A DNA stretch of 64,000 bases. It comes from a bacterium. Lineage in GTDB: Bacteria > Vulcanimicrobiota > Vulcanimicrobiia > Vulcanimicrobiales > Vulcanimicrobiaceae. Both the position numbers and the translations under genes were made by a program. Shown here one piece after another: positions 1 through 64,000 of this stretch. Below the pieces are notes generated by a model, which was given only the letters and a program-made list of their open reading frames with translations, had not been told where the DNA came from and made no database searches. Where the stretch lies: assembly GCA_021832345.1 (NCBI GenBank), contig JAKBKY010000001.1:706385-770384 (forward strand), given 5' to 3'. Each line of letters begins with the position of its first letter. Position 1 is the first letter of the stretch.

Positions 1-1
1 C

Positions 2-400
2 TCGCTTGAAGCTTCGCAGCCGCAGGCCGCCGCTCGCGCCTACGATCTGCTCTCCTGGAACGGTGGCGCGAAGAACTCATCGGGCATCGGCATCGCCGAT
101 ATCGATACGCAAGGCAACGTCCATCCCGATCAGTTCTTCCAGAGTGTGACGCTCGGCAACGTGAAGGATCGGCCGTTTAGTGAACTCTGGAGCGAGCCCG
201 GCGATCCGATGGTGCTGCAACTGCGAGACCAAACGTCGCATGTGACCGGCCGTTGTTCCGGCTGTCGCTTCCTCCCGATCTGCGGCGGCGGCTTTCGGGC
301 ACGCGCCTATAACGCCACCGGAGACCTCTGGGCGAGCGACCCTGGATGTTATCTGAGCGATGCCGAAATAGCTAGCGATGCCGAAATAGCTCTGCGGTGA
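2..400 (+). CDS. nirJ: Heme d1 biosynthesis radical SAM protein NirJ-like, C-terminal part
   Basis: The 5' end lies outside the window; 132 codons of the C-terminal part are present. The text reads GIADIDTQGNVHPDQF, then GNVKDRPFSELW, then a cysteine set CSGCRF-CGGGFRARA and GDLWASDPGCYLSDAEI. This order matches the SPASM-type C-terminal iron-sulfur region of NirJ/AhbD proteins, and the Asp-Pro-Cys-Tyr-Leu ending is typical of NirJ. NirJ removes propionate side chains during synthesis of heme d1, the cofactor of cytochrome cd1 nitrite reductase. The stop overlaps the next gene in a GTGA junction. The last 12 residues contain a duplicated hexapeptide from an 18-bp tandem duplication. A related heme-pathway radical SAM enzyme (AhbD) is the main alternative. 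Confidence 0.72.
   Translation, partial: SLEASQPQAAARAYDLLSWNGGAKNSSGIGIADIDTQGNVHPDQFFQSVTLGNVKDRPFSELWSEPGDPMVLQLRDQTSHVTGRCSGCRFLPICGGGFRARAYNATGDLWASDPGCYLSDAEIASDAEIALR
356..391 (+). repeat. 18-bp perfect tandem duplication
   Basis: The 18-base unit agcgatgccgaaatagct occurs twice head to tail (356-373 and 374-391). It is in frame and repeats Ser-Asp-Ala-Glu-Ile-Ala at the C terminus of the nirJ-like product, just before its stop. Confidence 0.95.
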
Positions 401-1653
401 GATCCCAGCGGACACGCGGTCCGGCGGGGATATTCGGGCGTCGGCATTGGATTCCACCGGGCGCCTTCGCCTTCGGGCAACTCGCGCACGGTGCATCGTG
501 GCTCGTCGCAATCATTGCGGCGCTGACCCTGCTAACTGGAAGCGACGGCTGGCAACTGGCCTGGATTCACCTCGTCGTCCTGGGTTGGTTTACCACGATC
601 GCCTTCGGCATTCTTCTGCACGCTTTACCGGCGTTTACTGACGGCGTCTGGAAAGCGGAGACGCTGGCTCGTTGGTCGATTCTCGGCTTTGCCGCAGGTG
701 TGTTTGGGATGGTGGTGGCGTTTGCCGCCGCATCGCCGTGGTTGCTGTATGCGGGTATACTTTGCGCCCTTTTTGCCGGAGTATATATTCTGAGTGCGCT
801 TATAACGCTGGCCAAACCGATGCTGTTGCACAGCGTCGAGGGTGCTGTGGCTCGCGCGCTCGCCATAACACTTGGATTGCTGCTGGCAACGGTTATCCTG
901 GGCGTCTTGCTTGTGCTGATGCGTGTCGGCGTGCCGATGCCGTGGTGGATCGTCCGCGTGCCGTTCATCCATGCAACGCTGGGAACCGTGGGGTGGCTCT
1001 GCCTGCTGGTATTCGGCGTGTCGTTGCGCACACTGCGCCCGATCACCGGCGCTGCGCCCGGAACGCCGTGGATGCACATCGCTACCGGCACGCTCACGCT
1101 CCTGGCAATTGTAGGTTTGGCGGTCGGCGCCGCAGAGGCATCAGTCGCGCTCCTGTGGCTTGGGGCGGGATGCTTCGGCGCCGGCGCACTGCTCTATGTC
1201 GCCGATGTCGTCGATCGGCTCCGCCGCGCAACTGTTCGTCATCGTCTGCCGCAGGGCTTTGTCATCGCTTCGATCCTCTGGCTCATCGTGGCACTGGGGC
1301 TGGGTGGCGCTGCCTTGGCTGGAGATGTGCCCCCTTCAGCCTATCTCTTCGTGCTGCTTATCGGGTGGGTTGGGCAGATGGTCAACGCCCACGGCCATCA
1401 CATCGGCGTTCGCCTCATCGCCACGATCTACCGAGGAGAAGACGACCAGACGCCGCCGGAGAGGTTGCTCTCACCGTTGGCCGGATGGATGTCGTTTGTG
1501 CTCTTCCAAGTGGCGATCGCAGTTGTGGCGATCGGCTTGCTCTGCGCGAACGCGGGGCTGACGGCGTTTGGATCGGCCATCGGTTTTCTCGGGTGGTGTG
1601 CGATGAGCGCAAACATGCTCCATGCCAAGGGCCGCGCGTTGCAGTCAGCGTAG
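397..1653 (+). CDS. Polytopic membrane protein with conserved His motifs (NnrS/heme-copper-like)
   Basis: A 418-residue protein that is almost entirely hydrophobic, with roughly 11-12 predicted membrane segments. Histidines sit inside or next to helices (WIHLVVLGW near residue 53, LLHALPAF near 75, PFIHATLG near 190, NAHGHHIG near 330). Such His placement resembles heme- or metal-binding membrane proteins related to NnrS or cytochrome-oxidase subunit I. The GTG start overlaps the nirJ-like stop (GTGA), so the two are probably translated together. Together with the next gene this suggests a membrane part of a nitrite/nitric oxide respiratory locus. The exact function is not recognisable. Confidence 0.6.
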   Translation: MRSQRTRGPAGIFGRRHWIPPGAFAFGQLAHGASWLVAIIAALTLLTGSDGWQLAWIHLVVLGWFTTIAFGILLHALPAFTDGVWKAETLARWSILGFAAGVFGMVVAFAAASPWLLYAGILCALFAGVYILSALITLAKPMLLHSVEGAVARALAITLGLLLATVILGVLLVLMRVGVPMPWWIVRVPFIHATLGTVGWLCLLVFGVSLRTLRPITGAAPGTPWMHIATGTLTLLAIVGLAVGAAEASVALLWLGAGCFGAGALLYVADVVDRLRRATVRHRLPQGFVIASILWLIVALGLGGAALAGDVPPSAYLFVLLIGWVGQMVNAHGHHIGVRLIATIYRGEDDQTPPERLLSPLAGWMSFVLFQVAIAVVAIGLLCANAGLTAFGSAIGFLGWCAMSANMLHAKGRALQSA

Positions 1654-1671
1654 GATCTCATCTGAGTCAAC

Positions 1672-2103
1672 ATGCCGCTGGAAACCCGCTGGTTCGTCAA
1701 GACCTCACTGCTGTGGCTGGTGGCAGCCTTTGCCTTGGGCGCCATCATGCTGATCGTCCAGGCTTTCGGTCGGTCGATACCGGCGTCGATCATCGTCGCA
1801 CACACCCACATGGCCTTCGTCGGTTGGCTGGTGAACTTCATCATTGGGATCGCCCTCTGGATGTTGCCGGCGAATCGAGAGCGCTTCCCCAAGAATCGCG
1901 GGCGCTATCCCTCTGGGGCCGTCTGGGTCACCTTTTGGTTCTTGAACGTGGGCCTGGCGATCCGCGTCATTGTGGAGCCGCTTGCCGCGCCGCATACTCC
2001 GATGGCTGCGACCGAAGTCTTGCTGACGGCCAGCGCGTTCGCGCAACTGGCAGCCATCGTTGCCTTCGTTTCTGTCGCATGGTTCCGGGTACGCAGCGTC
2101 TAA
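1672..2103 (+). CDS. Small four-helix membrane protein, cytochrome-oxidase-subunit-I-like fragment family
   Basis: A 143-residue protein with about four membrane segments. The second helix carries AHTHMAFVGWLVNFIIGIA, a His-x-His pattern next to Gly-Trp that resembles heme-ligating helices of subunit I proteins. It starts 18 bases after the preceding His-rich membrane protein and probably forms a complex with it. The family function is unknown to me; the nirJ neighbourhood suggests a role in nitrogen-oxide respiration or its sensing. Confidence 0.55.
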   Translation: MPLETRWFVKTSLLWLVAAFALGAIMLIVQAFGRSIPASIIVAHTHMAFVGWLVNFIIGIALWMLPANRERFPKNRGRYPSGAVWVTFWFLNVGLAIRVIVEPLAAPHTPMAATEVLLTASAFAQLAAIVAFVSVAWFRVRSV

Positions 2104-2177
2104 TGGAGCGCTTCTGTGCCCCGAGCTTACCTGAGAAGACGCGCCCAAACGGAAGCAGAGCGTGAGATGATGCACTT

Positions 2178-3599
2178 ATGAACGGCGGTCCAAGGATCAT
2201 TCAGGGCGGCATGGGCGTGGGCGTTTCGAACTGGCGGCTGGCCGGGGCCGTTTCGGGGCTTGGCCAGTTGGGAGTCGTCTCGGGAGCGGCGCTCGATCAG
2301 ATCTTTGCGCGCCGCTTACAAGATGGTGACCCGGGCGGGCATATGAGGCGCGGCGTCGAGCGTTTCCCGTTTCAGCACATGGTCGAGCGCATATGGAAGA
2401 CGTACTATATTCCGGGCGGCAGAGCACCACACCAGCCGTACGTGACGTTGCCGATGCCGGTGAAGCAGAGCCAACGCAAGACGCAGATACTCTGCATGAT
2501 CGCCAACTTCGTTGAGGTGTTCCTTGCTCGCGAAGGCCACGACAACCCCGTCGGGATCAACTACCTGGAGAAGATCCAATTCCCGCACCTCTCTTCGATC
2601 TATGGCGCGATGCTTGCCGGTGTCGGCTACATTCTCATGGGCGCGGGCATTCCCCTGAAGATTCCCGATGTCATCGATCATCTCATCAACCATGAACCCG
2701 CCACGTATCCCCTTGCCGTTACCGGGGCCGGCGAAGGGGACGACACGACCCTGAGATTCGCGCCTCGCGACTTCATGGAATGCGATCTCCCTCCGCTCAA
2801 ACGCCCGAAGTTCATCCCCATCGTTGCGTCGAACACGCTGGCCGCACTGATGGTGAACAAGACAGGTGGACGAGTCGATGGCTTCGTCATTGAAGGACCG
2901 ACGGCGGGAGGGCATAATGCGCCGCCGCGCGGCAAGCTCCGGCTTGATGAAGCCGGCGACATTATCTACGGCGAACGCGACAACGTCGACCTCGCGAAAC
3001 TGCGCGCCTTAGGTCTGCCGTTCTGGCTCGCGGGCGGGTATGGCTCTCCGGAGAAGCTGCGCGAGGCGCTCGCCGCAGGAGCACAAGGCGTACAGATTGG
3101 GACCGCCTTCGCATTTTGCGCCGAATCCGCGCTTCGGGACGACTATAAGTACGCGCTGCTAAAGAAAGTCGCCGCACACGAAGCGGGCGTCCGGACCGAC
3201 CCACTAGCGTCGCCGACGGGCTTCCCCTTCAAGGTCGCCGACCTTGAGGCAACCGTATCGCAAGACGACGTTTACGATCGGCGAGTGCGCATTTGCGATC
3301 TCGGATATCTGCGTGAGCCCTACAAGACGCCGTCGGGGAAGATCGGTTATCGTTGCCCAAGCGAACCCGTCAAGATCTACGTCGCCAAGGGCGGGAACGT
3401 GGAGGATACCGTTGGGCGCAAGTGCATCTGCAACGCCCTGCTTGCGACGGTAGGACTGCCGCAGATAGCTAAGGATGGGAGCCTTGAACCGGGGATCGTC
3501 ACCTCCGGAGACGACCTGACGGAGATCGGGCGCTTCTTGTCGCCCGGCCGCCTCACGTATACTGCAGCCGACGTCATTGCGAAGATGACCGAGGCTTGA
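2178..3599 (+). CDS. Nitronate monooxygenase / FabK-PfaD family FMN enzyme
   Basis: A 473-residue TIM-barrel flavoprotein of the 2-nitropropane dioxygenase superfamily. It opens with IIQGGMGVGVS, the usual N-terminal FMN-binding strand. It also has GPTAGGHN near residue 240 (the His position used by nitronate monooxygenases) and WLAGGYGSPEKL followed by GVQIGTAFAFC near 300 (phosphate-binding strands). It is longer than standard nitronate monooxygenases (about 320-380 aa), with a Cys-containing C-terminal extension (GRKCICNALL), which brings it closer to PfaD-like members. The next gene is an enoyl-ACP reductase, so a role in fatty acid or acyl metabolism is possible. The substrate cannot be told from sequence. 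Confidence 0.7.
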   Translation: MNGGPRIIQGGMGVGVSNWRLAGAVSGLGQLGVVSGAALDQIFARRLQDGDPGGHMRRGVERFPFQHMVERIWKTYYIPGGRAPHQPYVTLPMPVKQSQRKTQILCMIANFVEVFLAREGHDNPVGINYLEKIQFPHLSSIYGAMLAGVGYILMGAGIPLKIPDVIDHLINHEPATYPLAVTGAGEGDDTTLRFAPRDFMECDLPPLKRPKFIPIVASNTLAALMVNKTGGRVDGFVIEGPTAGGHNAPPRGKLRLDEAGDIIYGERDNVDLAKLRALGLPFWLAGGYGSPEKLREALAAGAQGVQIGTAFAFCAESALRDDYKYALLKKVAAHEAGVRTDPLASPTGFPFKVADLEATVSQDDVYDRRVRICDLGYLREPYKTPSGKIGYRCPSEPVKIYVAKGGNVEDTVGRKCICNALLATVGLPQIAKDGSLEPGIVTSGDDLTEIGRFLSPGRLTYTAADVIAKMTEA

Positions 3600-3645
3600 A
3601 TTTCAAGGAGGCCCTAGCTTGTTCATGGGAGCATACTGAAGTATT

Positions 3646-4443
3646 GTGGCACTTTTAGACGGCAAGATTGCACTGATTACCGGTGTTGCCAATCGTTGGT
3701 CGATTGCGACCGGTATTGCGCGGGCTTTACACGCGCACGGTGCTCGACTGTGCTTCATCTACCAAGGCGAACGCGTTCGCGATGAGGTTGAAAAGCTTGC
3801 CGCTGAACTTGGCGGAGCTCACTGTTACCCTTGCGATGTGCGCTCGGACGAGGCCCTCATCGAGTTGGCCGCAGCCGTGCGGCGAGACTACGGTCGCATC
3901 GATACGCTGATCCATTCCATCGCCTACACGAATAAAGAAGACTTACAGGGCAAGGTCTATACGACCTCGCGCGATGGTTTCGCGCTTGCGCTCGACATCT
4001 CGTCTTACTCGTTGATCGCGCTCTCGAATGCTTTTGCCGATCTCCTCGGCGACGACGCAAGCATCATCGCCATGACGTATCTTGGCGCGACGTCGATCGT
4101 GCCGAACTACAACCTGGCAGGCATCGCAAAAGCGGCCCTGGAGGCAATCGTGCGTTATCTTGCGTACGACCTTGGCCCGCGCGGGATCCGCGTGAATGCG
4201 ATTTCTGCGGGACCGATCTCGACTGCCAGCTCGCGCCAGGTCCATGGTTTGCGGCACATTCTCGAGATGGTGGCCGCAGAGTCGCCTCTGCACCGCAACG
4301 TGACGCCGGAAGATGTCGGCAAGACGGCCGTCTATCTTGCATCCGACCTCTCTCGCGCGGTAACGGCGGAAGTGCACTTTGTGGACTCCGGGTTTCACGC
4401 CATGGGCGTTTGCTCCAATGCGCGTGCGCCGGAGCCTTCCTAA
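3646..4443 (+). CDS. fabI: Enoyl-[acyl-carrier-protein] reductase (NADH), FabI type
   Basis: A short-chain dehydrogenase of 265 residues that reduces trans-2-enoyl-ACP in the last step of each fatty acid elongation cycle. Evidence includes the FabI-type dinucleotide motif ITGVANRWSIATGIA at residues 10-24, SIAYTNKEDLQG near 90, and the active-site region AMTYLGATSIVPNYN followed by GIAKAALEA, which holds the Tyr-x6-Lys pair. The C-terminal VHFVDSGFHAMG fits the family ending. The start is GTG. The last four bases overlap the convergent SQR-like gene. It may be an accessory copy. Confidence 0.85.
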   Translation: MALLDGKIALITGVANRWSIATGIARALHAHGARLCFIYQGERVRDEVEKLAAELGGAHCYPCDVRSDEALIELAAAVRRDYGRIDTLIHSIAYTNKEDLQGKVYTTSRDGFALALDISSYSLIALSNAFADLLGDDASIIAMTYLGATSIVPNYNLAGIAKAALEAIVRYLAYDLGPRGIRVNAISAGPISTASSRQVHGLRHILEMVAAESPLHRNVTPEDVGKTAVYLASDLSRAVTAEVHFVDSGFHAMGVCSNARAPEPS

Positions 4444-5633
4444 CGTCTAACAAACCAAGTCATTGGGAACCGCCGCAACCAGATCCGCTCGAAGAGGACC
4501 TTGAGCAAGTGTCTGTAGCGGCTCGGCCGGCGTAGCTTTACCGCCGGAACCGGTTCGGCATAGAAGTTTCCGGATCCGATCCCTGCTTGGCCATCGCCGA
4601 TTTCCACGAAACACAATCCGTGACCATCAAAGTTCAGCGCGCTCCCGCGGCCGTTCCAAGCCTGCGCGATATTGTGCGCGACGACCTCGGCTTGGCGGTG
4701 CGCAAAGACGCCGGCCTTGGGCAACGGCTTGCCCATGGTCAGTGGAATGCTGGTGACATCCCCAATCGCATAGACGCCGGGATGACTGGTTTCCAACGTG
4801 TGGCGATCAACGGAGACCCAGCCGCCTTCGCCTGTGAGTCCCGCGTCAACGACCACATCGGGAGCACGATGCGGCGGCACATACGCAAGAAGATCGTATT
4901 CGGCAGACGAGTTGTCCGCGAAGAGAATACGTCGCGCCTCCCGATCGACCTCGATGACCTGGAGACCAGGATGGTAACCGATGCTCTTGTCCTGCAGCAA
5001 CGCCTGCACCCCCGCGGAGACGGCAGGCCCCGCAACGCCCATCGGAGCCGGCTCAGCGGCATAGAGGTCGATCGTCACGTCGTTGCGGCAGCGATTGCGA
5101 CGGCATTCATATTCGATCAACATCGCAGCTTCATACGGAGCCGCTGGGCATTTGTAGGCCGGTGTTGCCGTAAGGACGACGATCCGGCCCTTGCGAAAGC
5201 TTCGCAGCACATCGCGGAGCGCAAGCGCTCCCTCCGCAGTGTAGAGATTGTAACCGGCCGCCTGCAGGCCTGGTACACGTTGCGGCGCCAGTTCTGCACC
5301 CAATGCAACGACGAGCGCATCCCCGCGGTAAGCGATACCTGCGGCCGATACTTCGCGTTGTTGCGCATCGATACGATCGACGCCGGCATAGACAACCTCG
5401 ATGCCGGCGTGTAGCAGTCGAGATAGTGGAGTGCGAATGAAGTCTAGTTGACGGTCGCCGATCAGAAGCCAGAGAAGCGACGGCGCGAAGACGTGTTGTT
5501 GTGTGCGCTCGAAGACGATGACACGATGCTTTGACGCAAGCTGTCGTCGAAGTTCGTTTGCGACGACAATACCTCCGATACCGCCGCCGAGAACGAGCGC
5601 CGTCTTGCCGCCGCGTGCATTTTCGTCACCCAT
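4440..5633 (-). CDS. Sulfide:quinone oxidoreductase-like FAD-dependent protein
   Basis: A flavoprotein of 397 residues with an N-terminal FAD-binding loop LVLGGGIGGIVVANEL and a late FAD motif GVYAIGDVTSI. A central KCPAAPYEAAML contains the cysteine found in SQR and flavocytochrome c sulfide dehydrogenase proteins. The C-terminal basic, aromatic-rich stretch (RRFPMTWFVRR) suggests interfacial membrane binding. The ATG at 5633 lies two bases after the stop of the DsrE gene, favouring it over the TTG at 5639. With its DsrE and ArsR-rhodanese neighbours it probably oxidises sulfide or persulfide and passes electrons to quinone. NADH dehydrogenase type 2 is less likely given the Cys-Pro motif. 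Confidence 0.72.
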   Translation of the reverse strand: MGDENARGGKTALVLGGGIGGIVVANELRRQLASKHRVIVFERTQQHVFAPSLLWLLIGDRQLDFIRTPLSRLLHAGIEVVYAGVDRIDAQQREVSAAGIAYRGDALVVALGAELAPQRVPGLQAAGYNLYTAEGALALRDVLRSFRKGRIVVLTATPAYKCPAAPYEAAMLIEYECRRNRCRNDVTIDLYAAEPAPMGVAGPAVSAGVQALLQDKSIGYHPGLQVIEVDREARRILFADNSSAEYDLLAYVPPHRAPDVVVDAGLTGEGGWVSVDRHTLETSHPGVYAIGDVTSIPLTMGKPLPKAGVFAHRQAEVVAHNIAQAWNGRGSALNFDGHGLCFVEIGDGQAGIGSGNFYAEPVPAVKLRRPSRYRHLLKVLFERIWLRRFPMTWFVRR

Positions 5634-5635
5634 GG

Positions 5636-5986
5636 TCAAAACACCAGGACTTGGCTAGCGCCCTGGACCCAGTCGGCCAGTTCATCCATGGTGCTGCGGT
5701 GAGTCTGCACAGCGAGATCCTCATCGGTAATGCCTCGGGCATCCATGCAGGATCCACAGACGCCGATGATGCCGCCATGACGGGCGACGATCTGCAGCAT
5801 GCTTTCGATGTTGTAGTAACCCGTCGGTACGCGTTGTCCCCGCTTTGCGCAAGCAGCCGCGTCGCCGATCAAGAAGATTCGAACCTCTTGTTCGGGGCGC
5901 CGGATCAACGTCGCGGCGAGTCGCAGGCCGTTGTAACTGCGCTCGGTGCCGTATGGCGGATCGTTTAAGATGATCGTCGTTGTCAT
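5636..5986 (-). CDS. DsrE-family sulfur-carrier-like protein
   Basis: A 116-residue DsrE/DsrF-like protein: TTTIILNDPPYGTERSYNGL at the N terminus, then VRIFLIGDAAACAKRGQ, and CGSCMDARGI near residue 85. The CGSC pair sits where DsrE-like proteins keep cysteines that carry persulfide sulfur. The start is set at the ATG that shares one base with the stop of the upstream ArsR-rhodanese gene (TAATG); a longer reading would run back into that gene. It probably relays sulfur between the rhodanese domain and the SQR-like enzyme of the same operon. Confidence 0.75.
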   Translation of the reverse strand: MTTTIILNDPPYGTERSYNGLRLAATLIRRPEQEVRIFLIGDAAACAKRGQRVPTGYYNIESMLQIVARHGGIIGVCGSCMDARGITDEDLAVQTHRSTMDELADWVQGASQVLVF

Positions 5987-6687
5987 TACCGAAAAATCTT
6001 TCTGTTCTCGTGCGAACGGACGAGCGGTAAACCTGCGGCCTGCCACTCAAGCACTCCATCGTGGAGTCGGAACGCTGTAAAGCCGTGCTCGTGCAGCACG
6101 TTCAAAGCTTGTTGTGAGAGGACGCAGTACGGGCCACGACAGTAGGCGATGATGGTCTTGTCGCGCGGAAAGGATGCCAACTCGCGTTCCAGCTCGGATA
6201 GAGGCACCGACCGTGCATGCGGCAAGTGCCCGGCGCGGTATTCGTCCGCAGGCCGCACATCGAGCACAATAATGTCTCCGCGTCGAGCCTTGCCGAGAAG
6301 CACTTGGCGGTCTAAGGGCTGCATGACTTCGCGGTCGTCGAAGTAACAGCTCACGACGCGATCGATCTCGGCGAAGCGGTGCTCCGCCATGGATCTGGTC
6401 ATGAGCCAGTACTGGGCTACCATGTCGTCGGCGATGCTGTAGTAAACATACTTGCCCGCGCGCCGCGTGTTTACCAGCTTGGCCGAGCGCAATACCCTGA
6501 GGTGAGCGCTGGCGCTCTTCACTTCGATCTGAGCCAGACGAGCCAACTGCTCAACCGTTTTTTCACCTTGGCACAAGAGATCCAGCGTTTCCAGGCGCTT
6601 TGCACTACCGACAGCCTTGCCGATGCGTGCGAAGTTTTCGTACACGAGGTCCTTGAACCGCCGAGAATCGTGGCCCCTCTCGCTCAT
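5986..6687 (-). CDS. ArsR-family regulator fused to a rhodanese domain
   Basis: A protein of 233 residues. Residues 1-100 form a winged helix of the ArsR type (LDLLCQGEKTVEQLARLAQIE, then SASAHLRVLRSAKLVNTRRAGKY). Residues 125-225 form a rhodanese domain with DVRPADEYRAGHLPHARSVPL and an active-site loop CRGPYC. Such fusions sense reactive sulfur through the rhodanese cysteine and control sulfide-oxidation genes. It is the first gene of the operon with the DsrE and SQR-like genes, and an inverted repeat lies just upstream of its start. The second cysteine in the loop could allow disulfide or polysulfide switching. Confidence 0.82.
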   Translation of the reverse strand: MSERGHDSRRFKDLVYENFARIGKAVGSAKRLETLDLLCQGEKTVEQLARLAQIEVKSASAHLRVLRSAKLVNTRRAGKYVYYSIADDMVAQYWLMTRSMAEHRFAEIDRVVSCYFDDREVMQPLDRQVLLGKARRGDIIVLDVRPADEYRAGHLPHARSVPLSELERELASFPRDKTIIAYCRGPYCVLSQQALNVLHEHGFTAFRLHDGVLEWQAAGLPLVRSHENRKIFR

Positions 6688-6693
6688 GCCATC

Positions 6694-6713
6694 ATTCTAA
6701 CGACTATTAGAGT
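6694..6713 (-). promoter_or_regulatory. Probable ArsR-type operator
   Basis: An inverted repeat TCTAA-N6-TTAGA (6696-6711), extended by one further pair after a mismatch, lies 7-24 bases upstream of the ATG of the ArsR-rhodanese gene. Short AT-rich dyads at this position are typical autoregulatory sites of ArsR proteins. The site is seen in the sequence; binding is inferred. Confidence 0.5.
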
Positions 6714-6801
6714 GTCGGTCAAGCCGCTCGGGCACCGATCTAGGCTACCCGGTCGACGTAAGGGCAGGGACGGCGCGTTTGAGTTTCAACATGTAGGCTC
6801 G

Positions 6802-7257
6802 ATGGGCATCGAGGTAGGCGGCGTCGAGGGCGTCAAGGCACTGATTGGTCGTTCGCTGCCTGCGAGCCCTTGGTTCGAAGTGACACAGGAGCGAGTCGAC
6901 GCCTTTGGTGAGGCGACCCTGGATCTCCAGTGGATTCATGTAGATCCGCAGCGCGCTGAAACCGGGCCGTACGGCGCAACCGTAGCCCATGGGTTGCTGA
7001 CCCTCGCCCTCATTCCGTATCTATGGCGACAGGTCGTTCGAGTGGACGGCCTGCGTCTTGCGGTGAACTACGGCTTCAATCGTGTGCGGTTCCCGGCTCC
7101 CTTGCCCGTTCCGTCCTTCATTTGCGCAACCTTTCGCTTGGAGCATGCGAAAGATCTCAAGGATGGTGCCCAGTTCGTGCTCCATGCGACGATCGAACGC
7201 CGTGGGCATGAACGTCCCGTCTGCGTCGCGGATATGATCATCTCGTATTATAGCTAG
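6802..7257 (+). CDS. MaoC-like (R)-specific enoyl-CoA hydratase family protein
   Basis: A 151-residue hot-dog fold protein. FGEATLDLQWIHVDPQRA near residue 40 is the MaoC hydratase-2 motif with Asp and His in the usual places, followed by GATVAHGLLTLALIP. It has the length of a single-domain MaoC/NodN-type protein. The start chosen is the ATG that gives the family's N terminus; a longer open frame upstream runs through the divergent ArsR gene and is not credible. Next to acyl-CoA genes, it may hydrate an enoyl-CoA, but its place in the aromatic pathway is not defined. Confidence 0.75.
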   Translation: MGIEVGGVEGVKALIGRSLPASPWFEVTQERVDAFGEATLDLQWIHVDPQRAETGPYGATVAHGLLTLALIPYLWRQVVRVDGLRLAVNYGFNRVRFPAPLPVPSFICATFRLEHAKDLKDGAQFVLHATIERRGHERPVCVADMIISYYS

Positions 7258-7292
7258 GACCTCGAAGTTCACGAAGTGAGGAGACATCTGCG

Positions 7293-7943
7293 ATGCCTTG
7301 GGAACTGGGCGCCGGCCCGGAAGCCACGGTGGCGGTGGACGACCGGGGAATCATCGTGGCCTGGAATCGAGCTGCAGAGTTGCTGCTCGGCTGGACCGCC
7401 GAGCAAGCTATCGGTAGACCATGTCATGAGATCATGCACGGTTCCACATCAGCCGGCACGCCGATCTGCGGGCCGGATTGCGCCATTCTAGAGTGCGGCA
7501 AGCGGGGCAATACGCCGCGCCGATTCGAGATGCTGCTGCGCCGGCCCGACCAGACCGAAGTATGGTTAGATGTTACCTCGGTGACGTTGCGCGACAGTGG
7601 ACGGACTCTTTCGATCCATGTCTTCAACGAAAGCCTCTCCGTCCAACAGATGAGCAAGATCGCCGGCGAGGTTACCCAGCGTCTCGTGCTTGAACGAGCG
7701 AGCGCCGGGCCCAGCGATGAGAACCTGCAACGCCTGGTCGTCGATCGGCTCACCCGGCGCGAAATCGAGGTGTTGAAACTCGTGGCCGCCGGCCTCGGAA
7801 CGAACGACATTGCCGCCCAACTCCACTTAGCCCGCGTCACCGTGCGCAACCACATCAACAGCGCCATGGCGAAACTCGGCGCGCATTCGCGCCTCGAAGT
7901 CGGCGTCATCGCGCTGAAAGCTGGCCTGGTGCATTTGCATTAG
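7293..7943 (+). CDS. PAS domain - LuxR-type DNA-binding regulator
   Basis: A protein of 216 residues. An N-terminal PAS domain (VDDRGIIVAWNRAAELLLGW, residues 15-34) carries a cluster of cysteines (CHEIMHG, CGPDC, LECG between about 45 and 70). A LuxR/GerE helix-turn-helix is at residues 155-210 (LTRREIEVLKLVAAGLGTND, then VRNHINSAMAKLGAHSR). It lacks a receiver domain, so it probably senses directly through the PAS domain. The cysteines could bind a metal, heme or iron-sulfur cluster, which would suit control of an oxygen-sensitive pathway. It is followed by a TetR gene and the benzoyl-CoA cluster on the same strand. Confidence 0.78.
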   Translation: MPWELGAGPEATVAVDDRGIIVAWNRAAELLLGWTAEQAIGRPCHEIMHGSTSAGTPICGPDCAILECGKRGNTPRRFEMLLRRPDQTEVWLDVTSVTLRDSGRTLSIHVFNESLSVQQMSKIAGEVTQRLVLERASAGPSDENLQRLVVDRLTRREIEVLKLVAAGLGTNDIAAQLHLARVTVRNHINSAMAKLGAHSRLEVGVIALKAGLVHLH

Positions 7944-7990
7944 CAACTTGGTTATAGTGCATCTGTTGCCGTCGTAACGGTTCCTCTACC

Positions 7991-8653
7991 ATGCAGGTAG
8001 ATTCATTCGAACGAACGCTCGAACGATTAAATTTTGCCGGGAGAGTTCCAACTGTGCCTCGATTCGAGGGCCGTCAGTGCGTGGCGCTGGACGCCGCTGA
8101 GCGGATGTTCGCAAAGGACGGCTATGGATGCGCCACCATGCGGGATATCGCCACCGCGGCAGAGATGAGCATCTCCGGCCTCTACCATTACCTCCCGAGC
8201 AAGCAACGCGCCCTCGCCTTGGTATGCGAACGTGCGTTCTCCGCCCTCGTGGAAAGTCTCGCTCGGGCATTGGCGGCGAGTCCCGTTCCCCGAGCGCAAC
8301 TTCTCGCATTCGTTCATGGGCACATCGATTTCGTCATACGCCAACCCAATGCGTATCGCGTACTCTTGCATAGCATGGATGCTCTCGCCGGAACGGAGCG
8401 GATCGCGGTTCAGAAGCTGCGACGCCTCTATTTTGAACGAGCCGTCGGTCTTGTGGCCACCCTGCAAGAAGCGCAGCCTTCCCCGATATCGCCCAGGGTA
8501 GCCACTGCGGCACTCTTCGGAATGATGAATTGGCTGCCGATGTGGTACCACGGCCGAGACGAGTCAGATGCCACGCATCTCGCACATGTCATGGTGCTGC
8601 TCTTCCTACGCGGTGTAGTTCCTTCCCAAGCACTTTCGGAGACCGTATCATGA
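7991..8653 (+). CDS. TetR/AcrR-family transcriptional regulator
   Basis: A protein of 220 residues with a TetR helix-turn-helix (AAERMFAKDGYGCATMRDIA, then MSISGLYHYLPSKQRAL) and an all-helical ligand-binding domain. A GTG at 8054 is an alternative start that trims a weakly conserved N-terminal 21 residues. Its stop overlaps the ATG of the dch gene (ATGA), so it is co-translated with the benzoyl-CoA genes. Known repressors of such clusters bind acyl-CoA effectors (for example the unrelated BzdR with benzoyl-CoA); a similar role is inferred here. Confidence 0.82.
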   Translation: MQVDSFERTLERLNFAGRVPTVPRFEGRQCVALDAAERMFAKDGYGCATMRDIATAAEMSISGLYHYLPSKQRALALVCERAFSALVESLARALAASPVPRAQLLAFVHGHIDFVIRQPNAYRVLLHSMDALAGTERIAVQKLRRLYFERAVGLVATLQEAQPSPISPRVATAALFGMMNWLPMWYHGRDESDATHLAHVMVLLFLRGVVPSQALSETVS

Positions 8654-9396
8654 GCGAACGCATTATCGTAGGCCGTGAAGGACGACTCGGCCGTATCACT
8701 CTTGCCGCCGGGCGTCTCAACATTCTCGGCACGTCCGATGTTCGTGCACTGGAGCAGGCCGTTCGGTCACTTGGGGAGTCTCCCGTCGTGCTGCTCGATG
8801 CAGAGGGCACATCTGCCTTCTCGGCCGGCATGGACATCGCCGATCATACGCGCGATCGTGCTCCGGAGATGCTCGCCGCATTCGGCAAGATGATCGCGGC
8901 ATTTAACGAGACTTCATCGGTCATCGTCGCCAAAGTCGGCGCGCCGGCCTTGGGCGGCGGATTCGAAGTGGTGTTGCTGTGCGATCTGGCGATCTGCTCG
9001 GAACGTGCGATCTTTTCGTTGCCGGAAATCAAACTTGCCGCCCTTGCGCCTGTGGCATGCGGCGTACTGCCGGCGCTGATCGGCAGAGCCCGAGCGAACG
9101 ATCTGATCCTCACCGGTCGGCGGGTGGATGCTCAAACCGCACTCCAGTGGGGCGTCGTGACGCGTCTTGCTGCACCTGATGCACTCGACCAAGCCGCAGA
9201 TGAACTCTGCCAAGAGCTACTGTCGCTCTCGGAGGATGCATTGCGGTGTTGCAAGCGAGCTTTGCGGGCCGGGACTATCGCTGAATCGTTGCGCGTCTAT
9301 ACCGACGTGCTGCTCCCAACTGACGATGCCGCGGAGGGCATCGATGCATTCCAAGGAGGCCGGGCGCCGCAGTGGTCCTGGTCGCAACACCGCTAG
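8650..9396 (+). CDS. dch: Cyclohexa-1,5-diene-1-carbonyl-CoA hydratase (Dch-like)
   Basis: A crotonase-fold protein of 248 residues. Crotonase signatures include AFSAGMDIADHTRDR near residue 57, APALGGGFEVVLLCDLAI near 97 and LPEIKLAALAPVA near 120. The Ala-Gly-x-Asp-x-x-Asp-His-Thr pattern and the ending with Asp-Ala-x-Glu-Gly are those of dienoyl-CoA hydratases of benzoyl-CoA pathways. The reaction adds water to cyclohexadienoyl-CoA, giving 6-hydroxycyclohex-1-ene-1-carbonyl-CoA. It is the first enzyme gene of the cluster and overlaps the TetR stop by four bases. A general enoyl-CoA hydratase is the alternative; the context argues for Dch. Confidence 0.75.
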   Translation: MSERIIVGREGRLGRITLAAGRLNILGTSDVRALEQAVRSLGESPVVLLDAEGTSAFSAGMDIADHTRDRAPEMLAAFGKMIAAFNETSSVIVAKVGAPALGGGFEVVLLCDLAICSERAIFSLPEIKLAALAPVACGVLPALIGRARANDLILTGRRVDAQTALQWGVVTRLAAPDALDQAADELCQELLSLSEDALRCCKRALRAGTIAESLRVYTDVLLPTDDAAEGIDAFQGGRAPQWSWSQHR

Positions 9397-9407
9397 GAGA
9401 TTATCAC

Positions 9408-10244
9408 ATGACTGAAATCACCCAAGGTTCATCGGAGGCAGAGGTCGCGGATGATATCCTCTATGAAGTACACGACCGCGTCGCCACCGTTACCTTGAAT
9501 CGGCCGAACGCCTACAACGCATACACCACGGAGACGCTCCAGCGATTTCATGTTGCGTTGCGTCGAGCCATGTGGGACAACGAAGTGGGCGTCGTCGTGA
9601 TTACCGGCTCAGGCCGCAAAGCGTTCTGTACCGGCGGCGACGTCAAAGAATACGAAGAACGCTACGTTGCATCACCGGCCGAGTTCTGGAAATATATGGT
9701 GCTCTTTCAGGATTGCATCGATACCATTCGCAACATGGGCAAACCGACCATCGCACGGCTCAACGGCATGACGGTCGGCGGCGGCAACGAAATGAACATG
9801 GCGTGCGATCTGGCCGTTGCCGCAGATCACGTAACGATCCGCCAGGTAGGAGCGAAGGTGGGCAGTGTCGCCGCAGGCGGAGCCACACAATGGTTGCCGA
9901 TCATTATCGGCGATCGCCGGGCACGTGAGATGCTGTACCTGTGCGAACCGATCAGCGCTCAGCAAGCACTTGAATGGGGGCTCGTCAATCGTGTCGTCCC
10001 GTTTGAAGAACTCGATGCCTGCGTACGCGACCTTTGCGATAAGCTCCTGGACAAGTTCCCAGCTTGCCTGAGTTACACGCAATGCCAGGTAAACTATTGG
10101 AAAGATCAGGCATGGAGCGCCACCATCGGGCACGCGCGGGAATGGTTGACGATGCACTTTGCGCACCCGGAGACAGCCGAAGGTATGAAAGCGTTCGTCG
10201 AAAAGCGCGCTCCGGATTATGCCGGTATCCGGAAACGGAAGTAA
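9408..10244 (+). CDS. oah: 6-oxocyclohex-1-ene-1-carbonyl-CoA hydrolase (Oah/BamA-like), short form
   Basis: A crotonase-superfamily protein of 278 residues. Features include NRPNAYNAYTTETLQRF, AFCTGGDVKEYEERY (residues 70-84), GMTVGGGNEMNMACDLAVA, and GSVAAGGATQWLP followed by a LCEP segment. The Thr-Gly-Gly-x-x-Lys-Glu-Tyr and Gly-Gly-Ala-Thr patterns match ring-cleaving hydrolases of the benzoyl-CoA pathway as I recall them. Those are usually about 375 residues with a middle insertion; this copy lacks that insertion and has the length of BadI-type ketocyclohexane-carboxyl-CoA hydrolases. It probably opens the ring to a 3-hydroxypimelyl-type CoA ester. A TAGGAGA site precedes the ATG. Confidence 0.68.
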   Translation: MTEITQGSSEAEVADDILYEVHDRVATVTLNRPNAYNAYTTETLQRFHVALRRAMWDNEVGVVVITGSGRKAFCTGGDVKEYEERYVASPAEFWKYMVLFQDCIDTIRNMGKPTIARLNGMTVGGGNEMNMACDLAVAADHVTIRQVGAKVGSVAAGGATQWLPIIIGDRRAREMLYLCEPISAQQALEWGLVNRVVPFEELDACVRDLCDKLLDKFPACLSYTQCQVNYWKDQAWSATIGHAREWLTMHFAHPETAEGMKAFVEKRAPDYAGIRKRK

Positions 10245-10250
10245 AGAAGA

Positions 10251-11279
10251 ATGAAAGCCGCGATCTTCTACGGTCCGAACCGCCCGCTTGAACTCGAAGA
10301 GCGTCCGATGCCCATTCCCGGCCCGGGCGAAGTTGTCGTCAAGGTCGCGGCCTGCGGGCTGTGTCACACCGATTTGCATTATATCGATCACGGTGTTGCG
10401 ACGTTTTGCCCGCCGCCGCTCATACTCGGACACGAGGCCTCAGGAATTGTCGCTGCCGTCGGTTCCGGCATCGAAGGGAGATACGAAGGGGATCGCGTCC
10501 TCATCCCCGCTCTCTTGACATGTGGAACCTGCGATGCGTGTCGTCGCGGGCGAGAGAACATTTGCGAGCACGGGATCATGCCGGGGAACCACATCGACGG
10601 GGCATACGCCGAGTATATTCGCGTCCCGGCAAAAGATCTGCTTGCGTTACCGGAGGATCTGCCTCTAGAAGACGCGTGCCTGATTGCCGACGCGGTGTCC
10701 ACCCCGTATCACGCGGTGGTCAATCGAGGTGAAGTTCGAGCGGGTCAACGCGTTGTTGTGTTTGGCTGCGGAGGCGTAGGGATCAACGTCATACAGATTG
10801 CCGTCGCCTCCGGAGCTGAAGTGTGGGCTGTTGATATGCAAATGGAACGCCTGGAACAGGCCTTGCGTTTTGGCGCCGGACACATCGTGCATTCTGCAGA
10901 CAACACGACTGTCGCAAGAGAGGTTCGTTCGCAGACGCATGGCGGCGCCGATGTGGCTTTTGAAGTCATAGGGAATCCGTTAACGATGCGGCAGGCCTTC
11001 GACAGTCTGCATCGCGGCGGTCGTCTGGTTGTGGTCGGATATTCGGATCGTGACTTTCCGCTATCTGCGGCCAAGCTGATGTTCAACGAAATGGACGTAC
11101 GAGGATCGCTGGGTTGTCGTCCCATCGACTATCCTCGCATCATTGAAATGGCAAGGCAGGGCCGCATCGCCATCAAACCGCTTGTCACCGGGCGCTTTTC
11201 TTTAAACGACATCAATAGTGGGCTCGATGCATTGCGCGCAGGTAGCGGCCTGCGCAACATCGTCGTTCCAGGAATCTAG
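10251..11279 (+). CDS. had: 6-hydroxycyclohex-1-ene-1-carbonyl-CoA dehydrogenase-like zinc alcohol dehydrogenase
   Basis: A medium-chain dehydrogenase of 342 residues. It has catalytic-zinc residues (CGLCHTDLHY, then GHEASG), a structural zinc loop CGTCDACRRGRENICEHG at residues 86-103, and a Rossmann motif VFGCGGVGINVIQ near 175. NENIC/GNHIDGAYAEY patterns of this kind occur in Had proteins. It starts six bases after the oah stop. In the pathway it oxidises the hydroxycyclohexene-carbonyl-CoA made by Dch to the 6-oxo compound cleaved by Oah. Gene order and cluster membership carry most of the specificity; the fold itself is generic. Confidence 0.68.
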   Translation: MKAAIFYGPNRPLELEERPMPIPGPGEVVVKVAACGLCHTDLHYIDHGVATFCPPPLILGHEASGIVAAVGSGIEGRYEGDRVLIPALLTCGTCDACRRGRENICEHGIMPGNHIDGAYAEYIRVPAKDLLALPEDLPLEDACLIADAVSTPYHAVVNRGEVRAGQRVVVFGCGGVGINVIQIAVASGAEVWAVDMQMERLEQALRFGAGHIVHSADNTTVAREVRSQTHGGADVAFEVIGNPLTMRQAFDSLHRGGRLVVVGYSDRDFPLSAAKLMFNEMDVRGSLGCRPIDYPRIIEMARQGRIAIKPLVTGRFSLNDINSGLDALRAGSGLRNIVVPGI

Positions 11280-11292
11280 GGAAGGGGTGGAT

Positions 11293-12465
11293 ATGGCTAT
11301 TCAATCGACCGTGTCGTTTGAAGAACTGATCGAAGAATGCAACGATGCGATCGCCACCATCGACTTTGCCGACGCGCAGGCGTGGAAGAACGAAGGCCAC
11401 ACTCAAGCCTTGATTGGGTGCTTCCCCGTCTATACGCCCGTTGAACTCTTTCACGCGGCCGGAGCATTGCCTGTTGGCCTCACCGGGGCGGGCAATAAGA
11501 TTGAGATATCGCACGCCGATTCCCGCTTCCAGTCCTTCATCTGTTCGATCATCAAGAGCACACTCGAACTCGCCATGATCGGGAACCTCGATGCGTTCGA
11601 CGGCTTTGTGTTCCATTCAATCTGCGATCCGGCCCGTAATCTAGCCAGCGTGTTTGCGCGGACGATGAACACCAAACAAGTCGAATACATTCACTTCCCG
11701 CAACGTATTCCATCGTACGAAGCCGTCGTTTATCTGGAGGCTGAGTATCGTCGCATCCTCGCCTGGGCTTGCACCCTGACCGGGCGTAGCGTGACCGATG
11801 AGGACCTGCGGCGCAGCATCGCCCTCTACGATGCCGTTCGTTCTGCGATCGGTCTCTTGTACGACGTTCGCCGCAACGAGCCGCACAAGCTCTCCACCTT
11901 GGAACTCTATGCTCTCGTGCGCTACGGTCACGTTGCCCCGCCGGAAAAACACTTACGGATACTCGAGCATGCTCTGGAATACGTGCGTGCACGTGGGGGA
12001 ACCCCCAAAGATCGGGCGCGCGTCGTCGTCGTAGGCTCCTTCTGCGAGCAGCCTCCCATGGATCTCATCGCTTCGATCGAGCAGGCCGGGTGTTACGTCG
12101 TTGACGATGACTTTCTTTTGGGCCGGCGCTTCTTCACTGGGGGTATTGCCGACACGGGGAACCCGCTCTATGATTTGGCTGATGCGTACGTACACGGAAG
12201 CGTCGATTCGAGCGTCAAACACGATCTCGGGCACTCCAAGGCACTAAGTCTGGTTCAACGGGCTCGGGACCATCGCGCGGATGCCGTTGTCGTTCTGACC
12301 GCAAAGTTCTGCGAACCGGCCTTGTTTGATTACGTACTCTATCGCAAAGCGCTGCAAGAGGCGCACATGCCGCACGTGTTCCTCGAATTCGAAGAAAAAA
12401 TGTGGCTCTTCGACAAGATCAAGACGGAACTCGAAACGTTTGTCGAGTCGCTACTCTTCAGCTAG
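11293..12465 (+). CDS. bzdN: Class I benzoyl-CoA reductase, BzdN/BcrC-like subunit
   Basis: A protein of 390 residues of the 2-hydroxyacyl-CoA dehydratase subunit family (HgdB/BcrC). Cysteines that can hold the [4Fe-4S] cluster occur in GCFPVYTPVELFHAAGALPV (near 38), HSICDPARN (near 110), GSFCEQPP (near 250) and AKFCEPALFDY (near 340). Length fits BzdN/BcrC (about 380 aa). With BzdO it would form the catalytic half that reduces the benzoyl-CoA ring by two electrons. The start is the ATG after GAAGGGGTGGAT, which gives the family N terminus. Confidence 0.82.
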   Translation: MAIQSTVSFEELIEECNDAIATIDFADAQAWKNEGHTQALIGCFPVYTPVELFHAAGALPVGLTGAGNKIEISHADSRFQSFICSIIKSTLELAMIGNLDAFDGFVFHSICDPARNLASVFARTMNTKQVEYIHFPQRIPSYEAVVYLEAEYRRILAWACTLTGRSVTDEDLRRSIALYDAVRSAIGLLYDVRRNEPHKLSTLELYALVRYGHVAPPEKHLRILEHALEYVRARGGTPKDRARVVVVGSFCEQPPMDLIASIEQAGCYVVDDDFLLGRRFFTGGIADTGNPLYDLADAYVHGSVDSSVKHDLGHSKALSLVQRARDHRADAVVVLTAKFCEPALFDYVLYRKALQEAHMPHVFLEFEEKMWLFDKIKTELETFVESLLFS

Positions 12466-12477
12466 GAAAGTTATTTC

Positions 12478-13758
12478 ATGCATGACGCGACATATCAAGG
12501 ACGGTTACATTATCTGCAAAAGCAGCTCATGGCCGACTATTATGCCGAACTGACGGCAAGCGCAGAAGGTAACGGCGCACCGGCAGCCTATTTGCTCATC
12601 GGCGGCAATCCCGTTGAACTCTTGCGCGCATTCGATATGCTGCCTGTATATCCCGAAGTCAATGCACTGCAGCTTGCGGTAAAGAAGAACTCTCTTGGGC
12701 ACATTCAATCCGCCGAAGACATGGGTTATTCCACCGACAATTGTGCCTATGTGAAGGCTGACATCGGGATGTACTTCGCGGGCAGGAAGACGCCGTTCGC
12801 AACAATCCCGGAACCGTCACTGCTCTTGTGCAACTATGTCGGCTGTAACGTGTATTTGCACTGGTTCGATCATCTGGCAGAATACACGAAAAAGCCGGCC
12901 TTTCACCTCGATGTCCCCTTCATTCGCACGGCATCCGGCAGACCGACGCGAGAAGACATCGATTATGTGATGCGGCAATTGCACCAACTCATCGCGACAT
13001 GCGAAGAGATCACCGGGAAACGACTCGACGAAGACAAATTGCGCCGTGCGATCGAACTGTCGTCCGAAACCGGCAAGCTGTGGTCGGAAATCAAGCATCT
13101 AACCAAACACAGGCCTGCCCCATACGATGCCTATTTCGATTCCGTCACGATGATGGCTCCGCTCTATTGTTTGCGCGGAACCGAAGGCGGTTTGGAGTTC
13201 TTCCGGGAGGCTCGCGACGAATATGCACGCAGAGCTGCGGCAGGACAGGGCCCCCTCCCGCGCGAGGACGTTCGCTATGTCATCGAAGGGCCGCCGCCAT
13301 GGCCTTACTTACGGGTTTTTCGCGACATGTTTGCACGGTGGAACGCGGTCGCCGTCGCCTCAACGTACTCGACCGTTGGCGGCCTATGGGAGTTTGGATT
13401 CGCGCACGATCCGGACCACCCGTTGGAGAGTATCGCCGAACATCTCTTATCCTGGAATCTGACGAATCGAAACTTCTTGCAACGTTACGACCAGATCGAG
13501 CGTTATCTGGACGAATGGAACGCTGAGGCGCTCGTTATTCACTCGGTAAAGAGCTGTCGATTATTTTCTGCTGGGCAAGGCGATATGCGCGAGTATTTTA
13601 CAAAGCGGAACATTCCAACATTACTCGTCGAGTCGGATCTCGAGGATCCGCGTTATTTCTCGGAGGCGCAGATGCGCACCCGTATCGACGCGTTCTTCGA
13701 ATCTCTTGCACACCGCAAGTTAACCGCCTCCGCGAGTGCATCAGGTGACAAGGCATGA
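12478..13758 (+). CDS. bzdO: Class I benzoyl-CoA reductase, BzdO/BcrB-like subunit
   Basis: A protein of 426 residues in the same dehydratase-subunit superfamily, with the length of BzdO/BcrB. It carries [17 protein letters not shown] (residues 44-60), [17 protein letters not shown] near 120 and a C-terminal [19 protein letters not shown] near 350. The last is the cysteine motif shared by BcrB and HgdA/HgdB proteins. It starts 12 bases after bzdN and overlaps bzdP by four bases (ATGA), so expression is tightly coupled. It would bind benzoyl-CoA together with BzdN. Confidence 0.82.
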
Positions 13759-14549
13759 AATTTGCAGCCGGCGTTGATGTTGGGTCGACGCAAACAAAGT
13801 GCGTCATCGTGGATCGCGATGGACAGATCGTTGCACGCTCGTTGATCGAAACCGGAGCGTACGTGACGCGCGCTGCGGAACGTGCCTTTGATGAGGCGCT
13901 CGCGTCGTCGGGCATGTCACGTGATGACGTTGGGTGCGTGGTGGGTACCGGGTACGGACGTTTCCGAGTGACGTTCGGCGATCTGCAAATTACTGAGATC
14001 AGTTGCCATGCAAAGGGCGCTTGCTCGCTGTTCCCAGGCACGCGCACGGTCATCGACATCGGGGGGCAGGACGCCAAAGGCATCAAAGTGCTCGACGGCG
14101 AGGTTCTTGATTTTGTTATGAATGACAAGTGTGCGGCGGGAACGGGTCGCTTTCTTGCAACAGCCGCAGAAGCGCTTTCTATGTCGCTGGGCGACATCGG
14201 CGAACTCTCCCTACAGGCACGCAACCCTGTCCGGCTGTCGACCGTCTGCACGGTGTTCGTCGAGTCTGACATCATGTCGTATCTTGCCCAGGGCAAGAAA
14301 CTCCCTGATATTCTTGGCGGCATTCACAGCGCTATTGCGGCCCGTACTATTGCATTGGTGCGCCGCGTAGGGTTAGAACCGGAAATTACATTTACCGGTG
14401 GAGTGTCGCTAAACGTCGGAATGGTGCATGCTCTCGAAGAGAGGCTTGGCGTGCCACTCAATGTTTGCGCCGATTCGCATTATATGGGGGCCATTGGGGC
14501 TGCGGTGTTTGCAATGGAGCATGGCCTGGCACGTGCTCAGGAAGCGTAA
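13755..14549 (+). CDS. bzdP: Benzoyl-CoA reductase ATPase/activator subunit, BzdP-like
   Basis: An ASKHA-fold ATPase of 264 residues, typical of BadF/BadG/BcrA/BcrD activators. Motifs are [15 protein letters not shown] (residues 7-21), [11 protein letters not shown] near 98, [11 protein letters not shown] near 120 and [11 protein letters not shown] near 165. The two cysteines in the last two motifs normally bridge one [4Fe-4S] cluster between subunits. It couples ATP hydrolysis to electron transfer into the ring-reducing half. The small size (264 rather than about 430 residues) places it with the Azoarcus bzd type rather than the Thauera bcrA type. Confidence 0.85.
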
Positions 14550-14558
14550 GGAGTATCT

Positions 14559-15350
14559 ATGAGTCTCATCGTTGGGGTTGATATCGGGTCTCGCGGAACG
14601 AAGATCGCGTTAGTGGATCGCAGCGGAGGCCTTCGTGGATGGCATCTGGCGCGAACGCGGCCGCCCTTCGAAGACCTCGTCGAGAACACTCTTGCGGCAG
14701 CGCTCGCCGAAATAGGCGCCGACCGCTCCGATGTCGAGCACATCATCACCACCGGCTTCGGGCGATCGAGCTATCCAGGCCGAGATACGCAGGTGACGGA
14801 CATCAGTGCAGCGGCATTCGGTGCGGCTGCGATATTCCCGAACACGCGATGTGTTATCGATGTCGGGGCGCAGAGTTCTCGTGCGGTCCACATTGACGGG
14901 GGGGGGCGTGTCAAGGAGTTCAAGTCGAATGACAAATGCGCTGCCGGAGCCGGAGGGTTTGTTGAACGCGCTGCGCGCTACCTGGAGATAACATTAGACG
15001 ATGTCGGCACGCTGTCGTTGGCAGGACGCGAGCCGGTCACGATTTCAAGTGTATGCGCGGTGTTAGCGGAGTCGGAGATCATCAATCACGTTAGCCAAGG
15101 CTGTTCGGTCGAAAACATTCTGCGAGGCGTTCATAATTCGCTGGCTGAGCGGGCAGCGGCGCTCCTAAAGCGCGTGGGCATCGAGGAAGAGATTACCTTA
15201 GTTGGTGGTATGGCGCGCCAACGCGGAATGGTTCAGGCGCTCGTTGAGATGCTGAAGCTGCCTGTAAACATTCCCGAGGTACCGGAAACGGTCAACGCGC
15301 TGGGAGCAGCATTGTTAGCCAAGCGCCGTTTGGAACGAGCAGCCGCCTGA
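14559..15350 (+). CDS. bzdQ: Benzoyl-CoA reductase ATPase/activator subunit, BzdQ-like
   Basis: A second ASKHA activator, 263 residues, with GVDIGSRGTKIALVD, NDKCAAGAGGF near 126 and SSVCAVLAESE near 165. The phosphate-loop segment reads VIDVGAQSSR instead of the usual IGGQD, so its ATP site differs from the BzdP partner. Two unequal activators side by side distinguish class I benzoyl-CoA reductases from 2-hydroxyglutaryl-CoA dehydratases, which use one. A run of nine G bases lies in the gene at 14898-14906. The stop overlaps the ATG of the hemerythrin-like gene by one base. Confidence 0.82.
   Translation: MSLIVGVDIGSRGTKIALVDRSGGLRGWHLARTRPPFEDLVENTLAAALAEIGADRSDVEHIITTGFGRSSYPGRDTQVTDISAAAFGAAAIFPNTRCVIDVGAQSSRAVHIDGGGRVKEFKSNDKCAAGAGGFVERAARYLEITLDDVGTLSLAGREPVTISSVCAVLAESEIINHVSQGCSVENILRGVHNSLAERAAALLKRVGIEEEITLVGGMARQRGMVQALVEMLKLPVNIPEVPETVNALGAALLAKRRLERAAA
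14898..14906 (+). repeat. Nine-base G homopolymer inside bzdQ
   Basis: Nine consecutive G bases encode Gly-Gly-Gly after Asp in the bzdQ product. A tract this long inside a coding region is prone to slippage in replication and to sequencing indels. Confidence 0.9.
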
Positions 15351-15859
15351 TGGGCGCATTTGAACAGCTACGCGGAGAGCATAAAGTAATCCTTGAGGTC
15401 GCGGCGCTCATGGAACTGCTTGCTAGTGACCAAGATACACCCGATCGGCTCCGTGCGAGCATGCCGGAGTTATTGGACTTCTTACGCACGTACGTCGATC
15501 GGAACCACCACGCTAAGGAAGAACTCGCACTGTTCCCTGCGATGGAGGTAGATCCCATGCTGCACGCACTAGCGGAAGTGCTCGAGGCGGAGCATGATGA
15601 GGCTCGCCGGATGCTTGTGTTGATGGAAGAGGCTGCCCGCGATGAACGCGCCCCATTGCACAACGCGGCACTTGCGTATACCGCACACATGCGCGAACAT
15701 ATTGCCAAGGAGAACGAGATGATCTTCGACGCGGCGGAGCGGACGCTGGGGACAGAGCAAACGAATGCGCTAGAGCGAGAGTTCACGGATATCGAAGCGG
15801 CCGCGCTCGCTCCCGGCAAGCTCGAAGAGTTGCTGGCTGCGATCAGGAAACATTGCTAG
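15350..15859 (+). CDS. Hemerythrin-like HHE-domain protein
   Basis: A helical protein of 169 residues with a hemerythrin HHE pattern: LRGEHKVILE (residues 7-16), VDRNHHAKEELALFPAME (near 53), LEAEHDEARRMLVLME (near 77) and MREHIAKENEMIFDAAE (near 112). The spaced His and Glu residues can hold a di-iron centre that binds or consumes oxygen, or senses NO. The ATG shares one base with the bzdQ stop (TGATG), so translation is coupled to the reductase genes. Protection or repair of the oxygen-sensitive reductase is a reasonable inference. Confidence 0.82.
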   Translation: MGAFEQLRGEHKVILEVAALMELLASDQDTPDRLRASMPELLDFLRTYVDRNHHAKEELALFPAMEVDPMLHALAEVLEAEHDEARRMLVLMEEAARDERAPLHNAALAYTAHMREHIAKENEMIFDAAERTLGTEQTNALEREFTDIEAAALAPGKLEELLAAIRKHC

Positions 15860-15928
15860 GAGGCTGCCGGGACATGCTTCCAGCATAGGCCGTCTCCGCC
15901 GAGTGAGGAAACGGCTACCGGGCGCAGG

Positions 15929-17311
15929 TTATCGTGCGGGCGCGAATCTTGCCGTGAAATGTCGCAACGGTGGATCCTGCCAAACCATGCGAAGCCCACC
16001 GATGCGCTTGCGCCCGGCGAAGACGTCGGACATCACCTCGCAGACATAATCTATGTGACTCTGCGTGTAAACACGACGCGGAATCGCCAAGCGAACGAGC
16101 TCCAGCGCCGCCGTTCGTATCTCCCCTGTTTCTGCGTTCGTTGAACCGAACATCACCGTTCCGATTTCAACGGCGCGGACGCCACCTTCGAGATACATCT
16201 CCCCAACGAGCGCTTGCCCGGGGAACATCTCCGGCGGAATATGTGGCAACATCGCTGCCGCATCGATGTAAATTGCGTGCCCTCCCGGCGGCTGCACGAT
16301 TGGGATCCCGATGTCACTGAGATGTCGCCCCAGGTATGCCGTCGACGCGATGCGGTAACGCAAGTAATCCTCATCCAGCACTTCGTTCAGGCCCACCGCA
16401 ATCGCCTCAAGATCACGCCCTGCGAGGCCCCCATACGTTGGGAAACCCTCCGTCAGGACGAGCAATCTCGATTCCTGTCTCGATAGCCCTTCATCATTTG
16501 TCGCTAAGAAGCCGCCGATGTTCACCAAGCCATCCTTCTTGGCGGACATTGTGCAGCCATCCGCATACGAGAACAGCTCGCGCGCGATATCGCGCGCGGA
16601 CATTTGCGCATACCCCATCTCGCGTTCTCGGATGAACCACGCATTCTCGGCAAATCGGCATGCGTCAATGTACAAAGGCAGCCCGTGACGTTTGCACACG
16701 CTGCTGACTGCCTTCACGTTCGCCATCGACACGGGTTGACCACCGCCGGAGTTGTTTGTAATCGTCAACATTACGAGCGGAATCCGTTCCGCACCAACAT
16801 CGGCTATGAGCGCTTCCAAAGCGTCGACATCCATGTTTCCCTTGAAGGGGTGAAGCAGCTCCGGCTGTAGCCCTTCGGCAATCGGTAGATCGATCGCCTG
16901 CGCTCCCACATATTCGATGTTTGCTCGAGTCGTATCGAAATGCGTGTTGTTCGGGACGATGTCGCCGGGCTTACAGACCGTGGTGAAAAGAATACGCTCG
17001 GCAGCGCGCCCTTGATGTGTCGGCAGGACATAGCGAAATCCAAAGATGCCCTTCACGGCCTCAGCGAACCTGTAGTAAGATGTTGCCCCTGCGTACGATT
17101 CGTCGCCTCGCATGATAGCTGCCCATTGTTCGGCGCTCATCGCGCCGGTGCCGCTATCCGTGAGTAAATCAATTAGCACGTTCTCGGCTCGCAATAAGAA
17201 CGGATTATACCCCGCATCTTCCAAGAAGTGCTCACGTTCCAAACGGGTCGTCATGCGAATGGGTTCGACGGATTTAATACGAAACGGCTCTATAATTGAT
17301 CGGGTTGGCAT
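15929..17311 (-). CDS. tnaA: Tryptophanase (tryptophan indole-lyase)
   Basis: A PLP-dependent beta-eliminating lyase of 460 residues that splits L-tryptophan into indole, pyruvate and ammonia. Recognisable parts are EPFRIKSVEPI at the N terminus, LLTDSGTGAMSAEQWAAIM, PTHQGRAAE, and SYADGCTMSAKKDGLVNIGG, which carries the PLP lysine. Three positions separate it from tyrosine phenol-lyase: HFDTT (Asp instead of Thr), GVRAVEIG (Val instead of the substrate Arg region) and the ending LRHFTARF (His instead of Phe). A clear GGAGG lies upstream of the ATG. It faces the benzoyl-CoA cluster tail to tail. No obvious tnaC-type leader peptide was seen. Confidence 0.85.
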   Translation of the reverse strand: MPTRSIIEPFRIKSVEPIRMTTRLEREHFLEDAGYNPFLLRAENVLIDLLTDSGTGAMSAEQWAAIMRGDESYAGATSYYRFAEAVKGIFGFRYVLPTHQGRAAERILFTTVCKPGDIVPNNTHFDTTRANIEYVGAQAIDLPIAEGLQPELLHPFKGNMDVDALEALIADVGAERIPLVMLTITNNSGGGQPVSMANVKAVSSVCKRHGLPLYIDACRFAENAWFIREREMGYAQMSARDIARELFSYADGCTMSAKKDGLVNIGGFLATNDEGLSRQESRLLVLTEGFPTYGGLAGRDLEAIAVGLNEVLDEDYLRYRIASTAYLGRHLSDIGIPIVQPPGGHAIYIDAAAMLPHIPPEMFPGQALVGEMYLEGGVRAVEIGTVMFGSTNAETGEIRTAALELVRLAIPRRVYTQSHIDYVCEVMSDVFAGRKRIGGLRMVWQDPPLRHFTARFAPAR

Positions 17312-17550
17312 GAGGCCTCCACATTGCTATGCGGTATGATGGTCGAAAGTAGTCTGGTGGTTCGCAGTGCTCCTTGAGTACGGCGTTTGCCGAGCATCGA
17401 AGGTCTAGGGAAAACTTCTCCTCAGGTCGAAGTGCGGGGCAACGTGCATTGAGTACCCTACGGAGGCGCTGCGGCGCTCCACCACCAGCCAACGGCGGGA
17501 GACACGGTATGGATTGGAGCACTGCATCGCTTTGTGATAGTGCAGTCGCA

Positions 17551-18669
17551 TCATTTCCACTCTAGGGGAGCGGCGCCTTCCGCCTTGGTCACCAGGTCGG
17601 CAATCATCTGTGCTGTGATTGGGGCAAGCAGGATGCCATTGCGGTAGTGGCCTACGGCGAGTAGGTACCCATCCAGTGCGGTGCGCCCGATGAGCGGGAG
17701 TTCATCGGGTGTTGCGGGGCGCAAACCCGCCCATGTCTCGCTGATCGTGAACTCCCCCAGCTTTGGAGCGGCAGCCAGTGCACCATGCAGCAACGCATGT
17801 ACGCCTTGGGCGGTAACGCGAGTTTGAAAGCCTACGTCTTCGGAAGTGGCGCCAATGAGCAACTGCCCGTCGTCCTTCGGAACGAGGTACGCGCCCGGTA
17901 CCCACATCGTATGCTGCACCAACTGGTGCGGTAAAGTGAGCGCCAGCATCTGCCCGCATATCGGTCGCACGGGAGGAACGCAGTCGCTCGGAACACCGGG
18001 AAGCTGCGACGCCCAAGCACCCATGGCGTTGATGACAATCTTCGCCGTGACCAGCCCCGTTTCGGTGCGGACGCCGATTGCGCGCCGCCCGTTGACTACA
18101 AGTGCAACATCGTGGGCGGCGGTAGATATGGTTACACCGCTACGTTCGCAGGCAGCCAGCAGAGCAGGGCCCAATCGGCGGTTGTTCACCTGGCCCTCAC
18201 CGTGTACGAGCAAGGCGCCGCGCACGTGCTTATCAAGCACCGGTTCCATTGCTAAGGTTTGCATAGGATCGAGCAACGTATAAGCATGGCCGCGTTCTTG
18301 TAACACATGGGAGCGTAGGAGGAGGCGTTCCATCTGTGCGTCGTCGAAGGCAATAGTTGCAATACCGTTCAAATGTAGCTGCGGATCGACGCCGCCGGCT
18401 TCACGCACGTGTGCGACGAACTCGGGATACATAGCGAGAGCATCTTCGCAAAGTTTGCGAAAGGTCGGCTCGACGAGTTGCTCGGTCAATGGCGCCAGCA
18501 TTCCTGCTGCGGCCCAAGAGGCGCCATGGCCGGCTTCGCCGCTCTCGATCACTCGTACATCAACTCCGCGTCGTGCGAGCTCGAATGCAATTGAGAGGCC
18601 GATTAACCCCGCACCAATGACGATGGCATCGCCGCCTTGTGCCTGATCGGTTGCAGTACGTTGTGTCAT
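17551..18669 (-). CDS. thiO: Glycine oxidase ThiO-like FAD enzyme
   Basis: A D-amino-acid-oxidase-fold protein of 372 residues. It has an N-terminal FAD loop VIGAGLIGLSIAFELARRG, the ThiO-type GEAGHGASWAAAGMLAPLTE near residue 45, and a C-terminal WAGLRPATPDELPLIG followed by GHYRNGILLAPITA. ThiO converts glycine to glyoxyl imine for the thiazole half of thiamine in aerobes. No other thiamine gene is adjacent, so a broader amine or amino acid oxidase role cannot be ruled out. Confidence 0.75.
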   Translation of the reverse strand: MTQRTATDQAQGGDAIVIGAGLIGLSIAFELARRGVDVRVIESGEAGHGASWAAAGMLAPLTEQLVEPTFRKLCEDALAMYPEFVAHVREAGGVDPQLHLNGIATIAFDDAQMERLLLRSHVLQERGHAYTLLDPMQTLAMEPVLDKHVRGALLVHGEGQVNNRRLGPALLAACERSGVTISTAAHDVALVVNGRRAIGVRTETGLVTAKIVINAMGAWASQLPGVPSDCVPPVRPICGQMLALTLPHQLVQHTMWVPGAYLVPKDDGQLLIGATSEDVGFQTRVTAQGVHALLHGALAAAPKLGEFTISETWAGLRPATPDELPLIGRTALDGYLLAVGHYRNGILLAPITAQMIADLVTKAEGAAPLEWK

Positions 18670-18709
18670 GCGCGCCAGTTACATGGTCGCACACGCGTTT
18701 CCTCTTGCG

Positions 18710-19309
18710 CTAGCGCGCATTACGGCCGAGTTGTCTCATATTGGCTAGCCAGCGCTTGCGTTTCGAATCGCCGGCGGTTTCCACCGATCCGATCAAACTG
18801 GCGCGAATGGGTTGCACGCCGGACGCGCCGAGGATGCTGCGTTCGAGGGCCCTTACGCTATGGGCGCCAAAATACCAACGGTACGCAAACGCCGGCATTC
18901 CCATGGTGACGATGATGCGCGCGCTCTTGCCGACGAGCAACTGCGAGCCCATCTTCCTCGAAGGCATCGGCGCCCTCGCGGAATGAGGCCGCAAGAGCTG
19001 CTCCAAGAAACCCTTGAAATGCGCCGGAAGCGTTCCGAGCCACAAAGGATAGGCGATGAGCAGGTGGTCCGCCTGTGCAACGGTCGCTTGAGCCGTTTGA
19101 ATGGATGGTGGCGGCACCCCCGTGTCCCACTCTTGTTTCGTGCGGATCAACGTGAAGTCGAGTTCGGCCACGCGGATGCTCGTGATATGGTGTCCGGCCT
19201 CGTGCGCTCCGTAGGCATAGGCATCGGTCAAGGCATGCCCAAAGTGACCCGCTTGCGGGTCGGGATGTCCTTGAATGACGACAATCCGCCGAGGATGCAT
19301 CGATGACAT
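18710..19309 (-). CDS. NAD(P)H:quinone oxidoreductase, flavodoxin-fold family
   Basis: A protein of 199 residues in the NQO/KefF/MdaB superfamily. The N-terminal RIVVIQGHPDPQAGHFGHAL is the FMN-binding strand and loop. It is followed by QADHLLIAYPLWLGTLPAHFKGF and a Gly-Met-Pro-Ala-Tyr segment near the nicotinamide. Such enzymes reduce quinones or other electrophiles by two electrons. A second ATG three codons in is an equally good start. It is followed by thiO on the same strand, 40 bases away. Confidence 0.75.
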   Translation of the reverse strand: MSSMHPRRIVVIQGHPDPQAGHFGHALTDAYAYGAHEAGHHITSIRVAELDFTLIRTKQEWDTGVPPPSIQTAQATVAQADHLLIAYPLWLGTLPAHFKGFLEQLLRPHSARAPMPSRKMGSQLLVGKSARIIVTMGMPAFAYRWYFGAHSVRALERSILGASGVQPIRASLIGSVETAGDSKRKRWLANMRQLGRNAR

Positions 19310-19656
19310 CCGTCGAGTCTACACGATGAGCTTGCCGGAGTCACGAAGAAGCCGAGAACCGTGTGTATTGCGTGCGATATATGTCGCATATTCGTTCGCT
19401 GCATCGTGGATCACCGATGTCGCAACTGCCGCGGCGGGTGTCCCACTGCAATAGCGCTCATCATCGTTGAGCGACGAGCCCTGCCTCCTCGGACGTCCCC
19501 CTCGCCCCTGCCTTACCCTGACGGAAGCTCTCTCGGCGGCAGTTCCTGGTGACGATGCCCTAGGCAGCCATGCATCCCGGGCCGGAATCGCTAGGTTTCT
19601 CCTCTAGCCGGTGCGATACTGAAGGGAGCAACCCTACGCAAGCGAAGTCGGGGCGA
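19310..19656. other. Intergenic region without a recognisable gene
   Basis: About 350 bases separate the divergent quinone reductase and acyl-CoA synthetase genes. Open frames here are short and show no family features. A small dyad TGCGA-N6-TCGCA (19373-19388) could be an operator. Promoters for both flanking genes should lie here but none stands out. Confidence 0.4.
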
Positions 19657-21459
19657 ATGCTGTCTGGAATCCCCGACCAAGAGACGCTCCCGCATCTGAT
19701 TCGGAGAGCGCTGGATCCTGCACGTGAGGCGGTGCTGATCGAACGGCGCGCGGGCGCCTGGGTCTCGACGTCGGGCGAACGGCTTCTCGAGCGCATCGGT
19801 AACCTCGCCTGTGCGATCCGCGACGCGGGCCTCGTTGCCGGCGATCGCATCGCGCTCATCGCGCACAACAGCGTGGATTGGCTGATCGCCGATTTTGCGA
19901 CGCTCTGCGCGGGCTGCGTGGTGGTGCCGATCTACCCGACGCAGGCGCTCGATCTCACCGCCTTCATCCTCGAACACTCGCAGGCGAAGTTGCTCTTCGC
20001 GGATACGGCGCAGACGCTCGAGCATCTGCAATCTGCGATTCCCGCACTGCCTCGCTCGATCGTCTTCGAAGCCTCCGGCGCCGGGTCGCTTGCAGCCTTT
20101 GAAGCGCTGGGCGCCGCAGTGCGTGCCGTGCACCCCGAGCTTCCCTCGGAGTACGAGCGCACCATCGCACCCGACGATCTCGCCGTGCTGATTTACACCT
20201 CCGGGACGACCGGCACGCCCAAAGGCGTCATGCTCTCGCACGATAATATCACCTTCGATGCGCAGTCGGCGTCGAACTACGCGCTGGTTGGCGTCGCGCC
20301 CGAGAGTCATGTGCTTTCGGTACTGCCGCTCTCGCATATCTACGAGCATACGGTCGCCTATATGTATCTGTTGGCACGCACGCGCTACTATATCACGCAC
20401 GATCCAAACGAACTGCTCGACGATCTCAAAGAGGTGCGCCCGGTCGTGATGTCGTCGGTGCCGCGCATCTTCGATCGCGTGCTGGCAGGCGTCGAGGGCC
20501 AGGCGCTGGCCGAGGGCGGCGTCCGCGCCAAGGTCGTGCCGTGGGCGCTGGCCGTCGGGCGCGAAGCGATGCGTGCCAAGGTTGCGGGTAAGCCTGTGCC
20601 GCCGAAACTGGCGCTGCAGTACGCCACCGCCAAGATGCTGGTTCTCAAGACCGTGCGCCATGCGCTCGGCTTAGACCGCGTGCAGTTCATGGTCTCCGGG
20701 AGCGCCGCACTCCACGTCGATACGGGGCTCACGTATCTGGCGATGGGCATCCCGATTCTCCAAGGCTACGGACTGACCGAATCGTCGCCGGTGATCACCA
20801 GTAGTCGTGTTGCGGATAACCGGCTGGGCACCGTCGGCAGGGCGATTCCCGGCGTCGAGGTGCGCGTTGCCGGGGACGGCGAGATCCTCGCGCGTGGGCG
20901 CAACATCATGCGCGGCTACTACCGTGACGAAGTCGGCACCGCGCAGGCGCTCGAAGACGGCTGGTTGCATACCGGCGACATCGGCGAGATCGATGCTGCA
21001 GGCTACCTGCGCATCACCGACCGAAAGAAAGAAATATTCAAGACCGCGACCGGCAAGTTCGTTGCGCCCGCGCGCGTGGAGTCGGCGATTCGCCGCTCGA
21101 TCTTCGTGTCGCAGGCGCTGGTGATCGGCGACGGCCGCCCACATCCGGCCGCGTTGATCTGCCCGCACTGGGCCAACGTGCGCGCGGAGCTGGGTATCGC
21201 AGAGAAGCTCTCCCCGGAAGATTTGGCCACGCGTGACGACGTGCTGGATTTTCTCACCGCCGAGGTCGCCAAACAGACCGCCGATCTGGCAACGTACGAG
21301 CAAATTCGTCGCACGATCGTGCTGACCGATGAGTTCAGCGTCGAGAGCGGCGAGCTCTCGCCCGCGATGAAAGTTAAGCGGCGCGTGGTGGAAGCCCGCT
21401 ACGCCGATCTCATCAACCGCGCTTACGCCGTCGATCTCCACACCCACACGCACGTCTAG
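19657..21459 (+). CDS. Long-chain fatty-acid--CoA ligase (AMP-forming)
   Basis: An ANL-superfamily ligase of 600 residues that activates fatty acids with ATP and CoA. Motifs are the P-loop IYTSGTTGTPKGVMLSH near residue 185, the ILQGYGLTESSPVIT segment near 365, the WLHTGDIGEID hinge near 440 and DRKKEIFKTATGKFVAP near 455. Length and the loop ending in Phe-Lys-Thr-Ala-Thr-Gly-Lys fit FadD15/FAA1-type long-chain ligases. The ATG at 19657 gives a standard N terminus; an in-frame ATG at 19570 would add 29 unconserved residues. It is not an obvious benzoate-CoA ligase. Confidence 0.83.
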   Translation: MLSGIPDQETLPHLIRRALDPAREAVLIERRAGAWVSTSGERLLERIGNLACAIRDAGLVAGDRIALIAHNSVDWLIADFATLCAGCVVVPIYPTQALDLTAFILEHSQAKLLFADTAQTLEHLQSAIPALPRSIVFEASGAGSLAAFEALGAAVRAVHPELPSEYERTIAPDDLAVLIYTSGTTGTPKGVMLSHDNITFDAQSASNYALVGVAPESHVLSVLPLSHIYEHTVAYMYLLARTRYYITHDPNELLDDLKEVRPVVMSSVPRIFDRVLAGVEGQALAEGGVRAKVVPWALAVGREAMRAKVAGKPVPPKLALQYATAKMLVLKTVRHALGLDRVQFMVSGSAALHVDTGLTYLAMGIPILQGYGLTESSPVITSSRVADNRLGTVGRAIPGVEVRVAGDGEILARGRNIMRGYYRDEVGTAQALEDGWLHTGDIGEIDAAGYLRITDRKKEIFKTATGKFVAPARVESAIRRSIFVSQALVIGDGRPHPAALICPHWANVRAELGIAEKLSPEDLATRDDVLDFLTAEVAKQTADLATYEQIRRTIVLTDEFSVESGELSPAMKVKRRVVEARYADLINRAYAVDLHTHTHV

Positions 21460-21553
21460 CGGCCGTTCGTCGCCTAAGCGCGACCGCCGGCTGTCGGGGC
21501 GATTCACCGCGGATACTAGGCCAAATGAATAGTAGTACGGAATCCTGAGAACG

Positions 21554-21916
21554 GTGCGGCGCGTCGACGATCTCCTCAAGGGCCCCGTCAAGAGCAAGAC
21601 GGTTTTCCCGGCACTCATCCTTCACTTGGTCGAGGAGCAGCCCGACCACGGCTACGGCCTCATGCAGCGGATCGCCGAGATCTGCGGCGACCTCATCGCC
21701 GTGAACACCAACAAGATCTATCCGCTCCTGCGCCGGCTCGAAGAGCGCGGTTTTTTGAGCGCGACCTGGGATCATCCAACCAAGCGCTCGCGTCGCATCT
21801 ACCGCATCACTCCGGCGGGGCACGAACGCCTCGAACACATCAAGGCCGCGATGGCGCCCTACCTCGCGTCGCTGGAGGGTGCCATCGGACGGTTGCGCGG
21901 GGAACTCTACCGCTAG
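21554..21916 (+). CDS. PadR-family transcriptional regulator
   Basis: A winged-helix protein of 120 residues. Key text is FPALILHLVEEQPDHGYGLM, then VNTNKIYPLLRRLEERGFLS and RRIYRITPAGHERLE, which follow the PadR pattern of a Gly-Tyr recognition helix and a Tyr-Pro-Leu-Leu-x-x-Leu helix. PadR proteins repress phenolic-acid or efflux genes in response to small ligands. The GTG start follows the acyl-CoA ligase by 94 bases. The target is unknown; the S10 peptidase gene directly downstream is one candidate. Confidence 0.82.
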   Translation: MRRVDDLLKGPVKSKTVFPALILHLVEEQPDHGYGLMQRIAEICGDLIAVNTNKIYPLLRRLEERGFLSATWDHPTKRSRRIYRITPAGHERLEHIKAAMAPYLASLEGAIGRLRGELYR

Positions 21917-22047
21917 GCGGGTCGCGGGCGCATCGCGCAAGCGGGGTTTGCGCCGCCCGGCGCGCAACCTTTGTCGGCCTGCGCACCTTGGCGCAGAGGT
22001 CGGCCGCTGTGGCGGTCGCATTCCAAAACAGGAGGCTACCCGAGTTG

Positions 22048-23607
22048 GTGAATCGTTGGCTCGTCGGCGCCCTTGCCTTGGCGTTCGCTACCGCGAGCGC
22101 TCCGGCTGGTGCCGCTGCTTCACATCCGATGCATCCGCCGAAGAAGCGCGCGCCCGCCGGCATGCATGTTCCTCCGGCGCCGCCCGATGCCGTCACGCAA
22201 CACAGCGTCACGATCAACGGCAAAGTCTATAAGTACACCGCTCGCGCCGGGACGATCACGTTGCGCAATCACAAGCAGCAACCCACGGCGCGCATGTTTT
22301 ACGTGGCCTACACGCTCAACGGCGCAAACCCAAGCACACGCCCGGTCACGTTCCTCTACAACGGCGGCCCCGGCAGTTCCACGGTGTGGCTGCGCATGGG
22401 CGCCGTGGGGCCGGTGCGCCTGGTCAGCAAAGACGGCGGCATCACCGGGCCACCGCCCTATCAGCTCAAGAAGAATCCGTACAGCCTGCTCGATAAGAGC
22501 GACTTGGTCTTCATCGATGCGCCGGGAACCGGCTACGGGCGGCTGATCGGCGCGGGCAAGCCCAAAGAGTTCTACGGCGTCGATCAAGATGTGCGCGCGT
22601 TTGCGCAGTTCATCGATCGCTACGTCACGACGTACAACCGCTGGAACTCTCCGAAGTTCCTCTTCGGCGAGAGCTACGGAACCACGCGCTCGGCAGCGCT
22701 GGTGAACTACATGCAGATGCACGACGGCATGACGTTCAACGGCGTCGTGCTGCAGTCGTCGATCTTGAACTTCGCGCTCGATTGGGCGACGAACTTCACG
22801 CCGGTTTCCATCGGCGGCGGCGATTGGGCCTACGTGCTCTACCTTCCATCCGAGGCTGCAACGGCGTGGTATCACCACGCCATCCCGAATCGCCCGGCGC
22901 ACCTGCAGCCCTTCTTGCAGAAGGTGCAGAAGTTTGCGATGGGTGAGTATCTGCACGATCTCGCGCTCGGCACGAAGCTGAGTCCGGCCGCCTATAACGA
23001 TGTCGTGGCGAAGTTGCACCGCTACACGGGGTTGTCTTCGCACATCATTCGCATCAACAACCTGCGCGTCGCGTACTACCGCTTCGAGCAGCAGTTGCTG
23101 CTGCACGATCGCAAGTTCGTTGGGCGCCTGGATTCGCGCTTTGAAGACTACGATATCGACGGTGGCGAATCGGCTCCGCCGTGGGATCCTACAGACTCTG
23201 CCATCGACGGCGTCTTCACGTCGACCAACATGCAGTATCTGCGTAACGACCTGCACTATAAAACCAACATCCCCTACCGCATCGTCAACTACGGAAAGAC
23301 GCTGGCGCATTGGGACTTCAAGCACAACGGCATGTTGCCCACCAACGTCGCGGTTGACTTGGCGCAAGCGATGACCTACAACCCCAACTTGAAGATATAC
23401 TCGGCCAACGGCTACTTCGACCTGGCAACGCCGTACCTGGCCACGGTCTATACGCTGCAGCACCTCAACATCAACCCCGCGCTGCAGAAGAACATCACGT
23501 TCGGCTTCTACCACTCAGGGCATATGATCTACTTGCACACCGCGGCGTTGGCTCAATACAAAGCCAATCTCGCGCGTTGGTACGACATGGTGCTTCACCG
23601 CCGCTAA
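22048..23607 (+). CDS. Secreted S10-family serine carboxypeptidase
   Basis: A protein of 519 residues beginning with a signal peptide (NRWLVGALALAFATASAPAGAA). It shows the peptidase S10 motifs NGGPGSSTVWLRMGAVGP near residue 110, GESYGTTRSAAL near 210 with the catalytic Ser, and a late GFYHSGHMIYLH containing the catalytic His. Members of this family cleave C-terminal residues from peptides outside the cytoplasm. The GTG start is chosen because GGAGG lies 11 bases upstream and the signal peptide begins there. A leaderless frame extending to 21988 adds nothing recognisable. Confidence 0.82.
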   Translation: MNRWLVGALALAFATASAPAGAAASHPMHPPKKRAPAGMHVPPAPPDAVTQHSVTINGKVYKYTARAGTITLRNHKQQPTARMFYVAYTLNGANPSTRPVTFLYNGGPGSSTVWLRMGAVGPVRLVSKDGGITGPPPYQLKKNPYSLLDKSDLVFIDAPGTGYGRLIGAGKPKEFYGVDQDVRAFAQFIDRYVTTYNRWNSPKFLFGESYGTTRSAALVNYMQMHDGMTFNGVVLQSSILNFALDWATNFTPVSIGGGDWAYVLYLPSEAATAWYHHAIPNRPAHLQPFLQKVQKFAMGEYLHDLALGTKLSPAAYNDVVAKLHRYTGLSSHIIRINNLRVAYYRFEQQLLLHDRKFVGRLDSRFEDYDIDGGESAPPWDPTDSAIDGVFTSTNMQYLRNDLHYKTNIPYRIVNYGKTLAHWDFKHNGMLPTNVAVDLAQAMTYNPNLKIYSANGYFDLATPYLATVYTLQHLNINPALQKNITFGFYHSGHMIYLHTAALAQYKANLARWYDMVLHRR

Positions 23608-23668
23608 CGCAGATCTCTCCGTTGGTTCCTTGCGCCGCCTCGCATTGCGGCGCGTGTGCTACGCTGCC

Positions 23669-26600
23669 TTAGCGCTTGCGCTGCAATGCCGCTAGCCGCG
23701 CTCGCGTACGGGCGAAGACGGCGTCGAGTTTACGTAGCCCCGTGCGCATTCCGATCGTCGGCGCTACCGGCGCGCTCTCGACGGCGCCTTCGAGATACGT
23801 ATATGCCCCCGAGAGGAAGAGCAGGCTCGTGAAGTCCGTCGGCAGCGTTCCGACCGAGTTGTCGGGGTTGGCCGGCGGCGTGACGCCGATGATCTGCAGG
23901 CGCAGGATGCGCGCCTGCGCGGGCGGCAGGGTGCGCCGCGCGAGCAGCAGCTTGGCCTGCTTGCGGAGTTGCGTGACCTGCGCGATGCGGGCGTTGATCG
24001 CTTGGGCCATCGCATACTGCGCCTGCAGATCGGCAACGGTTGCGGCGATGCGCGGATCCTTGCGCAGCACGACCCGGTGCGTGTGCGTATGGCCGTTCGC
24101 GCTGATGGTCACGGTATAGGTTCCCGGGAGCGCCCAGGGGCCGTCTTTTGAGCCGGCGTGCATGCCCCAGACGAAGCGATGTCCGCCGAGGCCCGCCGAC
24201 GGCGGCTGCTTGGGATGCACCCAGTACATCGGGATATCGAGCGAATGCGGATTGATGACGACGGGTTTATCGGCGCTCGACCAGGTGCGCATCACCGCGC
24301 CGCCGGCGTCGCGTACGGTGATGACCAGCGGCGTGCGCAACGGGTGCTTGACGACATAGTCGAAGATCGCGCCGTTGGGCGGATTCTTCGCCAAGGGCTC
24401 ATCGAGCGGAAGCGGAGTGCCTTCATCGCTGCCGGTGAGCAGTAAGTACGCCGCTTGCGGTGCGGCGAAGAAGAGATTCTTTGCGCGGCGCAGCGCGGCG
24501 ATCTGGCGCAGCAGCGAGGCGTCGTCCATGATCCACAAGCCGCGGCCGTGCGTGGCGATCACGACGTCTGCACCGTGCAGCGCGATGTCGCGCACGGAGC
24601 TGACCGGCAGGTTGAGTTGCAGCGGTTGCCAGTGTTTGCCGGTATCGAACGAAACCTCCATACCGCGTTCGGTTCCGGCGTAGAGCAGGCTTGGAACCTT
24701 CGGGTCTTCGCGCACGACGTTGACGAACGAACCGTTCGGAATGCCCGCGGAGATCAGCTTCCAATGCGCTCCGCCGTCGGCGGTACGGTAGATGTAAGGA
24801 TGGTAGTCGTTGAGGCGGTGGCGATCGATCGCCGCATAGGCGACGTTGGGATTGGCGTGCGAGGCGTCGATCATCGTCACCTTGCTCCACGCGGTGAGCT
24901 GCGGGGGTGTGATCTTCTTCCAGAGCTTACCGCCGTTGTGCGTGATCCAGATGTTGCCGTCGTCGGTGCCGGCCCAGATGAGCCCGTGGACGATCGGCGA
25001 AGGCGCAATCGTATAGACGACGCCGGGGCGCGAGACGCCGTCGTTATCGGCGATCGTCGAGAGATCCAGATTGGGTGGAATCGCGGGCTTCTTGCGCGAG
25101 AGATCCGGGCTGATCATCCGCCAGCTCGAGCCGCCGTTCGTCGTGGCAAAGATGCGTTGGTTGCCGAAGTAGAGGGTCTTGCCGCTCTTGGAGAAGATCA
25201 GCGGGAGCGTCCAATCCCACCGCCATGTGTGGCTGGGATAGGCGAGCGTCGGATCGATGGTCTGCATCCAGCCGAGGTCGATGTTCTCGACGGTGACGCC
25301 GACGCTGGCGGCACCCAGGCCATCGCCGAAGACGAGCTGCGGGTGGAGCGGATCGGGCGCGAGGTAGCCGTCTTCGCTGCCGGCGTTGATCGGCAGCCAA
25401 TCGCGGTCTTCGATGAAGGCATGGCGGCTGCGACTGGGAACGGCGACGGCGCCGCTATCTTGTTGCGTTCCGTAGACCCAGTAGGGGAAGCGGTTGTCGG
25501 TGATGACGTGGTAGAACTGCCCGGTCGGCTGGTTGTACCACGAACTCCAGGTCTTGGCATCATCGACGCTGACGACCACGCCTTGGTCACCGCCCAGAAT
25601 CATGTGCGAGGTGTTGCCCGGATTGACCCAGAGCGTATGGTAGTCATCGCCCCCCGGCGCGCCTTTGATCGCGGTAAACGAACGGCCGCCGTCGGTGGAG
25701 CGGTAGGTTGAGGTATCCATGACGTAGACTTCGTTGACGTTCTTCGGGTCGGCGGTGACGCCGCCGAAGTACCAGCCGCGCTTCCAGATGCGGTGGTGGT
25801 TATCCATGAGCTTCCAGGAAGCGCCCGCGTTCTTGGAGACATAGAGCCCGCCGTGCGTTGGGCCGCTGTCGACGATCGCGTAGACGCGCTGCGGGTCGGC
25901 AGGCGACACCGCGACGCCGATGCGCCCGACGTGCAACGGCAGGCCGGCGGTCAGATGGGTCCATGTTTTGCCGCCGTCGGTCGTCTTGTAGAGTCCGCTG
26001 CCGGGGCCGTTCGAGGGCGGATAGACGTTCCACGGCGGTCGCCGCGTCTCCCAAAGGGCTGCATAGAGGACGTTTGGATTGCGCGGATCCATCGAGAGAT
26101 CGATCGCGCCGGTCTTGGCGTTCTTGTAGAGTACCTTGCTCCAGGTCTTGCCGCCGTTCATCGTTTTGAAGACGCCGCGCGTGGTGTTGGAGGCGTACTG
26201 ATTGCCTAGCGCTGCGACGTAGGCGATATCGGCGTTGTGCGGGTCCACGACCACGGAGCCGATCTGCTTGCTCTTGCGCAAACCGATGTGCTGCCACGAC
26301 TTGCCGGCGTTGTGCGAAACGTACATGCCGTTGCCGTAGGCGATATCCGAGCGCATATCCGCTTCACCTGAACCGACGTAGATGGTGCGCGGCGCGCTGG
26401 GCGCGACCGCGATCGCACCGATCGACGCGATCTTCTCGTGATCGAAGATCGGCGTCCAGGTGCGCCCGGCGTTATTGGTCTCCCAGACCCCACCGTCGAC
26501 GGCTCCGAAGTAGTAGCGGTTGGGCCGGCCGGGAACGCCGGTCACCGCCAGCGCTCGGCCGCCGCGAAACGGGCCGATCAGCCGCCAGTGCAGGCCCGCA

Positions 26601-26713
26601 AACCAGGCCGGGTTAACGGTGCTGCGCGCGGTGGCCGCACGAGCGGTCGTTGCCGTCAGCAGCGCGGGAAGGGCAAGGGCGAGCGTGAGGCACGCACAGA
26701 TGAATCGTCGCAT
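23669..26713 (-). CDS. Secreted BNR/sortilin-type beta-propeller protein
   Basis: A protein of 1014 residues with a signal peptide (RRFICACLTLALALPALLTA...ARA). Residues 35-700 contain many copies of an Asp-box-like repeat, for example NNAGRTWTPIF, HNAGKSWQHIG, MNGGKTWSKVL, TDGGKTWTHL and KNAGASWKLM, which build one or two beta-propellers like those of Vps10/sortilin and exo-acting glycosidases. The last 300 residues form a separate domain with Pro-rich beta segments and a helical tail. Proteins like this are often labelled glycosyl hydrolase, but no catalytic residues can be assigned here. Confidence 0.78.
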   Translation of the reverse strand: MRRFICACLTLALALPALLTATTARAATARSTVNPAWFAGLHWRLIGPFRGGRALAVTGVPGRPNRYYFGAVDGGVWETNNAGRTWTPIFDHEKIASIGAIAVAPSAPRTIYVGSGEADMRSDIAYGNGMYVSHNAGKSWQHIGLRKSKQIGSVVVDPHNADIAYVAALGNQYASNTTRGVFKTMNGGKTWSKVLYKNAKTGAIDLSMDPRNPNVLYAALWETRRPPWNVYPPSNGPGSGLYKTTDGGKTWTHLTAGLPLHVGRIGVAVSPADPQRVYAIVDSGPTHGGLYVSKNAGASWKLMDNHHRIWKRGWYFGGVTADPKNVNEVYVMDTSTYRSTDGGRSFTAIKGAPGGDDYHTLWVNPGNTSHMILGGDQGVVVSVDDAKTWSSWYNQPTGQFYHVITDNRFPYWVYGTQQDSGAVAVPSRSRHAFIEDRDWLPINAGSEDGYLAPDPLHPQLVFGDGLGAASVGVTVENIDLGWMQTIDPTLAYPSHTWRWDWTLPLIFSKSGKTLYFGNQRIFATTNGGSSWRMISPDLSRKKPAIPPNLDLSTIADNDGVSRPGVVYTIAPSPIVHGLIWAGTDDGNIWITHNGGKLWKKITPPQLTAWSKVTMIDASHANPNVAYAAIDRHRLNDYHPYIYRTADGGAHWKLISAGIPNGSFVNVVREDPKVPSLLYAGTERGMEVSFDTGKHWQPLQLNLPVSSVRDIALHGADVVIATHGRGLWIMDDASLLRQIAALRRAKNLFFAAPQAAYLLLTGSDEGTPLPLDEPLAKNPPNGAIFDYVVKHPLRTPLVITVRDAGGAVMRTWSSADKPVVINPHSLDIPMYWVHPKQPPSAGLGGHRFVWGMHAGSKDGPWALPGTYTVTISANGHTHTHRVVLRKDPRIAATVADLQAQYAMAQAINARIAQVTQLRKQAKLLLARRTLPPAQARILRLQIIGVTPPANPDNSVGTLPTDFTSLLFLSGAYTYLEGAVESAPVAPTIGMRTGLRKLDAVFARTRARLAALQRKR

Positions 26714-26858
26714 GGAGGATTCTTCCGCGGCGGCGCAAGCAAGCCTACATGGTAGCGGAGGATCGTGCAGGAGTGCCTGCATCGACATCCGCCAGACAGG
26801 CGACGACCTGGCATGAGCGCGGCGATCGCCCGCGGGAGGTCCGGGCGAGTTCTATCGG

Positions 26859-27932
26859 CTACCAGCCGCCGCCCGAGTCGCCGCCTCCGCCGCCGAAGCC
26901 ACCGCCGACATCACCGAAGCCGCCGCCGCCCCAGTCGCCGCCGCTGGCAGCGCCCATGTCGGCTTGCCCCGGGTCATTGGCCCAGCCGCCGGCATCCGGC
27001 GCAGCGCCGCCCATCATCCCGCCGCCCATGCCGCCACCCATCATGCCGCCACCCATCAGGCCACCGAAGAGCATATTGCCGAGGAACGCTCCACCCAGCC
27101 CCCCGAGCATGCCGCTTAAGAATCCGCCGCCGTGGGGTTGCGCCATCGGTTGGCCCGGCACGCCGGGTTGCCCCGGGACCGGCGCGCCGGGCTGCGCTGC
27201 GGCTGGTGCGCCGGGTTGAGCGCCGGTCAGCGCCGGCGTTCCAGGTGCTGCCGGCTGTCCAGGCGCTTGAGGCGCGACCGGCTGCATGGGATAGGCACCC
27301 GGCGTGTAGCCCCGTTGCAGGCTCCCGGCGCGCATCACCGAGCGTAGGATCATGAACCCGACGAAGATGATCAGCGCCCAGACGAACCACGGGATGCCGC
27401 CGGAACGTGCGGGTGTACGACCGGCGTAGCCTGCGCGCGGCGCGTAGGCCGGTGCGCCGTTACCGGATAGCGAGTTGAGATGCGAATGGTAGATCCCGAG
27501 GATGCCGCCGACGACCGCCGCGAGGCCGCCGTCGAAGTTGCCCGCCTTGAACTGCGACTCCATCGCGCGACGAATCGTGGTGAGGCTCGACCGGCTAAAC
27601 CAGCCGGCTTGGGCACCCGCGTGGTCCGGAGCGATGCAGTCGGTTTGATCGCCTTTGGAGATCAGCACCACCGCGCCGTTGACCTGCTGTTGCGTGGCCG
27701 CCTGCTGCGCGGCGGCGCAGGCGCTCGTCCCGGCAGGCAGTTGCGGCACCGTGACGACCAGCAGCTCTTTGCCCGTTTGAGCGTTGAAGCTGCCGATGCG
27801 CTGATTCTCGCGAGTGACGGCTCCGGGCGTGAACATCGCGGCTCCGTCTTGGATGAACGAGGTGCGCGCGAATGCCGGCGCAGCAAGGCTGCCGACGAGC
27901 GCGGCCGCTAGGGCGATGGTGATGCGATTCAT
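26859..27932 (-). CDS. TPM-domain membrane protein with Gly-rich C terminus
   Basis: A protein of 357 residues. It has a signal peptide (NRITIALAAALVGSLAAPAFA), a TPM-like domain at about 25-180 (FIQDGAAMFTPG, then GKELLVVTVPQLPAG), one membrane segment near 195 (IPWFVWALIIFVGFMILR), then a long Gly/Pro/Met-rich tail (MGGGMMGGGMGGG) ending in Gly-Gly-Gly-Asp-Ser-Gly-Gly-Gly-Trp. This is the usual layout of YgcG-type TPM proteins with a flexible Gly-rich end. GAGG six bases before the ATG at 27932 supports this start over the one four codons upstream. Confidence 0.75.
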   Translation of the reverse strand: MNRITIALAAALVGSLAAPAFARTSFIQDGAAMFTPGAVTRENQRIGSFNAQTGKELLVVTVPQLPAGTSACAAAQQAATQQQVNGAVVLISKGDQTDCIAPDHAGAQAGWFSRSSLTTIRRAMESQFKAGNFDGGLAAVVGGILGIYHSHLNSLSGNGAPAYAPRAGYAGRTPARSGGIPWFVWALIIFVGFMILRSVMRAGSLQRGYTPGAYPMQPVAPQAPGQPAAPGTPALTGAQPGAPAAAQPGAPVPGQPGVPGQPMAQPHGGGFLSGMLGGLGGAFLGNMLFGGLMGGGMMGGGMGGGMMGGAAPDAGGWANDPGQADMGAASGGDWGGGGFGDVGGGFGGGGGDSGGGW

Positions 27933-27951
27933 GGAAAGCCTCATGAAAGTG

Positions 27952-28104
27952 TTAGTGGTGGATCGATTGGGCGATGATGATCATGCCGCCGGCGATCGAG
28001 AAAGCAAAGACGAAGATGAACGCCCAGATGCCGGCTCGCAGCAACATATTGCGGCGTGCGCGGGCGAAGCGGGTTTGATACTGGACGCGCGGACGGTGAC
28101 TCAT
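27952..28104 (-). CDS. Small single-span membrane protein
   Basis: A product of 50 residues: a basic N-terminal stretch (RPRVQYQTRFARARRNMLL) followed by one membrane helix (AGIWAFIFVFAFSIAGGMIII). The ATG overlaps the rsfS stop (ATGA), so it is the last gene of the tsaE-to-rsfS operon. No family recognised. Confidence 0.6.
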   Translation of the reverse strand: MSHRPRVQYQTRFARARRNMLLRAGIWAFIFVFAFSIAGGMIIIAQSIHH

Positions 28105-28442
28105 GAACTCCCTACACTGCGAGCCGGGGCATCGGCCCACAGACGCTCAAGATTATAGAATGCCCGCTGCTCGGGCGTGAAGACATGGACGATCACATCG
28201 CCTGCGTCGATCAGGATCCAATCTCCGGTGGTGTAGCCTTCCACGCGACGAACGGGCGAACCGCTCGCCTTGACCGCCTCGACCACCGCGTCGGCGATAG
28301 CGCGCGTTTGGATCTTTGAACGACCGCTGACGATCACAAAGGTATCGGCGAGAATCGTTTTGTGCGCAACGCCGAGCGCCGTGAACTCTTCGCCCTTCTT
28401 ATCGAGTGCCGCTTGACGAACGACGTCGAGTAACTCCGCCAG
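28101..28442 (-). CDS. rsfS: Ribosomal silencing factor RsfS, probable CTG start
   Basis: RsfS binds ribosomal protein L14 (uL14) and blocks subunit joining. The core shows ILADTFVIVSGRSKIQTRAI, VEGYTTGDWILIDAGDVIVHVF and ERLWADAP. The first in-frame ATG/GTG/TTG is a GTG at 28337, which would delete the N-terminal helix and first strand present in the family (LAELLDVVRQAALDKKGEEF, then TALGVAHKTILADTF). A CTG at 28442 restores a full 113-residue protein and has GAGGAGG six bases upstream, overlapping the yqeK stop. The CTG start is therefore inferred with fair confidence. Confidence 0.8.
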   Translation of the reverse strand: MAELLDVVRQAALDKKGEEFTALGVAHKTILADTFVIVSGRSKIQTRAIADAVVEAVKASGSPVRRVEGYTTGDWILIDAGDVIVHVFTPEQRAFYNLERLWADAPARSVGSS

Positions 28443-28454
28443 ACCCTGCCTCCT

Positions 28455-29027
28455 CTACTCCGCCGCACCAAAGGTGCGCGCAGCCTGCAGCGTTTGCGGC
28501 GCGGCGGCCAACCCCTGCGCTTGGAGGTACCTCAGGTTGAAGACCAGCGTTTCACGCATGGCGGCGCCCAGGTCGACTCGGGCCAGGCGCGCCAGCTCCG
28601 CGCGTTCGGGGAAGTCGCGCCCGGGTTCGAGGCCATCGGCCAGATAGAGGATGCAATCGAGCGGCGACATGGCCGCTGCGGCGACCGTGTGCTTCTCGAT
28701 GGCGGAGAGGACTTCAGGGTCCCCGACGCCATAGCGTTCGTTTGCCAGCGCCGCGCTCAGGCGCGCGTGCAGCACGATGGGGTTGGCGGCTTCGAAGTCG
28801 TCGATCGGCATACGACGCACGGTGCACTCGGTGATGAGGCGCTGACGGTTGAAGGGGCGTGCCAGGTCGTGCAGCATGCCGGCTAGACGCGCCTTGCGCG
28901 GGTCGATACCATGAGCCTGCGCCAGAAGATCGGCGAGACGCGCGACGCGCACGACGTGGGCGTAGCGATGTGTCTGGCCGAGATCGTCGCTGACGCGCCG
29001 GGCGAGCGCCGGAAACGAGTCCCTCAC
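28455..29027 (-). CDS. yqeK: HD-domain hydrolase, YqeK-type (predicted Ap4A hydrolase)
   Basis: A protein of 190 residues with HD signatures: THRYAHVVRVARLADLLA, AGMLHDLARPF (His-Asp pair), ANPIVLHARLSAALA, and ILYLADGLEPGRDFP. This is the YqeK family, which hydrolyses diadenosine tetraphosphate symmetrically. YqeK next to RsfS is a common bacterial arrangement. The GTG at 29027 overlaps the rimI stop (GTGA) and removes an unconserved N-terminal extension. Confidence 0.82.
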   Translation of the reverse strand: MRDSFPALARRVSDDLGQTHRYAHVVRVARLADLLAQAHGIDPRKARLAGMLHDLARPFNRQRLITECTVRRMPIDDFEAANPIVLHARLSAALANERYGVGDPEVLSAIEKHTVAAAAMSPLDCILYLADGLEPGRDFPERAELARLARVDLGAAMRETLVFNLRYLQAQGLAAAPQTLQAARTFGAAE

Positions 29028-29533
29028 GCCAGCATCGCGCGTTGCGCGCTGAAACGATGCTGGTAGAGCGCTCCGCGCAGGTTGCCCGCCCACATCACCA
29101 GGGCGTTCTCGTCATTATCGGTGTAGTATCCCTTGCGCACGGTGACGGTCGTAAAGCCGTACTTGCGATAGAGGCGCTGCGCGATCACGTTGCTTTCGCG
29201 TACTTCGAGCGTGATCCAGGCGGCGCCGCGCTGCGTTGCCTCGGCGATCAGGTGCGCCATCATGCGCTCGCCCAAGCGTTGCCCGCGGCGTGCGGGATCG
29301 ACCGCCACGGTCGTGACGTGCGAGTCTTCCAGGATGACCCAGATGCCGCCGTAGGCCACGACCTCATCACCCAGACGCCCGACGTAGTAGTGCGCAACCT
29401 TGTTCGTGGTGAGTTCGGTGTAGAATGCATCGGCGGGCCACTGCGTCGTAAACGAGGCGCGTTCGATGCGCAGCACGTCGCGCACGTCGGTGGCGAGCAT
29501 CGGTTCGATCGAGAGCTCCGGCATCGTCACCAT
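29024..29533 (-). CDS. rimI: Ribosomal protein S18-alanine N-acetyltransferase
   Basis: A GNAT protein of 169 residues: VLRIERASFTTQWPADAF at the N terminus, TVAVDPARRGQRLGERMMAHLI (acetyl-CoA loop) near 90, then LEVRESNVIAQRLYRKYGF. These are the RimI signatures. The start is the ATG just after the tsaB stop; a longer frame would run back into tsaB. The tsaE-tsaB-rimI order is conserved in many bacteria. Confidence 0.85.
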   Translation of the reverse strand: MVTMPELSIEPMLATDVRDVLRIERASFTTQWPADAFYTELTTNKVAHYYVGRLGDEVVAYGGIWVILEDSHVTTVAVDPARRGQRLGERMMAHLIAEATQRGAAWITLEVRESNVIAQRLYRKYGFTTVTVRKGYYTDNDENALVMWAGNLRGALYQHRFSAQRAMLA

Positions 29534-29534
29534 G

Positions 29535-30185
29535 CTAGAAGCGCCCGATCTTCGCGGCGGGTGCTTCACCGTAGTCGGCGACGATCGCGTGCGAGGATGC
29601 CGCGGGCTGGGCGCCGGCGGCAAGCTGAGCGAGCGCCAGGGCCGGCGAGGCGAATCTGGGGAGCAGGGTATTCACGGTCACCCCGCGTTCGGCAAGCGCC
29701 GCGCAGACGTCCTCCGTCGCCCCGACGATCGCCAGCGGCTCCTCGACGGCCTCGGGCAGCACGCTTGCCAGGGCTGCAGCGATCGGCCCCGAGGCACGCC
29801 GGGTGGCCTGCGGGCTGCGGTAACGCACCGAGACGACGCCCGCACGGCCCTGCACGACGGCAAGCACCGTGGGCAGGCTGTAGCCGGCTTCGCGCAGGTC
29901 AAACGACGAGATGCCGACGAGCGGCAGCTCCCAGGCCAGCGCCAGGGACTTGGCGTAGGCAACCGCGATCCGCAGTCCGGTGAACCCTCCGGGCCCCACA
30001 CCGACGGCGAGACGGTCGAGCTCGGCAGGCGTGATGGCCGCGGTGCGCAGCAGCTCGGCGAGGGCGCCGAGCCCGGCCTCCAGGGCGGTGACGGCGGGCA
30101 GCTCGGCGCAGGCGACGGGCTCGCCGTCGCGGGCCAGCGCCGCCGAGAAGCTGCCCAGCGCGCCGTCGAAGGCCAGGACGATCAT
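29535..30185 (-). CDS. tsaB: tRNA t6A37 threonylcarbamoyl transfer complex protein TsaB
   Basis: A protein of 216 residues of the ASKHA-like TsaB family. It starts with MIVLAFDGALGSFSAAL and has VGVGPGGFTGLRIAVAYAKSLAL near 60, the classic TsaB signature. TsaB pairs with TsaD and TsaE to place the threonylcarbamoyl group on A37 of ANN-decoding tRNAs. The ATG overlaps the tsaE stop (ATGA). tsaD and tsaC are not in the window. Confidence 0.88.
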   Translation of the reverse strand: MIVLAFDGALGSFSAALARDGEPVACAELPAVTALEAGLGALAELLRTAAITPAELDRLAVGVGPGGFTGLRIAVAYAKSLALAWELPLVGISSFDLREAGYSLPTVLAVVQGRAGVVSVRYRSPQATRRASGPIAAALASVLPEAVEEPLAIVGATEDVCAALAERGVTVNTLLPRFASPALALAQLAAGAQPAASSHAIVADYGEAPAAKIGRF

Positions 30186-30604
30186 GCCGGCTCTCGGATG
30201 GCGACCGTTCGCGGCCCGGCTCCGGCGCCGTCGATCTCCACCTCGTAGCGGCGAGCGGGCAACAGGGAAGGTGCATGACGCCACCACTCCACCAGGACGA
30301 TGGCCTCGCCGTCGAAGGCCTCTTCGAGGCCCAGCTCCGGCAGTTCCCTTGGATCCTCGATGCGGTAGAGGTCGAGGTGCTCGATCGGCGGCGTTCCCGG
30401 GTAGCGGTGGCGAAAGACGAAGGTGGGGCTCGAGACCGGGTCGCCGCCCAAGCGTGCCTCGACGAGGGCGCGCACGAAGGCCGTCTTGCCGGCGCCCAAG
30501 GGGCCCGCGAGCGCCACGACGTCGCCCGGCATGAGGCGGGCGCCGAAGTCGGCGGCCAACATCGCGAGGTCGGCTTCGGTCGTGCAAGTACGGCGCAGGA
30601 TCAC
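30182..30604 (-). CDS. tsaE: tRNA t6A37 biosynthesis ATPase TsaE
   Basis: A P-loop protein of 140 residues: LAGPLGAGKTAFVRAL (Walker A) near 40, VSSPTFVFRHRYPG, then HLDLYRIEDPRELPELGLEE and IVLVEWWRHAPSLLP. These are all TsaE hallmarks. The GTG at 30604 gives the standard N terminus; a frame open far upstream contains unrelated, low-complexity sequence overlapping the divergent small gene. Confidence 0.88.
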   Translation of the reverse strand: MILRRTCTTEADLAMLAADFGARLMPGDVVALAGPLGAGKTAFVRALVEARLGGDPVSSPTFVFRHRYPGTPPIEHLDLYRIEDPRELPELGLEEAFDGEAIVLVEWWRHAPSLLPARRYEVEIDGAGAGPRTVAIREPA

Positions 30605-30621
30605 CGCGAATCGATTGGCGC

Positions 30622-30822
30622 ATGAACGACGTAGACCATGCTGCGCAGCTTGAGGCCCAGGCCGCAGCCGCCAAGGCGGCGCTCCACGAAGCGGCTCAGG
30701 CGGCGCGGACGCGCCTTGCGGGCGGGTTGATGGCGACTCGCCCGGACGAGCCGCTGCCCGAGCTCGACGAGCCCCTGGTGAAGTTCGATGAAGAGCTTCC
30801 GACCTGGGAAGAAACCCGCTGA
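30622..30822 (+). CDS. Small charged hypothetical protein
   Basis: A product of 66 residues. The first half is an Ala/Gln-rich helix (HAAQLEAQAAAAKAALHEAA) and the second half is acidic and Pro-rich (DEPLPELDEPLVKFDEELP). It starts 18 bases from the divergent tsaE gene and lies upstream of gyrA. No family recognised; the amphipathic helix suggests a small adaptor, or it may not be expressed. Confidence 0.4.
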   Translation: MNDVDHAAQLEAQAAAAKAALHEAAQAARTRLAGGLMATRPDEPLPELDEPLVKFDEELPTWEETR

Positions 30823-30876
30823 TCGCCGAACACCCCAGGAACCAGCGCGGCCAGACCTCTCGCACCATGCTCGGCA

Positions 30877-30898
30877 CGGTTGGCGGCTTAGCCAACCG
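30877..30898 (+). other. Perfect hairpin in the gyrA leader
   Basis: CGGTTGGC and GCCAACCG form an 8-bp stem with a six-base loop (GGCTTA), 59 bases before the gyrA start. No U-run follows, so a simple intrinsic terminator is unlikely. It could be a leader RNA structure or a protein site. Confidence 0.55.
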
Positions 30899-30957
30899 AG
30901 GGCCCTTTGCGGTGCGGTGTCTATGGTTCGCACCATCGAAGCGGAGTTGCCGGCACG

Positions 30958-33462
30958 TTGAATAACGATCTCATCCAACAGGTGAACGTCGAAGAGGAGA
31001 TGCGCGAAAGCTATCTCTCCTATGCGATGTCGGTCATCGTCTCGCGCGCTCTTCCCGATGTGCGCGATGGTCTCAAACCGGTGCAACGGCGCATCCTCTA
31101 CGCGATGCGCGAGATGGGCTTCGATCCCAACAAGCAGCACCGCAAGTGCGCCGGAATCATCGGCGAAGTCCTCAAATCCTACCATCCGCACGGCGACCAG
31201 TCGGTCTACGACGCGCTGGTGCGCATCGCACAGGATTTCACGCTGCGCTACCCGCTTGTGGACGGCCACGGGAACTTCGGATCGATCGATCCCGACCCGC
31301 CGGCCGCGTACCGGTACACCGAAGCTCGGCTGGCGCGCACCGCGCTCGATGCTCTCGGCGACATCGACAAAGAGACGGTTCCGTTCGTTGCGAACTTCGA
31401 TAACCAGGGCACGGAGCCGGTGGTGCTGCCCGGGCGGCTACCTCAACTGCTGATCAACGGCAGCAGCGGTATCGCCGTCGGTATGGCGACCAATATTCCG
31501 CCACACAACCTCAACGAGATCGTCGATGCGATCGCCGCCACCATCGACGACCCCGCGATCGACGACGATGCCCTCTGCGATATCGTGACCGGGCCGGATT
31601 TCCCGACCGGCGGCATCGTCCTGGGCCGCGAAGCGATCCGCCAAGCCTATAAGACGGGGCGCGGCTCGATTGCGATTCGGGGCAAAGCCGAGATCATCGA
31701 AGATCGCGGCAAGCACAAGATCGTCATCACCGAGATCCCCTACCAAGTCTATAAGAGCCGTATCGTCGAGGCGATCGCTGAGGCGCACGCCGAGAAGCGT
31801 ATCGTCGGCATCGCCCGCCTGGATGATGAATCCAACCGCAAAGGCATGCGCGTGGTCGTCGAGCTGCAACGCAGCGCCACGCCGAAGATCGTCCTCAATC
31901 AGCTTTACAAGCATACGCCCTTGCAGTCGAGCTTCGGCTTCAACATGCTCGCCCTCGTACCGGTGGGCGAACCGCGCGCGGACGGCACCGTGGCGCTCGA
32001 GCCGCAGGTGCTCAGCCTCAAGCGGCTGATCGAGCATCACATCAACCATCGCAAGGATGTGGTGGCGCGGCGCACGCGCTTCGATCTGCGCAAGGCGCAG
32101 GAGCGCGCGCATCTGCTCGAAGGCTACCGGATCGCCCTCGATCACATCGACGAAGTCATCGCCATCATTCGGGCCAGCCAAACCACCGACGAAGCCAAGA
32201 GCGGCCTCGTCGCGCGCTTCGCGCTCTCGGATATCCAAGCGCAAGCGATCGTGGATATGCGTCTGCGCACCCTCACCGGCCTCGAACGGCAGAAGATCGA
32301 AGACGAGTACACGGAGCTGGTCAAGCTCATCGCCGAGCTCGAGGATATCCTGGCTTCGGAGCGCCGGGTCTTGCAGATCGTCAAGAACGAAGCGCTCGAA
32401 GTCAAGAAGCGTTTCGGCGACGAACGGCGCACGGAAATCCGTCCGGCGGAAGACGAAATTTCGCTTGAACAACTGATCCCAAACACCGATGTCGTCGTCA
32501 CCTATACGGTGGGCGGTTATATCAAGCGCGTCTCGACCGATACGTTTGCAACGCAGAACCGCGGCGGGCGTGGCGTCATCGGCATCTCGAACCTCAAGCG
32601 GGAAGACGTCGTCCGAAACTTCTTCATGACCAAGACGCACGATCATGTGCTCTTCTTCACGAACAAGGGACGCGTCTATCGCTTACGGGCGTACGAAATC
32701 CCTGATACAACGCGTACCGCGCGCGGAACGGCACTCGTTAATCTCCTGACGTTGCCGCCCGGCGAAGAAGTGACGGCCGTCTTCCCGATCGATCGCTTCG
32801 AAGGCGAGAAGTATCTGGTGATGGTCACTCGGCACGGCGTCATCAAGAAGACGAAGCTCGACGGGTTCGCCAACGTGCGCCGCAACGGGCTCAACGCGGT
32901 GAACCTCGATGAGGCAGATGAACTCTTAGCGGTGGATCTCTCCGACGGCTCGCGCGATATCATCTTGGGCACCGTCAACGGCATGGCCGTTCACTTCAAC
33001 GAGACCGGGGTCCGCCCGATGGGGCGTAACGCTCGCGGTGTGAAGGCGATGACGCTGGATGGCGATGATACCATCATCGCCATGGACGTCGTCGAGAACG
33101 ACCGCAAGGATGTGCTTCTGGTGACGTCGCTTGCCTTCGGTAAACGTACGCCGATCGACGAGTATCGTCACACGGCGCGCGGCGGCAAAGGCGTGAAGGC
33201 CTTCGCGCGCCAGCGCGACGACATCGGCAAGGTCGTCGACCAGCTCCTCGTGGCGCCCGACGACGAGGTGCTGATGATCACCTCCGGCAATCAGGTCATC
33301 CGCCTCAAGGTCTCCGACATTCGCAAGACGGGTCGCGACGCCAAGGGAGTGCGCCTGCAACGGCTGGGCGACGGCGACGAGGTCATCGCGATCACCAATC
33401 TGGGGAAACAGGCAAAGCAACTGATTGGGATCACCGGTGAGCCGCAGCAGACCGAGATCTAG
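30958..33462 (+). CDS. gyrA: DNA gyrase subunit A
   Basis: A topoisomerase subunit of 834 residues. The N terminus [20 protein letters not shown] leads into [14 protein letters not shown], then [19 protein letters not shown] and the catalytic Tyr in [11 protein letters not shown]. The C-terminal half has six-bladed pinwheel repeats and the GyrA box-like segment [11 protein letters not shown]. The TTG at 30958 gives the family N terminus and has GGAG 11 bases upstream; a TTG 17 codons earlier is less likely. The quinolone-resistance region reads [13 protein letters not shown], with Gln-Ser where many species have Ser or Thr at position 83 and Asp at 87. Confidence 0.92.
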
Positions 33463-33615
33463 GCGTCGGAACCTTTCTCCGGCTCGCCCGGTTCTAGAAA
33501 TCTGTCGGGCTTGGGGCATTCTTGGATTCGGCAAAAAGCGACCCGAAGACGAAAATGAGCCGAAGGCCGCCGGGTTCCTAGGCTACGATACTATGGAGGT
33601 AATCACAGAGACGAG

Positions 33616-33942
33616 ATGAGCGCGATTGCAGAAGTAACGCAGAAAGACTTTGCGGCCTCGGTGCTGCAGAGCAGTCAGCCGGTGCTGGTCGACTTCTGGG
33701 CACCCTGGTGCGGGCCGTGTAAGATGCTGGGACCGGTGGTTGAAAAAGTCGCATCCGCCCACGCCGGCAAGGCGAAGTTCTTCAAGCTGAATACCGATGA
33801 TAATCCGAGCCTCGCCGGGCAGTATCAGGTCTCCGGGATTCCGTGCCTGATCCTCTTCAAGGACGGTCAGCCGGTCGATCGGATCGTCGGCTACGTCTCC
33901 GAGAACGTGATTGCCTCGATGCTCGGCAAGCATCTGAACTAG
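33616..33942 (+). CDS. trxA: Thioredoxin
   Basis: A protein of 108 residues with FWAPWCGPCKMLGP (active-site WCGPC at 33-37), the cis-Pro segment SGIPCLILFKDG and GYVSENVIASMLGKHL. Length and motif are those of classic TrxA. An eight-codon open frame (33592-33618) overlaps its start in ATGA style. It precedes selA. Confidence 0.92.
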   Translation: MSAIAEVTQKDFAASVLQSSQPVLVDFWAPWCGPCKMLGPVVEKVASAHAGKAKFFKLNTDDNPSLAGQYQVSGIPCLILFKDGQPVDRIVGYVSENVIASMLGKHLN

Positions 33943-33977
33943 ATGGCCCGGCAAGTCATCTAGACCTCGGGGGCGAG

Positions 33978-35315
33978 GTGAATCAAGCGTTGCGCGGCCT
34001 TCCGGCCGTGCATCGTTTTCTTGGAGAACCGGCCATCGCGGCGTTCGAGCCGCTGGTGGGGCGAGAGTGCGTCAAGCGCGCGATCGCCGCCGAGTTGGAC
34101 CGCGCGCGCCTGCGGACCACTCTCGGGTTTGCGGCGCTCCGTGCAGCCGTCCTCAAGCGACTCGAAGTGGAGCTGGCGGCAACCCTGCTTGGGGTCATCA
34201 ACGCCACCGGCATCCTCTTGCATACCAACCTTGGACGCGCGCCGCTAGCCGGCGAAGCGCTCGAAGAGGCCATGCGTATCGGTACCGGTTACTCGAACCT
34301 GGAGTACGATCTGGCCGGCGGTGGGCGCGGCTCGCGCTACGACCGCGTCAGCGGCGTGTTGCGGGAACTCACCGGTGCGCAGGCCGCCCTCGTCGTCAAC
34401 AACTGCGCGGCCGCGGTGCTGCTGATCCTCGATACATTTGCGCGTGGGCGGGAAGTCATCGTCTCACGCAATCAACTCATCGAAATCGGCGGCGGTTTTC
34501 GCCTGCCGGATGTTTTACGGCGCAGCGGCGCGAGCCTGGTTGAGGTCGGTGCGACCAACAAGGTCTACCTCGCCGATTTCGAAGCGGCGCTCTCGCCGCG
34601 AACCGCGCTGCTCTTGCGCACGCATCCGTCGAACTTTTCGATCGAAGGCTTCACGCACGATGTGCCGGGTGCGCAGTTGAGCGAGCTTGGCAAGCGCGCC
34701 GGCGTTCCGGTCGTCGAAGATTTGGGCTCCGGTGCGCTCGTGGATCTCAGGCCGTATGGTTTGCCGCACGAACGCATCGTCGCCGAAGCGGTGGCCGAGG
34801 GCGTCGGTCTGGTTGCGTTCTCGGGCGATAAGCTGCTGGGTGGGCCGCAGGCCGGCATCATTGTCGGCTCGCAGCCGTTGGTGGCGCGCTTGAAGAGCAA
34901 CCCGTTGTTGCGTGCGCTACGCGTTGATAAGCTGACGCTTGCGGCACTGGCTGCAACCTTACGCCTGTATGCAACGCCGGAGTCGTTGCGCCGTATCCCG
35001 TTCTATGCGATGGCGTCGCTTTCGTGTGAGGAGTTACGCCTGCGCGGCGCACGGTATGCGGCACGCTTGCCGGCCGCGTCCGTGGTGGACTGCGCGGCCT
35101 ACGTTGGGGGAGGGTCGCTGGCGCAGGCATCGTTTCCGTCCGTGGCGGTGGCGCTGGCCACCGGCCAGCCGGATGCGCTCGACGTCGCGCTGCGCGCCGG
35201 GCATCCGCCGATCGTCGCACGCATCGAGCATGGGCGCGTGCTGCTCGACCTGCGCACGGTCGCCGAGTGCGATGACGAGCACGTCATCGGCGCACTCGTA
35301 GCGGCAAGCGTGTAA
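33978..35315 (+). CDS. selA: L-seryl-tRNA(Sec) selenium transferase
   Basis: A PLP enzyme of 445 residues that converts Ser-tRNA(Sec) to Sec-tRNA(Sec) with selenophosphate. Features are INATGILLHTNLGRAPL near 75, GSRYDRVSGVLRELTGAQAA near 120, NNCAAAVLLIL, EDLGSGALVDL near 250 and the PLP lysine in FSGDKLLGGPQAG near 285. The GTG start gives the expected N-terminal RALRGLP-type domain; a weak GGCGAGG lies directly before it. selB follows after 11 bases, and the matching tRNA-Sec lies about 11 kb downstream. Confidence 0.9.
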   Translation: MNQALRGLPAVHRFLGEPAIAAFEPLVGRECVKRAIAAELDRARLRTTLGFAALRAAVLKRLEVELAATLLGVINATGILLHTNLGRAPLAGEALEEAMRIGTGYSNLEYDLAGGGRGSRYDRVSGVLRELTGAQAALVVNNCAAAVLLILDTFARGREVIVSRNQLIEIGGGFRLPDVLRRSGASLVEVGATNKVYLADFEAALSPRTALLLRTHPSNFSIEGFTHDVPGAQLSELGKRAGVPVVEDLGSGALVDLRPYGLPHERIVAEAVAEGVGLVAFSGDKLLGGPQAGIIVGSQPLVARLKSNPLLRALRVDKLTLAALAATLRLYATPESLRRIPFYAMASLSCEELRLRGARYAARLPAASVVDCAAYVGGGSLAQASFPSVAVALATGQPDALDVALRAGHPPIVARIEHGRVLLDLRTVAECDDEHVIGALVAASV

Positions 35316-35326
35316 GCGCCTCGGCG

Positions 35327-37180
35327 ATGCACATCATCGGGACCGCCGGTCACGTGGATCACGGCAAATCCTCGCTGGTCGCAGCGTTGACCGGCACCGA
35401 CCCCGATCGCTGGATCGAAGAGCAACTGCGCGGGATGACGCTCGATCTTGGTTTCGCGCATCTGCGCATCGGCGAGCTGGAAGCCGGCATCGTGGACGTG
35501 CCGGGGCACGAACGCTTCCTGCACAACATGCTGGCCGGCGCCGCAGGCATGGAGGTGTTGCTGCTGGTGGTTGCGGCCAACGAGGGCGTGATGCCGCAGA
35601 CGCGCGAGCACCTGCAGATTCTGCGCTACCTCAACGTGCAGCGCACGATTCTGGTGGTGACCAAAAGCGATCTGCTCGATCCCGCGCAGCTCGACGCGGC
35701 GCTGATGCAGATCGCCGAACAGCTTGCAGGCACGCTTGCCGATGGTGCGCCGGCGGTGGCCGTCTCATCCTCGACCGGTGCCGGGCTCGAAGACTTGCGC
35801 GAGTTGATCGGCCGCGTACTGAGCGACCTGCCCGACCGGCCGGCCGATGCGCCGCTCTATATGCCGGTGGATCGCGTCTTTGCGCCGGCCGGGCACGGGA
35901 CCGTCGTCACCGGAACGCTGATGCAAGGCAGCGTGAGCGTCGGCGATACGGTGGCGTTGCAGCCGAGCGGTCTGCGCGCCCGGGTGCGCTCGTTGCAGGT
36001 CTTCGGCCGTTCGCAAACTACGGCGTACGGCGGTGCGCGCGTGGCGTTGAACGTGCCGGGCATCGAACGCAGCCGGATCGCACGTGGCGAAGTGGTGGCA
36101 AGCCTCGAGACCGGTGTGCAAGATCGTTTTGCGGTGAGTTTCGAACCGCTGCCAGATGCGCTGAGCTTGCTGCGCCGGCGGATGCCGGTGCGCGCCTCGA
36201 TCGGCTCGGCCGAGGTGCTGGGGATGCTCCTCTTCGAGGAAGCCCCGTGCGACGCGCACGCCGTTACCGCAACCTTGGCGTTGCGAGTACCGGCGGTGGC
36301 GTTCCCGGGCGTGCGCTTCGTCCTGCGGCGGCTCTCGCCCAAAACGCTCCTCGGCGGCGGCGTGATCGCAGGTGCGCAGAGCGTTGCACCGGAGCCCGGG
36401 GACGATTACGATGCAAGCCAAGCAGCCGTGCTCGCGGTGCTGCGGGCGGCGCCGCTGGAGCCAAGCGACCTTGCAGCCATTGCGTTCGCGGCGAATCTGC
36501 GCGAGGATGCGGCGCGCAGCGCCCTCGCGCAGGTGTGCGAGCGCGGCGAGGCGCTTCGGATCGCTCGCCCGGTCGCCTACATCGATGCTGTGGCCGCCTC
36601 GCAGATGCTCGAAGGAACGCTGGCGGTGTTGGAGCAGGCGCATGCCGAAGCGCCATGGTCCCAAGGACTGCCCTCGCTCGCGCTCGCGCGCCGGCTCCAG
36701 GTGGCTGAACCGCTGCTCGTCCGTGTGCTGGCGGCCTACGTCGACGACGGTCGTCTGACGCTGCGGGCCGGTTACTATGCGAGCCCGAGTCACGTTACGC
36801 GCCTCACGGCGGAGCAGAGCGCCTTCCTTGCGGAGCTGGTGCCAAGCGATCCGCAACAGCCGTTTCTGCCGGTCAACGCCGCCGATGCCTATGCGGCGGT
36901 GCGCGCCAGCAGCGTTGCCGGGGTGAGCGCGGCGTTTGAGACTCTGCTCGCCCGGGATGCCTTTGTCAAGGTCGGCGATGCGCTCTACCGCGGCTCCCAG
37001 ATCAATCGCATCGTGGAGCGAGTTGATGCGTATCTGCGTGCCCAGGGACAGATGACGGCCTCGCAGTTTCGCGATCTGCTGGGAACCTCACGCAAGTACG
37101 CCGTGCCGTTGCTGGAGTGGCTCGACGCTCGCGGCGTCACCGTGCGTAGCGGCGACCTCCGAGTGCTGCGCAAGCGCTAG
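35327..37180 (+). CDS. selB: Selenocysteine-specific elongation factor SelB
   Basis: A translational GTPase of 617 residues: [20 protein letters not shown] (G1), [22 protein letters not shown] (G3) and VVTKSDLLD (G4). It continues through two beta-barrel domains and ends with C-terminal winged helices (for example [29 protein letters not shown]) that bind the SECIS hairpin. It delivers Sec-tRNA to in-frame UGA codons. Length is that of full bacterial SelB. Confidence 0.9.
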
Positions 37181-37226
37181 GCCCAGCGCAGGGCCTGCGT
37201 CGCCGGAGCGCCGAACGGACCCCGCC

Positions 37227-38249
37227 ATGGATTTGCGCGCCCTCCCCAAGGCCGAACTGCATCTGCACATTGAGGGAACCTTCGAGCCGGAGGCGATCTT
37301 TGCCATGGCCGAGCGCAACGGCGTCACGCTGAAGTATCCCAACGTCGAGGCACTGCGGCATGCCTATGCGTTCACCGATCCGCAGTCGTTTCTGGACTGC
37401 CGTTATGACTGCATGCGCGTTCTGCAGAAGGAAGAAGATTTCTACGAGTTGACGGCGGCCTATCTGCTCCGCGCTCATGGGCAGAACGTGCGTCACGCGG
37501 AGATCTTCTTCGATCCGCAGGCGCATACGCAGCGCGGGGTTTCGTTCCATGTGGTGGTCGATGGGATTCGGGCGGCGATGCGCGAGGCCGAACGGGAGCG
37601 GGGCATCACCTCGCATCTCATCCTCTGCTTTCTGCGAGACCGGCCGGTGCAGTCGGCGCGTACGACGCTTGAAGAGGCGCTCGCCTACGGCGAGGGGATC
37701 GTCGGGGTGGGCTTAGACTCCGCCGAACGCGGCAATCCGCCTTCGAAGTTCTCGGGCGTCTTCGATCAGGCGCGCGCAGAGGGTTTTCTTGCCGTCGCCC
37801 ACGCCGGTGAAGAAGGCCCACCGGCCTATATCTGGGAGGCGCTCGATCTGCTCAAGGTGCGACGCATCGATCATGGCGTAGCCTGCATGCAGGACGGCGC
37901 ACTGGTGCAGCGCCTGGTTCGTCAGCAGACGCCGCTGACGGTCTGCCCGCTCTCCAACCTGCGCCTACGCGTCGTCGATACGCTTGCAGACCATCCGCTC
38001 AAGGCCATGCTCGAAGCCGGCTTGTGCGCCACGGTCAACTCGGACGATCCCGCCTACTTCGGAGGCTACGTCACCGAGAACTACGATGCCGTCACGCGAG
38101 CGCTGCTCCTCGACGGCGATGCCGTCATCACGCTCGCGAAGAACTCGTTTCAAGCGTCGTTTCTCGACGACGCCACCAAGCGGCGCCATCTGCTGGATAT
38201 CGAGCAGTGGGCGGCACTCAACGTTCCCAAAAGGACGCCGAGCGCATGA
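37227..38249 (+). CDS. Adenine deaminase (adenosine-deaminase-superfamily type)
   Basis: A metal-dependent deaminase of 340 residues. It has zinc ligands in [11 protein letters not shown] near residue 8, [15 protein letters not shown] near 192, [10 protein letters not shown] near 215 and [16 protein letters not shown] near 270. The Ile-Glu-Gly-Thr version of the first motif and the Asp-Ser/Gly-x-x-Pro-Pro-Ser-Lys-Phe segment point to the adenine rather than adenosine deaminase branch, as I recall characterised Pseudomonas and yeast enzymes. It would feed adenine into hypoxanthine salvage. It sits between selB and clpB with no evident functional link. Confidence 0.75.
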
Positions 38250-38301
38250 GCGCGGATGGCCCTGCAACCGCCTTGCGATCCGCGCAGATTATGAGGGGTA
38301 T

Positions 38302-40914
38302 ATGAACGTCGATCGCATGACCGAACGCGTCGCCGATGCGCTGAATGCCGCGTATTCGCGTGCTCTCTCCGAACACAATACGCAGACGATGCCCGAACAC
38401 ATGCTGGCGGCTCTCCTCGAACAGGAGCGTGGCATTGCGCCGGACATTCTGACCAAGGCGGGCGTCGATCCGCTCACCGTCGCCCGCAAGGATAACGAGG
38501 CGATCGGCAACTTGCCGCGGCTCTCGGGCGCGAACGCTGAGAGCGCGCAGGTGAATCTGTCGCCGGAGTTGGCGCGACTGATGACGGTTGCCGAGAGCGA
38601 AGCCAAGGCGCTCCAAGATGAGTACGTCTCGGTCGAGCACGTATTGCTCGCGATGGTACAAACGAGCGGCCCGGTTGGGGTTCTACTGCGCGACCTTGGC
38701 TTGAGTAAGGACCGCCTGCTCTCCGCGCTGCGCGAGGTGCGCGGCAACCAGCGGGTGACCACGCGCGATCCCGAAGGAACGTACAAGTCGCTCGAGCGCT
38801 ATGGGCGCGATCTGACGCTGGAGGCCGAGCGCGGCAAGCTCGATCCGGTCATCGGTCGCGATGAGGAAATTCGCCGCATCATCCAAGTGCTCTCGCGGCG
38901 TACGAAGAACAACCCCGTGCTGATCGGCGAACCCGGCGTCGGCAAGACGGCGATCGTGGAGGGCTTGGCGCAGCGCATCGTGCGGGGCGACGTTCCCGAG
39001 GGCGTCAAGGAGAAGCGCGTCGTCTCGCTCGACATGGGAGCGCTGATTGCGGGTGCCAAGTATCGCGGCGAGTTCGAAGAGCGCCTTAAGGCGGTGCTCA
39101 AGGACATCACCAGCGCCCAGGGGCAGATCATCCTCTTTATCGATGAGTTGCATACCGTTGTCGGTGCAGGCAAGACCGAAGGCTCCATGGACGCCGGCAA
39201 TCTGCTCAAGCCGATGCTGGCGCGCGGCGAGTTGCATCTCATCGGCGCGACAACGCTCGATGAGTATCGTAAATACATCGAGAAGGATGCCGCGCTCGAA
39301 CGGCGTTTTCAGCCGGTTCTTGTGGATCAACCCAGCGTCGAAGACACCATCTCGATCTTGCGCGGCTTAAAAGAAAAGTACGAAACGCATCACGGCGTAC
39401 GCATCAAGGATTCCGCGCTCGTCGCCGCGGCGACGCTCTCCAACCGCTACATCAGCGATCGCTTCTTGCCGGATAAAGCCATCGACCTTGTGGACGAAGC
39501 CGCAGCCAAGCTGCGCACCGAGATCGACTCCATGCCGCAAGAGCTCGATGAGATCACGCGCCGGACGATGCAGCTTGAGATCGAGCGCGAGGCCTTGCGC
39601 AAGGAGAACGATGAAGCCAGCCGTCAACGGCTCCAGGCGTTAGAAAAAGAGATTGCCGAACTGCGAGAGGAGCGCACGAAGCTTCAGGCGCAGTGGGATG
39701 TCGAGAAGAGCGCCGCGGTGACGTTGCGCGGTCTACGCGAACGCATTGAAGAGACCAAGGTGCAGATTGAGCAAGCGGAGCGCCAGTACGATCTCAATCG
39801 CGCTGCCCAGCTCAAATACGGCACGCTCGCCGAGTTGCAGAAACAACTCGAGGCGCAAGAGGCGAGTTTAGCGCGCAGCGACGGCGGGAGGCTCTCCAAA
39901 GAGGAGGTCGATGAAGAGGATATCGCCGAGGTGATCGCGCGCTGGACGGGCGTGCCGCTCACCAAACTCTTGGAGGGCGAGAAGCATAAGTTATTGCATC
40001 TCGACGAGGAGCTGCATCGGCGAGTGGTTGGGCAGGACGAAGCGGTAGACGCGGTGGCAGAAGCGGTGGTCCGTTCGCGCTCAGGTCTCGCCGATCCCAA
40101 TCGGCCGATCGGCTCGTTCATCTTCCTCGGGCCAACGGGAGTCGGGAAGACGGAGCTCGCACGGGCACTGGCCGAGTATCTCTTCGACGACGAACGGGCG
40201 CTGATTCGGATCGACATGTCGGAGTATCAGGAGAGGCATACCGTCGCGCGCCTGATCGGCGCGCCGCCGGGATACGTCGGCTATGACGAAGGCGGTCAGC
40301 TCACCGAAGCGGTGCGCCGTCGACCCTACAGCGTCATCCTCTTCGATGAGGTCGAGAAGGCACACCCCGATGTCTTTAACGTGTTCCTGCAGATCCTCGA
40401 CGATGGCCGTTTGACCGATGGGCAAGGACGCACGATTGACTTTCGCAACACCATCGTGATCATGACCTCGAATATTGGGAGTCATCGCATCTTGGAGTAT
40501 CGTGGTTCGTTGCGAGACGCCGACTACACCATGATGCGGGCGGCGGTCTTAGATGAGATGCGTCAGCATTTTCGGCCCGAGTTTCTCAATCGGGTCGATG
40601 AGACGATCGTCTTCCATGCCTTGACCGAAGAGGAACTCGAAGAGATCGTCGACATTCAGTTGCAGCGCCTGCGTGCGCGCCTGGAGAGCCGTCGCATCAC
40701 CCTGGTCCTGGATGCTGCGGCCAAACGCCATCTCGTCCGTGCAGGATACGATCCGGCCTATGGCGCGCGGCCTTTGAAGCGGACGATCCAGAAGGAACTT
40801 GAGACGCCGATCGGCCGCAAGATTCTCGCCGGAGAGGTGGCCGACGGCGATACGCTGGAGGTGGGTTACGATGAGGGCCGGGGCGAGCTGACGTTCGTAT
40901 CGCGGGCCGCGTAA
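38302..40914 (+). CDS. clpB: ATP-dependent disaggregase ClpB
   Basis: An AAA+ chaperone of 870 residues. It has an N-terminal double Clp repeat ([20 protein letters not shown]), first Walker [20 protein letters not shown] near 212, a coiled-coil middle domain at about 410-530 ([20 protein letters not shown]), and second Walker [20 protein letters not shown] near 613 followed by [12 protein letters not shown]. The presence of the middle domain separates ClpB from ClpA/ClpC. The ATG with GAGGGG upstream gives the standard N terminus; a longer open frame runs through the deaminase gene. Confidence 0.93.
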
Positions 40915-40932
40915 CATCGTGCTACCTGTAGG

Positions 40933-41414
40933 CTAGGCTTCTTGTTCGGCGGTTGCGGCGGTATCGGCGAGCATCGGCTCGACTGGTTGGGCGCAGTACA
41001 TGCATCGGCGCGCGGCCTTCTGAATGTCGGCGAGACACTCCGGGCATTTACGCATCGCCGGGTCGGCCGGCGGCTGGAAGTACGCGTTTTCGATCAAGCG
41101 GTTGACCGGAATGATGACGAAGAAGTAGACCACCGCCGCGATGACGAGAAACGAAATCAACGCATCCAGAAAATCTCCCAGCGCAATCCGACTGTGGTTG
41201 ACGGTGAAGGCTACTCGCCCGAACTCGTGATAGCCGAAGAGCGCCGAGATGAGCGGCGTGAAGATGTCGCGCACGAAAGATGTGATGAGGCTGCCGGCGG
41301 CAGCCCCGATGACGACCGCGACGGCCAGATCCACGACTTTGCCGCGTAAGAGGAACCGCGCGAACCCGTGAGCGACATCGCGAGACGCTCGGGCGACGGT
41401 GCGTGGATTGACCT

Positions 41415-41418
<4 letters not shown>
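40933..41418 (-). CDS. mscL: Large-conductance mechanosensitive channel with C-terminal zinc ribbon
   Basis: A protein of 161 residues. The N-terminal helix and first span read FARFLLRGKVVDLAVAVVIGAAAG, then VRDIFTPLISALFG, and the second span is FLDALISFLVIAAVVYFFVIIPVNRL, all standard MscL. After residue 120 comes an added zinc-ribbon-like end CPECLADIQKAARRCMYCAQPV with two Cys-x2-Cys pairs. The GTG start overlaps the typA stop (GTGA). The channel protects cells from hypo-osmotic shock. Confidence 0.87.
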
Positions 41419-43244
<1,826 letters not shown>

Positions 43245-43267
43245 GAGGGCCTGGTTTGACGTAAGCG

Positions 43268-44602
43268 CTACTTGAGACCTACCAGCGATGCGTCAATGCC
43301 GGAAACGTCGCATGGCATATCGGCGCAACCCAGGGTGAACCAAAAGGTGGTTTGCCCGTTCGGCAGGGACTCGCAGTCGATCCGGCCATGCATCAGGGCG
43401 ACGAGCTGGCTTGAGATATAGAGCCCAAGGCCCACGGCATCGTCCTTATCGCCGAGGCGGCCAAAGCGCGTAAAGAGCTTGGCCCGATCCTCGGGTGCGA
43501 TTCCCGGACCTTGGTTTGACAAGCGAAACTGGAGCTCGTCGCCCTCGCGGGTCACCTCAAGCACGATGGGCGTCTGCGGGTCGGAGTACTTCGCCGCATT
43601 GGAGAGGAGGTTGCAGAGGATCTGAACGACGCGACCTGCGTCCGCGCGAACGCGCGGGAGCGTCTCGGGCGTGTGACGCTCGAAGCGGCACTCCGGGTGT
43701 TCGCTGCGTGCGCGGCCCAACGACTCGGCGATGATGGCGTCCGTATCGACGGCGCGGACGTGCAACTGGAGCCCTCCTCCCTCGACGCGCGAAAGCAACA
43801 GAATATCATCGAAGATCCGGCTCAACCGTTCGGCCGAGGATGCCAGCAAGGTGAGGATTTCGGCGCGCCGCTCCGCCAGCAGCGTATCGTCGCCGCCTTG
43901 CAGCAACGCCGCGGCTCCGCGGATGGCGGCCAGCGGCGAGCGCACTTCATGCGAGACCATCGTGAAGAACTCGCTCTGTCGCTGCGCATCATGTTCGATG
44001 AATTGCCGGCGCTCGACTTCGGCGTGATGCGCGCGTGCGTTGGCCAGCGCCAGACCGATCAGACTGACGAAAAGCTGCATGCGCCGCAGCGTGGCAATCG
44101 ACGGAATGCGCCCATCCAGCGGGCCGTCAAGCGAGAGATAGCCGAGCATCCGCCCATCGGGATCGGGGAGGACGAACGCTAAGGTGTCGCGCTCGTGCCA
44201 GGCCTGCGGGTCGCTGCGCGGCGCGTCGTGCGGCAGATCCCCGGTATAGATGCTGCGCTCCCAGAAGACGTTGTGCTCAGCGGGGATGTAGAAGCAGTGC
44301 GGTAATGTTTCAAACTCCGGGGCCAGGAATGCGATGATCGCCTCCCTGGGCACGTGTTCGCCGAGGCGTTGCGCCACGATCTCTGCGGGCCAGCCGAAGA
44401 GCACCCGGCGGTGGAGTTCGCCGCTGGGGAGATCGGCGGCGACGATGGTGAGGTAACGAAAACCGAAGACCTCGGCTACGATGCGCGCGATCGCCTCCAG
44501 GGCGTCGTCAAGCTCCGGCGCTTGGAGTACAACATGGGTCAGCGCCAGCAGGCGTTCGAGCAGGCTGGGTTCGTCGACGGGCGCCGCGCTCGGCTTCATC
44601 AA
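43268..44602 (-). CDS. GAF-domain sensor histidine kinase
   Basis: A protein of 444 residues. A GAF-like sensor occupies about 20-200 ([20 protein letters not shown]). A HisKA segment follows with the phospho-accepting His in [20 protein letters not shown] near 223, then a HATPase domain with [16 protein letters not shown] (N box) near 340, [16 protein letters not shown] (G1/F) near 375 and [10 protein letters not shown]. It has no membrane segments, so it senses inside the cell. No response regulator gene is adjacent (orphan kinase). It lies divergent to the SPFH three-gene unit. Confidence 0.87.
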
Positions 44603-44770
44603 TCGCTCCCCCCTTGGTTATCGGCACCGCGGTGGGCTGCTTCTTCAGATGTGGAAGATGTGGTCTCCTACTCTAGGCAAAAAGGGGCACAAAACCACCC
44701 TTTTCTCGCGTAGCGGGGCAGATCTTCACCGAAGCGTAACAAATCATGGCGTTGTGGGTAGGAGGTGACT

Positions 44771-45103
44771 GTGCAGCACGTGGTGCCGATTCTCATCATT
44801 CTTGCCGTGCTCTGGTACTGGCAGTCCAGACGCGGCGGTGCGGCGGGATGGGGACGTCTCTCCGGGTCATCAGCGCCGGCGAGCGGCTATGCCCTCGCTG
44901 TGCCGCAGCCCTGCGAAGAGGCCGACCAGCCCGATGAGGACGGGGAGCCGGATCAGGGCGGACAGGACGAAGTGCCGGTGCCCATGGAACGCAGCCTGCC
45001 GACGGTCGTCGGCGCCGCGCATGGACCTCTGCAGCCGTTGGCGCCGCTGACGATGCTCCAAGCCCGGACACCCTGGGATCCGCTGCCTCCGCTGCCGCCC
45101 TAA
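44771..45103 (+). CDS. Small membrane-anchored protein with acidic, Pro-rich tail
   Basis: A product of 110 residues: one N-terminal membrane segment (QHVVPILIILAVLWYWQSRRG), then a Gly/Ser linker and an acidic stretch (PCEEADQPDEDGEPDQGGQDE), ending in a Pro/Leu-rich tail (PLPPLPP). TAGGAGG lies five bases before the GTG at 44771; a GTG two codons earlier is possible. It heads the unit with the SPFH gene 35 bases downstream. No family recognised. Confidence 0.55.
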   Translation: MQHVVPILIILAVLWYWQSRRGGAAGWGRLSGSSAPASGYALAVPQPCEEADQPDEDGEPDQGGQDEVPVPMERSLPTVVGAAHGPLQPLAPLTMLQARTPWDPLPPLPP

Positions 45104-45138
45104 TCGCCCTTCTCTAAACACGTAAGGATCACAGTCGA

Positions 45139-45972
45139 ATGCCGATGATGACGGTCATCTCAACTCTGGATAATAACGGCCAAGAAGTGATGGGCCCCAC
45201 GGTCCTGATCTATCACTATCCCTCGGCGAGCATCGTGAGCGGTTCGCTCATCACCGTCGAGAGCAATCACTTTTGTGTACTCAAGTCGCGCGGCGCGATC
45301 CTCAACGTCTACGAAACGGGCCAGTACCCGATTACCACCGGCGACAAACCGATCGTCGGATCCTTCGTCCAGGGCTTCTTCGGTGGGCAGAGTCCGTGGC
45401 AATATGAAGCGATCTACATCAACCGAGCCAAACTGGTGGTTCGCTCGTCGGGCATCGCGCTCTCCGCGGAGATGGCCGAGATGAGCTACGACGTCGACTA
45501 CTATATCCACGTTCCGACGCGCGAAGGCGCGCTCAAGCTCATCCAACACATGCCCTATAGCGGGCACGCGCTCTTCACCAATCAAATCAACGATTACGCG
45601 GGGCCGGTGGTGGAGCAGGCGATCAACCAACTGATTCAAGTGACGCCGCTGGAAAAAGTCAACGAGAAGATTCACGACCTCACGGATCTCGTGCGCAGCC
45701 ACTTGGGTGAGTTCTTAGACGGCTACGGAATCGCGCTCGACACGGTCAAGGTGCTGATTCGTCCCAACGACGAGCGTATGCGCGCGCTGATCGCGCTGAA
45801 GGCCTTCGGTCTCTCGGAGCTGGATGCGGTGCGCTACTACGCGGCGATCCTGATGGCAGAGCGCGGCGTGGCGAGTGCCCCGAACATGGCGATCGGCCAG
45901 CCGTTCGCCATCGGCGCGGGAGCGGTGCTCCCGGTGAACAGCAGCGGGAAAGTGACGGACGGCAAGTCGTGA
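45139..45972 (+). CDS. SPFH/band 7-like domain protein
   Basis: A product of 277 residues without signal peptide or membrane span. An SPFH-like domain fills residues 30-230: LITVESNHFCVLKSRGAILNV, TGQYPITTGDKPIVG, and SSGIALSAEMAEMSYDVDYYI. A helical stretch GPVVEQAINQLIQVTPLEKV then DLVRSHLGEFLDGYGIALDTV follows, as in stomatin/prohibitin-like proteins. Such proteins form oligomeric scaffolds. Here the membrane anchor may be supplied by the preceding small protein. It overlaps the next gene by four bases (GTGA). Confidence 0.68.
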   Translation: MPMMTVISTLDNNGQEVMGPTVLIYHYPSASIVSGSLITVESNHFCVLKSRGAILNVYETGQYPITTGDKPIVGSFVQGFFGGQSPWQYEAIYINRAKLVVRSSGIALSAEMAEMSYDVDYYIHVPTREGALKLIQHMPYSGHALFTNQINDYAGPVVEQAINQLIQVTPLEKVNEKIHDLTDLVRSHLGEFLDGYGIALDTVKVLIRPNDERMRALIALKAFGLSELDAVRYYAAILMAERGVASAPNMAIGQPFAIGAGAVLPVNSSGKVTDGKS

Positions 45973-46607
45973 ACCCGGCGATTCCGACCGATGATGTCGT
46001 GCGTGCGCTGCTGGACCCCTCGCAGCCCTCGCACGATCCTGCGGTCCAGTTTCTGCAGGTACTGCTCAGCGGCTTCGGTTACAACGTCTACGATGCGCGT
46101 AACCACGCGCGTGCAAACGATCTGCTTGTGCGCGAACAGACCTCCGGTCTGCTCGCGCGCGCCGCGCAGAAGATGCGCGGAGTCGAAACGCAGTTTCGTG
46201 CCCGCTTCGTCCCGGCAGCATCGCGGGAGCAGCCGCTCCCACCGGCCGAGGCGACCCGCCGGGCCAAAGCGTTGCACGAGATGACGATGCGCCTCGATGC
46301 GGCCGCGACCGGCATCGTGACGCTGGAGTCTCCGGGAGCCGATGCCGTGTGGTCACGTGTGCGCGACGAGTTGCCGATGCTCGTGCAACTGCTGGCCTAC
46401 GACGTCGGCTTGTTGAGTGCAGCCAACGCCCTCTACCAGCGCGCGGTCGAGTTGACGCCCGCGCAAGCCAACGCAGACGATGCGCTCGACGCGTTCGATG
46501 CGGATCTGCGTGTTCTCGATCGTGCGCTCGATGAGCGGCGCGCGTTGCTCGCCGCGACTGCTCTCCCCGCGCCCAACCTGCCGGCGCGTAGCCAACTCGG
46601 CGCGTAG
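45969..46607 (+). CDS. Helical hypothetical protein coupled to the SPFH gene
   Basis: A product of 212 residues, Ala/Leu/Arg-rich and predicted mostly helical, with no membrane segment. Notable parts are VQFLQVLLSGFGYNVYDARNHARANDLLVREQTSGLL at 25-61 (shown as two short pieces in the protein: VQFLQVLLSGFGYNVYD and HARANDLLVREQ) and DAFDADLRVLDRALDERRALL near 175. It begins at a GTG that overlaps the SPFH stop. No family recognised; the coupling suggests it acts with the SPFH protein. Confidence 0.6.
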   Translation: MNPAIPTDDVVRALLDPSQPSHDPAVQFLQVLLSGFGYNVYDARNHARANDLLVREQTSGLLARAAQKMRGVETQFRARFVPAASREQPLPPAEATRRAKALHEMTMRLDAAATGIVTLESPGADAVWSRVRDELPMLVQLLAYDVGLLSAANALYQRAVELTPAQANADDALDAFDADLRVLDRALDERRALLAATALPAPNLPARSQLGA

Positions 46608-46672
46608 CTATACGTCCAGCCCGGCATAAGGCGGCAAGAACGCCTCCTTGCCGTTGCGAAGAGGCTGCGTAT

Positions 46673-46766
46673 GGGAGAGTACGGGTCTGGTGGCCCGCAC
46701 GGTCTTCAAAACCGCTGAGGCCGGTGCAAGCCGGTTGGTTGGTTCGATTCCAACACCCTCCCGCCA
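46673..46766 (+). tRNA. selC: tRNA-Sec (anticodon UCA)
   Basis: A 94-base gene with an encoded CCA end. It folds with an 8-bp acceptor stem (46673-46680 with 46755-46762; one A-C mismatch at the sixth pair) and a 6-bp D stem with four-base loop (46682-46687 with 46692-46697). The anticodon loop CTTCAAA carries TCA at 46706-46708. A long variable arm covers about 46716-46735, and there is a 5-bp T stem with loop TTCGATT. The 8+5 acceptor/T arrangement and 6-bp D stem are hallmarks of bacterial selenocysteine tRNA. selA and selB lie 9-13 kb upstream. Confidence 0.93.
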
Positions 46767-46902
46767 GACTTTTGGTGCCTCGGCCGTCCATCGGGACAAA
46801 AGGATTTGACGAAACCCGCTAGACGTGACATAGTGAGCCGTCCCACTTCCGCGCGATCTTTCGAGTTTTACGATCGAGCCGCGCCTCCTCGAAAGATGCA
46901 CC

Positions 46903-48138
46903 ATCATTTCCACGTTTGAAACACTCGGCTTGCAGCCGGCACTTCTTCGCGCTTTGCGCGACCTCGGCTTCACCGAGCCGACCCCCGTCCAAGCCGCCGC
47001 GATTCCGCCTGCGCTGCTCGGGCGAGACATCTTGGCGAGCGCCCAGACCGGCAGCGGAAAGTCCGCCGCCTTTGGGTTGCCGCTCCTCCAAGCCCTCGCC
47101 GGGCAGCCGCGCGGTAAGACGCGTGCGCTCATCTTGGCTCCGACCCGCGAACTCGCGCTCCAGATCACGGCGCACCTGAGCGCCCTGGCCAAGTACAGCG
47201 GCGTCCGCGTGGGCGCGGTCTACGGCGGCGCCGGATTCGGTGCCCAGATCAAGCTCTTCTCCAGCGGAACCGACATCATCGTCGCGACGCCCGGGCGTCT
47301 GCTCGATCACTTGGTGCGTAAGACCGCCAAGCTTGGCGACGTTTCGATCCTGGTGTTGGATGAGGCCGATCGTATGCTCGATATGGGTTTCTTGCCGCCG
47401 GTTCGCCGCATCATCACGTATCTGCCCGCTCAACGCCAAACGCTCTTTTTCTCCGCAACGATCCCGACGGCGATCGCCAAGCTCACGCAGGAGCTCTTGC
47501 GCGATCCGGTACGCGTGAGCTTGAGCCCGACCGGTTCAAAAACGACGCCGGTGGCCAGCGTCACGCAGACCGTCTACTCGATCCATCGCGACAGCAAGAC
47601 GAATCTGTTGCTCGAACTGCTCAAAGATAATACCATCTACAGCGCGATCGCCTTTACGAGAACGAAGGCTCGTGCCAATCGTTTGGCGGCAGCTCTGGCA
47701 AAGAACGACATTCCCTCCGAGCGCATCCACGGCGATCGGTCGCAGTCGCAGCGCGTCGCCGCGCTCGACGGCTTCAAGCGCGGAAAGTTCCGCGTCTTGG
47801 TGGCCACCGACATCGCGGCGCGCGGCATCGATGTGGTCGATCTCGGGCATGTCATCAACTACGACGTTCCGGCCGTCCCCGAAGACTACGTGCACCGCAT
47901 CGGTCGCACGGCCCGCGCCAATAAGTCCGGCGACGCGATCACCTTCGTCTCGGCCGATGAGGAAGGGCTCTTCTCGCAGATCGAACGCTCCCTCGGCGGG
48001 CGTCTGAACCGCGCCAAAACCCCGGTGGTGGCGCAATCGGCGCCGTCCCCGGCGCCAGGCAGGCCGGAACTGCGGCTCGGAGGGCGAAATACCCGTCGCC
48101 GCCCTGAAAGGAGAGCGTTATCGCTAGGCGTCGAGTAA
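46903..48138 (+). CDS. rhlE: DEAD-box RNA helicase, RhlE-like; non-canonical start likely
   Basis: A superfamily 2 helicase of about 411 residues: Q-motif region [19 protein letters not shown] followed by PTPVQ, Walker [16 protein letters not shown] in [10 protein letters not shown], and [14 protein letters not shown] basic tail ([14 protein letters not shown]) binds RNA. No ATG, GTG or TTG lies between the in-frame TGA at 46834 and a TTG at 46930. Starting at that TTG would lose the conserved Phe of the Q motif, so ATC 46903 or ATT 46906 is more likely. The start is thus uncertain by a few codons. The end overlaps infA by 19 bases. Confidence 0.85.
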
Positions 48139-48416
48139 AGGTCGGCGGTCCCCCGCGTGGGCCGTCGCAAGATACCAGCCAAAAAGAAGAACCGCTTGAG
48201 GTCTACGGCACGATCACGCAGATCTTTCCCAGCACGACGTTCGCCGTCGAGTTGGAGAACGGCCACACCATCCTGGCACATATCGCCGGACGCCTGCGGC
48301 GTCATCGGATCAAGATTCTGCCGGGCGATCGCGTGGATGTCGAGATGTCGCCCTACGACCTCACGAAGGGCCGCATCGTCTATCGCTACCGGGCCGGCGA
48401 GGCGCGGCGCTCCTAG
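48120..48416 (+). CDS. infA: Translation initiation factor IF-1, apparent ATC start
   Basis: The frame encodes the IF-1 OB fold: [40 protein letters not shown], then [20 protein letters not shown] and VYRYR. These are diagnostic. No ATG, GTG or TTG exists in frame upstream of the fold. An ATC at 48120 (ATC-GCT-AGG, giving ARRRVKV) is preceded by AAAGGAG at six bases spacing and gives a 98-residue protein with a basic, Gly/Pro-rich N-terminal extension of about 25 residues compared with typical IF-1 (72 aa). It overlaps the helicase gene end. IF-1 assists IF-2 and IF-3 at the ribosomal A site. Confidence 0.85.
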
Positions 48417-48464
48417 AGTGGCTGCGGCAGGGCCCGCAGCGGCCTCCACGAACAGGGCCAGGCC

Positions 48465-49010
48465 GTGACGATTCGTAAGCTGTCGGCGTCGCTTGCCTTG
48501 GGTTTGCCCGTGGCGCTCATCACGCACACGGTGGTGTACGGCAGTTCGCACATCCAAGCCGGCGATGCGCACGGACTCTTCCTTGAGGGCGCGGTCCTGA
48601 TCTTTATGGCCACGGCGTTGGCGTTGTTGGCCGGGGCCTGTTCGCAGGCGAAGAACACCATGACGGGTAGCGTCCTGGCGAGCGTCCTCATGCAGGACCT
48701 GCCGGACCTCGGACCGCTGGCGCTCTGCGCGGGCGGTTGGTTTACTTTCGGCGAGAGCCTCGAAGCGCCACATGCTTGGGCGCCGCTGCTCGTGATTGCC
48801 CTCGCGATGCTCGGCGCGGCCTTCGTCGTGCGATGGGCGCTTCACGGCTTGGCGCGCCTGATCGCAACGATCGCCATCACGACTCGTACCTTCGCGTACG
48901 CGGCGCGGATGCCAACCCTGCTCGCACGGCCGCAGCGCGCCGTGGCGCACCGGCGCCGGTTGAGCCACTCGCCTCGTCGTTTCGTCCGTCCTCCTCCGGT
49001 CGCGGCATAA
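48465..49010 (+). CDS. Hypothetical membrane protein
   Basis: A product of 181 residues with about four membrane segments (KLSASLALGLPVALITHTVV, then GLFLEGAVLIFMATALALLA, LGPLALCAGGWFTFG, APLLVIALAMLGAAFVVRWAL) and a basic tail (RRRLSHSPRRFVRPP). The start is GTG. It precedes the TonB-dependent receptor gene by 60 bases. No family recognised. Confidence 0.6.
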   Translation: MTIRKLSASLALGLPVALITHTVVYGSSHIQAGDAHGLFLEGAVLIFMATALALLAGACSQAKNTMTGSVLASVLMQDLPDLGPLALCAGGWFTFGESLEAPHAWAPLLVIALAMLGAAFVVRWALHGLARLIATIAITTRTFAYAARMPTLLARPQRAVAHRRRLSHSPRRFVRPPPVAA

Positions 49011-49070
49011 GTCTCGCGCGCCGCATGGCGCGCCCCTTTGATTCTGCCGTCTCTCTGCTAGAGGAGTACC

Positions 49071-51377
49071 ATGTTTCGTTTTCTCGCGGCGCTCAGCGCC
49101 GCTGTGATGTTGTTTATCGTTATCCCGGCGGTCCCGGCCTTCGCGTCGAGCGACGGTCTGGTTCGCGGAACGGTCACGCTGCACGGCAAGCCCGTCTCGG
49201 GCGCCATCGTGCGGCTCCTGGGCGAGGGCCAAGCCTTCACCGTCCAGACCGACACCCACGGCGCCTTCGCCGTGTCGCGTGTCCCTTTTGGTCACTACCG
49301 ATTAAACGCCACCTCCGACGGCGCCGCCTCCCGTATCCTCGTGGTCAACGTGACCAGCGGATCGGTGGCACACGTCAATATCGCGCTCTCGAAACTCAAG
49401 ACGATCGCCAACACCGTCGTCTACGCGGCGGCGCAGCCCAGCGGCAACCCGGTCGCGGTCAATCGCATCGGGCGCAAGCAGCTCGCCACCTTGCCGGTCA
49501 ACAACAGCCTCAACCGCGTACTGGAGACCATCCCGGGCATCGTACGATTCTCCTATAACGAACCGGTGGCTCACGGCTTTCACGGTGTCACCTATGAGAT
49601 CGACGGCGCCCCGATGCCGCTTGCGACCAGCTCCAACTTCGCCGAAATCATCGACCCGCGCAACATCGATTCCATCGAAGTCTACACCGGCGCGATGCCG
49701 GCGGAGTATGGCGGTAGCCGCGCGGGCGCCGTCATCAACATCATCACCGATCGGTACGGAGACGTGCATCGCCCCTATAGCGGCGACGTGACGGCCGGAA
49801 TCGGCAACTATGGGCAGCAAGAGTCCAGCTTCAATCAGCGTCTGAAGATCGGCAAGACCGATGTTTTCTTCAACATGAACGCACAGCGCTCGCTCCACGG
49901 AATCCAGGCGCCCACGTTCAATCCCATTCACGATGCGACGTCCCAGAGCGATCAGTTCTTTCGGACCGCGAGTAACCTTGGGCACGGCCGCTCGCTAAGT
50001 TTCGATTACTCGAACTCCTTTTCAACCTTTCAGATTCCGATCAACATCGATCCGAATAATCCCAATGACCCGGTCTTCAGCACTCCGGGCACCGACGACG
50101 TCCAGCTCGAGTACGACCGGTTCGGCAATTTCAACTATAGCGCGGTCAGCAAGAAGGGGAACGCTGTTTTTCAGGTGATCCCGTGGTTTCGGACTGCGCG
50201 GATCAACTATATGGGGGATCTTGGTCAAGACGTGCTCGGCATGCAGCCCAATCCCAATACGCCCAATGGCTTGCCGCTCATCCACCAGATTGGGCTGGTC
50301 AATAACCAGAACGCCAACTACATCGGCCTGCGCGTCTCGCAATTCCTCGCGACGCACCATAACGCGTTTAAGGCCGGCTTTGAACTGACGCGCGAGAACT
50401 ACATCGGCTTCCAGCAGTTTGCGCAGTATCAACTGCCGACCGTCTCTACCGGTGTAACCCAAGCCGGTGCGCAGGTCGGCGCCTACGTTCAAGATTCGTG
50501 GTCGCCGACCCATAAGCTGACGGTTGACTACGGCCTTCGTTACGATCACTCAACCGGATTTACCGGCGGCAATGCGGTTAGCCCGCGCATCGGCGTGAAC
50601 CTTGCCGTCGACAGCAAGAACATCATGCATGCCTACTACGGCCGTTTCTATGCGGCTCCGGATCTGCAAGATGTGCGTCAGGCCTGTGTCTTGTTGCAAG
50701 GTTGCCCGACGGTTCCGGTCTACGATCTCAAGCCCGAGACCGACAGCTACTATGAAGTCGGCTTGGCGCACATGTTCTCGCCGCTCATTCGCGGGTATGC
50801 CAACTACTGGGTGCGCAACGCGTACAACGTACTCGACACCACGCAGTTGCTCGATACGCCGCTCTTTGCCGTCTACAACAACGCTATCGGCAAGGCCGAG
50901 GGCATTGACGTGCGCCTTGCGGGGCACAATGTGAGCAATACCGCTTCGTGGTTTCTCTCAAGCACGATCTCTCAGTCGCTGGCCGGCGGCATCTCCGGAT
51001 CGACGTTCCTGTTTTCGCCGGGAAGCTTTACCAACCAACTCCAATACGAAGATCATGACCAGACGGTTGCGCTCACCTCGGCGTACACTCGTCACTTTGG
51101 GGTCGGTAACCACTTCTACTCGACGCTCCAAGCGAACTACGGGACGGGCTTCCCTGTCCAGTTTCAGAACGGCAATGGACGCCTCCCCACGCATCTTACC
51201 TTCGACTTCTCGCTCGGGCGGGCAGCCGGACGCGGCAAAGATCGTTCGCTCGGCTTTAGCTTGGACGTGCAGAACATCCTCAATCACCAATACGTGATCA
51301 AGCTTGCCAACGGATTTAACACGACTCAGATCGCAAGTGCGAGAAGCATTCTCTTCCGCGTAACGGCACCGTTCTAA
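49071..51377 (+). CDS. TonB-dependent receptor with N-terminal carboxypeptidase-regulatory-like domain
   Basis: An outer-membrane protein of 768 residues. A signal peptide (FRFLAALSAAVMLFIVIPAV...FA) is followed by a CarboxypepD_reg-like beta-sandwich at 25-110 (LVRGTVTLHGKPVSGAIVRL) and a plug domain with LATLPVNNSLNRVLETIPGI near 145 and VYTGAMPAEYGGSRAGAVIN near 210. The beta-barrel ends in Phe (ILFRVTAPF). The substrate is unknown; family members take up siderophores, cobalamin or glycans. This is the best evidence for an outer membrane in the host. An AGAGGAG precedes the ATG. Confidence 0.88.
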   Translation: MFRFLAALSAAVMLFIVIPAVPAFASSDGLVRGTVTLHGKPVSGAIVRLLGEGQAFTVQTDTHGAFAVSRVPFGHYRLNATSDGAASRILVVNVTSGSVAHVNIALSKLKTIANTVVYAAAQPSGNPVAVNRIGRKQLATLPVNNSLNRVLETIPGIVRFSYNEPVAHGFHGVTYEIDGAPMPLATSSNFAEIIDPRNIDSIEVYTGAMPAEYGGSRAGAVINIITDRYGDVHRPYSGDVTAGIGNYGQQESSFNQRLKIGKTDVFFNMNAQRSLHGIQAPTFNPIHDATSQSDQFFRTASNLGHGRSLSFDYSNSFSTFQIPINIDPNNPNDPVFSTPGTDDVQLEYDRFGNFNYSAVSKKGNAVFQVIPWFRTARINYMGDLGQDVLGMQPNPNTPNGLPLIHQIGLVNNQNANYIGLRVSQFLATHHNAFKAGFELTRENYIGFQQFAQYQLPTVSTGVTQAGAQVGAYVQDSWSPTHKLTVDYGLRYDHSTGFTGGNAVSPRIGVNLAVDSKNIMHAYYGRFYAAPDLQDVRQACVLLQGCPTVPVYDLKPETDSYYEVGLAHMFSPLIRGYANYWVRNAYNVLDTTQLLDTPLFAVYNNAIGKAEGIDVRLAGHNVSNTASWFLSSTISQSLAGGISGSTFLFSPGSFTNQLQYEDHDQTVALTSAYTRHFGVGNHFYSTLQANYGTGFPVQFQNGNGRLPTHLTFDFSLGRAAGRGKDRSLGFSLDVQNILNHQYVIKLANGFNTTQIASARSILFRVTAPF

Positions 51378-51449
51378 CACGCTCAAAGGGGTGAATCAGG
51401 TCTACGGCCAACGGGTGCGGTACGTCGTTCCGTCGATTGGAGGTTTTTG

Positions 51450-51629
51450 GTGGAACATGCGCTCGTTGGTCTCGCCCATGTTGCGGCGTGGACGTTTCTG
51501 GTCGTCTTTCTCTTTGCAATCATCGGGGTGATCGCCACCATACGCTGGATCATCGGCCTTTTTCACAGGACGGAGAATGCCGTGGAATCGGGCGTCGAAA
51601 GCGTCGAGCACGCGGTGACGCGCCGCTAG
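51450..51629 (+). CDS. Small single-span membrane protein
   Basis: A product of 59 residues: one membrane helix (VAAWTFLVVFLFAIIGVIATI) followed by an amphipathic tail (HRTENAVESGVESVEHAVTRR). TTGGAGG sits six bases before the GTG. The last four bases overlap the convergent GNAT gene. Not recognised. Confidence 0.5.
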   Translation: MEHALVGLAHVAAWTFLVVFLFAIIGVIATIRWIIGLFHRTENAVESGVESVEHAVTRR

Positions 51630-52450
51630 AACAAGATTGTCGTAAATTCGCCCACGCGCTGAAAGCCGACGCGCTCGTAGAGCGCGATCGCCGCGGCGTT
51701 GAAGTCGTTGACGTAGAGCGAGAGGGTTGGTACGTGCTTGAAGAGAGCGGCACAGATGCCGCTCAGTGCTTGGGTCGCGTACCCTTGACCGCGTAGCTCC
51801 GGCGGCGACCAGATGCCTTGGAGTTGTGCGGTCTGTTCGCTCCAAGGGCCGATATTGCAGAAGAAGCAGAGCTTCGCATCCACGACGCCCACCCACCACA
51901 AGCGGCGGTCGATCATCAGCCGAATGTTCCCGTCAAAGTTTTCGGCCGCGCGTGCATCCGAGTCCAGCTCGTAGGCGATCATCTGCGCCGAGTTCTCGGC
52001 GACGATGCGCCATTCGGTTGGATGCGCGGTGCGGACCTCGATCTCCGATGCACTCGGGCGAAGCCGCGCTCGCTCCAGCGCCATGACGTACTGACGGTCG
52101 CGAACCAACCGAGGTTGCGCAAACGTCCCTTGTACCTGCGCCCAGTAGTCGAGGATCGGTTGGCGTGGGCCGACGATCATGCGGACATCCTGGGCCGTGC
52201 ATGGCCTGCGCGCCAAGGCGTCGATGGCCTCCTTGTTCTCTGCGGCGATGACGATCTGGCGCCCCAGATAGGCAACGCCGCAGATGTCGGGGCCGTCGCG
52301 TACGACCAAGAGCGTCGCCTGGCCGAGCCCTTCGCCGCTGAAACGTACCATGTAAGCCAGGAAGACGTTCTCGTACGGGCGCCGAGCGAGGTACTCCAGA
52401 GCGGGGCGGACGAGCGCCGCGTTGAGGGACTCAAGCCGCAGACGACTCAA
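51626..52450 (-). CDS. GNAT-family N-acetyltransferase (two-part)
   Basis: A product of 274 residues. The N-terminal half resembles a degenerate GNAT or DUF4081-like part (LEYLARRPYENVFLAYMVRF). The C-terminal half is a full GNAT fold with GIWSPPELRGQGYATQALSGI (acetyl-CoA loop) near 215, then LYVNDFNAAAIALYERVGFQ. The start is TTG, overlapping the anti-sigma stop (TTGA). The acceptor is unknown. Confidence 0.75.
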   Translation of the reverse strand: MSRLRLESLNAALVRPALEYLARRPYENVFLAYMVRFSGEGLGQATLLVVRDGPDICGVAYLGRQIVIAAENKEAIDALARRPCTAQDVRMIVGPRQPILDYWAQVQGTFAQPRLVRDRQYVMALERARLRPSASEIEVRTAHPTEWRIVAENSAQMIAYELDSDARAAENFDGNIRLMIDRRLWWVGVVDAKLCFFCNIGPWSEQTAQLQGIWSPPELRGQGYATQALSGICAALFKHVPTLSLYVNDFNAAAIALYERVGFQRVGEFTTILF

Positions 52451-53133
52451 TTCAACGCGACGACCATGACGGGGCGCGTGGTGGGCTGTTTGCTACCGCC
52501 GGCGGGCTCCACGCTCACCGCGACTTCCACAGCCTTCTGCGCATTGCCGGGCAGCGCGACCACGACGACGCCGCGACGATCCGGCACGAATGTTACCGAC
52601 GGATGCATCTTGACCGATCCCTTGGCGAGCGTCCAGACTTGATAGACATGCCCCTTGCGCGGCATCGGCATGTTATGCATGGCGATATACAGGTGTGGTC
52701 CGCTCCGGACCACCTCGCCGTCAGCGACGCGGTAATGCTGCGCAGTGTTACTGACCAGATCGGCGAGCATCGAACGCTGGGCGGCGAGCGAGCGCGTCAG
52801 TCCCAGCGTGTGCCTTTGGAGCATCGCTACTTGCGTCTGCGCTTGGCGCACCTGCCCGGTCAGCGAGATGGTGGCAATGCCGGAGATCAGCGCGATGACA
52901 AAGCATGCAGCGGCAACCAGGTAGGCGGACTGCGACGAAGCCGTCGTGCGTCGTACCTCGCGCATAGTGCGTGTCTTGAGCATGGGGCCTGCATCGGCAT
53001 GCTGTGTCGTCGCAAACGCCGCCGGCGTCCCGCCCAGCGCCTCGTACTCCTTTCGGCATTGAGCGCAGGTCTGCAGATGGGCAGCGCAGACGGCAACATT
53101 GTCGAAGAAATCATCGTGTGACATCGTCGTCAT
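52447..53133 (-). CDS. Anti-sigma-K factor-like (RskA type) membrane protein
   Basis: A product of 228 residues. An N-terminal partial zinc-finger-like segment (AAHLQTCAQCRKEYEAL) carries the His-x3-Cys-x2-Cys of anti-sigma factors. One membrane span lies near 80-100 (AYLVAAACFVIALISGIATI), and a RskA-like outer domain follows (MPRKGHVYQVWTLAKGSVKM, then VVVVALPGNAQKAVEVAVSVEPAGGS). The cognate ECF sigma factor expected just upstream is absent; the next gene is a cyclase homologue. A second ATG three codons in is equally possible. Confidence 0.75.
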   Translation of the reverse strand: MTTMSHDDFFDNVAVCAAHLQTCAQCRKEYEALGGTPAAFATTQHADAGPMLKTRTMREVRRTTASSQSAYLVAAACFVIALISGIATISLTGQVRQAQTQVAMLQRHTLGLTRSLAAQRSMLADLVSNTAQHYRVADGEVVRSGPHLYIAMHNMPMPRKGHVYQVWTLAKGSVKMHPSVTFVPDRRGVVVVALPGNAQKAVEVAVSVEPAGGSKQPTTRPVMVVALN

Positions 53134-53150
53134 ACCGGCTCGGCGCGGCC

Positions 53151-54197
53151 TTAAGGGGGCGGAAGCTGGAACGGTGGTCCATAGTCATCTTCATACGTTC
53201 CCGTTACAGGGGGGAGTTCCGGCATCGCCGGACTCGGGTCATCCACCGTCGAGAAGCGCGTCGTTTCGGTGGAGGCAGGCGCGGTGGCATACTCTCGTTG
53301 TGCGTCGTCGTCCGCGGCAGGTGTCTCCGGCGCGATATAGGCGTCGGGTTCGACGCCGGAATCGGCGGCCGGTGTGTAAACGAGCGTCTTCGTAAACGCG
53401 CGCTCGGTGGGGAGCGTCAGCCGATCGTCTTGGGCGATGCGTTTGGTGAGTCCGCGCACGATGTAAGCGTTTTGCAGCCGCCGTAAGCCCCGCAGCGGCA
53501 GCGAACTGGTCGGCAGTCCCACGAAGAGATCGCGTACGACATCAAACGTCGTCTCCGACGCGACGATCGCGGCATTGAGTTCTTGAGCCGCGCGTTCGAG
53601 CCGGATCGCGACGTGAACGGGAGCACCGACAATCGCAAACTCACGTCGCGCTCGGTAGCCGGTATCGCCGGCAACGATCTTGCCGGAGTTGACCCCCATA
53701 AAGATCTGTAGCGGCTTGCGACCTTGTTCGGCCCAACGCTGTTCCATCGCTTTGGTGAGGCGCAGGACATCGAGCGCAGCGCGCAGCGCCCGCTCCTCTT
53801 GAAAATGTTCCTCGACCAACACGCCGAAGACGGCCGTGACCGCATCGCCGTGCAACCCCTCGATCATTCCATGATGACGGGCCACGGCTTGGCCCAGAAT
53901 CGTATAAAACTCGTTGAGGTAGTTGAGGGTTTGATCCGGGCTCAAAGCTTCGGCGAGCAGCGAAAAGTTCCGAATGCGTGCGTAGACGATCGTTGCATGG
54001 TATTCGCGGGCTTCAAAGAGACGGGGATCCTTCCGGGCAAGGAGTTCGTCAACCACCGGCTGTGGCACGTATCGCGAAAACAGTTCGCGCACGCGATAGT
54101 GTTCGGCCCGCTCGTCCATATAACGCCGGTAGATCCACCAGGCCGTATAGGCGACGGCGATAACGGCGATGGCGGCGATCAGCAGGAGCAGTGTCAT
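53151..54197 (-). CDS. Class III adenylate/guanylate cyclase homologue, probably inactive
   Basis: A product of 348 residues: an N-terminal membrane span (TLLLLIAAIAVIAVAYTAWW), then a cyclase homology domain at 45-240. The first metal-binding Asp of the family (usual FADIRGFT) is Arg here (VYARIRNFS), although the second Asp is kept (GDAVTAVFG). The late motif usually reading GDTVNVAARLE is GAPVHVAIRLE, losing the transition-state Asn. The last 100 residues are disordered, acidic and Pro-rich. Catalysis looks unlikely, so a nucleotide-binding or scaffolding role is inferred. It starts 10 bases after the truncated GAF gene. Confidence 0.8.
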   Translation of the reverse strand: MTLLLLIAAIAVIAVAYTAWWIYRRYMDERAEHYRVRELFSRYVPQPVVDELLARKDPRLFEAREYHATIVYARIRNFSLLAEALSPDQTLNYLNEFYTILGQAVARHHGMIEGLHGDAVTAVFGVLVEEHFQEERALRAALDVLRLTKAMEQRWAEQGRKPLQIFMGVNSGKIVAGDTGYRARREFAIVGAPVHVAIRLERAAQELNAAIVASETTFDVVRDLFVGLPTSSLPLRGLRRLQNAYIVRGLTKRIAQDDRLTLPTERAFTKTLVYTPAADSGVEPDAYIAPETPAADDDAQREYATAPASTETTRFSTVDDPSPAMPELPPVTGTYEDDYGPPFQLPPP

Positions 54198-54206
54198 GCG
54201 CGCGGG

Positions 54207-54413
54207 CTACTGCGGGAGCGGCCCGAGGTTCGCTTTGAACCACTGGGTGCGCTCGTCGATGAGCGTTACCAGCGCAATCGGCACCTCGCAGATACGGGCA
54301 GCGAGTTGTACGAATGATCCGTAGACCGGATCGTTCGGTGCATCGAGCATCCCGGTCGCTTCGAGCGCCGCCAGGCGCTCGGATTCACGGAAGGGACGAG
54401 GAGGCTCTGTCAC
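54207..54413 (-). CDS. Truncated GAF-domain protein
   Basis: A product of 68 residues. It reads ESERLAALEATGMLDAPNDP, then FVQLAARICEVPIALVTLID and ERTQWFKANLG before a TAG stop. This is the N-terminal third of a GAF domain as found at the start of many sensor proteins; the remaining about 100 residues are missing. The GTG overlaps the FecR stop (GTGA) and the cyclase homologue follows after 10 bases. It is either a remnant of a larger GAF-cyclase protein or a reduced standalone module. Confidence 0.6.
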   Translation of the reverse strand: MTEPPRPFRESERLAALEATGMLDAPNDPVYGSFVQLAARICEVPIALVTLIDERTQWFKANLGPLPQ

Positions 54414-55138
54414 CGCGAGGCCTCCCGCGGTGGACACCCTATGAACGGCGGACACGGCAGGCGATTCTTTACCTGTTGGATGAGCGTTTGCTTGAGTTGT
54501 GTCCAGTTGGTCGGCACGCCGAAGTCCGGCGAAAACTGATTGACCAGTTGTTGCGTGAGATTCTCCACCTGCGTTTGCACGATACCGTTGACCATGCGCG
54601 CAAGCAGCGATTTCCCCGCGACCAGCGTGATGACGTTGCCGTCGGGCAACGTGACCTCGACGGGAAGGTTGGGATCGCTCACCGAGTAGACGTTGACGCG
54701 GAGCGTACCGTCTGACGAGAGGCCGATATCGCCTTGAGTGCCGCGCACCGACACCGAGGCCGTGGGCGTTTGAAAGACATAGTCGGCTCGTGCGCCGGCC
54801 GGATGTTCGACGGTGAAGCGGATGCGCCCGTGGTAGAGCACGAACTTGGCATGGGCGATGCTCCGCTGGTTGAAGAACGCCAGTTGCACACGGGTGTTGG
54901 ACCCCACCAAGACGCGAGAACTATCGGGGAGATTTACCCCCGCGAGTGAGGCCGCTCCGGTGATCGCTTCATCGCGATCGCGCAGGGCGATGCCGGCGTT
55001 TTGTGCCAGTGCCTGGGGCGCCCCGGAGGGCACCGCATAGGAAACCTGCCCCTTGAGGTTCTGGAGCACTTTGCCGGAGTTGGTCACGGCCAGCGTTGCG
55101 AGCAAGAGGACGGCCATGAGGAACAAGCGAGGTTGCAT
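54410..55138 (-). CDS. FecR-domain secreted protein
   Basis: A product of 242 residues with a signal peptide (QPRLFLMAVLLLATLAVTNS). A FecR-like beta domain is at 25-180: LKGQVSYAVPSGAPQALAQN, then NTRVQLAFFNQRSIAHAKFV, FTVEHPAGARADYVFQTPTA and SVSVRGTQGDIGL. Soluble FecR proteins of this type bind or sense cell-surface ligands but are not the FecR signalling anti-sigma factor. A Cys-Pro-rich end (LPCPPFIGCPP) may form a disulfide. It leads the operon with the GAF and cyclase genes. Confidence 0.72.
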   Translation of the reverse strand: MQPRLFLMAVLLLATLAVTNSGKVLQNLKGQVSYAVPSGAPQALAQNAGIALRDRDEAITGAASLAGVNLPDSSRVLVGSNTRVQLAFFNQRSIAHAKFVLYHGRIRFTVEHPAGARADYVFQTPTASVSVRGTQGDIGLSSDGTLRVNVYSVSDPNLPVEVTLPDGNVITLVAGKSLLARMVNGIVQTQVENLTQQLVNQFSPDFGVPTNWTQLKQTLIQQVKNRLPCPPFIGCPPREASR

Positions 55139-55265
55139 GGGCGTTCCGTTCTGTGATGCGTTTGTGGGAAGGTTCGTCCGCGGACCGCCGCAGTCCGCTC
55201 GGCGGCGCTGCTCGATCGGGTGCATCCGGCGAGGAGGCCGCCGGGCAACGGCTAAGCCAGGCGGC

Positions 55266-57281
55266 ATGATCCGACGCGCAGTTCCGCTGGCCGGGTTGGC
55301 GCTCTGCCTTCTTGGCATGAGCCGCATGCCGGCCCCGAGTCGCCTCCACCTGGGCGTGTTGCCCCGTCCGCTGCACGTTCGAGCCGCCGCATGCCGCGCG
55401 CGGTTTCCCTTTCACCATCCGCTGAGCGTGGCTGCGACTTTCGATCCGGCCGCGATCCGCGAGATCGACGCTCGCTGGCATGCGCTGGGCCTGCCGATGC
55501 TTCGTATCGCGCGCCGGCCGTCGGTGCGCGTGGTGCACGACGGGTCTCTGCCGCGCCAGGCGTATCGGCTCGATGTCGCCGGCGCTCGGGTAACCATCGC
55601 GGCATCGTCGGCCTCCGGCGCATTCTACGGCGCCATGACCTTGGCGCAACTGCCGCATCGAGCAGGATCGGGCTACGTGCTCCCGTGCGTCGCTATTGCG
55701 GACGCACCGGCGCTGCGCTGGCGGATTCTCTCCGACGACGTCTCGCGCGGGCCGTTGCCGACGATGCGCTACTTTAAGGAGCGCATCAGAACCATCGCCG
55801 CGTTTAAGATGAACGGCTATTCGCCGTACATGGAAAACGCGTTCGTCTCGCCGACCGATCCGCTGCCGGCTCCTCTGGATGGGATCACCCCCGCGCAGCT
55901 CCACGAGCTTGCGCTCTACGCCAAGCGCTACCACGTCGCGTTCATTCCGGAGCAGCAGACCTTCGCGCACATGCACAATACGCTCAAGCTCGAGCGCTAC
56001 GCCGCCGCCGCCGAGCGCCCGCATGGGTTCTTGCTCTCGCCCGCGTCGCCGCTTTCGGTGCCCTACGTGACCCGATTGATCCGCCAGGAGTTGGCACAGG
56101 TGCCCCATCCGCCGTTCTTTCACATCGGCTCGGATGAAACGCAGACGCTGGGTCTTGGGCAGAGCAAAGCGTTGGTCGCGCGCCTTGGCTTGGCGCGCGT
56201 CTACGCCGATCACATCAACGCGATGAATAAGGTCATCGCGCCATCCGGTGCACGCATCATGCTTTGGGACGACGGCATCGAAAAGAACCCGGCGATCATG
56301 ACGATGATCCCGAAGAGTGCCGTCATCATCAACTGGCACTACGGCAACGAGAAGACCTTCATGCCGTATATTCGCCTGATCGCGGGCGGTGGTTTTCAAC
56401 AGATGGTTGCGCCCGGGGCGAACAATTGGCTGGAGATCTTCCCGGATATCAACCAAGCCATCCCGGCCGAGCGGCGCTTCATCGACGAAGGCAAACGCGC
56501 GCACGTGCTGGGGCTCTTTCAGACCGTCTGGCATGACGACGGCGAAACGCTCTACGAGGCCACCTGGTATCCGGTTCTCTATGCGGCAAGCGATGCCTGG
56601 CAGCAGGGCGATCTGCCGCCGGTGCGTTTTGCGGCCGACTTTCCGCATGCATTCTTCGGCGTGAACGATCCCATCTACGCGACCGACGTGCAGCGTCTCG
56701 GCGATGCGCTGACGCTGATGGAGAGCGGCGGAAAGTACGATTGGACCGACTATCTCTTCTGGGCAAACGAGATGGACCCGCAGATCGACGCACGCATGGC
56801 GAAGGTGAACTTGCATCAGGTCCGTCTCGACGCTGAAACGGTCGAGCAGAACCTCTCCTTTGCCAAGCCGCCGCTGCATCGCCACGCCGCGAAGGTCATG
56901 TTCTTGGCGGCACGGCGCTTTGATATTCTGGGGCGCAAGTTCCAGATCGCCCAAGAGGTTCGCGCGATGTACGCCGATGCGCTCGCGCACGTCGGCCAGA
57001 AGAAGAACTCGCCGGTCTTTCGCGATCTCCTGTACTGCAAATACTGGTTCTGGGAGCTGCGCGATGACTACGAGGGGCTGATCCCGCTCTATAACGCTGC
57101 GTGGCGCTTTGAGAGTCGCCCGGGCCACTTAGGCAGTAACCTCGAGCAGTATCACCTCTATGCGCAACACGCCGTCGAAGAAGCCGACGCGATGAACCGG
57201 GCGATCTACGAGGACTACTACTACCGCGGGGAGCTGCCGCCGCTCTGGGCAGTGTTGAGCAAGGCCGCACCGTACCCATAG
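55266..57281 (+). CDS. Glycoside hydrolase family 20 protein (beta-N-acetylhexosaminidase)
   Basis: A product of 671 residues with a signal-like N terminus (IRRAVPLAGLALCLLGMS). An N-terminal GH20 accessory domain has QAYRLDVAGARVTIAASSAS and GAFYGAMTLAQL. The TIM barrel follows with DDVSRGPLPTMRYFKERI near 160 and the catalytic pair in FFHIGSDETQTLG near 285. The enzyme would remove terminal N-acetylglucosamine or -galactosamine using substrate-assisted catalysis. It opens an operon with a transporter/PDZ fusion, dipeptidase and methyltransferase. Confidence 0.83.
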   Translation: MIRRAVPLAGLALCLLGMSRMPAPSRLHLGVLPRPLHVRAAACRARFPFHHPLSVAATFDPAAIREIDARWHALGLPMLRIARRPSVRVVHDGSLPRQAYRLDVAGARVTIAASSASGAFYGAMTLAQLPHRAGSGYVLPCVAIADAPALRWRILSDDVSRGPLPTMRYFKERIRTIAAFKMNGYSPYMENAFVSPTDPLPAPLDGITPAQLHELALYAKRYHVAFIPEQQTFAHMHNTLKLERYAAAAERPHGFLLSPASPLSVPYVTRLIRQELAQVPHPPFFHIGSDETQTLGLGQSKALVARLGLARVYADHINAMNKVIAPSGARIMLWDDGIEKNPAIMTMIPKSAVIINWHYGNEKTFMPYIRLIAGGGFQQMVAPGANNWLEIFPDINQAIPAERRFIDEGKRAHVLGLFQTVWHDDGETLYEATWYPVLYAASDAWQQGDLPPVRFAADFPHAFFGVNDPIYATDVQRLGDALTLMESGGKYDWTDYLFWANEMDPQIDARMAKVNLHQVRLDAETVEQNLSFAKPPLHRHAAKVMFLAARRFDILGRKFQIAQEVRAMYADALAHVGQKKNSPVFRDLLYCKYWFWELRDDYEGLIPLYNAAWRFESRPGHLGSNLEQYHLYAQHAVEEADAMNRAIYEDYYYRGELPPLWAVLSKAAPYP

Positions 57282-59389
57282 TGGCGAGCCTCGCTCTCTT
57301 CGCGGTTTTCCTGGTCTTCGCGGCGCTCATGTACGCGCGCGCGGTGCCGGCGATTTTGGCCGTTCCGGCGATGGCGCTCTCGATGGCAGTCGTTGCCGGC
57401 GTACCGTGGCCGCAGCTCGGCGGCATCGTCGTCGGCGGCTCCACCGTGCTTGCGCAGCTCTACGTGACGCTCATCTTCGGCGCGTGGCTGGGGCGCGTGA
57501 CGCTGGATACCGGCATCGCGCGGAATCTGGCGCAGCGAGCGCAGCGCATTGGGGGTCGTCACCCGGCGCTGCTGGCGCTCGTGCTCTGTGCGGTCGTCGC
57601 GGTGCTCTTCGTCTCGCTCTCCGGTCTTGGCGAGATCATCATGATCGGCACGATCGTGTTGCCGATCCTCTTGAGCCTTGGCTTCTCGCCCGGCTTTGCG
57701 GCGTCGCTCTTCCTCGGGTCGTTCACCGTCGGCTTCATCTTTAACATCACCAAGTGGGTCTTCTTCGCGAAGTTCTTCGGCGTGGCGCCGGCGCAGATGG
57801 TGCCCTTTGCGATCGTCCTGGCGTGTGTCAACACGGTCGTACTGCTCGTCTACGCCTGGATCACGTACCGGCGCGAAGGGCTCCATCCGCCGAAGCAATC
57901 CGAGCCGCCGGCGCAAGATCCGACGACGCATGTGCCCGCGTACGCCCTGCTCGCGCCGCTGCTGCCGATCCTGCTCTACTTCACGCTGCACATCGATGCG
58001 ATTGCGGCGTTTGCTCTGAGTGCGATCTACGGAGCGCTGGCGACGCGGCCGCGCCAGGCGATCGCCACGCTGGCGACCGCGGCGATCCGCGGGGTGGAGG
58101 ATATCGCCCCGGCGCTCCTGCTCTTCATCGGCATCGGCATGCTGATTACCGCGACCAAAGCACCGCAGTTTGCCGCGGCCCTGGCGCCGATCGCCTCCGG
58201 CACGTGGTTGCGCAATCCGCTGGCTTACGTCACGCTCTTTGGTTTGGCCAGCCCCCTCGTGCTCTATCGCGGACCGCTCAATCCGTTTGGGATCGGCATC
58301 GCGCTCTTCTCGGTACTGGTTGCCGCTCACGCGCTGCCGCCGCTCGTCTTGGTAGCCGCCGCGATGATCCTCGTGCAGGTTCAAGATCTCTGCGATCCCA
58401 CCAACACCCAGAACGTGTGGGTGGCAACGTTCGTGGATATTCCGGTGATCGAGATCACTCGCCGGATGCTCGGCTATCAGATGGTCGTGGCGACGGTCGG
58501 AGCGCTTGCGGTAGTGCTCTTTGCCGGGCCGCTGACGCACTCGCAGCCGTTTGCGTCGTTGGCTACACCGGTGGCCGCAGCGACGCTGCCGCCGGCACCC
58601 GTTGCCACGCCGTTCCCGGGACTCTTCTCTCCGCCGCAGGCTGCCGATCACGTTGCGGTGGGCGACGACGGAACGCATTTTGGGCGGATCGCCGCAGGTG
58701 CCGTGGTGGCGGCGCTGGATGCCGATCGTTGGGCGTCTGCGTTTCGCAAGAATACCAACGACGATGCGCGTCCGTGCACGACGAAGTCGTACGCAGCCTA
58801 CGTGCGCGTTACGTCGACAACCTTTGCCTTGATCCAAGGCACGAGCTTGGATATCGGCGTGGCGCTCGACGACTGCGGCGGATGGAACGTCGGCGTCTGG
58901 CACGACCACGGCATCTTTGCGATACCCAGCGCCGCCGACGCGCGGCGGCTGGCTCGCCAAGGCGTGGCGCGGATGCGGCTTTGGGCGCTGACTCATCCGC
59001 GGCATGCCGCCCATCTGCTGCGCGACGGGCTTTCGTATGCTGCGCAGAGCCGCCCAACCTACTACTACTCGCTCTTTAAGACCGTCGACGGCTACATGCG
59101 CGCCTACGTGCGAGCCGGCGGTCCGGCCTACGACGCCGGTCTGCGGACGAGCGACATCGTGAATAAACTCGACGGCAAGTACTGGTGGGATTACGGCACC
59201 TATCAGACGGAGCTGCGTGCCTACGACGGCAAGCCGCATCTCTTCCAGATCCAACGTGGCCCGCTTCGCCTGAACGTGCGTCTGGGCGCACCGTTTCTTC
59301 CCGCCGATGCGCAAGCAAAGGCACCCGCAACCGCGAACGAGAGCGTGCATGGTGACCCGACTCGACCCGGCCCTGGCGGCCTACTGTGA
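57281..59389 (+). CDS. Multi-span transporter fused to a C-terminal PDZ-like periplasmic domain
   Basis: A product of 702 residues. Residues 1-440 contain about 12 membrane segments, with inverted halves around GLGEIIMIGTIVLPILLSLG near 115 and SPLVLYRGPLNPFGIGIALF near 325. The layout resembles anion/proton symporters of the GntP/CitM/DcuC type. Residues 455-690 are soluble and include a PDZ-like segment AGGPAYDAGLRTSDIVNKLD followed by KPHLFQIQRG. A signal-free junction puts this domain outside the membrane. The GTG shares a base with the GH20 stop, so the two are coupled. The transported substrate is unknown. Confidence 0.7.
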   Translation: MASLALFAVFLVFAALMYARAVPAILAVPAMALSMAVVAGVPWPQLGGIVVGGSTVLAQLYVTLIFGAWLGRVTLDTGIARNLAQRAQRIGGRHPALLALVLCAVVAVLFVSLSGLGEIIMIGTIVLPILLSLGFSPGFAASLFLGSFTVGFIFNITKWVFFAKFFGVAPAQMVPFAIVLACVNTVVLLVYAWITYRREGLHPPKQSEPPAQDPTTHVPAYALLAPLLPILLYFTLHIDAIAAFALSAIYGALATRPRQAIATLATAAIRGVEDIAPALLLFIGIGMLITATKAPQFAAALAPIASGTWLRNPLAYVTLFGLASPLVLYRGPLNPFGIGIALFSVLVAAHALPPLVLVAAAMILVQVQDLCDPTNTQNVWVATFVDIPVIEITRRMLGYQMVVATVGALAVVLFAGPLTHSQPFASLATPVAAATLPPAPVATPFPGLFSPPQAADHVAVGDDGTHFGRIAAGAVVAALDADRWASAFRKNTNDDARPCTTKSYAAYVRVTSTTFALIQGTSLDIGVALDDCGGWNVGVWHDHGIFAIPSAADARRLARQGVARMRLWALTHPRHAAHLLRDGLSYAAQSRPTYYYSLFKTVDGYMRAYVRAGGPAYDAGLRTSDIVNKLDGKYWWDYGTYQTELRAYDGKPHLFQIQRGPLRLNVRLGAPFLPADAQAKAPATANESVHGDPTRPGPGGLL

Positions 59390-60740
59390 GACCCACCGGC
59401 AGGAGCACCTTGCCGAACTCCAGCGCTGGATTGCGATCCCTTCGGTGTCGGCCGACCCGCAGGCGGACGGCGAGATTCGGCGCTGCGCTGCGACCATCGT
59501 GGATCGACTCGATGCGTTGGGCATGCATGCGCGCATCCTGGAGACCGGGGGCAACCCGTTAGCCTATGGAGAGTGGCTTGGCGCGCCGGGCAAGCCGACG
59601 GTCTTGATCTATGGGCACTATGACGTGCAGCCGGCCGATCCGCCGGCGCTCTGGCATTCGCCTCCGTTCGAAGGAGTCGTACGCGACGGCAAGATCTTCG
59701 GGCGTGGCGCCGTCGACGACAAGGGACAGGTCGTCATGCATCTGGCGGCGCTCGAAGCGCATCTGGTGACGCGCGGCGCGTTACCGATCAATGTCAAGGT
59801 GATCGTCGAAGGCGAAGAAGAGATCGGCTCACCCAACTTCGAGGCGGCGTTGGCGCGATACCGGCACGAGTTCACCGCCGATCTTGCCATCGTCTCCGAC
59901 ACCGCCGTCTACTCCGAAGGAAAGCCGTCGCTGACCACCTCGACGCGCGGCTTGATTCATTGGGAGGTCGTCGTGCACGGGCCAGACTGCGACGTGCACT
60001 CCGGATACTATGGCGGCGTCGTGCGCAATCCCATCGAAGCGCTGGCGCAGATGATCGCAGAGCTCAAAGATGCCGACGGGCGGGTCGCTGTACCTGGGTT
60101 TTACGATGGCGTTTCAGAGTTGCCGCCGCAACAGCTTGCGGAGTTGCGGGCGCTGGAGTTTGACGAAGCGCGTGAGGCTGCGGCACTCGGCGTCAGCGAA
60201 CTTGCGGGTGAGCGAGGACGGTTGCCGCTCGAGCGCATGTGGTTTCGGCCGACGCTTGAGTGCAACGGGATCTGGGGCGGTTACCAGGGGCCGGGGCAGA
60301 AGACGATCATCCCAAGCCGGGCGTGTGCCAAGCTCTCGGCGCGGTTGGTCGGCGATCAGGATCCGGAACGGATCAAAGCCGCGGTGGCGGAGTTTATTGC
60401 GCGGGTCGCACCGACGGGCGTGCGCGTTGAGATCGAATCCTTCGGCGGCGTTCGGGCCGTGCGCACGTCGCGCGATCATCCGGTCGTCGCCGCAGCGGCG
60501 CGCGCGATGGAGGCGGGTTTCGGCAAAGCGCCGATCTTCATCGGCACCGGCGGTTCCATCGGGCCGGTGGCCAGTTTCGACCGCGTCTTGGGATTACCAC
60601 AGGTGATGATCGGCGTCGGCCTGCCCGACGATCAGATCCACGCGCCCAACGAAAAGTTCACGCTCTCGCAGTTCTTCGGAGGGATCCTCACCATGGCGCA
60701 GCTCTACGACGAACTTGCGGCGATGCCGACGCGTGACTGA
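59349..60740 (+). CDS. M20-family dipeptidase/peptidase
   Basis: A product of 463 residues: WIAIPSVSADPQADGEIRRC, VLIYGHYDVQPADPPALWHS (zinc ligand His) near 80, GRGAVDDKGQVVMHLAALEA (bridging Asp) near 115 and VIVEGEEEIGSP (catalytic Glu) near 148. The pattern is that of PepV/CNDP-like dipeptidases. Its ATG lies inside the end of the transporter gene (41-base overlap). A role in cutting imported or wall-derived peptides is inferred. Confidence 0.87.
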   Translation: MVTRLDPALAAYCETHRQEHLAELQRWIAIPSVSADPQADGEIRRCAATIVDRLDALGMHARILETGGNPLAYGEWLGAPGKPTVLIYGHYDVQPADPPALWHSPPFEGVVRDGKIFGRGAVDDKGQVVMHLAALEAHLVTRGALPINVKVIVEGEEEIGSPNFEAALARYRHEFTADLAIVSDTAVYSEGKPSLTTSTRGLIHWEVVVHGPDCDVHSGYYGGVVRNPIEALAQMIAELKDADGRVAVPGFYDGVSELPPQQLAELRALEFDEAREAAALGVSELAGERGRLPLERMWFRPTLECNGIWGGYQGPGQKTIIPSRACAKLSARLVGDQDPERIKAAVAEFIARVAPTGVRVEIESFGGVRAVRTSRDHPVVAAAARAMEAGFGKAPIFIGTGGSIGPVASFDRVLGLPQVMIGVGLPDDQIHAPNEKFTLSQFFGGILTMAQLYDELAAMPTRD

Positions 60741-61461
60741 TTCGAAGGAGCGTTTTAGCGACCACGCCCAGGCGTATGCTGCGCATCGCCCGGGCTATCC
60801 ACCCGAGGCCATCGACTGCGCGCTCGAACGTTTGGGTGAGCTGCGGACGCTCATCGTCGCAGATATCGGTGCGGGAACCGGGATCTCGTCGCGGCTCTTC
60901 GCCGAACGCGGCGCTCGGGTTATCGCGATCGAACCCAATGCGGAGATGCGTGCGGCCGCTCGTTCGCACCCGTCGATCGAATGGCGCAACGGGACGGCGC
61001 AGGCCACCGGCTTGGAGAGCGGCAGCGTCGATCTCGTCGTCGCCTGCCAAGCCTTTCACTGGTTTGCAGATGACGGCGCGGTGCATGAGATGCGCCGCAT
61101 CGCGTGCCGTCGTGCAGCCGTGTTGCAGTACGAACGCGATGCACGCGACGCGTTTACCGCTGCCTATGGCGAGATCGTTCATCGCTACGAGATCGACGAT
61201 ACGGAGGCCCTACGCCTGCGTGCGCTCACCGTTTTTGCGGGCTTCCCCAATGCCCGCGTCACGCGCCACGAGTTTCTCTATGGTCAACAACTCGATCGCG
61301 AAGCGCTCTTTGGCCGCATTGCGTCTACGTCGTACCTTCCACAGCGCGGCGCAACGGCCGATGCTATGCGGGCCGAGGTTGGCGCGCTGGTCGACCGCTT
61401 CGCGGTCGACGGCACCGTCGCGATGGCGATGCGTGCGATCGTGCTGCGAGCTGATTGGTAG
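60733..61461 (+). CDS. SAM-dependent methyltransferase
   Basis: A product of 242 residues with a class I methyltransferase core: FSDHAQAYAAHRPGYPPEAI, VADIGAGTGISSRLFAERGA (SAM loop), VIAIEPNAEMRAAA and GSVDLVVACQAFHWF. The arrangement resembles UbiE/trans-aconitate methyltransferase-like proteins. The GTG overlaps the dipeptidase stop by eight bases. The acceptor is unknown. Confidence 0.8.
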   Translation: MTDSKERFSDHAQAYAAHRPGYPPEAIDCALERLGELRTLIVADIGAGTGISSRLFAERGARVIAIEPNAEMRAAARSHPSIEWRNGTAQATGLESGSVDLVVACQAFHWFADDGAVHEMRRIACRRAAVLQYERDARDAFTAAYGEIVHRYEIDDTEALRLRALTVFAGFPNARVTRHEFLYGQQLDREALFGRIASTSYLPQRGATADAMRAEVGALVDRFAVDGTVAMAMRAIVLRADW

Positions 61462-61653
61462 CAGGGCTCGTGCGGGGGCGACCGCGGAGGACGCGAGCCT
61501 GTTAGGGCGTCGAGTCGGCTCGTAGCGGCATCGATAGAATCGCTTCTTCAATGCCTGGATCGCTAAGGTTGAACCACTGCCTTAATGCGGCACCGCCCAA
61601 CCTCAAGAAGAAAATCCCGTGAAGGCGCCTTCACGATATCGTCTCCCGGAGTT

Positions 61654-61800
61654 GCTACTCTTCGCGCATGGACGAACTTTGGACGTTCTGCGTACTAGCG
61701 TGCGCTCTATCTGCTGCTACTCTTCGCGCATGGACGAACTTTGGACGCTCTGCGTACTAGCGTGCGCTCTATCCGCTGCTACTCTTCGCGCATGGACGGA
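61654..61800 (+). repeat. 62-bp tandem repeat, about 2.4 copies
   Basis: Units start at 61654, 61716 and 61778 with a 62-base period; the first two full copies differ at two positions and the third stops after about 22 bases. Each begins gctactcttcgcgcatgg. The period is not a multiple of three, so the repeat is read in different frames and is not coding. Within each unit lies a small dyad AGCG-TG-CGCT. The region 61462-61653 before it holds nothing else recognisable. Confidence 0.9.
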
Positions 61801-61885
61801 TTTTTTCGGAGGTGCCGTGCAGGTATCTTTTCCCCGCGCGCGGAACGGTTTGCACATGCCTTCTATTAATCGCATGTCTAATCGC

Positions 61886-62644
61886 ATGCCTTCTATTAAT
61901 AAGGAGGGCCGTTTCTCTATAGCGCTTGCCGCTTTAGTGTTGGCCGTTTCGGCCTGTAGCGGCGGCTCCACTAGTGCCCCGGTAGCGCCCAAAACGCCGA
62001 TGGCGGTCCAGGTCTCAGGCCCGCTGACCGTCGTGGGTGACATGGCATCGGTGGTCGTCACGCAAGGCAGCTACGTCGGCCCGTATATCTTCACGTCGAG
62101 CAACGGCAGTGTGCTGGCGCTCTCCAACAACTACCCCTCGCCGTTGGCGCTGGCGGCCATGCGCAGGGCGGCGTCCGGCGGTACGCCGCAGACGCTGGTG
62201 AGCAGCAACGGCAAGATCTTCGTTACGGCGCTCGCCAACGGCGCCTCCTCGATTTCGATCACCGGCCAGAACGGCGCATCATCTTCACCGCCGCCGTTGC
62301 AGAACGTTACCGTGGGCACAGGGCCCGGCCCAACGCCGTTGACGGTCACCCCGACAACGCTCTCGCTCTACGGCACCGGCGCTGCCAACGCGCAGAGTTT
62401 TGTGGTGAGCGAGAGCGGCTACACGCGCACGTTGACAGAGAGCGACACCTGCAACCCGAGTGCGGGGCAGATCGCCACCGTCTCGCCCGTCGGTGGTTCC
62501 GGTCCAAGTCTCACCGTCACGGTCACCGGCGTTGCGGCGGGAAGCTGTAGCGCCACCTTCACCGACGCCTACGGCAGCACCGCCTCCGTCGCGATCACGG
62601 TCACGACTAGCGGCTGGACCATTCAAACGACGCATACGCCTTAA
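61886..62644 (+). CDS. Ig-like/Gly-Thr-rich lipoprotein
   Basis: A product of 252 residues with a lipoprotein signal: PSINKEGRFSIALAALVLAV then SAC as the lipobox. The mature part is low-complexity Gly/Ser/Thr/Pro with beta-rich, Ig-like or bacterial-adhesin-like repeats (SGPLTVVGDMASVVVTQGSY, then PTPLTVTPTTLSLYGTGAAN). In-frame ATGs at 61856, 61871 and 61886 exist because of a local duplication of atgccttctattaat; none has a good ribosome-binding site, while AAGGAGGG lies after the last one. Confidence 0.65.
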   Translation: MPSINKEGRFSIALAALVLAVSACSGGSTSAPVAPKTPMAVQVSGPLTVVGDMASVVVTQGSYVGPYIFTSSNGSVLALSNNYPSPLALAAMRRAASGGTPQTLVSSNGKIFVTALANGASSISITGQNGASSSPPPLQNVTVGTGPGPTPLTVTPTTLSLYGTGAANAQSFVVSESGYTRTLTESDTCNPSAGQIATVSPVGGSGPSLTVTVTGVAAGSCSATFTDAYGSTASVAITVTTSGWTIQTTHTP

Positions 62645-62660
62645 GTTCATGGAGTACACG

Positions 62661-63857
62661 ATGACCCACCACACGCACCGCACCGCACGTCGCCTGCTCG
62701 CGCTCGCCGCGCTCTTCTCGCTGGCCGCCTGCGGTGGCGGCACCTCCGGGAGCAACCCGCTGCCCAGCGTTTCCCCGCCGTCACGACCGCCCGCAAGCGG
62801 CAAGTTGCAGCCGACCAACTTCACGCTCATTGTGGGTGCATCCGCAACGAGTACCGCCAAAGCTGCAGCCGTGGGGACGCATGCCGGCATGCGGCCAAGC
62901 TACGTGCCGGCCAGCAGCAAGTCGATCACCATCACCTTGAAAACCGTCGACGGCAATCCGCCGCCCAGCGGGCTGACCACCTCGGTGACCACGAATCTGA
63001 CGAACTGCTCGCCGAGCTGCACGGTCCCCGGCCCGTCGGCGCCGCCCGGCAGCGACGTCTTTACGCTGACCGTCTACGACGCTACCGGCGGAGCTGGCAA
63101 CGCGCTCTCCACCGCGAGCCCAACGCTGGCGATCATCCTCGGGCAGGCCAACAGCAACACCATCACGTTGCTGGGGATCCCGAAGTCGTTCACCTTCGGT
63201 ACCGTGCCGTCGGGAACGGCCGGCACCCCCTTTGGCACCGGCGGCGTGGCCCTGCCGCTGACGGTGAAAGACGCCGACGGCAACACCATCACCGGCACGT
63301 ACGACACGCCGGTCACCGTGACCGATAGCGATACGAGTTCGCTCACGAACGCCAGCGGGCTGGCGGTCAGCGGCGGCAGCGCCGCGTCATCGGTGAGTGT
63401 GGCTAGCGAAGCGGCGGACGCAACGCTGAAGCTCACCTACGGCGGCCAGGCCATCCTCCCGGCAACGCTCACGGCGAGTGCCGCCGGCGCTACCAATGCA
63501 ACGGCCACCTTTACGCCCACGCGCCAGCCGATCGTCTACGCCGGGCCGACGAACGGCAGCGGCAATCCGGAGATCGATCTCTATGCCACCAGCGGCACCG
63601 GCTCCAGCGCCACTTTTACCGCCACGGAGGTCGGCTGGACGAACGCGCCCTACAGCCAGGCCATCACGGCCACCGAGGCGAGCGCTTGCAGCAGCATCGC
63701 GACGACAGCGGCCACCAGCGGGAGCGCCTTTACCACCACGGTTGCGTCGTCGCCGGCAGTCGGCACCTGCACGTTGACGCTGACCGATGTCAGCGGCGGA
63801 AGCACGCCGGCTCCCGTGACGCTGACCTACACCAGCTCAGGGTTCGGCGTCCAGTAG
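62661..63857 (+). CDS. Large Gly/Thr-rich surface lipoprotein
   Basis: A product of 398 residues with a lipoprotein signal (THHTHRTARRLLALAALFSL then AAC). The mature part is a long string of Thr/Ser/Gly/Ala-rich beta-repeat text (SKSITITLKTVDGNPPPSGL, then PLTVKDADGNTITGTYDTPV). It is likely displayed on the outer membrane or periplasmic side. The ATG at 62661 is favoured by GGAG seven bases upstream over an ATG four codons earlier. It resembles the preceding lipoprotein in composition, so the two may be distant paralogues. Confidence 0.7.
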   Translation: MTHHTHRTARRLLALAALFSLAACGGGTSGSNPLPSVSPPSRPPASGKLQPTNFTLIVGASATSTAKAAAVGTHAGMRPSYVPASSKSITITLKTVDGNPPPSGLTTSVTTNLTNCSPSCTVPGPSAPPGSDVFTLTVYDATGGAGNALSTASPTLAIILGQANSNTITLLGIPKSFTFGTVPSGTAGTPFGTGGVALPLTVKDADGNTITGTYDTPVTVTDSDTSSLTNASGLAVSGGSAASSVSVASEAADATLKLTYGGQAILPATLTASAAGATNATATFTPTRQPIVYAGPTNGSGNPEIDLYATSGTGSSATFTATEVGWTNAPYSQAITATEASACSSIATTAATSGSAFTTTVASSPAVGTCTLTLTDVSGGSTPAPVTLTYTSSGFGVQ

Positions 63858-63908
63858 CCGGCCAAGGGCGACTGACCTACTCAACCATGCGCATCCTATG
63901 AGGACAAC

Positions 63909-64000
63909 ATGAACGCGCCATCGCTTCCCCGTACCACCGTTGCTCGCCTCACCGCGATGGCCTGCGCGCTCGCGTTGCTGGCCGGCTGCGGCGGCGCGCA
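63909..64000 (+). CDS. Lipoprotein, 5' end only
   Basis: Only 30 codons lie in the window: basic start NAPSLPRTTVARLTAMACAL followed by a lipobox (LLAGC). A GAGGA motif precedes the ATG. It is the third successive lipoprotein gene on this strand. Confidence 0.6.
   Translation, partial: MNAPSLPRTTVARLTAMACALALLAGCGGA

Follow-up and report, generated by a model that had tools for sequence, protein, structure and literature searches.

The 64,000-nucleotide stretch of bacterial DNA analyzed here (the window) carries the gene of a small hemerythrin-like (HHE) protein whose start codon lies within the stop codon of an activator gene of a class I aryl-CoA reductase. This arrangement is inherited together with the reductase within the family of the host, and HHE genes recur at reductase loci in other phyla. 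Class I benzoyl-CoA reductases are oxygen-labile enzymes of anaerobes, and the host possesses terminal oxidase genes. The best reading of the HHE protein is that of a guardian of the Fe-S clusters of the reductase in O2-respiring hosts, acting either by scavenging or by repair.

Reductase operon and the bcrD/HHE junction

The HHE gene is the last of ten co-directional genes (Table 1), in which a PAS-LuxR and a TetR regulator are followed by two crotonases, a zinc dehydrogenase, BcrC, BcrB, BcrA, BcrD, and the HHE protein. The real start of the dienoyl-CoA hydratase-like gene is probably located 3' of the TetR stop. The reductase subunits score higher on Bcr than on Bzd models (303 bits for BcrC vs 100 for BzdN, 306 for BcrB vs 129 for BzdO, and 163 for BcrD vs 131 for BzdQ), all three Bcr-type scores lying below the equivalog cut-offs, and thus the substrate may be benzoyl-CoA or a substituted aryl-CoA. 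The nearest solved structure is that of the 3-methylbenzoyl-CoA reductase MbdNO (9g87). BcrB residues C89, C123, and C360, invariant in the alignment, correspond to the Cys residues, three in number, that coordinate the catalytic [4Fe-4S] cluster of BzdO (PMC11971306). The partner of the HHE protein thus has the BcrCBAD subunits and the catalytic-cluster cysteines of a class I benzoyl-CoA reductase. By sequence comparison, this reductase is of the Bcr/Mbd type with the order bcrCBAD. The earlier note had taken the gene upstream of HHE to be bzdQ, an activator gene of a class I reductase; the activator assignment stands, while the name must be changed to bcrD-like or mbd-like because the Bcr-type models score higher and MbdNO is the closest structure.

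Table 1. Features of the window, with positions, strand, and basis of assignment.
Feature	Position	Strand	Basis
PAS-LuxR regulator, first gene of the conserved cluster	7293..7943	+	Pfam PAS + GerE; same place in relatives
TetR regulator	7991..8653	+	Pfam TetR_N + TetR_C_24; place conserved
Enoyl-CoA hydratase family, dienoyl-CoA hydratase (Dch)-like	8530..9396	+	Pfam ECH_1; TIGR03189 match below cut-off
Crotonase, BadI / 6-oxocyclohex-1-ene-1-carbonyl-CoA hydratase-like	9372..10244	+	TIGR03210 206 bits, TIGR03200 205.6 bits, below cut-off
Zinc alcohol dehydrogenase, 6-hydroxycyclohex-1-ene-1-carbonyl-CoA dehydrogenase-like	10251..11279	+	TIGR03201 239 bits, below cut-off
BcrC-like subunit; homologue of BzdN, carrier of the [8Fe-9S] cluster	11218..12465	+	TIGR02263 303 bits; MbdN 9g87 chain B E=1.7e-83
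BcrB-like catalytic subunit	12478..13758	+	TIGR02260 306 bits; MbdO 9g87 E=2.3e-71; invariant Cys
BcrA-like activator subunit (ATPase)	13755..14549	+	PF01869 231 bits; TIGR00241 263 bits, over cut-off
BcrD-like activator subunit ('bzdQ' of the earlier note)	14559..15350	+	PF01869 176 bits; TIGR02261 BcrD 163 bits vs BzdQ 131 bits
Stop/start overlap TGATG, bcrD/HHE gene	15348..15352	+	Sequence; 1-nt or 4-nt overlap kept in 15/15 relatives
HHE di-iron protein gene, 169 aa	15350..15859	+	PF01814 61.6 bits; alignments; AlphaFold; Foldseek
Tryptophanase / tyrosine phenol-lyase family gene	15929-17311	-	NF009709 688 bits, below equivalog cut-offs
selA and selB, side by side	33843-35315, 35327-37180		Both over cut-off
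tRNA-Sec, ~9.5 kb beyond selA/selB	46673-46762		RNA-family scan

The TGA stop of bcrD (15348-15350) and the ATG of the HHE gene (15350-15352) share the single base A, and the earlier note had read this TGATG overlap correctly. A scan of the junction on the plus strand for a promoter or terminator found none. Because the HHE start codon lies within the activator stop codon, the HHE protein and the activator are probably produced together by termination-reinitiation, and we infer from the same arrangement that the two products may be made in a fixed ratio, as had been supposed.

The tryptophanase-like gene of the window is inverted; in most bcr-bearing relatives (L062, L066, L069, and others) its counterpart shares the strand of the HHE gene and lies ~0.5-1.5 kb past it, and a 65% identical copy directly follows bcrD in a member of the Phycisphaerae (L151:4188-5558). 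The product of this gene may feed aromatics into the pathway. In the RNA-family scan of the window, tRNA-Sec is the only match; together with selA and selB it represents selenocysteine machinery.

Fold and predicted metal site of the HHE protein

The only Pfam domain in the HHE gene product is Hemerythrin (PF01814, 61.6 bits; cut-off 25.3), and the protein begins at this domain. The AlphaFold model is all helical, with mean pLDDT of 96.0 and pTM of 0.91, and its top Foldseek matches are the HHE proteins 3cax, 2p0n, and 6q09. The profile score and the all-helical bundle place the protein in the hemerythrin superfamily, in agreement with its initial description as hemerythrin-like.

No aligned member departs from the predicted metal ligands H11, H53, E57, H82, H117, and E121. 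The ligands of the RIC protein YtfE are H84/H204, H129/H160, and the bridging pair E133/E208 (PMC9268430, PMC9052748), and in the alignment H11/H117, H53/H82, and E57/E121 match this set of four histidines and two bridging glutamates. The putative di-iron site is RIC-like in this respect and unlike that of an O2 carrier. Assignment of the protein to RIC itself was rejected, as it reaches 19 bits on TIGR03652 against a cut-off of 204.7 and is without the N-terminal ScdA_N domain with its CC motif. Assignment to the bacteriohemerythrins was likewise rejected, as TIGR02481 is unmatched and the HxxxH and HxxxxD motifs are absent, residue 86 being Arg and the last motif HxxxE. The pattern HHGKEE is common to the single-domain homologues at loci L102, L133, and L080.

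Recurrence of the HHE gene at reductase loci

The host is judged to belong to the phylum Candidatus Eremiobacterota. Within the sample of relatives compared, sixteen genomes of the same family, not counting that of the window, contain BcrB, and in each of the 15 whose assembly extends to the end of bcrD the HHE gene follows directly; the sixteenth (G082) is outside this count because its contig stops inside bcrD. In these relatives the overlap is either 4 nt long, with the sequence ATGA or GTGA, or a single nucleotide, within TAATG. The geometry varies by genus, a spacer between bcrD and HHE was never seen among the 15, and the linkage is perfect across eight genera including that of the window. 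The earlier note had made its proposal depend on recurrence of the pair beside reductase genes in related genomes, and the proposal survives this comparison. The HHE tree repeats the clades of the BcrCBAD tree. Identity to relatives is down to 31-44% for the HHE protein and 78-85% for BcrB, and throughout the divergence of the HHE protein the six predicted ligands, together with H54 and E58, remain invariant. In the 12 same-family genomes searched, the bcr-linked HHE gene either stands alone or is accompanied by one or two others elsewhere in the genome. Where a same-family genome has no BcrB, HHE is matched only in G056, at a broken contig end, where a tryptophanase-like gene follows.

Two genomes of a sister family have the operon, with BcrB 84% identical, and no HHE gene after bcrD; one of them (G097) has no HHE gene anywhere in the genome, and the other (G102) has one at another site. 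Because both are placed among HHE-bearing branches of the Bcr tree, their history is likely to have involved either loss of the HHE gene or transfer of the operon without it. A search for a relic of the gene 3' of bcrD, comparing the first bases in these two genomes, gave P values of 0.02-0.08, which are not clearly above chance, and a remnant is therefore not claimed. Both genomes retain terminal oxidases alongside the operon. The finding that the operon is kept without the HHE gene indicates that the gene is dispensable. The view of the HHE gene as an accessory part of the operon therefore holds to the extent that an HHE gene of the di-iron type is present in the operon and co-inherited with the reductase, but not as a strict requirement.

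A BcrB alignment searched against 84,980 species genomes yielded 80 loci. Beyond Eremiobacterota, 11 Pfam-verified HHE genes are found at ten of these loci, at most ~7 kb from bcrB, compared with 0.5 expected from the PF01814 density across 50 of the non-Eremiobacterota genomes. The Poisson P for this enrichment is about 1e-11, and counting no more than five independent lineages raises it to 2e-4; the earlier suggestion that the pair should be sought in other reductase-bearing genomes is thus rewarded by an excess of HHE and RIC genes at class I bcr loci. These loci belong to Acidobacteriota and Chloroflexota and carry differing HHE lineages. In an Acidobacterium (L102), 13 nt separate bcrD from a single-domain HHE gene downstream of it, and another HHE gene is divergent from bcrC (L133). 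Three loci of Chloroflexota (L113, L119, and L132), and additionally L241, share one HHE type, located between the crotonase and the dehydrogenase, and a further type is found at L099 and L106. At one more locus, L207, the class I bcr cluster is flanked by two different HHE genes (2198-2734 and 10922-11476), the downstream one being separated from bcrD by an acetyltransferase-looking ORF. Four acidobacterial bcr loci (L099, L101, L104, and L110) have bona fide RIC genes that exceed the TIGR03652 cut-off, and in three of these loci the order is RIC, SnoaL-like, GNAT, Rrf2, bcrC (L101:3144-5558, L104:3078-5542, and L110:3330-5619). The GNAT and Rrf2 pair is reminiscent of BadL/BadM of Rhodopseudomonas palustris (PMC6191541). 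A single clade of the HHE proteins of Eremiobacterota, L102, and L133 is rejected (p-AU 0.0019), and for this reason the recruitment of HHE genes to bcr loci was probably convergent.

Outside Eremiobacterota, the surroundings of most bcr loci contain no HHE gene, and of 151 genomes surrounding an Acidobacterium, 40 have single-domain homologues, for the most part away from bcr. No HHE relative was found in the plasmid records searched, and the bcr-like plasmid matches are distant dehydratases. At the one annotated proteobacterial locus inspected, no HHE gene is annotated. The gene order of the window (TetR, Dch, Oah, Had, bcrCBAD) also occurs in a set of Bacillota loci (L122, L123, and L125-L127), with no HHE gene nearby; this set includes Sulfobacillus benefaciens, an acidophile, and transfer of the operon between acidophiles is possible.

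Role of the HHE protein and comparison with known systems

Haem-copper oxidase genes are present in the host and in 13 of the 14 bcr-bearing relatives searched, and hence the reductase probably meets oxygen. Enzymes of class I have a solvent-reachable catalytic [4Fe-4S] cluster and an [8Fe-9S] cluster, and their electron transfers take place below -600 mV (PMC11971306). The preferred reading, to which somewhat less than an even chance is given, is that the HHE protein is a cytosolic four-helix-bundle di-iron accessory dedicated to the Bcr-type reductase, keeping its Fe-S clusters working by scavenging. Synthesized jointly with the activator, the protein would bind iron at its H4E2 site and consume O2, peroxide, or NO near the activator BcrAD or the reductase BcrBC, and the oxygen-labile clusters could in this way stay functional in a host that respires O2; in an alternative step, the protein might help to rebuild the clusters of the activator. 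By analogy, its role is most likely comparable to that of the Campylobacter jejuni hemerythrin HerA, which shields the [4Fe-4S] enzymes Por and Oor from oxygen and does not make their recovery faster (PMC4257069). Counting against a scavenging accessory are the RIC-like ligands, the HHE-less operons of the sister family, and the majority of bcr loci in other phyla, which are without HHE.

Prevention of damage is ranked above RIC-like repair, in which the protein would supply iron, or an electron, for rebuilding Fe-S clusters, damaged or new, in both the activator and the reductase. Repair, although unlikely, is the foremost competitor, favored both by a six-ligand pattern identical to that of YtfE (PMC9268430, PMC9052748) and by the bona fide RIC genes at acidobacterial bcr loci, three of them beside Rrf2. 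The low score on the RIC model disagrees with it, and prevention is favored by the absence of ScdA_N and by the precedent of the Campylobacter protein, which averted damage without hastening recovery (PMC4257069). It is improbable that the reductase has the HHE protein as a stoichiometric fifth component docked on BcrAD, where it would reload or protect the exposed [4Fe-4S] cluster and enable a super-reducing anaerobic enzyme to work in oxygen-respiring cells, a component that would have evolved independently in several phyla from different HHE or RIC genes.

Improbable to much the same degree is that the gene is a general stress passenger, a common solitary COG3945-like HHE gene that is co-transcribed by chance and whose product is active cell-wide. 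The homologues mostly off bcr in genomes around the Acidobacterium, and the sister-family genomes without the gene, are consistent with this explanation, but it is difficult to reconcile with perfect linkage over eight genera, with an overlap kept despite changing geometry, and with the enrichment of different HHE lineages at bcr loci. Slightly less probable again is a sensory or regulatory function, in which the di-iron protein would sense O2 or redox state and control the activator or the operon regulators. HHE domains serve as sensors in other systems and regulators open this operon; nevertheless, the HHE domain stands alone, without an output domain, and its gene is coupled to that of the activator, at the opposite end of the operon from the regulators. 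Storage or delivery of O2 in the manner of a bacteriohemerythrin is very improbable in spite of the superfamily fold and of the oxygen store proposed for COG3945 HHE proteins of benzoate clusters (PMC6449761), given that the carrier motifs and the TIGR02481 match are missing and that a reductive pathway needs no O2. The survival of oxygen-labile, low-potential class I reductases in genomes with terminal oxidases would be accounted for by a dedicated di-iron partner that has been recruited repeatedly, and such a partner would provide a concrete accessory for keeping such reductases active in engineered or fluctuating-oxygen settings.

Among proteins of known structure, PF0695 (3cax), NMB1532 (2p0n), and an Rv2633c homologue (6q09) resemble the HHE model with Foldseek probability of 1.00 and TM (query) of 0.63-0.75; they come from other genomes, are 14-22% identical, and in the case of 3cax and 2p0n are labelled as uncharacterised or of unknown function. 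The RIC/YtfE/ScdA/DnrN family (TIGR03652) shares with the HHE protein the four-helix bundle and the six ligands in the arrangement H-HxxxE-H-HxxxE, and true members also occur at some class I bcr loci. The HHE protein differs from RIC in its domain composition and model score, and its gene order ties its role to one catabolic enzyme. HerA is of the bacteriohemerythrin type, unlike the HHE protein of the window, and its gene is not known to share an operon with those of its client enzymes. HerA and HerB of C. jejuni are nevertheless similar in being small hemerythrin-fold proteins of an O2-respiring host that protect labile [4Fe-4S] enzymes (PMC4257069). In the literature searched, no HHE protein coupled to benzoyl-CoA reductase is described, and the nearest precedent is the COG3945 HHE protein of box/ben benzoate clusters in Rhodocyclales, for which a role as oxygen scavenger or protector has been proposed (PMC6449761). 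Both proteins are encoded within a benzoate gene cluster, but the COG3945 genes stand beside genes of the aerobic benzoyl-CoA (box) pathway, ben, or aph in Betaproteobacteria, whereas the HHE gene of the window overlaps that of the activator of an anaerobic reductase.
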